64,000 bases of DNA from Topomyia yanbarensis (taxonomy: Eukaryota > Arthropoda > Insecta > Diptera > Culicidae), in assembly GCF_030247195.1 (NCBI RefSeq), contig NC_080671.1:212702851-212766850 (forward strand). The letters run 5' to 3'. The notes beneath the pieces were generated by a model. That model was not told the origin of the DNA, did not search any database, and worked only from the letters and a program-made list of their open reading frames with translations. Shown here one piece after another: positions 1 to 64,000 of this stretch. A program made the position numbers and the translations under genes. The first letter of the stretch is position 1. Each line of letters starts with the position of its first letter.

Positions 1-480
1 TTTTTATTACGAGTTTTTCGTGAAAACCACGAAATGACTTTCGTTAGCTTATTACGAAACAGCTTCATTCAGCAAACGAGTTGTTCGCTGTTATGTACGA
101 ATATCTTTATAATATTTACGAGCACCATTCGTCAAACCGTCCATGCCAAAAGAGCAATATGGAGCCATTGTTGCTATTCGTCAGATAATTGTTGTTGTCT
201 GACTATTTAGTAGTTGTGTCCGTGTCCGCCTGTTGCAGGAAGATTTCCTGAACCTTCCAGTTGATTCAGAATCTGGAGCAGTACAGAATCAGTTAAGCCG
301 TCGCGTCCGTGCTGTCAAACATCGATCCTAAAAGATCGTTTCGTTTCTTTCACGAAAAATAATGTCGATAACTTTCGGGCAATGTAAACTAAATAAGTAA
401 AATTTACGAAAACTTTCGTTCATCAATCAAGCGGCCATTTCTTCGTATCACAATAAAATCGATTTGGCCACATCGATTTT
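1..480. repeat. Flanking repeat, left copy
   Basis: AT-rich sequence full of TCGTT/ACGAAA motifs and no coding signal. The part around 310-450 (an ACATCGATC-type start, then acgaaaaataatgtcg, then aaaatttacgaaa and a cggccatt segment) recurs in the same order around 3030-3290, on the far side of the 481-2986 element. It therefore looks like one side of a repeat that was duplicated or split around that element. Family unknown. Confidence 0.55.
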
Positions 481-1663
481 TGCCTTTCTCAATAGAAAGG
501 TATTGCAATTGCTCTGAAAACCGACTTTTTAACGGAGGCCCGGAGGGCCGAGTGACATATACCATTCGATTCAGTTCGTCGAGTTCGGCAAATGTCTGTG
601 TGTGTATGTATGTGTGTGTGTATGTGCGTCTGTGTGTGTGTACGCGAACACAATCTCACTCACTTTTCTCAGAGATGGATGAACCGATTTTTACAAACTT
701 AGTCCCAAATGAAAGGTGCAACGTTCCCATAGGCTGCTATTGAATTTCTAATGGATCCGGCTTCCGGTTCCGGAATTACAGGGTGATGAGTACGATCACG
801 CAGAAAATGTCGATTTTAAGAAATTCTGCAATGAATGTATAATGGTGAAAATTTTTCCAAAATGTGACCACAACTGCTTCGATTTCTAGTACTAGGTCAT
901 TAACAGCCATTCAAAGTCTCTTTGGTCACATTGGCCACCATCATCGGTTCCGGAAGCCCCGGCGGAAGTATCCAAATTCAGAGTAACAGTCACATCGGTT
1001 TCTCGGAGATGGCTAGACCGATTCGACTAAACTTGACCTTAAATGAAAGATATTGCGTCCCCGTAAATGGCTATTAAATTTTATCCCCAACCGACTTCCA
1101 GTTCCGGAGTTACGGGTTGTGGCGTGCGATCACATAGCAAATTGTGATTCAAACCGATACCCCGATGGAAGCAAAAAAGGTAAAAATTTCGCTAAAATGT
1201 CTCTCAAATAACTTAACTTTGCAGTTCTAGGTCACCGACGGCCAAACAAACTTTCGTTGACTACATTGACCACCATAGACGGTTCCGGAAGTGCCCGGGA
1301 AAAGCGGCCATCTTTCATAACTAGCAAACTCATATCAGTTTCTCGGAAATGGTTGGGCCGATTTTCACAAACTTAGTCCCAAATGATAGCTATATTATCC
1401 CCACAGATGTCTGTAACATTTCGCACGGACCGCTTGTATGGTTCCGGAAATATAGACTGAACGGTCCGGTCACACATGAAATTCCCATATAAGCCGGAAC
1501 TCAAAATTTTTTCAAAGGGGGGACCCCATGAAATTTCAGAAATCGAATTCGTATTTTTGATGCCAAACATCTTTAAAATGCATGAAACGTCGAGATTTTA
1601 TGTTATCACGATTTTTTTTTTTAGAAATCGACTTTTTGGGACTTTGCCGATTTTGCACCTTTT
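481..1663. repeat. Tandem unit 1 of the TIR element
   Basis: First of two direct repeats of about 1.18 kb. Within it, related sub-blocks recur (each with a 'ttctcggaaatggct...gaccgattc' type segment and 'ggttccggaa' segments near 620-760, 940-1080 and 1270-1400), so the unit itself seems built from shorter degenerate repeats. Noncoding. Confidence 0.7.
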
Positions 1664-2805
1664 TGCCTTTCTCAATAGAAAGGTATTGCAATTGCTCTGA
1701 AAACCGACTTTTTAACGGAGGCCCGGAGGGCCGAGTGACATATACCATTCGATTCAGTTCGTCGAGTTCGGCAAATGTCTGTGTGTGTATGTATGTGTGT
1801 GTGTATGTGCGTCTGTGTGTGTGTGCGCGAACACAATCTCACTCACTTTTCTTAGAGATGGATGAACCGATTTTTACAAACTTAGTCCCAAATGAAAGGT
1901 GCAACGTTCCCATAGGCTGCTATTGAATTTCTAATGGATCCGACTTCCGGTTCCGGAATTACAGGGTGATGAGTACGATCACGCAGAAAATGTCGATTTT
2001 AAGAAATTCTGCAATGAATGTATAATGGTGAAAATTTTTCCAAAATGTGACCACAACTGTTTCGATTTGTAGTACTAGGTCATTAACAGCCATTCAAAGT
2101 CTCTTTGGTCACATTGGCCACCATCATCGGTTCCGGAAGCCCCGGCGGAAGTATCCAAATTCAGACTAACAGTCACATCGGTTTCTCGGAGGTGGCTAGA
2201 CCGATTCAACTAAACTTAGTCTCAAATGAAAGATGTTGTGCCCCCGTAAATGGCTATTAAATTTCATCCCGATCCGACTTCCAGTTTCGGAGTTACATGT
2301 TGTGGCATGCGATCACATAGCAAATTGTGATTCAAACCGATACTCCGATGAAAGCAAAAAAGGTAAAAATTTCGCTAAAATGTCTCTCAAAAAACTTTAA
2401 TTTGCTGTTCTAGGTCACCGACGGTCAACCAAACATTCGTTGACTACATTGACCACCATAGACGGTTCTGGAAGTGCCCGGGAAAAGCGGCCATCTTTCA
2501 AAATTTACGAACTCACATCAGTTTCTCGGAAATAATAGCTATAATATCCCCATAGATGTCTATAAAATTTCGTACGGATCGCTTATATGGGTCCGGAAAT
2601 ATAGACTAAATCGTCCGGTCACATATAAAATTCCCATATAAGCCGGAACTCAAATTTTTTTTTTGAAATTTCAGAAATCGAATTCGTATTTTTGATGCCA
2701 AACATCTTTAAAATGCACGAAACGTCGAGATTTTATGTTACCTCGAAAAATTTTTTTTTATTGAAATCGACTTTTTGGGACTTTGCCGATTTCGCAGCTT
2801 TTTTC
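1664..2805. repeat. Tandem unit 2 of the TIR element
   Basis: Second direct unit, slightly shorter than the first. A small deletion near 2530 removes a segment present at about 1350-1385 in unit 1, and another near 2660 shortens the matching A/T run. Otherwise the order of blocks is identical. Confidence 0.7.
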
Positions 2806-2999
2806 AGTTCAATATTACCGTGGCTGTTTTTTTCTTTTTAAAAATTTTAGAACTCGAATAATGATTTATTTTCCTGTATAGAGTTGTCATGTGATGTATA
2901 ATAATAAAATGTAATATATGCATTTAAAAGCTTTTAATGAATTTAAACAACGCACACATTCTCGTGATTCATGATTGAGAAAGGCACAATTGCACCGCT

Positions 3000-3396
3000 A
3001 GGTGGATTAAAATAGGTTTTTTAAATAAAAAAGACATCGATCCGAAAAGATCGACTGAAAACAATAAGAGGCTATTACATACGAAAACTTTTCTAAGATA
3101 AACGAAAAGATTTCGTGCGACCAAAGAAATCGTTCGTAATATACACAAACGTTTATTAAAATAAACAAAACATTTCATTTCATTGACGAAAAATAATGTC
3201 GTTATCAACGATAACATTCGTGCAGTGTACATTAAATGTGTAAAATTTACGAAAGCTTTCGTTCACCATACGGCCATTCTTGTTCATGAATTGAACGAAA
3301 CTTACTATTTACAATGCACGAAAATACTTCGTTGCAGAGAACGACGAATGAATTCGTGCATTGCATGATTCATTATATTCACAAATTTATATTATC
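3000..3396. repeat. Flanking repeat, right copy
   Basis: This stretch resumes the ACATCGATCC/AAAGATCG, acgaaaaataatgtcg and aaaatttacgaaa order seen at about 310-450. It also carries further AACGAAA-type motifs. No coding potential is supported. Confidence 0.5.
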
Positions 3397-4640
3397 AGTG
3401 CATCCTAAGTGTTGGACAGAGAATGGAGCCCTGAGTAACGCCCGCTGCGACTCGCATTGCCTTCTGCCCATTTGTTCGTCTGGTACATCAGTGCTCTACT
3501 CTGGAAGCAGCTCTTCATGATCTGACTCATTCTTTTATGTCACGCTGCAGCATTGGTCTATTCGAGGCTGGATGGCCTGGTGACTTCCCTGACTTTGGCT
3601 GCAACATCAGTTTCTGCACCTTCCTCATTTCGGGGATTACCATCGTCTAAAGACTTCAGCAGTAGCATCAAATAAAACTATTATTATTATTATTACATAT
3701 CACATATTTGTATTTGGTAGCATCCTGAACATGTTCGGATATGCCAGGATCGCAGCTTTCAGCGCCACGGTTGGTATTCCATCCAGACCGAGGGTTTGCT
3801 TTGATTTTAGTCACATCTACGCGTCTTTGAGCTCGTCGTTAGTCACTTGCCACTCGACTGTGTTACCTCTGTCTTCTTCGCCGTACGGTGTCGGTGACCA
3901 GGCAGTTGAATCGTGATTCGGGAAGAGACCCTCAACGATTATCTTTAGCTTACCCGGGCATATTTCAGCTGGTGTCGACGGACCATCGTCTTCGTCATGA
4001 CGAATCAGCACGCGTCCCCCAGGGATTGGCGTTTATTTCTCAGCACAGCTACTTATGGCAATTGGCTTGCTAAGCTTGATCTCCCGTTTTAAAGAGTCCC
4101 TACCTTCTAGATACGTCGCTTGCGCTCTTCTCTCACTCTCCGATCTTGCGCTCTGAGCCCGCCTTCTGGCTCTAAGACAAGCAGCGTGTAGCGTACTGAG
4201 TTACTCATTTAACCAGTAAGCTGCACGCCGCCTACTGCATGGTCCTAGTTCTCATGACATTGTAACGTCACAAGCCGTCACAATCGTTCTTGTTAGCCGT
4301 CAGCCGTATCAACGTACTTGATTCCGTTGTTCGCCGAAGTAACTCAACAAAGAGGTTTCCGTTAAAGGCTTTCGTCTTCCATTTTAGCTTGCCGCCCGTC
4401 CTTCTTCGTGCTGCGGCAGGGTTCCATTGGCCGATGCGGTAGCGAATCGCCTGGTGGTCTCTCTGGGGATACTTCTCTCAAACTCTCCAGTCCATGTTCG
4501 CCGTCAGTCAAAGACGACAGAATGTGGCGAAATTTCTCTCGGTACCGATATCCGTTTCGTGAACCATTAAGCTCCTAGCTCCTCGCTTCGCCGCGATCTG
4601 CTCGTTATAGTCCTCAGCGGTTGAGCTAGCCTCCACAACG
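3397..4640 (-). pseudogene. R1-type non-LTR retrotransposon relic (EN-RT linker and RT)
   Basis: Read on the minus strand, 4011-3730 gives a readable peptide with EGLFPNHDSTAW, PYGEEDRG and VTNDELKDA. This matches the segment between endonuclease and reverse transcriptase in R1/LOA-type LINEs, where a 'LFP.H....W' block precedes the RT. Further downstream in that orientation, 3660-3400 shows K.GKSPGHPAS.RP and then AAGVTQGSILCPT, equivalent to RT motifs 'KPGK...YRP' and 'GxPQGSxLxP'. The stretch between these motifs is much shorter than in a complete RT, so the domain has an internal deletion; frames shift repeatedly and stops are present. Clade within the R1/LOA group is uncertain. Confidence 0.65.
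3679..3695. repeat. (TTA)n microsatellite
   Basis: Short TAT/TTA trinucleotide run inside the antisense LINE relic, sitting between its RT and linker fragments and probably marking the deletion junction. Confidence 0.8.
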
Positions 4641-4799
4641 TGCCGACAGGTAGGTGTCGAGTCTGCAGCCAATTTTCACTACAAGGAAATATTTTCACAA
4701 GATAACTTTTGCAAATGAAACTTTGAGAATTTCATTTAAAATATTAGGCATATTTTTGTTTAACATATTCAATTTTTTCAAATTTCTCCAAAATACTTC

Positions 4800-4840
4800 G
4801 GGGGGGGGGGGGGGTTTCGTCCCCAACCCCCCCCCCCCCC
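4800..4840. repeat. G15/C14 mirror-image homopolymer hairpin
   Basis: Fifteen G (4800-4814), a 12-base spacer, then fourteen C (4827-4840). The two runs are perfectly complementary and could form a hairpin or a G-quadruplex on one strand. The region just upstream (4640-4799) is AT-rich with no recognised content. Confidence 0.9.
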
Positions 4841-4869
4841 GCTACTGCGCCACTGCTTACAGTGTATGT

Positions 4870-6139
4870 GTGTGACGTCTCTTAATTAAATAAGTGAACC
4901 ATGTCTGATAAATGTCAGTATAAATGATTGTCTTGTAAAAATGGAAGTTGATTGTGGGTCCACGGTATCTGTAATGGGCAAAAATCAATACTTTTATTTA
5001 TTTGATAAGCCTTTAAACAAATGCAACAAACAATTACTAGTGGTTAACGGATCAAAGCTGAAAATTGAGGGAGAAACAAATGTTTTGGTTGAGATAAATA
5101 GAATGGAAATCAATTTGAAACTTCTTATTCTTGACATAAATTTTAAATTTATGTCTTTGATGGGCAGAAATTGGTTGGACATTTTCTTTCCTCAATGGAG
5201 GCAAACATTTTCAAATGAAAAGGCGTTTAGCGAACAAATAAATAATATGACAATGCCAAATGGTGGAAATATTATAGATGAAATCAAACAACAGTTTGCA
5301 AAAGTGTTTATAAAGAAATTTTCAACGCATATCAAAGGATATGAGGCAGAATTAGTTTTGAAAAATGATGTGCCCATTTTCGAAAAAGCTTATAGCGTAC
5401 CTTTTAGATTAAGGGATAAAGTGTTAACTTATTTGAATAAACTTGAAATGGAGAAGGTAAAGACCAGTGAGTGGGCTTCACCAGTGATTGTGGTTATGAA
5501 GATGACCAAATCAGGCTTGTGATTGATTGTAAAGTATCAATTAACAAAGTTTTATTGTCCAATACTTACCCATTGCCGGTAGCATCCGATTTATTTGCTA
5601 AACTGGCCAATTGCAAAGTTTTTTGTTCTTTAGACCTTCAGGGTGCGTATACTCAAGTTGCTTTAACTGAAAGGTCAAAAAAATCATGCTCATCAATACT
5701 ATTAAAGGCCTGTTTACATACAATCGTTTACCACAGGGTGCATCTTCTAGTGCATCAATTTTCCAACAAATTATGGACCGAATTTTGGATGGCATTGATG
5801 GAGTATTTGTTTATCTTGACGACGTTTTAATAGCAGGGAAAGACCTTAATGATTGTCGTAACAAATTGGTTTTAGTTTTAGAAAGGCTTTCAAAGGCAAA
5901 TATCAAGGTAAACATGGAGAAATGCAAATTTTTCGTTTCTGAGTTAAATTATTTGGGGCACAGAATTGGGGAGAAGGGGTTAATGCCTTGCCCAGACAAA
6001 TTATCTACTATCCAGAGAGCAAAGGTTCCCAAAAGTGTAAATGAACTGAAATCTTATTTAGGGTTAATAAATTATTACAACAGATTTGTGTCTCATATGT
6101 CTTCCAAATTGTTTTACTTGTACAATTTGTTGAAAAAAA
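4870..6139 (+). pseudogene. Ty3/gypsy element A, 5' part: protease and reverse transcriptase
   Basis: A remnant zinc-knuckle-like stretch (SDKCQYK...CKN, broken by a stop) precedes the protease. The protease contains VDCGSTVSVM, where the usual catalytic D-S/T-G triad reads D-C-G, and later LLILDINFKFMSLMGRNWL. RT follows in three frames: AYSVPFRL and SEWASPVIVV up to 5520; DCKVSINKV, YPLPV and FCSLDLQGAYTQVAL from 5530; then LPQGASSSASIFQQIMD and the catalytic VYLDDVL from 5686. Two single-base frameshifts (near 5505 and 5685) and the altered protease triad mean it is dead. The RT ends at LYNLLKK, where the histone unit begins. No gag or 5' LTR remains. Lineage possibly Mag-like. Confidence 0.85.
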
Positions 6140-6413
6140 GAGGGGTGGGTAATGTCAGAGACATAACCGGAGTGAAGTAGAATACACTTTAGACCGGTAA
6201 ATTCTGATCTGGAATAAGCAATTTCTATGCGATTTTGTCGACTTTAACACATTCATAGTTTATTTGGAGTATTTTTGGAATTATCAAGTTGACAATTTGC
6301 AACATTCTTTGAAAATATTGTTGAACTTTTATGAATGAAGGCACGCAAACGAGCGTTTGACCGTCGTCCTACTACCAGCATCAGAGAAGTAGCAGATCAG
6401 CATTTTTCGCTAC

Positions 6414-6890
6414 ATGACCTGTACCAAACAAACCGCTCGTAAGTCCACCGGAGGAAAGGCTCCCCGCAAGCAGTTGGCAACAGCCCCCTGGCAACCCTAT
6501 ACCATCATATGGAGTTTGACAGCGACCGACATATATGGGGCGTTATAGCTATAAAGCCCCAAACAACGAATTATGTTCGGCACTATGCTCGATATTCAAG
6601 CATTCCACACGACGTTTTGCATCTGGTGGGATGATTTAATAATTTAATTTAGTCGACATTTTGTAACTAAATACAGCTTCTAATCATTCGGTTCAAAATC
6701 AATGTTTTGCCTTTCATGGCAGTGATGCTGGCTGTACAGAGACGTCGTCCTTGACAGGGGCTGGTTGGCAACGAAGGCCGTGTAAAAGTGCCCCAGTCAC
6801 GGTTGGCGTTAAGAGCCTCATCGCTACCGAACAGAAACAGTCGCCCTGCGAAAAATTCACAGCTATCAGAAATCGAGCGGGCCTAAATTG
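6414..6890 (+). pseudogene. Histone H3 pseudogene, interrupted by a MITE
   Basis: From ATG 6414 the reading is TKQTARKSTGGKAPRKQLA after a short altered start (MTC instead of MAR), the H3 N-terminal tail with its modifiable lysines. At 6480 the H3 stops at a 283-bp insertion and resumes at 6764 with QLATKA, a stop, then PHRYR and TVALR, and finally an IHSYQKS block equivalent to IRRYQKS. The family is about 136 residues; here the sequence ends at roughly residue 60, and the histone fold core is missing. Stops occur in the KSAPATGG stretch. It is not functional. It points towards the minus-strand H2B remnant, in convergent orientation. Confidence 0.9.
6473..6771. mobile_element. hAT-like MITE with 8-bp target duplication
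   Basis: The insert runs 6481-6763 (283 bp). It begins CAGCCCCCTG and ends CAGGGGCTG, an imperfect terminal inverted repeat with CAG/CTG ends. It is flanked on both sides by GTTGGCAA (6473-6480 and 6764-6771), an exact 8-bp duplication of H3 codons. An 8-bp duplication with CAG ends is the hallmark of the hAT superfamily. No coding capacity. The same insertion exists at the equivalent place in copy 2. Confidence 0.88.
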
Positions 6891-7468
6891 TGACCCAAAA
6901 TAAACCACAAACCAACAAGTTGTTTGCAGGACCAGCCAATTATAAAGTATTATTATTATAAATGAAATTTTCCATTGCCTTACAACCTCCCTCCCCCTTT
7001 CCACCCGGCTTGAATAACTATCAATCTTGATGATGCTGTGCGGCGGGGGCACTAGTTTTTATTATGGTGGAAAATTTAGGTTTGCGCGTTTTTCCCAAAA
7101 GTTTTTTGGCTGTGCTGTTTTCAAGGAAGTTGTAGTTGAATTCAAAATAAAATAGTTTATTTCTATTGTCAGAGATGGACCTTCCAACGAAAACTAGTTT
7201 GGCTCGCTTGGAATCGAATTGTATGGACCAACCACTGCTTTCACAAAATCTGTTATTTTCAGTAATTGAACATTCTACATTTTTGTAAATTGAATCATTA
7301 CACTAACCTGTCTACAAATCACACAAATAACTTTTTTATTTTGTGCCATTCTACTTGAAAACGAAGATATTGTTCACAAGTGGCTCACTTACCATCCAAC
7401 GCTCTTGGCAAGCCACTTTCTGATGCTTGTAATAAAATTTCAATTCGATTCTTTGTCGATAAATTGAT

Positions 7469-7484
7469 GGCCCTGAAAAGCGCC
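7469..7484 (-). terminator. Degenerate histone 3' stem-loop of H2B relic
   Basis: Minus-strand GGCGCTTTTCAGGGCC. It matches the replication-dependent histone mRNA stem-loop except for one base in the 5' arm that breaks one pair. It lies about 25 bases past the H2B stop codon in the H2B direction. Confidence 0.8.
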
Positions 7485-7508
7485 TGTTGTTTGGACAGTG
7501 TTCGGAAT

Positions 7509-7692
7509 TTACTTGGAGCTGGTGTATATGGTAACAGTTTTGGTGCCATCTGGGACGGCGTGCTTGGCCAACTCTTCTGACAGCAGCAAACGGACGGCGG
7601 TTTGAATTTTGCGGGAGATGCTGCAAACGAACTGCTGCATGCTGATGCTGCAAACGAACTGATCGTGAACAACAGCATGCTGAGTTTTTATA
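7509..7692 (-). pseudogene. Histone H2B pseudogene (promoter joined to C-terminal third)
   Basis: On the minus strand 7619-7509 encodes 36 residues starting [13 protein letters not shown] and ending YTSSK then a stop, colinear with the H2B C-terminus (alpha-C helix, AVxxGTKxVTxYTSSK). The first two thirds of H2B are absent. A TATAAAAA box sits only 66 bases upstream (minus strand, 7692-7685), so the promoter region has been fused to the last 36 codons. The intervening stretch contains a short TTCGTTTGCAGCATC repeat, which may mark the deletion point. A long minus-strand ORF over this region is only a frame shadow. Confidence 0.88.
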
Positions 7693-8087
7693 CCTGACTA
7701 CAGCACAATGTAAGCTCGTCCTTTTTTGTGTTGTCCTCAATATGTGTTCTTCGTAGCTCCACCCCTTTGTTGCTCGACCACATATTTTTGATAAAGAACA
7801 AATTTGAAATTGTGTTTCCAATACGGAGGTTATCGAACACTCAGGGTAAAAAGAGTAATCTAATACGGCACCTTGGTAAAATGTTTGAGAATTGAAACCT
7901 TTTTTGAATGCGCCTAGTAAACACGAAACTGTAAACAAACACACAAATGATAACTTTTAATTTTGTGTCATTCTACGTGAAATCTACGATATTGTTCACA
8001 AGTAGCTCACTTGCCATCGAACGCTCTTGGCAAGCTACTTTCGGATGCTTGTAATAACAAAATTTCAATTCGATTCTTTGTTGATAA

Positions 8088-8274
8088 ATGGCCCGTACCA
8101 AACATACCGCTCGTAAGTCCACCGGAGGAAAGCCTCCCCGCAAGCAGTAAGCAACGAAGGCCGTGTGAAAGTGCCCCAGTCACGGTTGGCGTTAGGAATC
8201 CTCATCACTACTGAACAGAAACTGTCGCCCTGCGAGATATTCACAGCTATCAGCAATCGAGCAGGCCTAAATTG
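8088..8274 (+). pseudogene. Histone H3 pseudogene, second
   Basis: ATG at 8088 starts MARTKHTARKSTGGKPPRKQ (Q5 to H, A15 to P), then an in-frame stop followed by ATKA, another stop, and a shifted continuation through TVALRD and IHSYQQS. It lacks the MITE seen in the first H3 and ends near residue 60. The sequence just upstream (about 7980-8087) is a copy of H2B 3' flank rather than an H3 promoter: the two are joined at ATGGCCC, shared by the H2B stem-loop and the H3 start codon. Confidence 0.9.
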
Positions 8275-8991
8275 TGACCCAAAATAAACCACAAACCAAC
8301 AAGTTATTTTCAGGACCAGCCAATTATATTCCAGTAAGATATAAATGAAATTTTCGTTTTCCATTGCCTTACAACCTCTTTCCTCCCGGCTTGAATTACT
8401 ATCAATCTTGATGATGCTGTGCGGCTGGGCACAGGCAGTTTCCATTATAGTGGAAAATTTAGGTTTGCGCGTTTTTCCCAAAAGTTTTTTAGCTGTGCTG
8501 TTTTCAAGGAAGTTGTAGTTGAATTCAAAATAAAATAGCTTACTTCTATTGTCAGAGGTGGACCTTCCAACGAAAACTAGTCTGGTTCGCTTGGAATCGA
8601 ATTGTATGGACCAACAACTGCTTTCACAAAATCCGTTATTTCAGTAATTGTACATTCCACAGAATTAGTCACAACTATTTCCAATCAGCGCAAAAATCGA
8701 AGGTTTTCATTCAATACAACAGAAGATTTTCCCGTTTGAAAAAACAGGCAGCATTCTGGCCGAAAATTTTGAAACGGAGCACCTATATCGAAACGTTAGA
8801 AAACGTTCGATTTTTGTAAATTGAATCATTACACTAAACTGTCTGTAAATCACAAATAACTTTTGATTTTGTGCCATTCTTGTGAAAGCGACGGTATTGT
8901 TCACAAGTGGCTCACTTACCATCCAACGCTCTTGACAAGCTGATGCTTGTAATAACAAAACTTCAATTTCATTCTTTGTCGATACATTGAT

Positions 8992-9007
8992 GGCCCTGAA
9001 AAGGGCC
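8992..9007 (-). terminator. Histone 3' stem-loop (H2B relic 2)
   Basis: Minus strand reads GGCCCTTTTCAGGGCC, a perfect 6-bp stem with TTTC loop, the replication-dependent histone processing signal. An AAAGAAT segment follows 18 bases downstream and may be the histone downstream element. Confidence 0.9.
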
Positions 9008-9031
9008 TTTTGTTTGGACAGTGTTCGAAAT

Positions 9032-9215
9032 TTACTTGGTGCTGGTGTATATGGTAACAGTTTTGGTGCCATCGAAGACGGCGTGCTTGGCCAACTCTTC
9101 TGACAGCAGCAAACGGACGGCGGTTTGAATTTTGCGGGAGATGCTGCAAACGAACTGCTGTATGCTGATGCTGGAAACGAACTGAGCGTGAGCAACAGCA
9201 TGCTGAGTTTTTATA
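9032..9215 (-). pseudogene. Histone H2B pseudogene, second copy
   Basis: Same structure as the first: TATAAAAA box (minus, 9215-9208), about 66 bases, then [13 protein letters not shown]...YTSTK and stop (9142-9032). The C-terminal 36 codons are open but the rest of H2B is missing. Its stem-loop at 8992-9007 is perfect, unlike that of the first H2B relic. The two relics share the promoter-to-C-terminus junction, so they arose by duplication after the deletion. Confidence 0.88.
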
Positions 9216-9598
9216 CCTGACTACAGCACAATGTAAGCTCATCCTTTTTTGTATTGTCCTCAATATGTGTTCGTCGTAGCTCCACCCCTTGGTTGGTCGA
9301 CCACATATTTTTGATAAAGAACAAAATTGAAATTGTGTTTCCACTACGGAGATTATCGAACACTCAGGGTAAAGAGAGTAATGTAATACGGCACCTTGGT
9401 AAAATGTTTGAGAATTGAAACCTTTTTTGCATGCGCCTAGTAAAAATGTTTTCCACTTCACTCCAGTTTGTTTCTGACCATATTTGCAATTTGCGTACTG
9501 AAATACATCATAATTTAGGGTTTAACCCAAATAGCTCTCCAAGGAGAAACAGTCCATGACACAGAAAATGCAAACTTATTCTTTGAAATGATTTTGGT

Positions 9599-9614
9599 GG
9601 CCCTGAAAAGGGCC
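9599..9614 (-). terminator. Histone 3' stem-loop (H4 relic)
   Basis: Minus strand reads GGCCCTTTTCAGGGCC, identical to the H2B one, 33 bases after the H4 stop codon, again followed by a CAAAGAAT segment. Confidence 0.9.
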
Positions 9615-9647
9615 TTTTTTATAATGATACAAGTGAGTTCTACCTTT

Positions 9648-9896
9648 TCAACTTCCAAATCCATACAAAGTGCGTCCCTGCCGCTTCAGAGTATAGATGA
9701 CATTCATTGCGGTTTTGCGCTTGGCGTGTTCAGTGTAGGTCACGGCATCTCGGATGACATTTTCCTGCACACCATCAGCATTCGTAGATTAAATCGGAGA
9801 TGCATTTTACACCACCACGATGAGCCAGACGCCAAATGGCGGATTTTGTGATTCCCTGGATTTTATCACGAAGAACCTTGCGATGACGCTTGATAC
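9648..9896 (-). pseudogene. Histone H4 pseudogene
   Basis: Minus strand from 9896: [18 protein letters not shown], then [10 protein letters not shown], a frameshift and stop in the GLIYEETRGVLK region, then [16 protein letters not shown] and [12 protein letters not shown], stop. This is H4 from about residue 15 to the end (family length 103). The N-terminal GRGKGGKGLGKGG tail is missing, two residues are lost after AKRKT, and several core residues differ. A TATATATA box lies about 100 bases upstream (minus, 10006-9999). Not functional. Confidence 0.9.
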
Positions 9897-9998
9897 GGGA
9901 ACGCAAACATGATACCGCTCATTGTACCGTCCGGACGAACATGTTGCTCGTGTGGTAAGCGAGCACCTACTGATACAAAACAAGCTCGCGTGACCTGT

Positions 9999-10006
9999 AT
10001 ATATAA
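9999..10006 (-). promoter_or_regulatory. TATA box of H4 relic
   Basis: TATATATA on the minus strand upstream of the H4 relic, in the position expected of a histone gene promoter. Downstream of it the H4 start codon and N-terminal tail have been lost. Confidence 0.5.
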
Positions 10007-10322
10007 TATTCCCGTATGTAATGAAACGCTTACATGCCCCTTTTTGACGGCTCTGCGTGGGATATGCTGGCAAATTGCGCATTTTCCTCGCTGTTTCCGA
10101 AGGATTTTTTTAAAAATCCTAGTTTTGGTTTATTTATAGTAGTCGTACTAATTACGAAATTTAATACGAAATACGTGCACAAATTTACGATCAGATAGTG
10201 CAAAAATATTGCGATTTCGTCGAGTAGAACGGAAGATATTCGCATTTCAAACCTGGGAAAATTTCTCAACTGAAATTTTTGAAACGGGACCCCATATTGA
10301 AACGTTAGAAGTATTCTACTTC

Positions 10323-12028
10323 AAAAACTGTTAAATTTGTTTGGGACGACAATTGTCAAAGAGCCTTTGAAGATAGTAAACAAGCCTTAGTTTTAGCCAA
10401 TATTTTGGAATTTTATGATCCGAAGAAAGAAATAATAGTAGTAACAGATGCTTCAGGCTATGGTCTGGGAGGAGTGATCGTTACAAGACTCCAAAGGTAC
10501 ATACTGGAGGTTTCCATATATAATTTTGAAATCAGATACAGGCCATCGGCAAAAATAGGAAATGCGGATTTTTGTTCGCGATTTCCTTTAGGACAGGAAG
10601 TTCCCAGTGGATTAGACCATGATTTTGTAAGGAGTATAAACTTCAGCAAAGATTTTCCAATTAATTCTGTCATGATTGCCAAAGGGACAATGGAAGATAT
10701 GTTTTTACAACAGATAATAACATTTATGCGGGATGGCTGGCCAAAAAAGTTAGACAAACGCTTTATGGACGTTATTGCCAATCAAAATGATTTGGAAATT
10801 ATTGATGGATGCATACTGTATCAAGACAGAGTGGTTATTCCACAACAAATGCAAACCGGAATTCTTAAGCTTTTGCATGCCAATCATGCAGGAATAGTTA
10901 AGATGAAACATTTGGCCAGAAGACAAGTGTACTGGTTTGGGATAAACAAGGACATTGAAGAGTATGTATCTTTTTGTGAAGTTTGCGGAAGCATGATAAT
11001 AGTGCCAAAAACAAAGATTTTGTCTCATTGGACACCTACTACAAAACCTTTTAGTCGGATCCATTTTTCTAACCACACTTTTCTACTGATAGTAGATTCA
11101 TATTCAAAGTGGTTGGAGGTAGAATGGATGAAGAAAGGCACGGATTGTGCGAAAGTTTTAACGAAGTTAGTAGGTTACTTTGCAAGATTTGGATTACCAG
11201 ACGTTTTGGTATCGGACGGTGGTCCTCCATTCAATTCTATTTCGTTTATAACCTTTCTTGAAAAACAGGGGATTAAGGTTCTAAAAAGTCCTCCCTATAA
11301 TCCGTCCAGCAATGGGCAGGCAGAAAGGTTGGTATGAACCACAAAAGATGTTATGAAAAAGTTTTTATTAGAGCCGGATTTAGTGGATATTGAATTGGAG
11401 GATCAGATTAATTTGTTTTTAATGGAATAGGAATAGTATAGTGACGAGTCACGGGCAATTCCCCAGTGACAAAATATTTTGTTATAAACCAAAGACTATT
11501 TTGGATTTGGTAAATCCAAAAAAGTCTTATAAAAACAATTTGCTGGTACCAAATACCCCAGGTGAAGAAAAGAACGAAGCAGATTCGTTAAATAAAAACA
11601 AACAATCAAATGATTGGTTAAACGATCTGACAGAAGGGGATTTGGTATGGTATAAAACCCATAACATTCATCTACCTAATAAATGGGTTAAGGCAACATT
11701 CTTAAAGAAATTCTCTGTTAACACATTTCAGATAAGTGTTGGAAGCGCAACAATAATGGCGCACAGCGCACAGCTTAGGAGCTGGCATCATGAAGAACTT
11801 CAGCCGAGGCCTAACATGCTAATCAAGCCCGGCGCTCGAAATGATTCCGGAGATGGACAACATGCTGGATACAGCACTGATGAAGAGCCTTTTAGGGGAT
11901 TCCCTGAGGTTCGGGCGAAGGCCGGAAATAGGAAGCGTAACGCGTCTTCGGCGAACTTGCCGATAGAGTGTCTGCGGCGTTCTAAAAGGGTTCGTTATAA
12001 AAATACGAATCCTGATTACTTATATTAG
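10323..12028 (+). pseudogene. Ty3/gypsy element A, 3' part: RNase H, integrase, tail
   Basis: Resumes the interrupted protein with TVKFVWDDNCQRAFEDSK, the RT-RNase H connection, then VTDASGYGLGGVI. RNase H is shortened: GGVI runs straight into a late RLQRY segment and NADFCSRFP, so the middle is deleted. Integrase keeps its zinc region (LLHANHAG...FCEVCG), IVDSYSKW, SDGGPPFNS and NPSSNGQAERL, but the HxDFAGP segment holding the first catalytic Asp is replaced by HFSNH. A stop follows at 11335. The open frame 11441-12028 is the integrase C-terminal region (GDLVWYKTHN) ending RRSKRVRYKNTNPDYLY. Non-functional. Confidence 0.85.
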
Positions 12029-12149
12029 GAGTAAAGTTAATTTTACCTTCGATTGGTTTTGATATTGAAATATGTGAAATTTGAAAAGATTTCTTTCGAT
12101 TTGTTAATCTAATTTTTATTTTTTGAATTAAATGCAAATTTTGAATTGT

Positions 12150-12425
12150 ATATAAACTTTTAAAAGGGTAGCGACAGATGTGTCCACCTTTACAATCGCG
12201 CAGTATAAGCGCCCCACCTATTTTGTACATTTTGATTGATGTAACGCATCTAGCCTCTAAGATCGGTATTGAATAAATCATCTGACACTTCTAATCGATC
12301 ATCAGACAAGTGAGTACGTCTTATTCCTTCACTCCGAATCCTATTGAATAACAATTAGCACTGCAGAAGAGGTAATACTTAACATGATATTAACATGTAC
12401 AGGGTAATTACAGGGTTAATGTGAC
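12150..12425 (+). repeat. Probable 3' LTR of gypsy element A
   Basis: After the pol stop there is a 130-base AT-rich stretch, then an AAAAGGG purine run followed by TAGCGACAGATGTGTCC, and an AATAAA at 12270 before a sequence ending about 12420. Position and polyadenylation signal fit a 3' LTR, but no 5' LTR exists in the window to confirm the limits. Confidence 0.35.
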
Positions 12426-13233
12426 GAATTTTAGTTGAAAACTCTAGCTGCTATCAACTTGTAATCGCAACATCACTTGCTAACCGGGTTCTTAGGTATG
12501 CTCTCCATCTTATAACATGTGTACCAGTGCCTCTTACGCTAGTAGTACACGCTAGCGTTAGTATCACTACTCGGTACACATCTGTACCACACGAGTCGTA
12601 TGACCATAGTTACACGCAGAAACATAATTTTTAATGTCAAATAATATGAGGGTTGAAATAATAAATTTACCAAGTTGTTCTGTGTTCAATAAAAAATACA
12701 TGTTTATATAAATAAAACAATTGTTGAAATAATTCTAAAGAATTTATTGGATCAAACATGAAAAATAGTTGGACCAACAAAATTTTTTATTGATTTTATC
12801 ATAACAACAATCGAAACAACTTTGTTGAATCAATGAGCTCATTTTGTTGAATAAAACTAATAAAATATTTGGATCAATGCATGTCAAATATTCAATACAA
12901 AAAACATTTTTGATAAATCAAATAATATCTTTTATTGTTTTAAACATAACAAATATTTGAATCAATGCATAGCATATATTGAAGCAAAACCAATTTTATT
13001 GTATATAAAATATGCCTATTCTTTAATAGGAACCAAAGGCCAACTGTCATGGTGACAAATTTAGAACAAACCATTACTCGCTGACAACAGATAACATCAG
13101 TACAAATGAACCTCACAAAGTAAATACTTGCCATTGACTTATTGGCCTTTCTCTAAAAACAGGCTACAAACGAATTAGTTTTACGTAGTTAAATCATTCT
13201 GGAACCGCTTCGGAATCCTGAATGGATGCAGTA
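12426..13233. other. AT-rich stretch without a recognised gene
   Basis: Begins with short unique sequence, then from about 12600 (ACGCAGAAACATAA) becomes strongly AT-rich with repeated TTGTTGAA and TTGGATCAA phrases typical of degenerate mosquito MITEs. No matching opposite end was found, and no ORF is credible. Confidence 0.5.
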
Positions 13234-13394
13234 TGGCCCAGTCAAACCCATTCCGGGATCTGTTAGGAATTCTGAATGGATTCATTATGAGTTCCAGCTC
13301 AAAGGCAACAACCGATTCCGACTCAATCGTTTGTTGCATTTGAGCGAGAATCCATAAGGGATTCCAAACCTCTTCCGGAGTAGGTTTGCTTGGA
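13234..13394. mobile_element. Short MITE (GACTGGGTT-type family)
   Basis: Starts CCCAGTCAAACCCATTCCGG and ends CCGGAGTAGGTTTGCTTGGA, an imperfect inverted repeat of about 20 bp. Internal CCGATTCCGACTCAATCG and TTTGTTGCATTTGAG phrases recur at 57306-57475, 59690-59780 and, in part, 60190-60305. The right end is interrupted by the hAT-like element starting at 13395. Confidence 0.65.
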
Positions 13395-14499
13395 CAGGCC
13401 CGATGAGAGAGGGGGTCAGCCGGGGCAATTGCCCCGGGGCCCGGATCGTATTTAGGGGCCCGCGGTTTTACCCGGAAGATGGGCGAAAATGTATTCACAA
13501 AAGAGCAATAAAAATGGTGATTTCTTTGTAATTATTCATTTTATTAAATAGTCATATAATGAAAGCGGAAAAAATCGAAAGACATTTTAATTTAATAACT
13601 TGAGAATTCGAACTCCTGTTGTGGATACCAGAACTTTATTTGATATTTGACTTTTTTTTAAAAAACAAACTTTCGTAAGGGAGTTGTCTACTTTATGTAC
13701 TAGATCAAAAAAGCCGAGTTTTATTGTTTGAATCAACGGAATACGCGCCGAACAGGAATGCAAGCGCACGGACGTATCCGTCCTCTTCTGCGTTCGATTC
13801 TTTGTTGGTGGTACCGGTTGTTGATTTGGAGATACTGAGAACGATTTTTATTGAATGAATTTTTGTTCCTGTAAGACCCGTAAATCTTGGTTTTGAAGCT
13901 TTTTGTGGGTTGCCACAAGGAAAGTATCTATTGTTTACGGTTATAGTGGGCGGACTTTTCTAAGCTACTTCTGTGCAATGTTTTCCGTGGTGCAGTGTCT
14001 TTTTGCAGAATTTGCGCATATGAATTTGCCCTGCGTTCATAACCAATGTTGTCTGATGAGAGGTTACATTTTTTTATTAATAGCCCGCCTCTTACCCCCA
14101 CACCAAAAGCTCACAAACGGAGCCCCCTGGAAGTGGACACATCAGTTCTCAGCGTACAAAAAAAGGTCAGCACAACAAAACAAAGTTACGAATCGCGGAA
14201 ACGCTGAGAACAAAAAAAAAGAAAAGATGGGTGGGTAATGTCAGAGACATAACCGGAGTGAAGTAGAATACACTTTAGACCGGTAAATTCTGATCTGGAA
14301 TAAGCAATTTCTATGCGATTTTGTCGACTTTAACACATTCATAGTTTATTTGGAGTATTTTTGGAATTATCAAGTTGACAATTTGCAACATTCTTTGAAA
14401 ATATTGTTGAACTTTTATGAATGAAGGCACGCAAACGAGCGTTTGACCGTCGTCCTACTACCAGCATCAGAGAAGTAGCAGATCAGCATTTTTCGCTAC

Positions 14500-14976
14500 A
14501 TGACCTGTACCAAACAAACCGCTCGTAAGTCCACCGGAGGAAAGGCTCCCCGCAAGCAGTTGGCAACAGCCCCCTGGCAACCCTATACCATCATATGGAG
14601 TTTGACAGCGACCGACATATATGGGGCGTTATAGCTATAAAGCCCCAAACAAAGAATTATGTTCGGCACTATGCTCGATATTCAAGCATTCCACACGACG
14701 TTTTGCATCTGGTGGGATGATTTAATAATTTAATTTAGTCGACATTTTGTAACTAAATACAGCTTCTAATCATTCGGTTCAAAATCAATGTTTTGCCTTT
14801 CATGGCAGTGATGCTGGCTGTACAGAGACGTCGTCCTTGACAGGGGCTGGTTGGCAACGAAGGCCGTGTAAAAGTGCCCCAGTCACGGTTGGCGTTAAGA
14901 GCCTCATCGCTACCGAACAGAAACAGTCGCCCTGCGAAAAATTCACAGCTATCAGAAATCGAGCGGGCCTAAATTG
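14500..14976 (+). pseudogene. Histone H3 pseudogene with MITE (copy 2)
   Basis: Equivalent of 6414-6890: the H3 tail TKQTARKSTGGKAPRKQLA, the hAT-like MITE at 14567-14849 with GTTGGCAA on both sides, then the rest of the tail and the TVALR/IHSYQKS segment. Same stops as copy 1. Confidence 0.9.
14559..14857. mobile_element. hAT-like MITE (copy 2)
   Basis: Same 283-bp insert and 8-bp GTTGGCAA duplication as in copy 1, at the same H3 codon. It therefore predates the duplication of the whole unit. Confidence 0.88.
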
Positions 14977-15594
14977 TGACCCAAAATAAACCACAAACCA
15001 ACAAGTTGTTTGCAGGACCAGCCAATTATAAAGTATTATTATTATAAATGAAATTTTCCATTGCCTTACAACCTCCCTCCCCCTTTCCACCCGGCTTGAA
15101 TAACTATCAATCTTGATGATGCTGTGCGGCGGGGGCACTAGTTTTTATTATGGTGGAAAATTTAGGTTTGCGCGTTTTTCCCAAAAGTTTTTTGGCTGTG
15201 CTGTTTTCAAGGAAGTTGTAGTTGAATTCAAAATAAAATAGTTTATTTCTATTGTCAGAGATGGACCTTCCAACGAAAACTAGTTTGGCTCGCTTGGAAT
15301 CGAATTGTATGGACCAACCACTGCTTTCACAAAATCTGTTATTTTCAGTAATTGAACATTCTACATTTTTGTAAATTGAATCATTACACTAACCTGTCTA
15401 CAAATCACACAAATAACTTTTTTATTTTGTGCCATTCTACTTGAAAACGAAGATATTGTTCACAAGTGGCTCACTTACCATCCAACGCTCTTGGCAAGCC
15501 ACTTTCTGATGCTTGTAATAAAATTTCAATTCGATTCTTTGTCGATAAATTGATGGCCCTGAAAAGCGCCTGTTGTTTGGACAGTGTTCGGAAT

Positions 15595-15778
15595 TTACTT
15601 GGAGCTGGTGTATATGGTAACAGTTTTGGTGCCATCTGGGACGGCGTGCTTGGCCAACTCTTCTGACAGCAGCAAACGGACGGCGGTTTGAATTTTGCGG
15701 GAGATGCTGCAAACGAACTGCTGCATGCTGATGCTGCAAACGAACTGATCGTGAACAACAGCATGCTGAGTTTTTATA
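15595..15778 (-). pseudogene. Histone H2B pseudogene 1 (copy 2)
   Basis: Equivalent of 7509-7692: TATAAAAA box, then the last 36 H2B codons ending YTSSK. The degenerate stem-loop lies at 15555-15570. Confidence 0.88.
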
Positions 15779-16173
15779 CCTGACTACAGCACAATGTAAG
15801 CTCGTCCTTTTTTGTGTTGTCCTCAATATGTGTTCTTCGTAGCTCCACACCTTTGTTGCTCGACCACATATTTTTGATAAAGAACAAATTTGAAATTGTG
15901 TTTCCAATACGGAGGTTATCGAACACTCAGGGTAAAAAGAGTAATCTAATACGGCACCTTGGTAAAATGTTTGAGAATTGAAACCTTTTTTGAATGCGCC
16001 TAGTAAACACGAAACTGTAAACAAACACACAAATGATAACTTTTAATTTTGTGTCATTCTACGTGAAATCTACGATATTGTTCACAAGTAGCTCACTTGC
16101 CATCGAACGCTCTTGGCAAGCTACTTTCGGATGCTTGTAATAACAAAATTTCAATTCGATTCTTTGTTGATAA

Positions 16174-16360
16174 ATGGCCCGTACCAAACATACCGCTCGT
16201 AAGTCCACCGGAGGAAAGCCTCCCCGCAAGCAGTAAGCAACGAAGGCCGTGTGAAAGTGCCCCAGTCACGGTTGGCGTTAGGAATCCTCATCACTACTGA
16301 ACAGAAACTGTCGCCCTGCGAGATATTCACAGCTATCAGCAATCGAGCAGGCCTAAATTG
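16174..16360 (+). pseudogene. Histone H3 pseudogene 2 (copy 2)
   Basis: Equivalent of 8088-8274, with the same MARTKHTARKSTGGKPPRKQ start followed by a stop and the same ATGGCCC junction to H2B 3' flank. Confidence 0.9.
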
Positions 16361-17117
16361 TGACCCAAAATAAACCACAAACCAACAAGTTATTTTCAGG
16401 ACCAGCCAATTATATTCCAGTAAGATATAAATGAAATTTTCGTTTTCCATTGCCTTACAACCTCTTTCCTCCCGGCTTGAATTACTATCAATCTTGATGA
16501 TGCTGTGCGGCTGGGCACAGGCAGTTTCCATTATAGTGGAAAATTTAGGTTTGCGCGTTTTTCCCAAAAGTTTTTTAGCTGTGCTGTTTTCAAGGAAGTT
16601 GTAGTTGAATTCAAAATAAAATAGCTTACTTCTATTGTCAGAGGTGGACCTTCCAACGAAAACTAGTCTGGTTCGCTTGGAATCGAATTGTATGGACCAA
16701 CAACTGCTTTCACAAAATCCGTTATTTCAGTAATTGTACATTCCACAGAATTAGTCACAACTATTTCCAATCAGCGCAAAAATCGAAGGTTTTCATTCAA
16801 TACAACAGAAGATTTTCACGTTTGAAAAAACAGGCAGCATTCTGGCCGAAAATTTTGAAACGGAGCACCTATATCGAAACGTTAGAAAACGTTCGATTTT
16901 TGTAAATTGAATCATTACACTAAACTGTCTGTAAATCACAAATAACTTTTGATTTTGTGCCATTCTTGTGAAAGCGACGGTATTGTTCACAAGTGGCTCA
17001 CTTACCATCCAACGCTCTTGACAAGCTGATGCTTGTTATAACAAAACTTCAATTTCATTCTTTGTCGATACATTGATGGCCCTGAAAAGGGCCTTTTGTT
17101 TGGACAGTGTTCGAAAT

Positions 17118-17301
17118 TTACTTGGTGTTGGTGTATATGGTAACAGTTTTGGTGCCATCGAAGACGGCGTGCTTGGCCAACTCTTCTGACAGCAGCAAAC
17201 GGACGGCGGTTTGAATTTTGCGGGAGATGCTGCAAACGAACTGCTGTATGCTGATGCTGGAAACGAACTGAGCGTGAGCAACAGCATGCTGAGTTTTTAT
17301 A
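17118..17301 (-). pseudogene. Histone H2B pseudogene 2 (copy 2)
   Basis: Equivalent of 9032-9215, with the perfect stem-loop GGCCCTTTTCAGGGCC at 17078-17093 on the minus strand. Confidence 0.88.
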
Positions 17302-17673
17302 CCTGACTACAGCACAATGTAAGCTCATCCTTTTTTGTATTGTCCTCAATATGTGTTCGTCGTAGCTCCACCCCTTGGTTGGTCGACCACATATTTTTGA
17401 TAAAGAACAAAATTGAAATTGTGTTTCCACTACGGAGATTATCGAACACTCAGGGTAAAGAGAGTAATGTAATACGGCACCTTGGTAAAATGTTTGAGAA
17501 TTGAAACCTTTTTTGCATGCGCCTAGTAAAAATGTTTTCCACTTCACTCCAGTTTGTTTCTGACCATATTTGCAATTTGCGTACTGAAATAAATCATTTA
17601 CCCAAATAGCTCTCCAAGGAGAAACAGTCCATGACACAGAAAATGCAAACTTATTCTTTGAAATGATTTTGGT

Positions 17674-17971
17674 GGCCCTGAAAAGGGCCTTTTTTATAAT
17701 GATACAAGTGAGTTCTACCTTTTCAACTTCCAAATCCATACAAAGTGCGTCCCTGCCGCTTCAGAGTATAGACGACATTCATTGCGGTTTTGCGCTTGGC
17801 GTGTTCAGTGTAGGTCACGGCATCTCGGATGACATTTTCCTGCACACCATCAGCATTCGTAGATTAAATCGGAGATGCATTTTACACCACCACGATGAGC
17901 CAGACGCCAAATGGCGGATTTTGTGATTCCCTGGATTTTATCACGAAGAACCTTGCGATGACGCTTGATAC
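17674..17971 (-). pseudogene. Histone H4 pseudogene with 3' stem-loop (copy 2)
   Basis: Equivalent of 9599-9896. The stem-loop is at 17674-17689 and the H4 reading at 17971-17723, with the same missing N-terminus and frameshift. One silent-looking base differs (GACGAC versus GATGAC near 17773). Confidence 0.9.
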
Positions 17972-18479
17972 GGGAACGCAAACATGATACCGCTCATTGT
18001 ACCGTCCGGACGAACATGTTGCTCGTGTGGTAAGCGAGCACCTACTGATACAAAACAAGCTCGCGTGACCTGTATATATAATATTCCCGTATGTAATGAA
18101 ACGCTTACATGCCCCTTTTTGACGGCTCTGCGTGGGATATGCTGGCAAATTGCGCATTTTCCTCGCTGTTTCCGAAGGATTTTTTAAAAATCCTAGTTTT
18201 GGTTTATTTATAGTAGTCGTACTAATTACGAAATTTAATACGAAATACGTGCACAAATTTACGATCAGATAGTGCAAAAATATTGCGATTTCGTCGAGTA
18301 GAACGGAAGATATTCGCATTTCAAACCTGGGAAAATTTCTCAACTGAAATTTTTGAAACGGGACCCCATATTGAAACGTTAGAAGTATTCTACTTCAAAA
18401 CAATACGAGACCGACAAAACACAAAATTTGACAAGAAGCTACGGCGAGTACCCAGCGGAAAAGAATCCTTTTAAGGGTC

Positions 18480-19620
18480 CCATCGTAGCTTTGCAGGAAG
18501 CTCATAATAATTTAAATTTATTTATAACTAATTGCTAGAAAAAATGCATTTATCAATTGTTTTTATTAAAAAATGTTAACCAATTATAGCTAAAGGAATA
18601 AGCTCGATTGGTGGTGAACGAAGTTTATATTAAAAATTCTCCTATTTTATTTTTTTAAATTAGTTTCAATTTTGCTTGGAAACGAGTGCGACATGTTATT
18701 TGCTTTAAATCAGTAGGAAGCTGGTTGAATAACTTAGGTCCGATGAAAGAAATGCGTCTTTGACCAAGGTTCGTGTATACTCTGGAGTATAATAAATGAT
18801 TGGCTTGTCTAGTGCTGTGAGCTCGAATGCCTGTTGTAAATTCTAGATTATTATGAGCAATAGTATTATGCAAAGCATTGTGGATGTATATTATTGTTTG
18901 GTGGTTAGTCAACCCAAGCAAAGGTAAAATGTTATGGGCATTATTATTGTATAACAAAATAGTAGGGTACATAAATGTTTTTTTATAAATAATTTTAAGA
19001 CATCTGTTTTGAAGCGTTTGTAGCTTTTTCAGATTCGAGATACTGGCACGGCCCCACACAGATACAAGGTAGTTCAGCAATGAGTGGATGTGCGCATAAT
19101 AAAATTTTAGAAGTACATGCTGGGGAACAAAAGAGCATACTTTACGCATAGCCCCACATAACGATGCAACTTTTCTCTCTATAGATGTTATATGCTCAAT
19201 CCAGGAGAGTGTGGGGTCTAAGTGAAGTCCTAAATATTTGAAGCAGTTAGTTTCCTGAATTACAGACTGTCCCATTCTTGGGTCTGGATGCACGCCTATA
19301 GCTCTTCTAGATGAACGAAACAGCATATATTTAGTTTTTGATAGGTTCAAGGAAAGAAGGTTTTCGTTGAAATACGTCGTTAGTGTTTTTAAATCCGATT
19401 CAATGTCGCGTACAATATCATGGCAGTTGTTGTTAGGGTAGAACAACGCTGTGTCATCCGCGAAAAGACGAGGAGTCCCTTTTAACCCGAGTCTACCTAG
19501 GTCATTGATATACAATAAAAATAACAGTGGCCCAATATTACTGCCTTGAGATTGAGCACCTTCTGTACTTTACGCAAGTTGTTTAATTTCTCGAATAGCT
19601 GGTCTTATACAACTTGTCTA
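18480..19620 (-). pseudogene. 5'-truncated non-LTR retrotransposon (RT C-terminal part)
   Basis: The minus-strand open frame 19515-18655 reads MYINDLGRLGLKG, then the catalytic RLFADDTALFY, NLSKTKYMLF, CFKYLGLHLD, and after the RT a thumb-like region with YAHIHSLLNYLVSVWG and KKLQTLQNRCLKIIY. Just upstream, out of the annotated start but in frame, QGSNIGPLLFLLYINDL supplies the conserved QG motif. The endonuclease and the first RT motifs are missing, as expected of target-primed 5' truncation. The LQTLQNR block and lack of RNase H suggest the CR1/L2/Rex1 side of the tree; clade not certain. It sits inside the hAT-like shell. Confidence 0.8.
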
Positions 19621-20845
19621 GAAACCAATAGTAGTACAACTCGGCTACAGTGTGGCTCTAATTTTTGACGTGTATCTATAGCGGAACGATTTTTAGCTTC
19701 GACTATGAGTGAGATGAGAAGGTAGACTGACCTTAATTAACCGGTGATTGAAATGAATATTTTTTGTATATTTGTGTTTTTATAGCACTTTAAAGTATTT
19801 TTTTTTAAATGCATTGCGTTAAGATAGAACAATAATTTTGGGCCTTGCTAAAGATGTTTATGATATCTATAAGAACCCAATTGTTATGTGCGAAATAAAG
19901 AAATCAAATCAGTTCAATTCAGCCACCAGCACCAGCAGTCGGTTGACCGATGTACTCGCATTTGTTTTATTTGTGTCTGATTCTTTATTACTGCGTTCTG
20001 TATCTTTATTTTGGTCAGTTACTACATATTCCAACAGTGTATCAAAACCGGCTCTTACACTAACACATCCATTGCTTTCCAAAAAAATAAAATGAAAATT
20101 CTGATTAGAAAATTTTCTCGACAAACTTATATAAATATAAAATCTTTTCGATTTTATATTTTTAAACGAGAATGACGAGCTATATCTGCTACCTTCTCAT
20201 CTTGCTTACAACAAAAGCTAAAAACTGATCCACCGCTACCAGTAGATAAATCTACCCGTGTATCGCTTTGTCTAAACCGCAGAAGCAAAATATCCTGCCC
20301 CAACCTACTATGTTGAACATGAACAATAATGAGTGTCGATCAAAGTAGAAAGTGTGTCAAACTATATTCTTGTTTACTTTTCGAGATATGTCCTTAAAAT
20401 TCACGTGTTGGAGAAGTGGAAAAAATATCAAGTTTACAAATGTAGCTAAAGATGATCAATATCTACACCCTACAATTTCACCATGTTAGACAGCATATTG
20501 ATTATTCTTTAGACTATTAACCAAGCAGAAGCGTTAGTTCCGCGAAACGAAATATATCGTTGAATGTGGCAACAAGAATTCAGTACCTCTAGCGATAACA
20601 CAATAGAAGTGCTAATACACGAGTTAGATCCGTGTACCTCTAATAACGTTGTTAACCATTGTGTGCATTTTTAACAGGCCGAAAGGGTATCCGCGTACCC
20701 GTAACCATAGCAAGTTTAGCAGAAACAGTTTGATTTGAACAGTTGAATGTATACAATTCCTCTAACCAAAATTCAAATAAATAAGTTTAGAAGGGCCCAT
20801 CAGTAAATCTAACCTTGGGGCCCGCCGCGGCTCTCGACGGCCCTG
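19621..20845. other. Right part of hAT-like shell, no clear gene
   Basis: About 1.2 kb of AT-rich sequence leading to the GC-rich terminal repeat at 20787-20845. No transposase motifs were recognised in any frame. A CTTCTCATC/GATGAGAAG pair near 19717 and 20195 is the only local symmetry seen. Confidence 0.4.
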
Positions 20846-21549
20846 CTTGGAACGAAATGAAATTTTATTACATGCAGCGCATACGATTCCAATCACCGTC
20901 CCTTTATGTAGTTACTTTTTGCCGTGCGCGTGGTTTATTCCAGATATGCGCTATAATGTAGTGCTTCAGAGTTTCAGCTTTTCCAAAAAGATTGCAAAAG
21001 GCGCACGAATACGCTGTGTCTTCCTGTTGGACCAGAGATGGTGAAGTACAGGAACGGGTATTATTTATCTCTGGTGCGGTGACGTGTTTTCAGTTCTGCG
21101 ATTGTCGTTTTTAAGCCAAACAGGGTGTTTTGTTTGAGTCCTGGAATAGAGGAAGGCACCATAAAACGCACCGTGTGCATTCGACTTAATTTATTCACTA
21201 ACCTTTGTGCGACATCATGATTATTTTCAAGCTGCACTTGCGCCCTTCGAGTCCGGAAAATCTGAGCACTATAAGAATTTACCGAAATCTGAATTCCCGA
21301 ATTTCTCCAGCATTGACGCACGTGGAAAAGTTTTCTTCTTCGTAGCAACTTTCATTTTTTATTTGTTTCAATTCAACAAGGACTGTTGATGTAATGCATT
21401 CAGTCCTTTTGAATCAATTAGCTGCATGCTTTTGTTAGAATCACTGATTTGTTTGGAACAAACAATAATTTTGTCGATCTTCGAAAAGCACAGATAACAA
21501 AACTTGTAAGATTGATTCAAAAGATATTTTGGTTGATCTAACCAAAAAA
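20846..21549. other. Unassigned stretch
   Basis: A minus-strand frame at 21348-21061 gives QVQLENNHDVAQRLVNKL and a basic tail. It has no motif I recognise, and codon use does not separate it from its surroundings. The rest is AT-rich. The stretch ends in AACCAAAAAAG next to the poly(T) that marks the 3' end of the LINE to its right. Confidence 0.3.
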
Positions 21550-21970
21550 GTTTTTTTTTTCAATTTGTTTATTTGATAAGGCACGTATGCGTTAGCTTAA
21601 AGGTGCCATTTTTTCATTGTTTTACATTTTGAATTTCTTAAAACTAGGGGGTTACACATTTCAATATTATTTTGTTTTATATAATGAAACTAAAAAAACT
21701 TTACAGCTAACTTATACATATAAAAGAGGGTATAATATAATATTCGTAAGATTTGGGGGACGGGTCATTTTGTGTGTTCTTTGTATAGTAATTCACTTTA
21801 TGATTTTTAGAAGGGAGATTGTAAGAGAAATTAATTATTAACTAAGCGGAACATTTTACAAGCTTATTAACTAGAAATAACTAGAAAGAGTGGTTCAAGA
21901 TTAAGGGGAATTAATTAGGGCTATTTTAAAGTAGTGGTACTGGTGGGCATTTCTTAACGAGATTAAATAT

Positions 21971-22363
21971 TGATCAACTAAAACTAAGCACATAAGTTTT
22001 GGGAATATATTCAAGGGGAGAAGGGGGTGAAGTCATACATCTGTGTATCAGAGACATGGGAGGGAGAGCGGACAAGGCTGAAGGGGGGGGGGGAGGGGTG
22101 AGATATAAACTTTCAGTTTCCGGCATCAGGAATTAACGGCCAGGATTACAGGATTACAGATTCGAACGGATTGATCAACTAACACTAGAAGATAGGGGGG
22201 CACATAAGTTTTGGGAAGATATTCAAGGGGTGAAGGGGTGAAGTCATACATCTGTCTATCAGAGACATGGGAGAGAGGGTAGACAAGGCTGAACGGGGGG
22301 GGGGATATAAACTTTCAGTTTCCGGCATCAGGAATCAACGACCAGGATTACAGATTCGAACGG
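21971..22363. repeat. ~210-bp tandem duplication in the LINE 3' UTR
   Basis: Two direct copies offset by 212 bases, each with GATCAACTAA, CACATAAGTTTTGGGAA, GTGAAGTCATACATCTGT, a poly(G) tract and TTTCAGTTTCCGGCATCAGG. The G runs differ in length, as expected for slippage. Confidence 0.85.
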
Positions 22364-22616
22364 ATGTATCAAGTATTGGGACGCCGGGCGGTTTTCCTCG
22401 AGTCGGCAGGGGTTCCTCCAGACGATTTCGTAGTACGGCTCAGATACGGATCGGGAACACACCGCGCTGCGTGTGTGATGTTGTACTGTAGATCTCGTGT
22501 TGTTGGTTCATTCGACAGATGTTTTGTCTCGTCTTGGAGTCGTATCAAACCATCGTTGGGGTACGGTAGGCGGAAGAGGGCACTTCTGGGAATGATAAGA
22601 GAAAAGACAGGGGCAT

Positions 22617-23949
22617 TTAAATTTGGATATTGATGGTTTTGAGGAACGTGTATATAAGGGACATGTAGAGAATATCGCGGCTTGCTAGTACATCTCGAAC
22701 CGGGACATTGGGTGATCTTCCTCGGGCCCGAAGGGAATCAAATAGTTGAGATCTGGCAGAGCAGTACTCGGCGCATGCCCAGACAACATGTTCGATTTCG
22801 TGATAACCGTTGCCACAAGCGCAGATACCGCTATCCACGAGCCCAATACACCGGAGATGTACGTCCAGCGTGTAGTGATTGGACATGAGCCGAGACATCA
22901 CGCGAATGAAATCCCGACCCACATCCATCCCTCTGAACCTAGGTTTCGTCGATACCTTAGGGATTATCGAATGTAGCCACCTTCCCAGTTCACCATTGCT
23001 CCATGAAGTTTGCCAACTTTCGAGGGTTCTCTGATTTGTGATACTGAAAAATTCGCTGAAGCTAATTGGTCTTTCATATATGTCACCTTGTAAAGCGCCC
23101 GCCTTAGCTAAAGAGTCCGCTTCTCCATTACCTGGAATGGAGCAATGCGAGGCAACCCAAACTAAGGTAATCTTGTACGATCTTACAGACAAGGCACGCA
23201 GGCGCTCCCAGATTTTCCCCAGAAAATATGGAATGTGCTTTCTAGGTTTCATTGAACGAAGAGCCTCGATTGAGCTGAGGCTATCCGAGACAATAAAGTA
23301 ATGATCGGTGGGCAAAGTATCAATGATCCCAAGGGTATACTGAATAGCAGCAAGTTCTGCGACGTAAACTGAAGCAGGATCATTGAGTTTGAATGAGGCG
23401 GTGAGGTTTTGATTGAATATACCGAAGCCAGTGGAGCCGTCGAGGCTTGACCCGTTGGTGTAAAACATCTTGTTGCAGTCGACTTCTCGAAATTTACTAT
23501 GAAAGATGCTTGGGATCACTTGCGGACGTATGTGATCCGGGATTCCACGAATCTCGTCTTTCATGGATGTGTCGAAGAATACAGTTGAATCAGAAGCATG
23601 AAAGAGATTGACACGGTTGGGATAGTATGAAGAAGGATTGATATTTTGTGCCATGTAATCGAAGTACAAGGACATAAATCGGGTTTGAGAATTGAGCTCG
23701 ACAAGCCTTTCGAAATTTGCAATTACTAACGGGTTCAAGATATCGCATCGGATGAGCAATCGATATGAGAGGTCCCAAAATCGATTTTTCAGCGGAAGGA
23801 CGCCCGCCAGCACTTCTAAACTCATCGTATGTGTCGAGTGCATGCAACCCAAAGCAATACGCAAACAACAATATTGGATTCGCTCTAGTTTGATGATATA
23901 TGTTCGCAGCGGAGCGGAAACAGAAACTCCCGTACTCCATCACCGACAA
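22617..23949 (-). pseudogene. I-clade ORF2, RNase H and C-terminal region
   Basis: Frames at 23949-23590 (SVMEYGSFCFRSAAN, end of RT thumb) and 23864-22617 overlap in different frames, marking a frameshift near 23865-23880. The long frame contains the RNase H set: FYTNGSSLDGSTGFGIF, VAELAAIQYTLG, IVSDSLSSIEAL and WVASHCSIPGNGEADSLAKAG. The first catalytic Asp (YTDGS in active enzymes) is Asn here, and HxG is altered to HCS. A Cys/His cluster (CACGNGYHEIEHVVWAC) follows, as in other I/Jockey elements. Likely inactive. Confidence 0.85.
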
Positions 23950-24082
23950 TATTGTTGTTTGGTACAGCCTGATCAGGTCTCCTGGGTGGGCACCTCACCA
24001 TGTTCCGGTTATTGTACGGAGAAAGTTGATCCTTTGCTGGCACTTCTGTTTTAGATACCTAATGTGACAACCCCAGGTTCCT

Positions 24083-24859
24083 TTAGAGTCTAACCAGACC
24101 CCGAGATATTTGAAAGTTGAAACCTGAGCAATAGTTTGACCCATTAAAAAAAAATACGACTAGCTCAGTTTTCTCCGTGGAGAACTCGATACCTAGCTGG
24201 AGGGCCCAAGCAGACAAATTGTCCAAGGTATCTTGCAATGGTCCTTGCAGATCGACGGCTTTGGGACCTGTAATAGAGACCACACCGTCATCTGCAAGCT
24301 GCCTTAGCGTGCAGGAATTGACAAGACATTCGTCAATTTCATTCACGTAAAAGTTATAGAGAAGGGGACTTAGACATGAGCCCTGGGGAAGACCCATGTA
24401 GCTAATTCGTGATGTCGATAAATCACCATGCGAAAAATGCATATGTTTTTCAGACAGCAAGTTTAGCAAAAAGTTGTTTAGAGTCGGTGAAAGACCATGC
24501 TGGTGCAGCTTCTCAGAAAGAATTTTGATAGGAACTGAATCAAAAGCCCCCTTTATATCTAGGAAAACTGATGCCATCTGCTCTTTGCTAGCATAAGCCA
24601 TTTGAATTTCTGTTGAGAGCAACGCAAGACAATCGTTCGTCCCTTTGCCTTTGCGGAAACCAAATTGTGTATCTGACAGTAAGCCATTTGCTTCAACCCA
24701 ATTATCGAGGCGAAACAAGATCATTTTCTCGAACAACTTTCGGATACAGGACAGCATTGCAATCGGTCGATACGAGTTGTGGTCGGAGGCTGGTTTTCCT
24801 GGTTTTTGAATGGCGATGACCTTCACTTGCCTCCAGTCATGAGGCAATATTACCCTCAA
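24083..24859 (-). pseudogene. I-clade ORF2, reverse transcriptase
   Basis: Open 258-codon frame: LPHDWRQVKVIAIQKPGK, YRPIAMLSC, FGFRKGKGTNDCL, SVFLDIKGAFDSVP (first catalytic Asp), GLPQGSCLSPLLYNFYVNE, and LADDGVV (catalytic DD). It ends in a run of F codons from an A9 tract (about 24149-24157), after which the frame is lost. This is in the same frame as the upstream endonuclease but separated from it by stops within the 19-bp repeat array. Confidence 0.88.
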
Positions 24860-24901
24860 GAAACAATATTACCCTCAAGAAACAATATTACCCTCAAGAA
24901 A
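24845..24901. repeat. 3 x 19-bp tandem repeat splitting ORF2
   Basis: CAATATTACCCTCAAGAAA occurs three times head to tail at the endonuclease-RT boundary. On the coding strand the repeat introduces in-frame stops between the two halves of ORF2. Confidence 0.95.
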
Positions 24902-26317
24902 CTTATTAAATAAATTCAACAAGCGTCTCTTGGCAGAGTCTGGCAGATTCTTTAACAAGTTAAATTTGATTCTATCTGGCCCTGGGGCTTTATTGTTACA
25001 TGATAAGAGAGCAAGTGAGAACTCCACCATCGAAAACGGTGTTTCGTTCGCGTTATTGTGAGGGGACGCGGCGCGGTAGATCTTCTGTGCCGGGGCGGAA
25101 TCCGGACAAACCTTCTTGGCAAAATCGAATATCCAACGGTTTGAATATTCCACGCTCTCATTGGTACTGTTTCGGTTTCGTAAGCGCCGGGCCGTACTCC
25201 AAAGAGTGCTCATCGATGTTTCTCTCGTTAGTCCGTCGACGAACCGGCGCCAGTAGCTACGTTTTTTGGCTTTTATCAAACTCTTCATGCGCGTTTCCGC
25301 CATCGCGTACTGTCGGTAGCTAGCTGGCAGCCCATCGTCCCGGAAGGTCTTATACGCAGCGGCCTTCTCCGCGTACACGTATGAGCACTCTTCGTCCCAC
25401 CATGGATTGGGAGGACGCCCGCGTGAATTCGCGTCTGGTACGCGTTTAGTCTGAGCTTGAATCGCGGTATCGAGAATCAAGCCAGCCAGGAACCCGTACT
25501 CTTCCTCCGGAGGAAGCTCTTGTGTCGATTCTACTTTTTCGGATATCGAGGACGCGTAGCTCTTCCAATCAATATTTCGTGTGAGGTCATACGAAACATT
25601 GATTGTATTCGGTGGCCCTGAACCGTTAGCAATATTAATTACGATTGGCAGATGGTCGCTGCCGTGGGGATCAGAGACTACCTTCCACATGCAATCTAAC
25701 CGCAGCGATGTCGAGCAGAGGGACAGGTCTAAGGCGCTCGGACGCGCTGGAGGGGCAGGAATCCGTGTCATTTCACCCGTATTCAAAATGGTCATATTTA
25801 AGTTGTCGCAAAGCTCATGGAGTAGGGTAGATCGATTATCGTCATGAAGGCAACCCCATGCCGTGCCGTGGGAGTTAAAGTCACCTAAAACTAGCCTCGG
25901 TGCGGGGAGGAGTTCCGCAATATCGCAAAGCCGTCGGTGGCTAACTGAGGCTCTAGGGGGGATGTAGGTGGAAGCAATGCAAAGGTCTTTGCCTTTTATT
26001 CTGGTTTGGCAAGCGAACACTTTAAAGCCTGGTGTCGAGGGGAGGTCGATTCGATTGAAAGAATAGCACTTTTTGATCCCCAAAAGTACTCCTCCGTAAG
26101 AGTCTTCTCGATCCAAGCGAATAATATTAAAATCGTGAAAGTGTAGGGTTATTTCTGAAGTGAGCCATGTCTCGCATAGGGCAAATGCATCGCATTTCAA
26201 ATTATTTAGTAAGATTTTAAACGAATCGATTTTCGGGATAATACTTCTGCAATTCCACTGTAGAACAGTGATTAAATCCTTGACCTCGTTCGATGAATTA
26301 GCCATCGAAGGATACAA
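24875..26317 (-). pseudogene. I-clade ORF2, endonuclease domain
   Basis: A 480-codon frame. AP-like endonuclease motifs appear in order: LQWNCRSI (Asn), ALCETWL (Glu), IASTYIPP, VLGDFNSHGTAWG (Asp, Asn) and SDHLPI (Asp, His), followed by the linker and an NNKAPGPDRI motif that starts the RT region. All catalytic positions I can place are intact. The frame stops in the 19-bp repeat array, so endonuclease is separated from RT. Confidence 0.88.
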
Positions 26318-26540
26318 TCGCTGAAAGGAGGGGCCATTTCGCAGTGAACTGCATCAAGAATGTTTTTACTGCGGGGAGAAAGCTTATCAAGATACTTTTA
26401 AGGGGGTCAGAAATGTTCAACGCTGTAAGAATACGGTCCACAATGTCAGAGAAATTTATTAAGCCAGCACTGTTTTCTTTCTCTGGCTGAGATATGGGAA
26501 CACTTGGGGTTTTTGATGTTCCTGGAAGTGCTGGGAACTC

Positions 26541-27620
26541 CTATTCTGAGCTCAGGTTACTGAGACCGGGAGCGACTTGCTTCGGTTTTACAACAGTACT
26601 TCCTTGAGTAGTTATTTTAGGGGGACCATGAAGAGACACCTTCTGGCCTTTACGACGAAGCTTGGAAGAGGAAATGTTCTTCCTTTTTCTACTACTTCTA
26701 GGCACAGCAGAAGATGTTCCCTCCTGGGGTTCATCACAGTCGCCTTCGTCAGTAGACAAGTTGGTAAAGATGTTCGTAGAGACAGGTGGCGTAGCTATCT
26801 TAAGCATTTCTGCAAAAGATCGCTTAGAGCGTCCCTGAAGGGAACGCTTAAGATTTTCCTCGCGCTGTTTGTACGCGGGACATGAAGGGAGATCATGTGG
26901 GTTTCCCCCACAGTAGAGACACTTTTCGACATCTCTACCACAGGAATCATCCGCATGATTCCCACCGCATTTCCCGCAGCGGGCTTTATTGCTACAATGG
27001 GAGGCTGTGTGTCCCAATTGTTTGCAATTAGTACAGTTCATGACCCGCGGCACAAAGAGGCGAACAGGTAGACGAACCTTGTCAAAGAGGAGGTAATTGG
27101 GCAGGGCAGAGCCGGCGAAGGTCACCCGATAAGAGTCTGAGTTGACGTATGTTTTCTTCCCGTCAGCTGCGACTGATGCTGAATGCAAACGTTTGCATTC
27201 CAGTATCTTCACTGGCTTAAGCATGGGGTCTTTGAAACAGCCAGTCCCATATTTTAGCAGGTCCTCGCAATTCAGACTCGAATCGGAAACGACCCCACTG
27301 ACTTCAACCCTGCTAGCTGGAATATACACCCTGTACTCCCTCGTAAAGGGCTCGTAGCCAGCAATATCATTTGCCTGAGTTGAACTGTTAACAACCACCC
27401 GAAGCTTATAAGGGCGAATTTTCGATATTTCTGTCACGGCCGAATACCGGTCTGTAAGAACGCGAGAAATCTGCAACAGATTCAAACACTTTTTTTCTTT
27501 GGTCCGAAAGAAGATCACAAATGGCCCGGTGGCCGAGCTCGGATATACTTTGAGCCGGGGAGCCGATTTTGTTTCGACGTCCATCTCACCTTGAGACGAA
27601 CCGCCGTCAGGGGAAGTCAT
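26541..27620 (-). CDS. I-clade ORF1 (gag-like nucleic acid binding protein)
   Basis: Open 359-residue frame starting MTSPDGGSSQGEMD. An RRM-like N-terminal half (FVIFFRTKEKKCLNLL, ISKIRPYKLRVVV) is followed by CCHC knuckles: CTNCKQLGHTASHC, CGKCGGNHADDSC and CLYCGGNPHDLPSC. A basic, Ser-rich tail follows. This is the standard ORF1 architecture of I and Jockey elements, whose product packages LINE RNA. It is the only fully open ORF of this element. It is followed by about 220 bases before the endonuclease frame. Confidence 0.85.
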   Translation of the reverse strand: MTSPDGGSSQGEMDVETKSAPRLKVYPSSATGPFVIFFRTKEKKCLNLLQISRVLTDRYSAVTEISKIRPYKLRVVVNSSTQANDIAGYEPFTREYRVYIPASRVEVSGVVSDSSLNCEDLLKYGTGCFKDPMLKPVKILECKRLHSASVAADGKKTYVNSDSYRVTFAGSALPNYLLFDKVRLPVRLFVPRVMNCTNCKQLGHTASHCSNKARCGKCGGNHADDSCGRDVEKCLYCGGNPHDLPSCPAYKQREENLKRSLQGRSKRSFAEMLKIATPPVSTNIFTNLSTDEGDCDEPQEGTSSAVPRSSRKRKNISSSKLRRKGQKVSLHGPPKITTQGSTVVKPKQVAPGLSNLSSE

Positions 27621-27925
27621 TTTTGCACGGGCCTATTGCCCAGTGCACGTTATTAAGACAACCAAGAAGGGGAAACGAAAACTAATACTTAGCTTGTGTA
27701 GGTAACGGTATCCAGACGGCTTACTAGAAGAACACTGCTTCACTTCACTGACTGGCTAACGGTACAGAAACAGAAACACAAAAGAAGGGAAAAAATACTG
27801 AAACCTCAACTAGGCGTAGAGTGTGCAAATAACCTTGAACGCGGATTATCACTATTTGTCGCTATAGAGTGTACGGACCGATGACAAAAGACTTCTATCT
27901 CGACTGAGTGCTCGATGTCTCCGGG
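27621..27925 (-). promoter_or_regulatory. 5' UTR / internal promoter region of the LINE
   Basis: Upstream of ORF1, the minus strand begins near CATCGAGCACTCAGTCGAGATAG. TCAGT-type initiators at the very start are usual in I and Jockey elements, which carry an internal RNA polymerase II promoter. The exact 5' end is uncertain by some tens of bases. Confidence 0.45.
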
Positions 27926-28254
27926 ATAAAAAAAAATTAAGTTTGGTTCACAATAAAGAATTTTTATCGATTAAAAATGAAGAAATAATTTACAGAATCA
28001 AACATGCACAATTCTTTTGCGTGTATTTATAAAATATACTCAGTAGGTTCAGTCGAAAATTGAGCCGAAATGATTGCTGATTCTAGTTAGTATTCTGGCA
28101 TCAGATTCTAATTAGAATCGAAAGTGTCACTAGTGCCGTAATACTAACCAACTACTACTAAGAACCAGCTATAATAACGGCTGAGCTTTACTGGGTATAG
28201 GGTAACCAACCTAATTTGGACTCCTACATATTTTGGACCCTGTTAGTGTATTAA
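27926..28254. other. AT-rich spacer
   Basis: No gene or clear element. Repeated TAGTATTCTGG/TCTAATTAGAATCG phrases suggest an eroded MITE around 28060-28190. Confidence 0.3.
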
Positions 28255-28460
28255 GGACGATTCAGACGATACATCAGCTTCTGTCAACGTCAACGGAACG
28301 TCACCGTTCCGTCAGGATAAGTTTAATACTTTTCTCGTGTGGCTGTTCACACGTGCCGTACGTCGAAACGTTCCGTGCCTTTGATGTTGTGCTTCCATTT
28401 AACTGCTTTAACTTAGTTTCATAATCTTGACGTTCCGTACCCGTGACGGAAGGCTAATAT
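28255..28460. repeat. Dispersed repeat (copy 1)
   Basis: Shares with 46680-46870, in the same orientation, the ordered phrases ACGATACATCAGCTTC, ACGTCACCGTTCCGTCAGG, TTTCTCGTGTG, TTCACACGT and TTTAGTTTCAT, then TTGACGTTCC. Noncoding and diverged. Confidence 0.7.
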
Positions 28461-28689
28461 TTTTGGTTAGTAAAGGAATGGGTAGGAAGTGGGACAAATA
28501 TTTACTGAAATTCTGCGGGTATGTGAATGGATGGCAAATTGTACACAATACAATTTATTGTTCATTTTAATTAACAGTAATATCAATAACAGCAGCAAAT
28601 AATTTTGGCTAAGATGCGACATCAGTTACTCCTCTATGCGTTGGCTGGTTGATCGTTGCGACATAAATGCTTCATATCAACTGTACCCA

Positions 28690-29480
28690 AAATCACTCAT
28701 TTTTTTCAATTTTTGTGCTCCGTGCTGCAAATCATACACTTTTTGGAATTTTTCTAATGTAAAAAAAATCAGGAATCGAACGAACTTCCACGACCTTTGT
28801 CCGAATACGAGAAGTTGGGGTTATACAGGCTTTTGTCATTCGTATTCAATTTTATCATTTTCTCGTTCATATATCTCTATTATTCTTCATTCAATTTTAA
28901 TAAAATTGAACGTGAAAAATCCAAAACAAAAATAGATTCGTTACCGGTAAAATTCATAAACATCTGATTTTTTGACATTTGGTCTTGATTCCTCATTTTT
29001 ATCATTGAATTGCGCATGTCAACTCCATTTAACAGTAAATAATTATTCATTTTACTACTTCTAGTGTAAAATCCGCGTGGAGATCACACGAGAAAAGTTT
29101 CATTTCTGGAAAAATACGGGAAGCTGGGGTATTAGGACATTTAATGAAAAAAATGTGATTTGTAGAGTTAATGTCAAAAAGTTTGATGTTCCTGAATTTT
29201 ACCGGAGACGATTTTTTTTCTAGTGTTCCTTAGAATTTTCCGTGTTCAACAAGGTATATAATATGAAAATTAAATGAATAATGGAGATAAATGCACGAGA
29301 AAATGATAAAATTTAATATGTATGACAAAAAGCCCTATATCCCAACTCGTATTCGGACAAAGATAGCAAAGGTTCCGTTTGAATTCTGTAATTTTTTTTA
29401 CATTAGACAAACCGTGATTTGCATCACGGAGCACAAAAATTATTAAAATAGGGGCGATTTTTGGGACAACTTGACCCAAT
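28690..29480. mobile_element. Foldback-like element with ~200-bp inverted arms
   Basis: The left arm (about 28690-28893) reads TTTTTGTGCTCCGTG, CAAATCA, TTTTTCTAATGTAAAAAA, TTTGTCCGAATACGAGAAG, TTTTGTCATTC and TATCATTTTCTCGT. The same order appears on the minus strand from 29460 to 29272. The spacer is about 380 bases. Related arms occur at 42567 and 44848. No coding capacity. Confidence 0.75.
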
Positions 29481-30174
29481 ATTTCACTTTCCCGTATTTA
29501 GCGACAAAACAGAAATATCCCGATTCAAATATTTAGATTATTTTTTAAGAAGTGGTATGAATTGTAATTTTCTGAGTGCTACTTCAGATTTTGTGTCATT
29601 TAAAATGTTTCCTTCATATTTTCCCATAGTATCAATTTCAAAAACTTTAAAGGAAATGGGCGGGGGACATAGAGAATTCAAAAATGAGAAATTTTTCGCA
29701 TTGCCCTAGTGGTCATTCCAAAATGGTGATGAGCCCATTTTCGCCATGTTTCTATTATCACCCTACCCATTTGAAGCCATTGGTTAGAGCAGTGGCTGAC
29801 ATCTTTGTTCAACGCATTGAGTCGAATGGTAGCGCAACAATAGGGGCTTTCGATTCGAGTTTTCGTTGAGCTCAAACACGAGAATTTCACCGTTTTCAGC
29901 GCTTTTGTGTTATTATATTGGTTCTTAACAACGAAGCAAAATTGTTGATGTCAATCTTCACGCATTCCATTGTTTGTAGGAGAAATTAATGAATTAGTGA
30001 GGCACCCTGCTTAGTATGGTGAAAATAGGCACTTTACCCTATGTATTGTAATCTCGTGCTGCAGGGCCATATTGTAGATACAGGGAAAAGTTTGAGGAAG
30101 TTCTACTGTGAAGAGAAAGGAAAATATATTAAACTTGAACATTAATAGTTTTTAAAAATGTATAGATTGGAATC
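29481..30174. other. Spacer with repeat fragments
   Basis: 29481-29700 continues the flank of the foldback family (AAAACTTTAAAGGAAATGGGCGGG resembles 45225-45245). The remainder (GATGAGCCCATTTTCGCC..., TTTTCGTTGAGCTCAAAC) shows no gene. Confidence 0.4.
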
Positions 30175-30780
30175 ATGTATGGGGAGGACACCGCCTACCA
30201 AGTCATCCCGGGCTGGTACCTTGGGCCTGTAGGGAATCTATTAGTTTGGTCGTTGGAACAGGGCATCGTAGTACTTTGCGCACAGGCAAACAACATGCTC
30301 GATGTTGTGATAGCTATTCCTACAAATGCAATAATTAAAGCCCTGTACAACGGAGACACGCGTCATCGTACAAATTATGTCATATCCAAGCCAATAAACC
30401 AAGCATTCGTCGATACCTTCGGAATGAATATAACCACTAGACCGGCAACAATTTTGACTTTTTTCCGGAACACTGCCAATCCAAACGGTAATTGGATGCA
30501 CAAATCATATACAAAATATGAGCTTTGTCCGACAGCTCTAGCTCACCTACAAGAGGTTTCCAGTTTCTATAGTAATATATATATATATGGAAACTCGGAA
30601 ATGAAAATTTAAAATCCAAGAAAAAATTCGTGCTGACGTTCTCTGACAAGAGATACTAAAAAATTCGTTAAGGCAAATGTGTCTTTCGTAAATGTTGCCT
30701 TATAATGTGCTTACCTCGACTAGAGTCCGTCTTCTCATTACCCGGGAACAATGTGAATGTACCCAAACCAAGGTAAGGGA
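30175..30780 (-). pseudogene. I-clade LINE relic, RNase H to C-terminal segment
   Basis: Aligns by eye with 22690-23160 of the longer I-clade LINE: TTGGGCCTGTAGGGAATC versus CTCGGGCCCGAAGGGAATC, then AACATG(C/T)TCGAT and CATTACC(C/T)GG(G/A)A. The minus strand keeps HNIEHVVCLCA, matching HEIEHVVWACA, but stops and frameshifts are frequent. Old truncated copy of the same or a sister family. Confidence 0.7.
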
Positions 30781-31084
30781 CTATTCATATTGGGACATGC
30801 AGTGACATCTTTTTAAGGAAGAAATTTTTATTTTGAGGAAGTCGTTATGCAATAAAGAAGGGGATAAAGAAATTAATGACAATTGTTACATGGTGGGAAG
30901 TGGGAGTCAACTTTGGGCAACTTTTGTGTAACGTAATTTATAAATGGTCTCTAATCTGATACGAAATAGCAATATCCTCCGCCGATAACAGTGATGATCT
31001 CCGACTTCAGGGACTTTCAAACTGAGCTTTCGATGTTCCTTCAGGACGTGAAATCCTCAGATTGGTCGAAGAGGATAATATCGA

Positions 31085-31577
31085 GTTACAGCGAATGACT
31101 TTATTGGCCACAAACGACTTCTCTTGTATCATACGGAGAAGTTATTTAAATTTTATTCATATGATTTCAAGACAGATCAACCATTCAAGGCTGTTTTGAA
31201 AGGGTTACCGCAAGGCCAACGAATTCAAAAAATTTCTCCTTCACAAGTTATTCTTCTGAAGAGAAAAAATAAAAGCTCCAACGCGCCGCAACGCTCTGGA
31301 ATTATCCAAGAGCTTTAATTTATTTAAACCGTAATGAGGTTAACAATTTGAAAGTTTTAGAAAAAGCATGTTTCTTCTTCCACGTGCGAGTAAAGTGGAA
31401 ACATTATAGACGACATAGGGGCAGAGTTTGAAATCTGACCCAATGTCGTAGGTGCCAAGGTTTTAAGCACGGCACTAAAAATTCACATGCAGATTCCAAA
31501 TGTTTGATTTGTGGCGATAATTCGCACACAAAGGTCGCTTGTTCGGTGAAAGAAACCACATAATGTTGTGATGCGCT
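31085..31577 (+). pseudogene. Jockey-clade ORF1 relic, left part
   Basis: Reads LLATNDFSC, FYSYDFKTDQPFKAVLKGLPQ, then after stops RVKWKHYRRHRG, CRRCQGFKHGTKNSHADSKC and CLICGDNSHTKVACSVKE. These are the middle domain and two CCHC-type knuckles of a Jockey ORF1 protein. It stops at 31577, where the 17-bp inverted repeat of the next element begins, and its C-terminus reappears at 36109. Confidence 0.8.
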
Positions 31578-32169
31578 AATAGACCTTTCTCGTCAATAAA
31601 TTTTATATGATAGGATGCTTCCTTTTTTATCCCCAATTCGTTACTGCCTATTGCCCCGATGATTTGGTACCTCTAACTATTGAAAAAATCAAAAATAATG
31701 CAAGCTGCTCATTTAATCCCATATTCTGAATACCTATCTTGCCTTGTTTCCCCATATTTTTACACCATTTGGATGAATTTCCTGTGGGGAATACTAAAAG
31801 GATGCCAGATCTGCATATATATTAGTAAACCTGCAGATTTTGCATTTTCACTGCAGATCTTTTGCAGATTACAAATATTTAGCAGAACAAAGCCTATGCC
31901 AGCCAATTTATACACCAGCCTTCAACATTATTGATCATTTAAATTATATACATACTACATTTCTACGTCGCATTTATTGAAATTTTTTGTAGCAATCGGT
32001 AGACTTTTATATTTTTACTGCAGGCTATTGTTTAAATAGACCTAGCATCACTGATGCTGAAATGATTCATTCATATACCTGTCAATAATATAGAGCATTG
32101 TATGAAAATGTATAACCTCACTTTTCTGACAGTTCGGTGTGCTTGTTTACCTAAGACTTGTTTACACGG

Positions 32170-32272
32170 ACTTAAAATGTACATTACTTGAATACTTTCG
32201 ATGCTCTCTGAAAGAGTATCAACTCAAGAGGGATGAGGATTGGAACAATGGTATATGGCATATGCTAAATCG
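32170..32272 (+). pseudogene. Glycogen branching enzyme fragment, left piece
   Basis: Reads LKEYQLKRDEDWNNGIWHMLNR, which resembles the branching enzyme segment KLLKE...DEDW..GNIVHTLTNRR that precedes the catalytic ESHDQAL motif. It ends at the TA where the 1.1-kb element inserts; its continuation is at 33379. About 15 residues between the two pieces are missing. Confidence 0.7.
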
Positions 32273-33377
32273 TACACTCAAAAAATAAATCACTTTGATT
32301 TAATGTGAATGATCCTGTAAATGTCTACTTTTTAAATTCTTACAAACATTATGTGATTCCTATGAACATCATACGGCAACCCTGTAAAAGCTATGTGCTT
32401 GTCACATATTATTTAAGTGATGCGAAAAGTATCGTTAAAACGCAGTTTACGTGGATTTCCTATACGAAAAAATGAATTATAAAATGGCTAATAATTGGTT
32501 GCTGCTATCCCAGATTCTTTGGTGGAAGTTTCCCATTGTAAGTATTTCTTATAATATAATAGAATGCTGCTCGATATGATTTTTTTTTATTTTACAGGAC
32601 TTTTTCACCAATTTCAACAATCCCACCACCGCATAGAAAACACAGCCTCAACAATAAACAGAATATGTTTTCGTGCATGTTTCCCCCTCAAAGTGTATTT
32701 TGTCTACTGGTTTATTGGACGTTTTCAAAACTACACTTTATTTCGTTGCATTTTTTGATGAAACAACATTATGACATTCAAATAGGAAGGAAACTAAGGC
32801 AGATACAATGGACGTTCTTAGTCAAATTTCTGCATCAGAACCATGTGGTATCGATCGCGCTATACGTCGTGGTTTTTGGCCTTCTTAACCAGAACTCAAA
32901 TGATGGGGCAAATGAACGATTGTTATTCCCAAACTGAACTGCAAGCAAAAAATGCATTCAGGCACGGACAGTGAAAGTATTATTTTATTTACAATTAGGT
33001 TATTTCATATAAATTGTTCAATAAATGAAAACAAGTGAAATATATGCTGTTCAAAATTAGTTAACACCTGAATTAAACTGGTAATAATTACTAGTAATAC
33101 ACATACATTGTGTGTACGGTTCCATGTAGTTACTATGTTTGGTTTCATGTAAATATTACGTTTGAGTTCATGTAGTTGTTACGTTTGGCTTCATGTTATT
33201 TTTACATGAAATTCATTCGAAAATTATATGAAAATCACATAACGTTTACATGATCCATCAGATATTGAAGCTGACTTAAATATACTGGACCACCCGATAG
33301 AATTCATGTGAAAAGTGCGGTGGATGAGATCTATATAAGTTTTCATGTAATAGCTACGTGATTAATTTTTGAGTGTA
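32273..33377. mobile_element. 1.1-kb TA-flanked element inside the branching enzyme fragment
   Basis: Left end TA-CACTCAAAAAATAAATCA, right end TGATTAATTTTTGAGTG-TA. The ends are inverted copies of each other with small indels, flanked by TA, as in Tc1/mariner-type MITEs. The interior has repeated TTCATGTA(G/A)TTGTTACGTTTGG phrases near 33120-33200. It also has a short GTAAGTATTTC...TTTTACAG pair (32537-32598) resembling an intron, which may be a captured piece. No transposase. Confidence 0.7.
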
Positions 33378-33793
33378 AGATCAAGCATTGGGCTATAAAA
33401 CGATTGCTTTCTGGATGATGGATAAGGATTTGTACACATTTGTTTGTTTGCTCGTGGGTTAATTCCTAACAAGATGATCCGATTGATTATTCATTTTTAG
33501 GTGGTGAAGTTTACCTGAACTTTATAGGTAACGAATTCGGTCGATGATAAGTTGTTGAAATGATTTTGATCGTTCAATGCCCATATCGAAGAACGTTTCC
33601 ATTGGTCAGAATGCCTACCAGCGTATGATAGCTGCAAACATGAGGACAACAAGGTTATCGCTTTCGAATGGAACAATTATTTATTATTCGTGTTCAAGTT
33701 CCATTACAGCAAAAGTTTCGTCGATTATCGCATTGTCGTTGATTTGGCCGGCAAATGCAAAATAGCGCTCGGCACTGACGATAAGGAGTAAGA
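33378..33793 (+). pseudogene. Glycogen branching enzyme fragment, right piece
   Basis: From 33379: DQALGYKTIAFWMMDKDLYT, then in shifted frames KMIRLIIH, GGEVYLNFIGNEFG, DDKLLK and finally (33573-33793) HIEERFHWSECLPAYDSCKHE, DNKVIAFEWNN, FVFKFHYSKSFVDYRI, LAGKCKIALGTDD, stop. The order matches the C-terminal half of eukaryotic 1,4-alpha-glucan branching enzyme, including the ESHDQAL-derived motif and the GNEFGHPEW region (its second half is deleted). There are several frameshifts and no introns. It is a dead fragment, not a working gene. Confidence 0.85.
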
Positions 33794-34019
33794 AGGATTT
33801 GATTGAAGTGATAATAATAATGCAGAGCATTATACATTCTGGTAGAATATCAGGGAGGAGAAATATGTAAATTTATATTATATCCCGAGTAGCCATCATT
33901 TTGGCACCGCAATAAAGCTATCTGCTGTCTTGTTCAAATTGGCACGAAATAACTAGGCAGCGAATGATAAATTTCATAGTCAAATTATTTACTTTTTCGG
34001 AAGGATAAGTAATTAGTAT

Positions 34020-34175
34020 GTTGTGAATGTATGTGTCGCCGGTGCCGTGTGTTATGGTGGTACCGGACGGAACCGTTGGTCAGCAGACCATCCTTGTCGT
34101 ACTGGTCATAGATGCGAGGTTTTTTCTCATCTGATAGCACTTGACATGCTTCGAAGATCTGTCTTAACGCTCTCT
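34020..34175 (-). pseudogene. DnaJ (Hsp40, DNAJB6/Mrj-like) fragment
   Basis: Minus strand reads IFEACQVLSDEKKPRIYDQYDKDGLLTNG followed by a His/Arg-rich tail (RYHHNTRHRRH). It corresponds to helix IV of the J domain (EAYEVLSD.KKR.IYD.YG.DGL) and the start of the Gly/Asn linker in DNAJB6-like chaperones. The HPD motif and helices I-III are not present. It is oriented opposite to the branching enzyme fragment 230 bases away, so the two were joined from different genes. Confidence 0.7.
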
Positions 34176-34619
34176 ACTTTGCGCAGGATACTGAAGACTG
34201 AGGACTACAATTTCGGTCGATTAAATTATGCTATGAAAATTGTACTTCCTGGAATTTCATCTAACGAGATCAATTCATTGTGAGGAATTCCGCTGCGTTC
34301 CAATATTGCTTGCCTCTGTAGGTGATGATGTGTGTGGATTCACTTCGGCAGCCAGCTCTTATGTTTTGGGTAATTTTGCTATCTTATTCTGCTGAATAAA
34401 TCATCTGCCTAAAGCCTCTACGTTATACTACGGTTATAAACGCCCTGCTATTTAAACTTGTAGCTCTCGGCAAGTCAGTCCTGGCACTTCTCGACTAATC
34501 CTGGTACTATACTGCTGACATCGCATCATCATCGTGATCAAGCTTAGCGAGAGTGGCAGTGGTTTCGTCGGAATCGTTCACTCGTAAGTGCAAGGACTCT
34601 GCTACTTATACCTGAGCCC

Positions 34620-35050
34620 CTCATTGAAACCTGCCGGAGTGTTAGCTTCATCCGATACCGGAGCGTATTGCTGAACCGAAGCAGTCTGCTACTGGCGCTG
34701 CTTCCTTCGAATCGGAATCGCTGAATACTCCCGTTAGCCGAATGTCCAACGTGGCCGAAGGCAAACCGATTGCAGCAACACCACCAGCCGTAGCCTTTTA
34801 GCCTTTAATTCAAGTCCCTGCCACTGGCATAGCGACAGACGAGTGCGGCGCAGGCTGGACCATCGGTTGACTCGGTGCCGGACGGGCGAAACAGCTGCAA
34901 CAGGAGCGGACCTAGTATGGGGTGTAAAGGTCTTCAATTGCCATAGATCACCAAAATGCTCTGCGACTAACATTGTGAACAAAACAAACCAAATGAAATT
35001 GATCGCAACATTTGAAAAGGGTCTAACTGCCAAACGTAAACCTTGAGAAA
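34620..35050 (+). pseudogene. Unidentified coding-like fragment, Ser/Pro/Ala-rich
   Basis: The plus-strand frame near 34676-34800 reads EPKQSATGAASFESESLNTP, then VSRMSNVAEGKPIAATPPAVAF and a stop. A further TGIATDECGAGWTIG and AKQLQQERT follow after stops. Composition (GC-rich, codon-like) is unlike the AT-rich flanks and suggests a third captured exon of unknown origin. Confidence 0.35.
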
Positions 35051-36108
35051 AAGGCAAAAGAAGTTTTGATCGGATTCATTATAATTCTATTTAAAAATTT
35101 AATACTGTTTTATTTAGTTTGATTGCGCATATTGTTTACATGAGACGCTCCCCTTAATTCGTTGAGTACGTATTTCACTGTTTTTATAATCCTTTGGGAA
35201 TCAATTAGGACTTTTATATCAGCCGGGCCCTTTTATAATTTGTTACAAAATCATTATCTAAATTCTTCATAATCCATTGTTACGTTATGTTTATGCACAT
35301 GGCCAGATAGATAGTTTTTAACTGGGACGTGACGTGTGGATACTAAAAAAACCTAATGTCAATTGCAGCCAGGGGGAGCTGTCAAATGCAGCCAAAGGGA
35401 ACAAGACAAGAGATCAAATGAACAGAAAAAAAGAAAAAAACATATATCCACAGGTTTTGTCCCAGGATTTTAATAGAGAATATGAAAATTCGATTTGTTT
35501 GCATTTGGCAGTGGGCCTTTTTCAAATGTTTGGCTAGAAATTCCTTACTTCTACAATGAATCATGGACAAGAAAAGTAAAAATGTTAAATTTAACGGAAC
35601 AATGTATGATGCCTACATCAAATAAAAAATTACAGCTGAGCGACCTTGTTTGGAAAGTGTTAACATTTGGCAGCGAACCAAACCAAGTTTCTCATACTAT
35701 GATCGAATCAACAAAAATTCCAAGACCATGTAAACAATCTCTCTGAACTGTCAAAAAAGTGAGGTTAAACATTATCATGCAATGTTCTCCACCGAGAGGT
35801 TCACTTTAGTTTGTTTACATAACCAATGAACTTTGTACCGCGACTCACCACTTCATTTGCCGCGTTGTCAGGAACTCAAGCAAAAATATACAAAACAGTG
35901 TTGCCTAAACACACATTTTGAGTCCCACCATTCTTGCAAAGGTGAAAAAAATACTCAACATTCTTACATTTTTCAAATTTAAAAAAATCATTAAAAAATC
36001 ACGATAGCTCCAAATAGTCTCATTTCAACGGCAATATTCTTAAAAATGTGTAGTCTTTTGAATAAAAATAAGAAAAAAGGGGGTTAGGTCGGACGAGAAA
36101 GGTCTATT

Positions 36109-36590
36109 GTATCTGAAACCATAAATCGAATTTCTGGGCATGTCCTATTCGAGAAAAATTATAAATTCTCGTTCAAAGCCATAAAAATAACAAATGAAAA
36201 ATTTACCTACTTATTCAGGTACACTTCAAGAAAATAAGTTTAAAGTGTTAATCCGCTTCAAAATAGAATTTCAACTTCTCTATCTATACAAGGATCTTCT
36301 ATCTCCGTCAGACTATTCTACAATGGTGCGTCATCTTATGCTTCAGTAGTAGGTAACGCAACTAAAAGAGCGATGACTACCACGCCTCCAATTTTGTTCT
36401 CACACAACGCTTCCTTTGCTCCAATCGATCTATGTAGCATCACAGAAGAAAAAATGAATTTCTTGCAGCAATCAATGTTTCGATTGATGACTGCAATGCT
36501 AAATTCTACCTCACAGTTTGAAGCTTTTCAAACTGGGTGGGAATTTGCCAACTAAATTGTAATGATGTTAAAATTTAATACTTATCGTTC
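36109..36590 (+). pseudogene. Jockey-clade ORF1 relic, C-terminal part
   Basis: Continues the Jockey ORF1 interrupted at 31577. After degraded sequence it reads NGASSYASVVGN (the GRSYA motif before the C-terminal domain), ITEEKMNFLQQSMFRLMTAM, STSQFEAFQTGWEFAN and, past a stop, MMLKFNTYR, the usual C-terminus of Jockey ORF1. No ORF2 follows: at 36597 an unrelated RTE relic begins. Confidence 0.75.
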
Positions 36591-36596
36591 AGGCTA

Positions 36597-38200
36597 GAGC
36601 CTTGTTGTCTCTTGTTGTATGCAGAAGCCGTCTCCACTCCACTTGGTCCATTGCTGCTTGTCGCCAGCCTCGCAGTCTTCGAAGGGTCCGCAGGCCGTCT
36701 TCTGTCTGGTCGGTCCACTGTGCTCGCTGTGCTCTCCGTCTTCTTGTTCCTGTAGGGTCGCCCTAAAGAACTATCTTCACCGGGTCGTCATCCGACATTC
36801 TTACGACGTGTGCAGCCCACCGCAAACGTCCTATTTCGTGGTATGCGCGATGGATGGTTCTTCCAGCAGCTGATGCAACTCATCGTTCATTCGCCTGCGC
36901 CACGTTCCGTCTTCCATCTGCACGCCACCATAGATTGTATGCAACACCCTTTGTTCGAAAACTCCAAGAGCGCGTTGGTCCTCCACCAGCATAATCCAGG
37001 TCTCGTGGCCGTAGAGGACCATCGGTCTAATTAGCGTCTTGTAGATAATCAACTTCGAGCCGCGGCGAATTTTGCTCGACCGGAGCGTCCTCCGGAGTCC
37101 AAAGTAAGCGCGATTTCCCGCCAAGATCCATCTCTGAATTTCTCTGCTGGTATAATTGTCGGCGGTTACCAGTGAGCCCAAATACACGAGTTCGTCGACC
37201 ATCTCGATTTCGTTACCGTCAATCCGAACTCGGGATTGGAGGATCACATTGTCGTCTCTAGAACTTCTTCCTCTCATGTATTTTGTCTTTGAAACGTTGA
37301 TGACAAGTCCAATCCTGCTGGCTTCAGCTTACAGTCTGATGTACGTTTCCGACATCGCCTCAAAGTTCCGTGCCATTATGTCAATGTCGTCGGCGAAGCC
37401 AAGAAGCTGGACGGACTTCCTGAAGATCGTGCCACTTGTGTATCCCCGCTCTCGTTATTACACCTTCTAAAGCAACGTTGAACAGTAGGCACGATAGACC
37501 ATCACCTTGCCGTAACCCTCTTCGAGATTCAAAGGGCCTCGAGAGTGTCCCTGATACTCGAACAACGCACATCACCCGATCCATCGTCGCTTTGACTAAT
37601 CGTGTTAGCTTATCCGGAAAACCGTGCTCACGCATTATCTGCCATAGCTGATTTCGATTGATTGTGTCATACGCCGATTTGAAATCGATGAACAAATGAT
37701 GTGTGGCCACGTTGTATTCGCGGCACTTCTGCAGAACCTGCCGAATCGCGAATATTTAGTCCGTGGTGGCGCGGGAACCCATGAATCTCGCTTGGTAGTG
37801 CACCACGAATTCCCTTCTAAATGGTGACAATCGGCGGTAAAGAATTTGGGAAAGGACCTTGTAAGCGGCGCTAAGTAGTGTGATCGCGCTGTAGTTGCAG
37901 CAATCCAACTTGTCACCCTTTTTATAGATTGGGCAAACGACACCCTCCATCCACTCCTCCGGAAGAATCTCCTTCTCCCAAATTTTGGCGATTACCCACT
38001 GCAGCGCTCTAGCCAGTGTTTCACCACCGTATTTTAATAGCTCGTTAGATAGTTGATCTACACCGGCAGCTTTGTTGTTTTTCAGACGACCGATCTCCTC
38101 CTTGACTTTAAAATTTAATAATGAATTTAAATAATTATTTAAATTTATTAAATTTAAATGCTCATTCAATAAAAACGTGCGAGGACGTTTTTTCAACTTC
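36597..38200 (-). pseudogene. RTE-clade non-LTR retrotransposon relic
   Basis: Minus strand from 38196: EEIGRLKNNKAAGVDQLSNELLKYGG, WMEGVVCPIYKKGD, NYSAITLLSAAYK; then FIDFKSAYDTINRNQLW and GLRQGDGLSCLLFNVALEG; FADDIDIMARN (catalytic, near 37400) and INVSKTKYM; then YLGSLVTADN, the thumb WIMLVEDQRALGVFEQRVL and IGRLRWAAHVVRMSDDDP. These are RTE-type RT motifs; JAM1 is the described Aedes RTE. The endonuclease is missing (5' truncation), at least one frameshift lies near 37300-37380, and a stop occurs after FADD. The 5' boundary abuts AT-rich sequence at 38100-38180. Confidence 0.85.
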
Positions 38201-39349
38201 TTGAGGGTACTTAATGGGCATATAGCCGTTGTGGCCGAAACTTTTTAAAACCAAATATTAAATTGAGCATGAGCATGAGCATGATGACCGCACAATTCGT
38301 AGTTGCTACTCCGTGATTGACCAGAACAAGCGAAATTGCACAGAGAATCAACAGATGGGGCCTGGGAGTAGCTATCCACCATCAATGTACAAGTCTCGAG
38401 AGTTCTATACTTTGAAATGTCAATAACGGCGCTGGCCACGTCTTTACAGTCATCGGGGAAGGAAAGGAATGTTAGTATGGTAAACGTTGTTATGGAGACC
38501 GTGTATACCTCTGCATCTCCACGTTTGCCACGGGAAGGAGTTTTTGTTAGTGAGATGGGGTAAAGCGTTACACAAATCTGGATTCACCTTGATAAGTGAT
38601 GCGATCTATGCAACTCTCAGCGATGTTATCAAGTGTTTGTTGTTCTGGGCAGCCGGCTGCCGAGAATTTATGATAGATTTATCGTTTGTTGAATTAATTC
38701 GGAAGTACTTGGTTTGTAAAAAATGCAACTTAAACTCCGGGCAACCGGTTGCCGGGAGTGTTGCCTATACTTGAATGAATCAATTTTTTTTTTTCAGGTG
38801 GCATGCGAACGAATTTATTATTCCCTGTTTCTTCTTTTCTGCAAAACACGACGGTCTAAGAAAAATACATAAAGCCTAGATCAAGATTTCGTAGCATAAC
38901 ATTTATGGTTTATGGTTTATCATCATTGATACTACTATAAGTAATGAAACGACACCTATATATTGTTTTTTTTCACGAACAATTGAATAAAATATCGACT
39001 TTCATGCAATCGATATTCGCGCCGGTTTTTATGCTAACGGGAATGCATTTTGAGCGGTATAAAGCATGCACCACCAAAGTACTTAAAACGACCGACTTTG
39101 CATGTCCGTTATACAACCGATGACGCGCGTTTTTTACCTTAGCTACTAGAAATTAAGGCAACACCGAAGACAAAGAGAACGATAAGAATGCAATCTACTG
39201 ATTGAAGCTAAAATAATCAGAATATGTGAAAAATGAAGTAGAGAATCATGTTCTTGTCTTTTCCCAAGACAATACTAATATTATAATTAATATTCAATAT
39301 TATATGTTACATAATTCAGTGCGCATAAGCGCCATTGAAGAAACATGGA
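38200..39349. other. Repeat-derived stretch without a gene
   Basis: From 38237 AAAACCAAATATTAAATTGA, then three GAGCAT units; the same AAAACCAAATATTAAATTGA recurs at 41708, so it marks the end of a dispersed repeat. GGGCAGCCGGCTGCCGAG (38647) and GGGCAACCGGTTGCCGGGAG (38738) are two related palindromes about 90 bases apart. No supported coding region. Confidence 0.45.
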
Positions 39350-41150
39350 GTACTATAGGGGAACACGGGGAGACTCGACCAGGCCCTCAGCCAAACCCGC
39401 AGATATCTCCAAAAAAAAATCAGTCCTTCAAAAGTCAATGTATTGTGCGTGTTCATGATTCTTTGCACAACCTTAAATTTCCCCCCTCAAAAGTTATGAG
39501 TTTCTCTGTGAACGCCCCTCCCGGCCAAGTCCCGCCACTACGGGGAAACCTGACCAAGAGAACCCTGAAAAATCAGAACAGAAAACAATGACATAAAACA
39601 CACTGCAATCCCATTCCTCCACGCAGTCAAGATACCCAGGCAGCAGTAAAAAAACAAAAGGGCTGCATTTCACAAAGCTTGACTTCCCCAAATGCGTTTC
39701 ATTTTAAGGATAAACAGTACTGCTCCCATGGCGTGCTCACACGCCAAGAAATCAGCCATACCACTGCTAACTCCGCTCACTCGTACCAAAAGACACATAC
39801 TGATGCTCGAGATGGGATTGTTTGTGACGCGACTGACACCACCAGTAGGTACCACAGCACAGCAAACATCAAAAATCTTGTATCTTTCCTCAGCCTACCG
39901 CCACTCGGTCAAGTCCCTCCACAAAATCCTAGTCAAGTCTCCCCAACACTAGTTATTGCGCTCGATGTCGTGCAAACCCCAGTAATAACTTCCAATATGC
40001 CGATTTTATTAAAACCATTTCACTACTTCATAAGGAACAAGATGATATACGAGTACCCCAAAAGCAACCATCAGTCGAGCAGACCTGAGGACCTTGATAA
40101 AGCTTGATAAAAACTACATCATCCAACACAAATTCACGAACGCGGAACACTTCCCAGAAGGAAAGGATGTTTCACCCCAAACTCCCAAAACCACCTCAAG
40201 GGATCAAAACTTCAGGAACCTAACAGAACACGTCACAACCACCGTATATCCTATATTATATTATACTATATCACATATCATATTAAAGAGACGGAAACAG
40301 AAAACAAGCAAACCCCGCACTTCCGCGTCACTCAGCGCACACTACACGTTTGAAAGACAAATGAGAGAATCAGTGCAAAGAAAGACGGTGATGATCCAAT
40401 CTCTCTTTGTCAGGATTGCACTATTCCAATCAGAAAGATAACAAACCTATCAGGAGAAATAACCCGCCATTCACACGATGACTGTAGGACCCACAAAGTC
40501 CAACAGCTGGCAAACAGAACAGACTAACTGCGTAATCCCATTATACATTCTTTGGACGGTTGACACATTGAAAACATTCTAGTATGTCAGGTCAAAACAT
40601 GCAAAAGGACAACCTATCTTGATTCCAACGAGAGGAAGCATCCATTTAGAACCTTCTATGCATTCACACCCCCGCTGCCTCGCAAGCCACATTCACTATC
40701 TAATGCTCCACATCCTTACACCCTCCCACCACCACACAACCAGCCACATCATTCCACTAAGACTACGGAATTTGAAATATTGTGAAAATCGGTATTACTA
40801 GAAGCTCCATTAGTATTGAGTATGGAAATCGATACAAATACCAACAAATCGGTACACCAGGTAATGCTAAACCACACGCCACTCAATGGTGGGCCTGGTT
40901 AGGGCCCCGTACACGAGGCGTTAGTAATGTCACTACTGAGTAGTAATGTCACTTTTAATGAACGTGTAAGGCGAGTAATGATGGAATTCCCATACAATAA
41001 TGACCACCACTCAGCAATGACACTTTTTGCGCGTGTAAGGGCCCCTAATGCCTGTCTGAGAACAGCCCTCCAACCTGGTCGCACTGTATGTTTCACAACT
41101 CTAAGGAACCATGAAAGCACTTACACACGCATAGGCAGATGAAGAACCTA
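39350..41150. other. Strand-skewed (A/C-rich) region of unknown nature
   Basis: From about 39350 the plus strand becomes rich in A and C and poor in G (for example 40661-40740, dominated by CACC/CCAC with very few G), unlike the AT-balanced flanks. Poly(A) runs, ACATCATCCAACAC-like phrases and no long ORF. GGGGCCCCGTACACGAGGC and AGTAATGTCAC repeats near 40900-41045 may be the end of a separate element. No motif identifies a family. Confidence 0.4.
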
Positions 41151-42566
41151 CACAACTGAAAAATATACCGCACTATACAAGCTAATTCCGTTTGACACCA
41201 TCACCAGTCATTTCCTTGTTGACGCAACACCGACAAAAGAATCGAAATGGTACAGGAATGCGATTCGACCCATACATTGATTCACTAATCATTCATATAC
41301 CCAACATGAATATAATAAAAAAAATCAAAATAAACTCATCCTCTTGGTACTCCGCTGCTCCTCGACCGCCGTCAACGACCGCATCCATGTGGACGCAACC
41401 ATCGTGTTAGTAGTGGTACTATCATCGCGTCGCATCACTATCTAATATTCACAAAAGCACACACTCTGTATAATCAAAACGCTTCACAAAAAAACTTTTG
41501 TTTATTATTAAATTTAATCTCTTTTCACTACACCCGATTAGGAACCAATTATACGTCCATCAAAACTACAATTGTTTGTCTTCCGTCGCTATTTTGTTGG
41601 GCAAAATCACTCGTTAATTTAATAGCGTAAAATCGTTAAATATAATAGAGCACAAAAAACCATGACCGGTAGGAAGCAGTGCAACCAGATCTCTCCTTTT
41701 TTTTTAAAACCAAATATTAAATTGAAGAGTAACTCTAATTTTGTTATTCATCTATTCGATCAAATTGTTGGATTCGGCGAAGGATTCGCAATAGCGGTTA
41801 ATAGCAGAATCAAACATTGTGTCTTGCCGTCCCTTGACACCAATGTAATTGAGAGTTAGGGTATCGAAGATCTTGGTACCATTTTTAATGCTGCAGCCAG
41901 GGATGCCAACGGTACCGATAAACTACATTTTTTTCGATATATTTACATTTGCACAATCCGTACAGCCCGCTACAGCAACGTATCACTACAGCTCTTGCCA
42001 GAAAGGTAACCAAACCGAGTACATTTTCCCGTATAGCAGTAGAATACATTTTTGTTTTGTTGCTGTACTCCGACTGCACGGTGAGAGTGTGGCGTAGTAA
42101 AGTTTGTTCTCTCGCTTTGTACATTTTTCTCTGCATAGTCAAAGGGAGACGCCCGCACACGAAAGCGTTGATGCCGGCCGTGGCGTAAATGAGCCGCATT
42201 CATTGTCGGCATTTTTGAATAAAAATATTAAAAAGATTGAAAATATTAAAAAATGTAAAATAAGGAAAGAGAAGCTGTACCGCTCGCGTCTGGTGGCTGT
42301 ACTGGGGACAGTAGTTTTTTGTCATGTTACTGCTTTGCACACAGGCAGCCGTACCGCGCTGGGCGTCCTGCAGTAGCGAATGACAGCAGCATCGAGAGAG
42401 AAATGAGAATGTAGGCAGAAAAATTACAGCCGCAGAAAAGGTAGGCATTTTGCATCCTTGGCTGCAGCTTCTTTACCTTTTCAGTACAAATTCTTTATGA
42501 TCGGAGATTATAACGCTAAACAACGATCCTGGAATAATACTGAAAGTAATTCCAACGTTATTCTTG
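41151..42566. other. Repeat-derived stretch without a gene
   Basis: Contains the AAAACCAAATATTAAATTGA end at 41708, a GC-rich block at 41960-42200 and another at 42270-42400 (CAGCCGTACCGCGCTGG). Open frames here overlap on both strands and look accidental. Confidence 0.4.
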
Positions 42567-43193
42567 TTTCTAGGAAAATACGGGAAAGTGGGGTACTTGG
42601 TCATTTTGGCCCCAAAATCCCATATTTTAGTGATTTTTCTGCTCCGTGATGCAAATCATACATATTTTGTAGTTTTTCTAATGAAAAAAATCTCAAAAAT
42701 CGATCGGAGCCTTTTTGACCTTTGCCGGATATGAAAGGTTGGGGTTAAATCACAGAGAACAGACATATAAGCTAGAACAAACTTTCCCGAAAAACCTGTG
42801 TAGACGTTTAAATGAAAATACGTTGAAAATCACCATCGCATACAGGTTTGCATGCGTGAGTCACCATTGTATCCAAGTTTGTATACAAGTCCCGAATAGC
42901 GATTGCTGGCCGATCGAAGCGCCGACCAGTGGCAAGTTGCTACTTGCTGTTGTCATTTCACATTTTTGTCATAAAATCGCACATATTAACTCCATTTAAC
43001 AACAAACTACTTTTTAATAATTACTCTGCCGATTATTGTTCAATTTTGTTCCCGAATGGACCTTATATTGAGAATAATAATCATGATCATGATTTACAAA
43101 ATAAAGATGACATTGGTACGGCATTACAAAATTTAAGCGATTTGATCGATTTGCTTGTCATAACTCTACCAGTAAATGCCCAACAATTAGAAC

Positions 43194-43475
43194 TACAGTC
43201 GTGATTCGCTGGTTGGACATTTTTTAACTGGACCGCTTTTTAGTTGGACCTCCGCTAGTTGGACCATTCTCCAACTAAAAAGCATCTGAATGTCAAAATC
43301 TTATGTCAAATTTAGTTTGACAATCAATCTGACAATTTTTAAAGATGTGAATCGATGCATTGAGACTACTAACGTCTCCTTTAGAGAGTTTTTGACATCT
43401 GTCAGTCGGTCCAAATAACGAATCAAATTCGTTAGTTGGACAGAGGTGTGGCCCAACCAGCGAATCACGACTGTA
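43194..43475. mobile_element. Tc1/mariner-type MITE (278 bp)
   Basis: The element runs 43196-43473. Left end CAGTCGTGATTCGCTGGTTGG; right end CCAACCAGCGAATCACGACTG, an exact inverted repeat of about 21 bp. Flanked by TA on both sides (43194-43195, 43474-43475). Internal subterminal TTAGTTGGAC repeats. No transposase. Typical non-autonomous mariner-like structure. Confidence 0.92.
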
Positions 43476-43719
43476 ATTGAAAAAAAACTCAGGGTCAGTC
43501 GTCTGTGACGGCTTCGTACAGCCTGGAAAGCGCGTGTCAAAAAGAAAATTAAGTGTTTATTCTTTTCTGCCAGATCATGCAAATGTTAGACGATTCCCTA
43601 CATTGAGTATATGCAGATTTGTACTACTTAAGCATATAATCAATTTAGTGCCTCTCAAATTGATATCTGAGCTGATTGGCATTTTCATCACTGCCGATTA
43701 TGTTAAATCCCATTTTTGC

Positions 43720-44520
<801 letters not shown>

Positions 44521-45098
44521 TTTGTCCAGAAAAAGATAATAGTGTTATCAACCTCCTAATGGACCATAGCTTTTGCCACTGTTACAAATATCACAAATTT
44601 GCGAAATAATATTTCGCTGTTTGTCAAAGTTGAAGTTTTCGATACATTCCACTAAGTCGTTCAAAAAAGTTTGAATATGTAACTTGCTTCAGTGTTATCA
44701 AACAAACTGCAGCCGATCTGATAAGGCTAGTGTTTTTTTTCTGGAAGGCCGGCTCAACAACAAACGAGTTCTTCAAATTGCCGGATAGGGCATCGCAAAA
44801 ATCTTTTTTTTTTAATTTTTGAATTCAACAAGTTACATTTTATGAAAATTGATTGAAGATTAATAGAGATATATGCATGAGAAATCGATAAAATTTAATA
44901 TGAATGACAAAAAGTCCTATAACCCTAGCTTCTCGTATTCGGACTAAGGTCAAAAGGGTTCCGTTCGATTTCATTAGAAAAACTACAAAATATGTATGAT
45001 TTGCATCACGGAGCAGAAAAATCTTTAAAAATATAAGATTTTGGGGCCAAAATGACCCAGTACCCAACTTTCCCGTATTTTCCTAGAAACAAAATTGT

Positions 45099-45478
45099 CT
45101 CCATTCAAATACTAAGATTATTTCCTTTCAAAAGAGGTATAAATTGTAATTTTCTGATTGCTACTTCAAAAGTTATAGCATTTAATGTATTCTTCCTCCA
45201 TATTTTCCCATAGTACCAATTTCGAAAAATTTCAAGCGAAGTGGGCGGGTGTCTAAAATTGTCCAAATGATCTGAGCTTACCTTGACATTTGTCGCAATA
45301 TGAGAGGGGGGGCCTTCGAGAATTCAATTTTTTTTCAATGCCCTGTTGCCGGATCCCGTTAGTTGTCAAGGAGAGCAACGCTCGTTTGGTTCATCCTCCA
45401 CAGCGAAAGCGGCTGATCCACTTTGTTCGACGTTTTGTTAAATGTAGGGCTAGTGTTTCTGTAGGGTTTTGACGTCTT
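45099..45478. other. Spacer
   Basis: 45099-45340 continues the foldback-family flank (TTTCCCATAGTACCAATTTCGAAAA, also at 29620). The rest has no recognised gene. Confidence 0.4.
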
Positions 45479-45541
45479 ACACGCAACGCAAACAACATTA
45501 CACGCAACGCAAAAACATTGCACGCAACGCAAAATACATTA
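45479..45541. repeat. Minisatellite, 3 x ~21 bp
   Basis: ACACGCAACGCAAACAACATT, ACACGCAACGCAAAAACATT and GCACGCAACGCAAAATACATT lie head to tail. Confidence 0.9.
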
Positions 45542-45680
45542 TGAATTTCTATTTTGATGGAAATACATGCATTTAATTTTGCTGATTTTTAAAAATGCAT
45601 CACAAGTCCCTAGAGTATACCTGACTCTCTTTAAATTATATGGTAATAAAAAACGATGAAAGTATTCCAAAATGTTTCGG

Positions 45681-45842
45681 GGTGAGTGTAGCGTAGTTGG
45701 TAAATCGATTGCCTTGTACGCAGCGCACCTGGGCTCGAGTCCGCACATAGGGTTGGAAATTTTTCATAAGAGATTTTTCTAACCCTAAAAGGCGAATGAC
45801 CTTAAGGTTAAAACCTCGATAATCGAAATGAAATTTAAAAAA
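45681..45842 (+). mobile_element. tRNA-derived SINE (Feilai-like)
   Basis: The head has a box A-like TAGCGTAGTTGG (45690) and a box B-like GGGCTCGAGTCC (45730), spaced as in tRNA promoters and followed by a tRNA-unrelated body (CTAACCCTAAAAGGCGAATG, AAAACCTCGATAATCGAAATGA) and an A-rich tail. RNA polymerase III would transcribe such an element and a LINE RT would copy it. Feilai is the known Aedes tRNA-related SINE; the assignment to it is from memory of its type, not alignment. Confidence 0.7.
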
Positions 45843-46048
45843 ATGTTTCGAACAATCGCCATTATTATATCTAGTTTCAGCGCATACTCATGTTTATTGT
45901 AAAATCTGCCACTTGGTCAGTAAACATCTTCGGGTCAGAGTCTCACCAGAGGTGATAACCCTATTACCAGCAATGAAAAATTGGATAGGCCGATGGGTTC
46001 ATATCGCATCCTTCGATGTTATTTTCTAAATCAAATTATTTTTTACAG

Positions 46049-46355
46049 AACCTGCGAGCTCTGCTAATAAATGATATAAAATTCCGTTGCGTTGTGTATA
46101 ATAAGCTGGATAAAATAATATTACCAAATGATGCAGAGCTCCGGTGGATGATTCGAATTTTATGCGCATCGTTCGAAAGATTGATCTACGATAAAAAGGG
46201 TATCATATATTTGTATATTCACGACGACAAAATTTAATGACTTGCGATTTGATAGGTACCCAACATGTGATGAACAATGGAGGCTCGCTAAAACCATTAT
46301 ACACACGTTTCCGGTATTAAAAGAGTCCAGAGTCAACGGCAATGCGCCATCAGAG
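46049..46355 (+). pseudogene. Unidentified host gene, exon block A
   Basis: Preceded by a polypyrimidine-AG acceptor (ATTATTTTTTACAG) and followed by a GTAATC donor. The first frame reads NLRALLINDIKFRCVVYNKLD, ELRWMIRILCASFERLIYD and stops at 46237. A shifted frame then gives RFDRYPTCDEQWRLAKTIIH, TFPVLKESRVNGNAPSE up to the donor. This ends on a complete codon and joins in phase to block B at 57844. The internal stop and frameshift suggest a decaying copy. I recognise the RYPT...W..AK.II..FP.L pattern from a recurring family of uncharacterised predicted proteins, but cannot give a function. Confidence 0.5.
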
Positions 46356-46498
46356 GTAATCTGAATTTTGTAACTAGTTTTCATTCAGTGCTTACTCTTG
46401 TGGTAATATCGTTACAGTTGAAAACTGGAAAATCGCTGATTGGATTTTCCAGTTTTTGTATCGTTTGTTTTCTTGATCCGTGCTAATCTATCACGTAG

Positions 46499-46655
46499 GA
46501 TCCGATTCAGTGACGGTTCAGTTCCGAGCACGAACATTAACACATGTCCGTCACGGTACCGTACCGGGCAAATGTGAATGCTCGCATTTGAAATGTATGA
46601 AAGAATATTGGTGTCTGTGCACGATATTGAACCGTCACTGAAACGGATCGGATAG
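46499..46655. mobile_element. MITE with TTCAGTGACGGTTC inverted ends
   Basis: TCCGATTCAGTGACGGTTC at 46501 is mirrored by GAACCGTCACTGAAACGGATCGGA at 46629-46652. A second partial copy of the right half lies at 46925-47022 (GAATGCTCGCACATGAAATG, CTGTCACTGAAACGGATTGG). Confidence 0.65.
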
Positions 46656-46679
46656 GTGTAAATAGTGCTTTAAGCCCAT

Positions 46680-46870
46680 TTAAGACAATACATCAGCTTC
46701 CGTCAGCGGAAAAAACGTCAACGTCACGTTACCGTTTCGTCAGGATAAGTTGAATGCATTTCTCGTGTGACCATTTACACGTTTCCTGCTGTTGATATTG
46801 TATGTGAATTTAGTTTCATGCAACTAATTTTGACGTTCCTTTGACGTTTTGTACTGGTCACGAAAGCCTG
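46680..46870. repeat. Dispersed repeat (copy 2)
   Basis: Counterpart of 28255-28460 in the same orientation. Here it is sandwiched between two right-end copies of the adjacent MITE, so it may be internal sequence of a longer version of that element. Confidence 0.65.
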
Positions 46871-47240
46871 ACGTATCGTGTAAATTGTACTTTATAGCGC
46901 ATCAATGTACGAATATAAAAACAAATTCCGTGCTGGACAAGTGTGAATGCTCGCACATGAAATGCATGAAAGAAAATTGGTGTCCGTGCACGGTACTGAA
47001 CTGTCACTGAAACGGATTGGATAGATTGTCGCTGGCTGGGTTTTCTAGCTGTTAACTGCAACCAGAATACTTCAGAAAAATATATGAGGGCTGAATTCTT
47101 AAATGTAATAAACAAAATGTTTATGATTGAGACCTTGTGTGATTAAATTATGATCGACCGAAAATAAAAGTGGAAAGGACAGAACATGCTTTGAAAAATC
47201 CGCTTCAAATATATTTAAATGTAAACACCGGATATAAACT

Positions 47241-48841
47241 TGTGACCTGTGATTTCTTAGGTCACAATATCGTCGCTTTGGTCACTGAGCCCAGCTTGTA
47301 TATATTTGTAAATATTGTTATTTTTTTTTTTGTCGTATAAATAAATAACAGTGTACGGTCTATCTCGTGTATTTGACGACGCCTGTTCTTTGCTTATACT
47401 TTAAAATTATTGTTCGTAAATGTCTAAGTAGAATTTAAACGTCAAACCATTGCTACTCCGTGCTTGCATGTTTGAGTTACGTTTAAGTTCTGCTTAATAG
47501 CCCAGGTTGGTGTCAAACGTAGGTTTTGTTATTTATTTGTTCAGAGATTTATTTAATTTTTGTCTATTTATTTATTTATTTTTATATCTATTTATTCATA
47601 TATTTATTTATTCGCTTATTTATTTATTTATATTTGTTATTAATTTTGCTTGTTTATTATTCATTTTGTTATTATATTTTTTTGTTATAATTGTTCAATA
47701 TTTAAAAAAAAATAATCAAGGAAACAAGTACCGCACATTAAATATTCTTTGTATGCTTTTGTACTAAAAATACTAAAAATATTTCGTGACACCAACCAAA
47801 ACGATAAAATTTTTGTAAATGTCAACCGTCATCGTCCTGTCATCTCATCATCACCGTCATCAAATGCGGGGTGGGATGCGAGGAGGCGCGGTGGGTATAT
47901 TTTGGAAAACGGACAGGGCAAGGATAAAATCTACCGCGAAAAAGGAATGCGGTCTCTAATAGTTAACCGGCCCGGAGGAGTGAAGACCCGCAGCAGCGAT
48001 AGTCACCGACCACAAAGTGACCGCGCGTTTCGTTGAAAGTTTTCGGTATTTGTGCCAGTCGATCCTTAGGATCTAATTTCCCGCCGTTCAGAACCGCCAC
48101 ACGAACGCAAAGTTTTGTTCGGCCAGTCGAGTGGGATAAGTGTGGTTACCGGTTTTTATAGTACTACAGAAGTACGAGTACGTCGCGAGTGCAACAAAAG
48201 GTCAGTGTTTGGCGAAGTCAAAGAACGCCGTTGAAGACACCATTCCCTAAGTACCGGTAGGGTTTTGGTGGTAGTGACCGTAAAAGCTAAAAATCCCACT
48301 CGATTTAGTGTTAGACACTCGTATTTTAAAAGTGCGCATTGTACCACTCCCCGGGCCCCGTAGTGAAACGCAGGCCTCCGCTACGAATAGGCCGAGTTGC
48401 TGCTTCATCTGGAGTCCCCCGTCGCCATCGTCCGTCTGTTCTTGCACCACCATCGAAGCCCATCCCGCATCCAGCCTGAAGAAAGTCGACCAACGATCAT
48501 CACGGCCGCAACGGTATCGCCAGGAGAAGGTTTTGGTGAATAAAAGTGCGCAAGTAAAAATTCAAAAATATTTTCTGTTTGTTTTCAAAAGAATAATTAA
48601 TAATAAATTACAAGTGTAAGGTCTCTATATACAAGTTGTGTCGTCCATTTTGTTTATAGTGTAGTCCTTTTTGGTACTTGTTTCCGCCGAAAATTATTTA
48701 CGATTCGCTCAGTGACCATAGTGTGGGAAGAAAAGTCCGCCCAGTGTGAATTTCTCCAGGACACAATAGTGAAACGACCCTAATAGCTGGTGAGTGAGCC
48801 CCACCACCACAATAAGAACGTTACGAAAGCAATACGTAACA
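47241..48841 (+). repeat. 5' LTR of element B (1601 bp)
   Basis: Begins TGTGACCTGTGATTTC, whose start includes a GTGACC/GGTCAC inverted pair, and ends ACGTAACA. It includes an ATTTATTT-rich tract (47520-47640). It differs from the 3' LTR by about ten scattered substitutions plus a few short indels (for example AAACGTCAAACCATTGC versus AAACGTACCATTAC, and GGTGAGTGAGCCCC versus GGTGAGTACAGTGTGGCCCC). Confidence 0.93.
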
Positions 48842-48843
48842 AT

Positions 48844-48855
48844 TGGCGCCCAACG
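48844..48855 (+). other. Primer binding site (tRNA-Lys type)
   Basis: TGGCGCCCAACG, two bases after the 5' LTR, is complementary to the 3' end of tRNA-Lys as used by several insect gypsy elements. Confidence 0.8.
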
Positions 48856-49262
48856 CAAAATAAAAAAAGTGATTTGTTTCCAAGACCAGAAGCAAATCCC
48901 TTTTTCGTTGTGTTTCCCGGAGAAATTCAATTCACATTGTTCACTTCATTAATCGCGAAGTCATTGGGTCGATATCTAAACTTGAAGTTGATCCTGAAAC
49001 TTAATTATGATTAGTGGAATTGCGAATTGTTGCGAGTGATGAAAAATTGTATATCTGGCACGCCGTCGTTTGCTAGTGCTTGAGTAGAAAAATTGATCGT
49101 TTGTTTTGAACATATTTCATACACAGGTAGCATTGATCGGATTGAATTTGACATTTACTAATACCATTACATTTGTTTCTTGTCGGGTTTTTGTTTACTT
49201 TTCTAGGTGTTAAAACTATTTGTGGTTTGTTATAATTTTGTTATTTTTTGCCTTTTTATACA

Positions 49263-51311
49263 ATGGCAATGGCACAGCTCACATTCGATCAAGCTAGTGA
49301 GCTGATCCAAGGTTGGTATTTTGATATGAGTGTGGAGTTTTTAGCCGACGATGAACTGAATTATGAACTGACTGCCCGTTCTGTCAGTTTGTCTATCGGT
49401 CTCGATCGCTCACGAAAACGCAAGTGGCTGCGAGACCAGTTGAAGGTGGAAAGGGATGATCCGTCGGGAAAATGCCCACGAAGAGTAGTGGGTGATCCTA
49501 CTGTGGAAGTCGAGGTTTGTACGCATAAGTTTATCGAGTTGAAATCGTGTTTGGAACAGGAGGATGATGAGGAAAAGAAGGTTTGTTCCACTAGAATGAT
49601 ACACGTCGGTATGCGTTTAGTGACTGTGTTGAGGGACTCGCGGGGGTCGCCTAACTTGCACAGTCAATTGCAAAATACGGTGGTTGAACTAGCGGAGGTT
49701 CTTGAAAATTTCTTTCGGGGTACTGCTTCGTCTTCACAGGGGGATCAGCAAGAGGGAAATGATCTTTTAGCTCTGTTGGATGCAGACAAAGCAGATGAAA
49801 ATCCTAGACCGAGAGCTTCCGTTCTCAGTCAGGATGATCTTGAGTGGATCCATTCGTTGCAAGCGAGAATTGTGGATCTAGAAGCCGATTTAGCTCGACG
49901 GAGAGAAGTAAAAGATGCTGTAACTCAAACTCTTCCCGACCATGCTCAATTCACTTCATATTCACAACACCAAAATTTCAGAGCATTTCAAAACTATAAT
50001 TTTCCGCCTATAAAGCCTTCTAATTCATTCGATACTTCATCTAGTTACCATAATTTTCGAAATATCCCAGATCGTACATTACATTCTAACAATATACCAA
50101 TTCCCAACAATACATACAATATTCCCTATCATCCGACGAGAATTTCTAATCCTACTGGAGCAAATCCCGAAATGTACAACTATGCCTCGGCTATCCCATC
50201 TTTTCCTAAACGAAATTCACCTCCCATGTATAGTGGTGTTCTACACAATCCGTACCCCGCACCGTACCACAACCGTCACACTCTTCCTGTGTCCAAGTGG
50301 AACATCACTAAATACAGTGGTGACGATCAAGGGCTGAAGCTAAATGAGTTTCTGGAAATTGTACAGGCTTTATCCCAAGCTGAGCATGTGTCGGAGGTCG
50401 AGCTTTTCGAGTCGGCTGTGCATTTGTTTGTTGGTTCAGCGCTCAAGTGGTATATGGCACAAAGAACCACTGGTAGATTGATGAATTGGCAGCATTTGGT
50501 ATTTGAATTAAAACGCACCTACATGCACCCTGATTTGGACGCGTTGATCAAAATGAAAATTTACCAGCGTCGTCAACAAAAACATGAATTTTTCCACGGG
50601 CACTATTTCGAAATCGAGAAACTGTTCAGAACCATGAGGGTTCAGATTCCCGATTACGAAAAAGTACAGATTCTACAGCAGAATATGCGAATAGACTACA
50701 AGCGACAAATGACATTTATTCCGATAGTCGACCTTGAAACACTTGTTGCTGCTGGACAGAAATTAGATGCATTAAATTTCTCGGCATACAACAAGGTTTT
50801 CGGGATGGACAGGAATGTACAAGTGGTCGAAAGCTCTGAAAACAATTCGAAGAAAAAAAATAAGAACCAATCCCAGACTCAACAGGTGATAGATCAAACC
50901 GCAGCAGTGTCTCAGGTCAACCAAAATAGAAACAATTCACACACATCCACTAATTCGTCTCGTCCCAATCAACTTCCCAACAAAAACAACCAATCCTTAT
51001 CGAACATCCAACCGAGTCAAAATTCGTCTCAAAATACCGCCCGACCAGACCCGGTCGCGGTGCCATCTGGGTACAATTCTCGTCCACAGTTCACGTTGGA
51101 AGAATTGATAAACACGCACATTCCCCCACCGGCCAATACCTGCTACAATTGCGGGAGGATTGGTCATCACGTAGCGATGTGTAGACAGCCCCGGGGCATA
51201 TTTTGCAGTACGTGCGGTCTTCGCGGTTTTCCAACGAACTATTGCCCGTTTTGTTTAAAAAACGGACCAAACGCGAGCCAAAACCGCCGTTCGCAGACAC
51301 CCAACGCGTAA
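49263..51311 (+). CDS. Gag polyprotein of element B
   Basis: Open frame of about 682 residues from ATG 49263 (MAMAQLTFDQASELI), chosen because it is the first ATG in the frame after the leader. Residues ~345-470 look like a retrotransposon capsid domain (WNITKYSGDD, LNEFLEIVQAL, VHLFVGSALKWYMAQ). A long Asn/Ser/Gln-rich linker follows, then CYNCGRIGHHVAMC (~residue 627) and a second Cys-rich motif, CSTCGLRGFPTNYCPFC. The protein would assemble particles and bind element RNA. It has no internal break. The end overlaps pol by about 110 bases in the -1 frame. Confidence 0.9.
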   Translation: MAMAQLTFDQASELIQGWYFDMSVEFLADDELNYELTARSVSLSIGLDRSRKRKWLRDQLKVERDDPSGKCPRRVVGDPTVEVEVCTHKFIELKSCLEQEDDEEKKVCSTRMIHVGMRLVTVLRDSRGSPNLHSQLQNTVVELAEVLENFFRGTASSSQGDQQEGNDLLALLDADKADENPRPRASVLSQDDLEWIHSLQARIVDLEADLARRREVKDAVTQTLPDHAQFTSYSQHQNFRAFQNYNFPPIKPSNSFDTSSSYHNFRNIPDRTLHSNNIPIPNNTYNIPYHPTRISNPTGANPEMYNYASAIPSFPKRNSPPMYSGVLHNPYPAPYHNRHTLPVSKWNITKYSGDDQGLKLNEFLEIVQALSQAEHVSEVELFESAVHLFVGSALKWYMAQRTTGRLMNWQHLVFELKRTYMHPDLDALIKMKIYQRRQQKHEFFHGHYFEIEKLFRTMRVQIPDYEKVQILQQNMRIDYKRQMTFIPIVDLETLVAAGQKLDALNFSAYNKVFGMDRNVQVVESSENNSKKKNKNQSQTQQVIDQTAAVSQVNQNRNNSHTSTNSSRPNQLPNKNNQSLSNIQPSQNSSQNTARPDPVAVPSGYNSRPQFTLEELINTHIPPPANTCYNCGRIGHHVAMCRQPRGIFCSTCGLRGFPTNYCPFCLKNGPNASQNRRSQTPNA

Positions 51312-52141
51312 GTCAAGACCGTTTTCTTCAACGTACACCTCCCCCTTACTGGGTACAGGCCACCAGAGATATTTACGCTGAATCTACAAAAAATCTTCAA
51401 ATTACCTACCCTGTCCCCCACGATAACCGACCGTACGCACACGTAAAGATTTACGGTTACCCGGTACGTGCTCTCTTGGATAGCGGTAGCAATCACACGC
51501 TTATCAGCGAATCTCTTTTCTCCAAATTAAAATTCAAAAAGTTGCATCGCCCTTCCAAAAACGTGATTCTACGGTCTGCAAGTGGAGACGAACTGCATAT
51601 TAAAGGTCAGGCTTATCTTCCATTTGCCTTCCAAGGATGTGTGAAAATAGTTCCTACTTTGGTACTTGCAAATCTGTCCATAGATTGTATCTGCGGAATG
51701 GATTTTTGGAGGAAATTCAAAATTCAGCCCGCGATGCAAAACTGTGGAGGGATTGAGTCCACTGCGTCGGCATCTATTACCCAACACCCTAGTTCTGCAA
51801 ACATTCTGACCGACGATGAAATCATGGTTATTGAAAAGATAAAAAAACTTTTCCTTCCTGCTCAAGAAGAGAAATTGACTCTGACCAACCGAGCTCAGCA
51901 TCGTATCGTGTTGGGAGAGGAATGGAAAAATAAACCACCAGTCCGCCAGTTTCCATACGTGATGTCTCCGAAGACGCAGGATCTGGTAGCCGTCGAGCTG
52001 CAACGACTGTTGGGTTTAGGGATTTTGGAACGGAGCAACTCGGATTGGTCGCTTAACTGTGTGCCGGTCATCAAGCCCAACAAAGTTCGGCTCTGTTTGG
52101 ACGCGCGCAAGATTAACGAGCGGACTGTTCGGGATGCTTAA
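51203..52141 (+). pseudogene. Pol of element B: protease and RT start
   Basis: In the -1 frame relative to gag. The protease has the intact triad LLDSGSNHTLIS and a later LSIDCICGMDFW. RT begins with PPVRQFPYVMSPKTQDLV, ERSNSDWSLNCVPVIKP and RLCLDARKINERT. It ends at a TAA at 52139-52141, directly before the conserved PLPHPGRIL, with the frame unchanged beyond, so a single nonsense change has broken pol. Confidence 0.9.
51254..51263 (+). promoter_or_regulatory. Candidate -1 ribosomal frameshift site (gag-pol)
   Basis: TTTAAAAAAC holds two overlapping canonical slippery heptamers in register with the gag frame: T-TTA-AAA (51254-51260) and A-AAA-AAC (51257-51263). Pol is open in the -1 frame from 51203 onward, so a slip here gives an uninterrupted gag-pol junction 48 bases before the gag stop. 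No strong downstream stem-loop was obvious by eye. Confidence 0.75.
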
Positions 52142-52144
52142 CCG

Positions 52145-53917
52145 TTGCCTCATCCCGGTCGAATTTTAGGTCAACTTCCCAAGGCTAAATACCTGTCCAC
52201 GATAGACCTGTCTGAAGCGTTTCTCCAGGTTCCACTGGACCAACAATCGCGGAAGTACACGGCCTTTTGTGTACAGGGTAAAGGGCTATTCCAATACACA
52301 CGGATGCCTTTTGGGTTGATCAACAGTCCTGCTACGTTAGCACGACTGATGGACAATGTCCTGGGCCACGGAATGCTTGAACCGTACGTCTTCGTCTATC
52401 TCGACGACATTGTTGTGGTGACGGAGACATTCGAACACCATGAACGCCTTCTAGTGGAGATTGCACGTCGCTTAAGGGAAGCAAACCTAAGCATAAACCT
52501 CGAAAAGTCTAAGTTTGGAGTGTCTGAGATTCCCTTCCTGGGATATCTCCTTAATACCGACGGTCTTCGAGCCAACCCGGAAAAAGTTCGTCCTATTGTC
52601 GAATACGAACGGCCCAATACCGTAACAAAACTAAGGAGATTCCTAGGAATGGCTAATTACTATCGGCGCTTCATCTTAGACTTTAGCGGGGTGACCGCTG
52701 CACTCACAAACCTTCTGCAAAGCAAAACGAAAACCATCCGTTGGAACGATGACGCCGAACAGGCATTTTGCGAAATCAAAGAGCGGCTAATATCTTCACC
52801 AGTCTTGGGCAGTCCTGATTTCAGCAAGGAGTTCTGTATCCAAACAGATGCTAGTGACGTGGCGGTAGCTGGGGTTCTCACACAAGAACAGGATGGTGTA
52901 GAGCGGGTTATTTCATTCTACTCCCATAAACTGACAACGCGCCAGAAGAACTATCATGCCGCAGAAAAGGAAGCGCTTGCTGCCATTCTCGCCATCGATG
53001 CATTCCGTGGGTATATTGAGGGTTACCATTTCACCCTAATAACCGATTCTTCCGCACTGACCCATATACTCAGTACAAAATGGAAGGTCGGCTCACGATG
53101 CAGCCGATGGGCGTTGAATCTGCAGCAATTCGATATGACCGTCAAGCATCGCAAGGGCAAGGAGAACGTGGTTCCGGACGCCCTCTCGCGAAGCATCGCA
53201 GCTGTTCAAGAATCGTCGTGGTACGCGTCAATGTCCGACAAAGTGGCTCGCCGGCCCGATGATTTTGTAGATTTCAAGATCGACGATGGTAAACTCTTTA
53301 AGTTTATCACCGTGAACGATAATCCCTGTGATACTCGCTTCGAGTGGAAAATGATTCCCCCGCCCACCGAAGTTGCAAACATTCTTCGACAGTACCACGA
53401 CGATTTCTTTCATCCAGGCTACGACAAAACCCTTGCACGGATCCGTCAAAGATTCTACTGGCCTAAGATGGCAGTTGAAATACGGCGGTACGTTCAACAG
53501 TGTGGAATGTGCAAGGAAGTCAAAGCTTCTTCCGTCCCTGTTGCACCTGCCATGGGAAACATGAAAATTGACACCCGCCCTTGGCAGATCGTATCAGCGG
53601 ATTTCATTGGCCCTCTCCCCCGCACTCGTCGCGGTAGTCAGCACATTTTGGTAGTTTGTGACTACTTTTCGAAATGGGTAATGGTTCAGCCTGTGAGGAA
53701 TGTCAGTAGTGCACCCATGTGTGCAATTTTGACAGATCAATGGTTCCTGAGAAACTCGGTTCCTGAAGTGATAATCACTGACAACGGAAGCAGTTTCATT
53801 TCTAAAGATTTCAAGGAGCTGTTGGATCGTTTCAAAGTTGCCCACTGGCTCAACTCACGATATCACTCACAGGCAAACACGGTCGAACTATCAATGCTGC
53901 TATCAGGACATACGTGA
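52145..53917 (+). pseudogene. Pol of element B: RT, RNase H, integrase core
   Basis: Same frame as the preceding block. RT: YLSTIDLSEAFLQVPLD, RMPFGLINSPATL, FVYLDDIVVV (catalytic), KSKFGVSEIPFLGYLL, RRFLGMANYYRRF. RNase H: IQTDASDVAVAGVL, AAEKEALAAILA, LITDSSALTHIL, RKGKENVVPDALSRS. Integrase: zinc-binding HHCC region (DDFFHPGYDKTLARIRQRFYW, QQCGMCK), then SADFIGPLP (Asp), IITDNGSSF (Asp) and YHSQANTVE (Glu). All three integrase acidic residues are present. Right after that Glu a short deletion shifts the frame and it stops at 53917. Confidence 0.92.
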
Positions 53918-54390
53918 GGGAGGACCAACGCCTTTGGGACACTCGTGTTTCGGAAATCGAGATGGTTTTGAATACCAGTGTTCACTCGTCGACTGGATTC
54001 ACACCATACTTCATTACTCACGGGCACGAGTACTCTGAAGTTGGCACCGATCATATACTCACCCGTCTCGATGTACAGCTGACTTCGGAAGAGATGGAAG
54101 AACGAATCTACGACCTTGTCCGCAAAAATCTGGCGAAAGCTCACAACGCTTCCCAACAGCGCTATAATTTTCGGCACCGCAAGTTTGCACAAGCTTTCGT
54201 AGAGGGACAGCTGATATACCGCAGAAACATGAAACCGTCTAGTGCGGCACAGAACTATAATACCAAATACGGCCAACAATTCCTTCCATGTCGTGTCAAG
54301 GCGAAAATCGGATCGTCTTCCTATGAGCTGGAGGATTTGAACGGCAAAAGTTTGGGTATTTGGCCAGCTGTGCATTGGAAACCCGGTTAG
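53888..54390 (+). pseudogene. Pol of element B: integrase C-terminal part
   Basis: Continues the integrase in another frame: INAAIRTYVRED, VSEIEMVLNTSVHSSTGFTP, FITHGHEY, then NFRHRKFAQAFVEGQLIYRR, LPCRVKAKIGSSSYELEDL (the GPF/Y-like module) and a stop at 54390. Comparison with related integrases suggests a deletion of a few codons around 53888 caused the shift. Confidence 0.85.
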
Positions 54391-55417
54391 CTAGTTCTCC
54401 GATCCATCGCACAGCACAGTGTCAGCCAACTCTCCGTCCTCCTGAATCCTCCACCGATCTCAAAAAACGGTGCAAACTTCGACGTTCAATCTAAAACAAA
54501 ACAAAAAAACATAATTAGCAACCAAAAATACTTACCAACATCACGAATCATCCTATTTTTCATCACTACATAAACAATCAGCGTTAGTCAGCTGAGTATG
54601 AGTAGCTGTGACAGATCGGATAATAGACAACCTGACGACAGGGTTGTGCTGGGTTACGACGGGGTTACATTTGCCCGCCGCCAGTTTTAAGTCGACTTTA
54701 CACTCTAAGCGTGAATGGTTTAATTCTGCGTAACTTCATCTAGTTTTCTCCCGCGTGTCGAGAGAGTAAAAGAAGTTCGCAATGAGTTAACCATTTCACA
54801 AAAGTAATAGTCTTTCCGACTCTTGAAAAAGAGTCCGGTAAAGCACAAATTTAAATTTAGGGACCCCTAGCATAATTAAAAGTTAGTGTTTAGTGTGAGT
54901 GTAAATGAAGAGGAATGAAAGGCTAGCAAATTGAATTCTGAGTGAGTGTGTGCGGTATGTAAGCGGTAGTGTTGGATGTTTCGTCCAAGGATAGCCCTTG
55001 TGACGGTAATGGTAGCAGAAAGAAATGTCAAATTCCGTCTGATTTCTTTCTGGCAATTTTCCGCCATTTGAAGCGTATCCGATCAATAATTCTACTCAGC
55101 AAATGCAGCAACGGCTTTTATTCTGACGCATTATAGACAATTTCGACAGTGAAACTTTCACAGTTGTTTTGGGATTGATGGATGGATTGAATCGTACCTG
55201 ATTGTGACAGCTAAATCGGTGAGTGTGCGAGACTAAAAACGGGCAGGCTCACTTCCTCAGAGTCACGTAATTTCGTGGGACAGATTCCTCTGGCCTTTGG
55301 AAAAATCATTCCACGAAATTAAAACTGGCACTCGGGAAGAAGTAGTCGCGTTAGAAGTCGGCATTCATTCGAAAAAAAAACCATTTGGGTTTTTTTTTTA
55401 CCCGAGTCGGGGAAAAT
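54391..55417 (+). other. Noncoding region between pol and 3' LTR
   Basis: About 1 kb with no sustained frame; no env. It contains two similar CACGAAAT/ATTTCGTGG segments (55266-55320) forming an imperfect inverted repeat. Just before the LTR is ACCCGAGTCGGGGAAAAT, whose GGGGAAAA is the likely polypurine tract. Confidence 0.6.
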
Positions 55418-57019
55418 TGTGACCTGTGATTTCTTAGGTCACAATATCGTCGCTTTGGTCACTGAGCCCAGCTTGCATATATTTGTAAATATTGTTATTT
55501 TTTTTGTCGTATAAATAAATAACAGTGTACGGTCTATCTCGTGTATTTGACGACGCCTGTTCTTTGCTTATACTTTAAAATTATTGTTCGTAAATGTCTA
55601 AGTAGAATTTAAACGTACCATTACTACTCCGTGCTTGCATGTTTGAGTTACGTTTAAGTTCTGCTTAATAGCCCAGGTTGGTGTCAAACGTAGGTTTTGT
55701 TATTTATTTGTTCAGAGATTTATTTAATTTTTGTCTATTTATTTATTTATTTTTATATCTATTTATTCATATATTTATTTATTTGCTTATTTATTTATTT
55801 ATATTTGTTATTAATTTTGCTTGTTTATTATTCATTTTGTTATTATATTTTTTTGTTATAATTGTTCAATATTTAAAAAAAAAATAATCAAGGAAACAAG
55901 TACCGCACATTAAATATTCTTTGTATGCTTTTGTACTAAAAATACTAAAAATATTTCGTGACACCAACCAAAACGATAAAATTTTTGTAAATGTCAACCG
56001 TCATCGTCCTGTCATCTCATCATCACCGTCATCAAATGCGGGGTGGGATGCGAGGAGGCGCGGTGGGTATATTTTGGAAAACGGACAGGGCAAGGATAAA
56101 ATCTACCGCGAAAAAGGAATGCGGTCTCTAATAGTTAACCGGCCCGGAGGAGTGAAGACCCGCAGCAGCGATAGTCACCGACCACAAAGTGACCGCGCGT
56201 TTCGTTGAAAGTTTTCGGTATTTGTGCCAGTCGATCCTTAGGATCTAATTTCCCGCCGTTCAGAACCGCCACACGAACGCAAAGTTTTGTTCGGCCAGTC
56301 GAGTGAGATAAGTGTGGTTACCGGTTTTTATAGTACTACAGAAGTACGAGTACGTCGCGAGTGCAACAAAAGGTCAGTGTTTGGCGAAGTCAAAGAACGC
56401 CGTTGAAGACACCATTCCCTCAGTACCGGTAGGGTTTTGGTGGTAGTGACCGTAAAAGCTAAAAATCCCACTCGATTTAGTATTAGACACTCGTATTTTA
56501 AAAGTGCGCATTGTACCACTCCCCGGGCCCCGTAGTGAAACGCAGGCCTCTGCTACGAATAGGCCGAGTTGCTGCTTCATCTGGAGTCCCCCGTCGCCAT
56601 CGTCCGTCTGTTCTTGCACCACCATCGAAGCCCATCCCGCATCCAGCCTGAAGAAAGTCGACCAACGATCATCACGGCCGCAACGGTATCGCCAGGAGAA
56701 GGTTTTGGTGAATAAAAGTGCGCAAGTAAAAATTCAAAAATATTTTCTGTTTGTTTTCAAAAGAATAATTAATAATAAATTACAAGTGTAAGGTCTCTAT
56801 ATACAAGTTGTGTCGTCCATTTTGTTTATAGTGTAGTCCTTTTTGGTACTTGTTTCCGCCGAAAATTATTTACGATTCGCTCAGTGACCATAGTGTGGGA
56901 AGAAAAGTCCGCCCAGTGTGAATTTCTCCAGGAGACAATAGTGAAACGACCCTAATAGCTGGTGAGTACAGTGTGGCCCCGCCACCACAATAAGAACGTT
57001 ACGAAAGCAATACGTAACA
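55418..57019 (+). repeat. 3' LTR of element B (1602 bp)
   Basis: Copy of the 5' LTR, starting TGTGACC after the polypurine tract and ending GTAACA, then AACT. Confidence 0.93.
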
Positions 57020-57078
57020 AACTTCAAACATAAAAATCGGACTGGTTCCCTCCTCTGTAAGAGTCGGATAGAACACCT

Positions 57079-57199
57079 TCAGTATAAAAACCGGAAATAA
57101 ATTATCCTATTTTACAAAGTAATTTTTTATCGACTTTTAACCTTGAGCGTGACGATATACGTACCATTAATTTATTTCTATCCGGTTTTTATACTAAAA
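57079..57199. repeat. Short inverted repeat / hairpin MITE
   Basis: AGTATAAAAACCGG...AAATAAATTA (57080-57106) is mirrored by TAATTTATTTCTATCCGGTTTTTATACT (57170-57197), with a 60-base loop. Intronic position relative to the host gene blocks. Confidence 0.7.
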
Positions 57200-57305
57200 C
57201 TTATAAAGCGATACTTATGCTGTAGGATCTCAGTCCGATTATTAAGTATGGAATTCTTTTCTGATTTTAACATTCTAACATATTTATAGCAGGTTCTACG
57301 AAGCA

Positions 57306-57475
57306 TCCCGGTCAAACCATTCGGAATTTGAATCGGAATCCTGAATAGAGTCAGTATGGATTCCAACTCAAATGCAACAACTGATTCTGAGTCGGAATCT
57401 GTTGTTGCATTTGATATGGTATCTACTCCATCTCCATCCAGAAATCCGAACCGGTTCCGGAATGAGTTTAACTGG
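57306..57475. mobile_element. Short MITE, same family as 13234-13394
   Basis: Starts TCCCGGTCAAACCATTCGGA and ends CCGGAATGAGTTTAACTGGGA, an imperfect inverted repeat of about 18 bp. Shared internal TGTTGCATTTGA and GATTC(C/T)GA(C/G)TC phrases. Confidence 0.75.
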
Positions 57476-57843
57476 GATGTTCCGTCCTTGCGACATTAAT
57501 TTTCGGTGGCTCATATATACCCAAATGAACGGCAAGAATAACTCAAATAAATATGATAACTAACTTCTATCTTTACGCCAATTAGTAGTAGTCTTATTTC
57601 AAGCTTTTTGATCATTATTTTTAATGGAAAAATGAATAGAAATTCTATGGCTATTATCTGAGCCGTTTCAAAATCTATAATTTAGTGAAGAAAATTAAAT
57701 CGAAAAAGGTGCATTTTTAATAATTCGACACTGATGGGGCTCAAGTCGCAAACTGTGTTTGTTTCATAGTGTATCATTATTCTCAGTAATTAAAATACAT
57801 GAAAAAGATAACTGAATAATAAATATATATTTATCTATTTTAG

Positions 57844-58175
57844 TCTGCTTTCTTCTGGTGGCATATTGGCTATGAAAAAGGACCCCATTTAGGTTATATT
57901 TATCATCGAGTTCGCAACATGATCAAAGCATTACCTAAAGAGTTGAAAAAGTATCAAAGAATTCCTGGACCCGAGGTGGCAAATTCAGTTTCAAATGAAA
58001 TCCTGGAAAAAGCAACTCAACTATCGACAGTCATGGTTTCCTTAGAAAAATACACAGAGATTAAGCAGAGAATGGACGAATGCTTCCCGCTGCACAAATT
58101 ATTACTCAAGGAAAAAAAGGTACCAAAGCTATCATCCAAACATTTCCACATATAACATCGTTCAAAGGAAGGATG
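57844..58175 (+). pseudogene. Unidentified host gene, exon block B
   Basis: Acceptor TTTATCTATTTTAG before 57844 and donor ATG|GTAAGT after 58175. In phase with block A it reads SAFFWWHIGYEKGPHLGYIY, HRVRNMIKALPKELKKYQRIP, then ELLEK-like segments and KQRMDECFPLHKLLLKE. At an A7 run (58112-58118) the frame slips: the original frame ends at 58155 while the neighbouring one continues KGTKAIIQTFPHITSFKGRM to the donor. One base lost from the A run would explain this. The product is unknown. Confidence 0.6.
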
Positions 58176-58231
58176 GTAAGTTCTCTTACTATTTCAAATC
58201 CATTATGTACTAATTTAAATCTGCTTTTTAG

Positions 58232-58332
58232 ATCCATGCCACATTCTACCGTTGCAAAAGATATTGATTTCACACCCGTTTTGTCCCAAGGGTTGCTTCT
58301 ACTTCCAAACAGCTTCAAGGAAGTTGAGGACG
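58232..58332 (+). pseudogene. Unidentified host gene, exon block C
   Basis: Acceptor AAATCTGCTTTTTAG, donor GACG|GTATGT. It begins IHATFYR and, after a shift, KDIDFTPVLSQGLLLLPNSFKEVED. Short, degraded, and placed 56 bases after block B, a normal insect intron length. Confidence 0.45.
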
Positions 58333-58935
58333 GTATGTTGTAGTTTGTGCGTATCGTCGACTAGTTGTGGTTTATCTTATTCTACTCACTTGGACAATGA
58401 TGTTTCAAATTCGTCCAATGAATGACGTTCATTGGTCCAACGTTGGTCGACGTCCAACAAACCGTTCAACAGACCGTTTCCATCGTTGGACCCTTGGACG
58501 ATTTTGAGAATTTTTTTGGCTTCACAGTGGGCAGATGCAGTTGAAAATCGAAATAGTAAACTTTCGATTTTTCTCCCATTTTTGGTATGCGTAACTAAAG
58601 CGCATCTTGTGTACATTATAGCGTCATGCGCATAATGGATACCAGTTGCAAAAATGAAAGACACAAGCACACTATTTTAAATTTTCAAGCGCAACCAGCA
58701 TATATTAATGTGGTTTTCGTTTGAGGCGAAACTGAGTCAGTTCCTAACCCCGACTGCTGTCAAAATGTATGAACTGACAGCGGTTGGGGTTAGAACCTGC
58801 GAAATCGCCACAAGCATTCTTCGTGCACACATTGCATTCTACTTCCTTATCAATATTTTTTATTCAGAAATAAACTACACTCAGATTCCCAAAATTCCAG
58901 TTTTACCGATAATTTCTTTCCTTCATTCAATATAG
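58333..58935. other. Intron-like spacer with repeat insertion
   Basis: 58390-58510 holds a GTCCAATGAA/GTCCAACGTTGG repeat related to 60300-60440. 58737-58798 forms a hairpin: AGTTCCTAACCCCGACTGCTGTCA against TGACAGCGGTTGGGGTTAGAACCT, with a 12-base loop. Confidence 0.6.
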
Positions 58936-59060
58936 TTCATCTAAGAGGATTGCTCAGAATTTTCGCCAGCTAGTCTAAAAAAGGAGTTCATGCATCTGGT
59001 GATATGGTCTGGGATTCGCCAGAACAACTCTATGCTGCACCTGTCATCCAGTGGACGCAG
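58936..59060 (+). pseudogene. Unidentified host gene, possible exon block D
   Basis: Follows a good pyrimidine tract and AG (TTTCTTTCCTTCATTCAATATAG) and ends at GACGCAG|GTATTA. One frame gives GVHASGDMVWDSPEQLYAAP, VIQWTQ up to the donor; upstream LRGLLRIFAS is separated by a stop. Weaker than the other blocks. Confidence 0.4.
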
Positions 59061-59148
59061 GTATTAAACAAAAATGTATTTAGTAGTATTAAATAACTGT
59101 TTGACTGTTATAATTATTTTTCGGAACTTGACTGATTATTTGGCACAG

Positions 59149-59435
59149 GCAGAGCAGCGCCGCATCTGGTTTGCGAAGCCGACAAGTTTAAAACGGGAAC
59201 ATACAGTGTTCTTATGGATGGGTTGATCATAATGACGGACTCGTCCATCAGAAACGTCATTGACACGTTCTTCAAGGCCTTCTTTGTCTTTGGGGTACCA
59301 GTTCCGGCACGCCTTTTAATGTTAGAAGAACTAATGTCCATACTTGTGTATAAAACGCGGAATCAAAGCTCACGCAAAACAGTAAATCAAATTGCAATGT
59401 CCATAAATGAAACATTAAATGCTCAGCTTGTTTAA
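59149..59435 (+). pseudogene. Unidentified host gene, terminal exon block E
   Basis: Acceptor TGATTATTTGGCACAG. The open frame reads APHLVCEADKFKTGTYSVLM, DGLIIMTDSSIRNVIDTFFK, AFFVFGVPVPARLLMLEELM, ILVYKTRNQSS and ends NETLNAQLV with TAA at 59435. It is the best preserved block and resembles the C-terminal domain of the same uncharacterised family (DG-I hydrophobic stretch, then FFKAFFVFxVxxP). It could still be expressed if upstream exons elsewhere are intact, but here the upstream blocks are damaged. Confidence 0.55.
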
Positions 59436-60458
59436 AATATATAATACATGAAATAATTGGCATAAACATTCATTTTATTTAAAAGAATACCAAAAACAAT
59501 TAAAAAACTCAATTTTGCATGATAATGAGTAAATTTTACACATTTAGGCATATAAACAAAAGTGAATTATTTCTACTCAGTTTGGGCATAAAACAGGTTT
59601 ACTCAAAAATGAGTGACACCCTTCTACTCATTTTTGAGTAGGTATGGTTTTCACTAAGCTGAGTAGCATTTTTGGGTAGCCGAGGATAAGCGTGTAGATG
59701 ATTTTCGGCTGAAACGGTTTCTGGGGGAAGTTCAGTCGGAATCGTTTGTTGCATTTGAGCCGGAACGCAGGCTGGTACCAAAGAGAATAGGGAAAGAGAC
59801 GAATAGTGTGAAGCCAAAAATACCTTATTGAGCAGACCAATCGTGCAATGTAAATAAACATTACTCATGCCTGAGTTGGAGGAGATAAGTATTGTACATC
59901 TATCAAAAAAGAAATTTGAATTTCCGTCAGAATTTAGTGCAATCGTGATTGTAAGGTGCATTCTAGAGTATATGTATGAGTAAAAACAAGCTTTAGAATT
60001 ATTTCATCTCTTTGTTTCGAAATGCACATCGTTTGATAAACAAATACAACGATCGACAAAAGGTTTGTTTTCAAAATATAATAGGAGTCATTTAAAGTGC
60101 TGCCATTAGAAGCGGTTGCCAAAATTCTAGTGTTGAAATCATGGTAAAGGGAGTGTTGCCGTTTTGACTGATTTTCACTTTGCGTCTCTTTATATATTCT
60201 CTTTGGCTGGTACCAGCCGGAATTCTAATTCGAATTCCAGCAGAATATTTTTCGCCCAGCCGGAATCCAGTTCGATTCGAGCCAGATTGACTTGACTGGG
60301 ATCCCACTGAGACGTCCAAAAAATTGTTTCAAAAACGTTCAACACGGGTCCAATGAAGGACGTTCGTTGAACGGTTTTTTGGACGTTGTCCAAATTGGTC
60401 CAACGAACGTCCTTCATTGGACGATTTTGAAACCAACCGTTCTTAGAGGGTTGTAATA
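59436..60458. other. Repeat fragments downstream of the gene
   Basis: 59560-59670 carries repeated CTACTCA(T/G)TTTTGAGTA phrases of a MITE. 59690-59780 and 60190-60305 are partial copies of the GACTGGG MITE family. 60310-60430 is a GTCCAACGAACGTCC/GGACGTTCGTTGAAC palindromic repeat related to 58390-58510. No gene. Confidence 0.5.
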
Positions 60459-61454
60459 GGGGCCATGCATAAATGACGTAGCATTTTGGGGGGTAGGGAG
60501 GGTATACCAAATTTGTGACGAAGTGTGACGAGGGGGAGGGTAGGGTCAGAAGTTGTGTGACGTAACATTAAGTTTAAATCCCATTGTTTAGAGAAAACAA
60601 ATTAAATGATCCTCGATTCCCAAGAGAAATAAATTGAAATTCAAACAAGTTGCTTTTGATACGGTTTTTCATGAGGTAAATTTTACGATTCGCGGAATCA
60701 CAAGTTCTCAAAAATACGAAAAGATTTTGAATGCGGATTTAACTTGCTACATTAGTTAGCTTATGTTGATAACTAGTAGACTTAGTTTGGATTCAACCAA
60801 ACAAAATTTAGTAATTTAGATGAACGTATGCTTCTTAGAATCATTGGCAGCTGCAGGATTGTGAACTGAGAGAACTTCTCTTAGTGCTCCCCTTGACATA
60901 TACAATTCATAACAAAACTATCAACACTATATATTTATCATGAAATCTCGACAAACATATGATTACAGCTTAAAAGCCAACTGACAAAATTCTCTTTGAA
61001 GGGAAATTCCGGACAAACCGTTACTCGCCAATCACAGATGTTGGTAGTAAACAAAAGAGAAAAGTTTTCTCTTTTATTAACTGCTATGAACCATGTTTAG
61101 CCAGTAACGGTTTGTCCGGAATTTCCTTTCAAAGAGAGTTTTGACAGTTGGCTTTTAAGCCATAATCATACGTTTGTCGAGAACTGGGCTTATTTTGCAC
61201 GCAATTTGGTGTTATAATGAAAATGTTGATGAAAGTCGTCAAACATTTTGAAAGGACATGTATTTAAAATAATTGAAAAACATATGTAATTTTTTTCATC
61301 TGCCGGCCGCTTGCATGGGACGAGGGGGGGGGGGGTAGGTAAATGCTACGTTATTTACGAGGGGGTGGTTAGAATTTTGTGACCAAATGCTACGAGGGGG
61401 GAGGGAGGGGTCGAAAATCGCTGAAAAAAAGCTACGTCATTTGTGTACGGCCCC
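60459..61454. mobile_element. TIR element of ~1 kb (GGGGCC ends)
   Basis: Left end GGGGCCATGCATAAATGACG(TAGC), right end (GCTA)CGTCATTTGTGTACGGCCCC: about 24 bp inverted with three mismatches. Subterminal GGGGGGTAGGGAGGG tracts on both sides. ATA flanks both ends, possibly a 3-bp duplication. No transposase. A second element is nested inside. Confidence 0.75.
60946..61182. repeat. Nested long inverted repeat (~84-bp arms)
   Basis: The left arm 60946-61030 (TCTCGACAAAC, TTAAAAGCCAACTGACAAAA, GGAAATTCCGGACAAACCGT) is mirrored almost exactly by 61100-61182, with a 69-base loop containing AAAAGAGAAAAGTTTTCTCTTTT. It would fold into a long hairpin. Confidence 0.85.
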
Positions 61455-62341
61455 ATAGTATACCACATAGAAATTTGATTCATAGCAAATCTTGCATCAC
61501 TTATCTGTCTCTCTAGTTTTTTCTGCTGTAAATTTTATTCATTGGACATTTTCGTCTTTGAATGCATAGACATCACAGCAGTATAAAAGGGACGGAATTT
61601 CTGCATTTTACCAATTTGAACCCAAACTAAAGTTTGTTACAAAAAAAAACAATTTTATTGCGTGTAATAATAATGTGGACCAAAGTCTTTTACCACAGAG
61701 ACGTGCGATACCTCCCACATTCGGAAATGGCTGCTTCAACAAAACGCCTGCCTCACGACTACCTCACGGCTACCAGGCCCGATTCAGTGACGTTTCCACT
61801 TGGATGTCAAATTCCAAAATGACAAGTAAAATTCGCCCGCTCCGAAAGAGCGCGCGGTTATTACTTATTTTCTCCGCCATTGGGTAGTTGCATTTCATTT
61901 TTAAAGTATTTTTTTCATACATAGGTAAGCACTCAATTTGTATCTATAAGAACCGATTTCTTCACCCTCGATTAACGCTTAAGGCAGGTTTAAACGTACT
62001 GTTAAGCCAGCGTGAAAAATCTGCCCTAAAGGTAACATTCCCAAAAGTACCTGAACTGCGTCGGTTGCTTTCGAGAGTGTCCCTCCAATGCCCTTGAATA
62101 CGCCGTTTCCGACGTCAAATTTTGTGCCTGCACGATAATCTTGCAAGTCTTTGCAATGATTACTTTCACGACTAGAATTTAATCATTGTAATGACTATAA
62201 TGGGATTAGTTTAAAAAAGATTATTTTTATTGCCATAACTGTTTCATCGTTCCAGCATTCTCATGTGTTCCCATGAAGGTTGTTTTTTGCTAAAGCTAAG
62301 TAGGCACCTCTTGCGAAATGAAATTTCCTATACAAAACCTA
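61455..62341. other. Spacer with TATA box and short ORF, unassigned
   Basis: A TATAAAAGG box at 61582 is followed about 90 bases later by ATG 61673, starting a frame of about 49 codons (WTKVFYHRDVRYLPHSEMAA, STKRLPHDYLTATRP, ending CQIPK). A second frame, 61888-62097, ends SLQCP. I do not recognise either. They could be remnants of a small intron-containing gene or chance. Confidence 0.3.
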
Positions 62342-62621
62342 CACGGAGAAAAAGAAAAATGCTAAGTAGCATATTATTTATTACAATTTTAAGATTAATT
62401 GCTTTTAAACATTGACATGCATATTATGTATGCACTACAAGAATAAGTTTTATGCATTGCCATGCATTTTATGATTTTATTATTTTCCGTGCATAAAGCG
62501 CTACTAGCGTTACTCTTAGGACTTAACCATTTTTCATTTATACGTTTGCTCGCAAAAGATCTCTAACGTGTAACAATTTGATTTTGATTTCTCTTGTGCA
62601 TTTTTCATATTTCTCCGTGTA
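62340..62621. mobile_element. TA-flanked MITE (278 bp, CACGGAGAAA ends)
   Basis: Element 62342-62619 begins CACGGAGAAAAAGAAAAATG and ends CATTTTTCATATTTCTCCGTG, inverted copies with small differences, flanked by TA on both sides. The interior is AT-rich with TGCATTGCCATGCATTTTATG. Mariner-like non-autonomous structure. Confidence 0.88.
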
Positions 62622-62639
62622 TGCATAAAAAACGCTGCG

Positions 62640-63108
62640 AAAAAAAATTTCGTGTCAATTTCGTAAACGCCCAGTGAGCAAATTTTCTGGCAGAGACCGC
62701 TCTGCTAGATTTCTGTAAGTCTTGGTTTTTCCGTGCGAAATAATGGTAAGGCCGTCTGGTATCCGGCCTAGAATTGAGCCACTGGAGTCCTGCTGCCATG
62801 TCGTAGGAGGCGACTGAATGTAGGAGACCCTAAGTCAAGGTGTAGTTCCGTGCCGAGGACTTAATGACTGGAGGGTCTAAAATATGCCAGTCGCGCACGG
62901 AGCATTTTGGGTTTTGCCCTTACTGTGTTATGCGAATCTCTGACACAGTGGACCATTATTTTCTTCGCAAATCCTGGGAATCAAATGATCATGTCCCATT
63001 TAAACCTGATATGGCTCGCTAAATGCGTTAACATCCCAACTCGCTTGGTGTCCTCTAGTTGTTGTGCAATTTGTGTTGGAGATGAAATGTACAGTTCTCT
63101 AATCAACA
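62640..63108 (+). other. 5' UTR of LOA/R1-type LINE
   Basis: Leader upstream of the endonuclease ORF. Parts of it (CTGCCATGTCGTAGGAGGCG, GCCGAGGACTTAATGACTGG, AAAATATGCCAGTCG) recur inverted at 44330-44460 upstream of the decayed relative. Start of the element not precisely located. Confidence 0.55.
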
Positions 63109-63686
63109 ATGGTTAGAATAGCACAAGTCAATCTCCAACATAAACGTACAGCAACTATGAATTTATCTCGACTCATGCAGGAAGGTAAAGCTTCCATAGC
63201 ATTGGTTCAAGAACCGTATTTCCATAAAGGAAACTTCTATTTTGGAAAGTTACTTAACACTGCCTTCATTGCATACAACAAGACAGGCATGACTAACCCA
63301 CGTGAAATGCCTCGTGCTTGCATTCTTGCAAATAAGGCTATTGACGCGTGTCTCATATCGGAGCTCACAACTCGCGATATCTGTGTTGTCACAGTTACAT
63401 TGACTGTCGGAAACGTAGACAAAAAATATATATATTGTTCAGCATACCTACCGCATAACGAATCATCTCCTTCTGATGATTTCAAAAGCGTTGTAGCATA
63501 TTGTAGCAGAAATGGGCTTCCGCTCATTATCGGCAGTGATGCGAATGCTCATCATATCATTTGGGGCAGCTCAGACATCAATCTGAGAGGCTCTGAACTG
63601 ATGGAGTACATAAGTAGTACAAATCTCCATATTCTGAATGTGGGAAACCGACCAACTTTTGCGAGGTCTGGGAGGGAGGAGGTGTT
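63109..63686 (+). pseudogene. LOA/R1-type LINE ORF: endonuclease domain, cut by an insertion
   Basis: ATG 63109 begins MVRIAQVNLQHKRTATMNLS. Endonuclease motifs follow: IALVQEPYF (Glu), IYCSAYLPHNESS, LIIGSDANAHHIIWG (Asp, Asn, with the following W-G-S), SELMEYISSTNLHILNVGN and PTFARSGREEV. That REEV-D element normally leads to the final catalytic Asp-His segment, but the frame is destroyed here by an antisense insertion starting with poly(T). The upstream part is intact and well preserved, so the element was young when hit. LOA clade (Lian/BILBO-like) is my best guess. Confidence 0.8.
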
Positions 63687-64000
63687 TTTTTTTTTTATAC
63701 GTTTATTTGACACGGCATTTGCAATAGCTTTTTACGCCAGTTTCTTTTTTTACATAGCACGTTACAAAAATCCTTAAGACTAATTTTAACTATACTAGTA
63801 CTTTGTCTAAAACTAACACTGAAATCACTTTATTGTTTGCTTTTTTCCTTACATTGTTGTATTTCATACTGATCTAGTATTTTCGGGAGTATTTATTTAC
63901 TTTTTTTTCTGTTATTGTCTAAATTTAAAAACTAAATATTCTAGGTTCCTTTAATTGGTGAATGATTAGCCTTGGATGAGAGTATGAGGAGATGAATTTA
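63687..64000 (-). mobile_element. 3' end of an I-like LINE, antisense, running off the window
   Basis: Starts with a T13 run (poly(A) on the minus strand), then ATACGTTTATTTGACACGGCATTTGC, resembling the 3' end of the I-clade element at 21551-21620 (CAATTTGTTTATTTGATAAGGCACG, with AGCTT next in both). Only 3' UTR is in view. Confidence 0.65.

Follow-up and report, generated by a model that had tools for sequence, protein, structure and literature searches.

The window analysed here, a stretch of 64,000 nucleotides of the Topomyia yanbarensis genome, holds two almost identical units of decayed histone genes, and raises the question of whether a remnant of a histone cluster has been captured by, or has become, a dispersing element, as proposed in the initial annotation. 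Our data are best explained by a non-autonomous Helentron (HINE) that very probably captured pieces of a histone array, now decayed passengers, and spread.

Results

Pairwise alignment of positions 6133-10326 with positions 14218-18400 gave 99.5% identity over 4195 alignment columns, in keeping with the near-identity noted initially. Together with a reading of the ends, this alignment reproduced the outer limits common to both copies of the histone-bearing HINE, namely 6140-10322 for copy A (minus strand, flanking A/T runs left out) and 14226-18396 for copy B (minus strand). Specifically, copy A starts with GAGGGGTGGGTAATGTC and copy B with GATGGGTGGGTAATGTC, both finish with ..GTATTCTACTTC, and A runs flank both. 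In Helentron orientation, the 5' end of copy A is therefore position 10322 and its 3' end position 6140. In addition, self-comparison revealed an internal unit (6768-7921) that recurs at 8151-8661 and 8810-9444 with 89-92% identity.

Copy A was confirmed to lie inside a gypsy-type pol. Domain matches on the plus strand placed RVT_1 (E 4.8e-21) on one side of the insertion (5671-6135) and RT_RNaseH_2 (E 9.7e-12), Integrase_H2C2 and rve on the other (10327-11337), with open frames flanking the insertion on each side. The two copies occupy different hosts, since the flanks of copy B, in a putatively hAT-like shell, differ from those of copy A. Copy B is no lone insertion: locus L013 has the element within the same flanking sequence (99-99.5% over 200 bp on each side). 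The 3' flank of copy B also recurs, as judged by eye, at L030, indicating that the host block of copy B was itself copied.

The histone content was assayed by tblastn, using query proteins for H3, H2B, H4 and H2A. The five decayed histone genes with stem-loops reported initially were recovered as two H3, two H2B and one H4 fragment, with three stem-loops per copy (positions of copy B are given in brackets). On the plus strand, the first H3 fragment (6414-6878) is interrupted, with codons 1-23 at 6414-6482 and codons 18-59 at 6756-6878 (copy B 14500-14568 and 14842-14964), and the second, at 8088-8262 (copy B 16174-16348), holds codons 1-25 and 28-59, with stops. On the minus strand, two C-terminal H2B fragments, each spanning codons 89-123, map to 7512-7616 (copy B 15598-15702) and 9035-9139 (copy B 17121-17225); they are followed by histone 3' stem-loops at 7469-7484 (copy B 15555), with one mismatch that is the same in both copies, and at 8992-9007 (copy B 17078). 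The H4 fragment at 9651-9891 (copy B 17726-17966), also on the minus strand, comprises codons 17-53 and 64-103, is marked by deletions and a frame shift, and precedes the third stem-loop at 9599-9614 (copy B 17674). The first H2B fragment also matched PDB histone chains (single-domain E 2.5e-10), while H2A gave no tblastn match in the unit, the best match in the window lying outside it (E 0.91). A Pfam search of nine translated open frames of copy A returned no core-histone domain, the one histone-like match being PAF, below the cut-off (E 0.098), presumably because the histone pieces are short and broken; the identification of the fragments as histones rests on pairwise matches. The same nine frames contained no recognised transposition protein and nothing above the cut-off, a weak Endonuclease_7 match falling below it.

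Histone matches were present in all 38 copies fetched, and the H4 gap and a two-codon loss are common to the majority sequence and four short copies. Counted as cells and not as events, the differences among copies by codon position were 14/23/42 for H2B, 31/11/10 for H4 and 29/6/14 for H3; the third-position excess of H2B alone would fit some constraint, whereas the H4 and H3 patterns do not.

Comparison with the host's own DNA took in H4 and H3, with five genes for H4. Among these five, and as judged by sequence, the H4 block is closest to a gene of one of the genome's own histone clusters, located at C1:155.6 Mb, with 83.0% across 348 columns that include the 3' UTR and stem-loop, the four others giving 73.0-81.3%. 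The H4 match continues about 40 bases beyond the host stem-loop. This bears on the possibility that histone mRNAs were retrocopied as processed pseudogenes and joined later: the H2B and H4 pieces have kept the stem-loop, as in histone mRNA, but histone mRNAs end before such a distance past it, and the fragments, which derive from three genes, are found in both orientations, so that this origin appears highly unlikely. A different element, around L010, has H3 pieces and stem-loops of its own.

As described in a study of these elements (Thomas et al. 2014, PMC4067079), Helentron-derived HINEs carry palindromic inverted subterminal repeats 12-15 bp long, one some 2-4 nt inside the 5' end and the other some 38-60 bp inside the 3' end, as well as a palindrome of 5-10 bp at a distance of roughly 8-35 bp from the 3' end; they insert at TT or T-rich sites, with variable border T and no other target duplication, and they encode no transposition protein. 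The paired subterminal repeats are the published mark of Helentrons. The ends of the window element broadly follow this scheme. On the 5' side, the 15-bp palindromic repeat GAAGTAGAATACTTC (10308-10322, minus strand; copy B 18382-18396) directly adjoins the T run, as in HINEs. Its 13-bp inverted partner GTATTCTACTTCA (6173-6185, minus strand; copy B 14259-14271) exceeds the longest match obtained in 2000 base shuffles (11 bp) and is separated from the 3' end by 33 nt when counted to CATC, or by 37 nt with four T included, just below the published 38-60. The 3' terminal hairpin ATGTC-TCT-GACAT (6152-6164, minus strand; copy B 14238-14250), with a 5-bp stem located 12 nt from the 3' end, corresponds to the HINE palindrome.

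The element ends read T-GAAG..CATC-T, and insertion occurs in T runs, which for copy A appear on the forward strand as A runs at the 5' boundary (10323-10327) and at the 3' boundary (6133-6139). The 5' border comprised 2-7 T in all 31 readable copies (at least 4 T in 30, 2-5 T in 24) and the 3' border 4-17 T in 40 of 40 copies, counts that are not all independent, since a few of these copies share flanks. One element copy nested inside another provided the single exact empty site found: CACTAG-T5-ATTATGG is unoccupied in copy A, while the inserted copy is bordered by T5 and T4, its flanks matching the element at 87% with a gap and at 99.5%. Insertion at this site involved a T run and no other target duplication, as expected for T-rich insertion.

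These features allowed us to weigh two other classes of mobile element. TIR DNA transposons and MITEs have terminal inverted repeats and a target duplication of fixed length, while canonical Helitrons have 5' TC and 3' CTRR ends and insert between A and T. A cut-and-paste transposon of the TIR/MITE type, loaded with histone fragments in the Pack-TIR manner, would account for an inverted repeat near both ends and for many copies with fixed ends. However, the repeats are subterminal and unequally placed, one adjoining the 5' T run and the other 33 nt from the 3' end, the borders consist of T runs only, with no target duplication seen beyond T, and an element encoding Rep/helicase shares the 3' tip; we consider this class very unlikely. 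A canonical Helitron would be in line with both a Rep/helicase relative and the 3' hairpin, yet it is exceedingly improbable given that the T-GAAG..CATC-T borders lie in T runs and that paired subterminal repeats mark Helentrons instead (PMC4067079). In conclusion, the end structure is that of a Helentron/HINE, a non-autonomous and putatively rolling-circle element.

The Rep/helicase relative, L072, is a decayed coding element with matches in a single orientation to DUF6570 (2.2e-14), Helitron_like_N (1.5e-22) and PIF1 (4.3e-19), in addition to weak endonuclease matches below the Pfam cut-offs (E 0.049 and 0.041). Its final 54 bp match those of the histone element at 98.1%; no convincing match was found beyond them, nor any 5' repeat of the element's kind within the 10 kb examined. 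By comparison, Culex HINEs are described as sharing >95% with their autonomous partner (Rep, helicase, endonuclease; both ends) (PMC4067079), and L072 is thus regarded as a relative and not as an established partner.

An exact 34-bp end motif of the element occurs 818 times in the genome, against 0 occurrences of the reversed control. In a non-random sample of 20 further ends, H3 was present in 15, while the other five shared only the last 50-61 bp with the element and belong to other elements, so that 818 does not equal the number of histone-bearing copies; the histone-bearing element is probably present in hundreds of copies. Divergence from the majority sequence ranged from 0.2 to 3.5% among the 27 full-length copies read (<0.5% in 15 of them), which fall into 24 distinct flank sets. 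A tree branch uniting copies A, B and L010 was without support.

A local segmental duplication, in which the copies of a decayed histone cluster are parts of large duplicated blocks, is what three flank-sharing pairs among the full copies (L011/L027, L013/copy B and L023/L024) would suggest, as would the short copies L036 and L038, whose flanks are common by eye. It is extremely unlikely, because the 27 full copies have the same ends but fall into 24 different flank sets, the copies lie on C1, C2 and C3, and one is nested in another. Many copies with identical ends and distinct flanks were the pattern that the initial annotation had linked to mobility, and their recovery, at the level of sequence, supports mobility of the unit and the view of a histone remnant captured by a dispersing element.

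Discussion

In the scenario favoured by these data, an ancestor of the HINE would have acquired parts of a histone array. These would have been an H4 stretch beginning at codon 17 and reaching through the 3' UTR and stem-loop, the H2B 3' end together with the stem-loop that follows it, and, oppositely oriented, the 5' portion of H3. We infer that, after capture, these pieces decayed, that part of the unit was then duplicated internally, and that the degraded form dispersed to hundreds of sites, with roughly half of the full copies arising recently. The histone pieces would have travelled as passengers, although the histone-type stem-loops may have a function. As the element encodes no recognisable transposition protein, it would presumably be mobilised in trans by Helentrons that share its 3' tip and supply the Rep/helicase. 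By analogy with the Helentron family, transposition would start with a nick at the T-rich boundary, proceed by rolling-circle copying that sets out at the 5' subterminal repeat and runs as far as the 3' hairpin, and end with insertion into a T run.

Histone genes had initially been thought unknown as transposon cargo in mosquitoes. This does not hold, since Helentron-Cq-32A of Culex quinquefasciatus, with fragments of H4 and H15-type (H1) genes in eight copies, has already been published (Thomas et al. 2014, PMC4067079). The window element is therefore not the first of its kind, but it is far more abundant than the Culex case as described in that study. Next to the one published case, with its eight copies, it stands as a second and much larger one whose cargo comes from three core histones, stem-loops included. 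Two questions thereby become accessible to testing: do histone arrays attract Helentrons, and are dispersed stem-loops transcribed in S phase? A joint reading, which we put forward tentatively and consider rather unlikely, is that Helentrons in this insect group have repeatedly drawn cargo from histone arrays, the window family, the L010 element and the Culex element each doing so separately, and that the dispersed 3' ends may make S-phase stem-loop RNAs helping the elements or disturbing histone mRNA control. In addition, a histone-like match in a genome of this kind can turn out to be a transposon passenger, which calls for caution in annotation.

Helitrons of maize and bats, which also belong to the rolling-circle elements, carry gene fragments to new sites in high copy, with termini and target different from those of Helentrons. 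These gene-capturing Helitrons are mentioned in the same study (PMC4067079). The closest comparison is with Helentron-Cq-32A, which shares with the window element palindromic subterminal repeats, a 3' stem-loop, T-rich insertion, multiple copies and decayed histone fragments including H4, its H4 being 84% identical over 244 bp to the putative parental gene (PMC4067079). Unlike Helentron-Cq-32A, which is a coding element with H4 and H15-type fragments in eight copies (PMC4067079), the window element has no recognisable transposition protein and, compared by description, carries two H3, two H2B and one H4 fragment with stem-loops, with 818 end motifs in the genome. It resembles the HINE families known from Culex and from the mite Metaseiulus, as well as DINE-1 of Drosophila, in being non-autonomous, in its end plan and in T-rich insertion, and its internal repeats recall the internal or tandem repeats of some HINE and DINE-1 families (PMC4067079). 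Earlier annotated examples aside, that study detected gene fragments only in the Helentrons of Culex and Phytophthora and in none of the mite families (PMC4067079); unlike those mite HINEs, the window HINE carries fragments of histone genes.

Histone content of the two window copies

A pairwise alignment of copy A (6140-10322) and copy B (14226-18396), the two window copies of the histone-bearing element, gave 99.5% identity over 4195 columns. The two pairs of limits are corresponding bases, and runs of A residues adjoin both copies. By protein-query matching, each copy contains five histone remnants from three genes: two of H3 (codons 1-59), two of H2B (codons 89-123) and one of H4 (codons 17-53 and 64-103). 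The H2B pieces were also recovered with PDB chains (single-domain E 2.5e-10). Histone-type stem-loops follow each H2B piece and H4, the first stem-loop with one mismatch. The protein-query search found no H2A match inside the unit, and a Pfam search of 9 of its translated frames gave no core-histone domain. Self-comparison showed that about 1.15 kb of the unit is repeated within it at 89-92% identity. Copy A separates the RT part of a gypsy-type pol from its RNase H part, and open frames flank it on either side. These data corroborate the initial annotation as to the near-identity and exact common ends of the units, their five decayed histone genes with stem-loops, and the position of copy A inside the gypsy pol.

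Several other features were observed in the window. Just past copy B, a LINE-type reverse transcriptase frame (RVT_1, 4.1e-9; 18655-19569, minus strand) resembles other proteins at up to 64% identity, among the matches listed. Two 1.6-kb direct repeats (47236-48842 and 55413-57020), 98.5% identical and starting 8.2 kb apart, are possibly an LTR pair. The stretch 43805-43983 gives self-matches of 100% in direct and in inverted orientation, and is therefore a simple repeat of a palindromic unit; 60946-61182 contains an inverted self-match (237 bp, 84%), a fold-back or MITE-like structure.

Dispersal and insertion of the element

Using the first 201 bases as query, we scored the best 40 of 1073 candidates, all at 99-100% identity, and read all 40 places (38 fetched, plus the two window copies). 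The 3' end is identical in 40/40, and the 5' end lies within the fetched stretch in 31/40; 27 of these 31 copies span more than 3 kb, and four are short forms of 2.5-2.8 kb. The 27 full copies have 24 distinct sets of flanks, three pairs having common flanks, and diverge from their majority sequence by 0.2-3.5% (<0.5% in 15/27). Many copies with fixed ends and distinct flanks are what the proposed mobility of the unit predicted, and the element is indeed dispersed. The exact 34-bp end motif occurs 818 times in the genome (416 + 402), and its reversed control 0 times. Twenty further places were drawn, as a non-random sample, out of the first 100 matches listed, and contig C1 holds all of them: 15/20 carry H3 pieces, and 5/20, including L061, judged on 184 bases, have in common only the last 50-61 bp. 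Applied to the 818 ends, this non-random sample gives about 600 histone-bearing copies, with a wide margin.

In Helentron orientation (window minus strand), the 5' end reads T(2-7)-GAAGTAGAATACTTC; the 3' end reads GTATTCTACTTCA, followed by 33 nt ending CATC, which include the hairpin ATGTC-TCT-GACAT, and then by T(4-17). L032 is nested within another copy and runs opposite to it: the uninterrupted site is CACTAG-TTTTT-ATTATGG, the same as the window at 7050, and the filled site has five T at one border and four at the other; no target duplication other than T was found there. The L032 flanks match the element at 99.5% on one side and at 87%, with a gap, on the other. Defined ends, insertion at a T run and one empty site are observed; movement would occur in trans, by rolling-circle copying.

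One of the five sampled non-histone ends, L072, showed in a profile search DUF6570 (2.2e-14), Helitron_like_N (1.5e-22) and PIF1 (4.3e-19) in one orientation, followed by weak endonuclease matches below cut-off (0.049 and 0.041). Its terminal 54 bp are those of the histone element at 98.1%. Stop codons disrupt it, as does a DDE_Tnp_4 element, a Harbinger-like match (3.1e-11) at L072:7332-7805 on the opposite strand within the Rep/helicase Helentron. Outside these 54 bp it does not convincingly resemble the histone element, and no 5' repeat of that kind was found within the 10 kb examined, so L072 is a relative with Rep/helicase domains that has the 3' tip in common, and only a candidate for the direct partner.

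Decay and relations among copies

H4 has a gap with a frame shift around codons 53-63 and, further on, a net deletion of two codons. Both changes are common to the majority sequence and the four short copies, so that some of the decay predates the spread. The short copy L035, which lacks the duplication, retains H3 codons 1-59 uninterrupted save for a frame shift near codon 26. A single histone capture may have been followed by internal deletion and duplication, and the histone pieces would be passengers without function. Among copies, an excess of third-position changes is present in H2B and was not found in H4 and H3.

A tree of 31 copies unites copy A, copy B, L010, L009 and L013 with support (100/99). 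A, B and L010 are located within about 32 kb on C2, and only 9 positions distinguish A from B, as against 16-21 in the other pairs examined. As the closer grouping of these three is unsupported (85/0), local hopping is only a possibility.

At L010 (C2:212689165-212694365), taken together with L048 and L049, the histone HINE (non-autonomous Helentron-type element) appears to be inside a different Helentron-like element; a nearby 3' tip has the same hairpin plan and another subterminal repeat. The L010 flanks carry H3 codons 71-123 on one side and 8-106 on the other, with stem-loops GGTTCTGAAAAGAACC / GGTCCTGAAAAGAACC, and 1469 bp of the histone unit are present nearby a second time (99.8%). The arrangement reflects either another capture event or a relative that is more complete.

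Source of the histone cargo

A host H4 search was scored for the best 150 of 1984 candidates. Among the matches listed, H4 genes with unbroken frames lie on C1 near 155.6, 164.5 and 177.6 Mb, and on C3 near 128.9 and 146.7 Mb, with one at 81.0 Mb. Small contigs such as C603, C73, C271 and C130 also hold many such genes among the matches listed, spaced at about 6.8 kb over much of C603; the C1 and C3 clusters are of other H4 types than these.

Five host H4 genes were compared with the captured block. The gene at C1:155.6 Mb matches it best (83.0% over 348 columns; the others 81.3, 77.3, 73.0 and 73.0%), and the type of histone source so assigned is likely. Ungapped, the two differ at 24/241 positions (10/3/11 by codon position). 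The match continues across the 3' UTR to about 40 bases beyond the stem-loop; the H3-H4 spacer of the host lies outside it. For H4, the gene compared, this reach past the stem-loop points to DNA, rather than mRNA, as the likely source.

Comparison with known Helentrons

The end marks that Thomas et al. 2014 (PMC4067079) list for Helentrons and HINEs are those of the histone element, with the difference that its 3' repeat sits at the edge of the distance range published there. Among the listed titles and abstract openings of the open-licence literature, none reported a histone-bearing Helentron further to the published Culex case, Helentron-Cq-32A. In conclusion, the window element is an additional, and far more abundant, case of the already described histone-bearing Helentrons.
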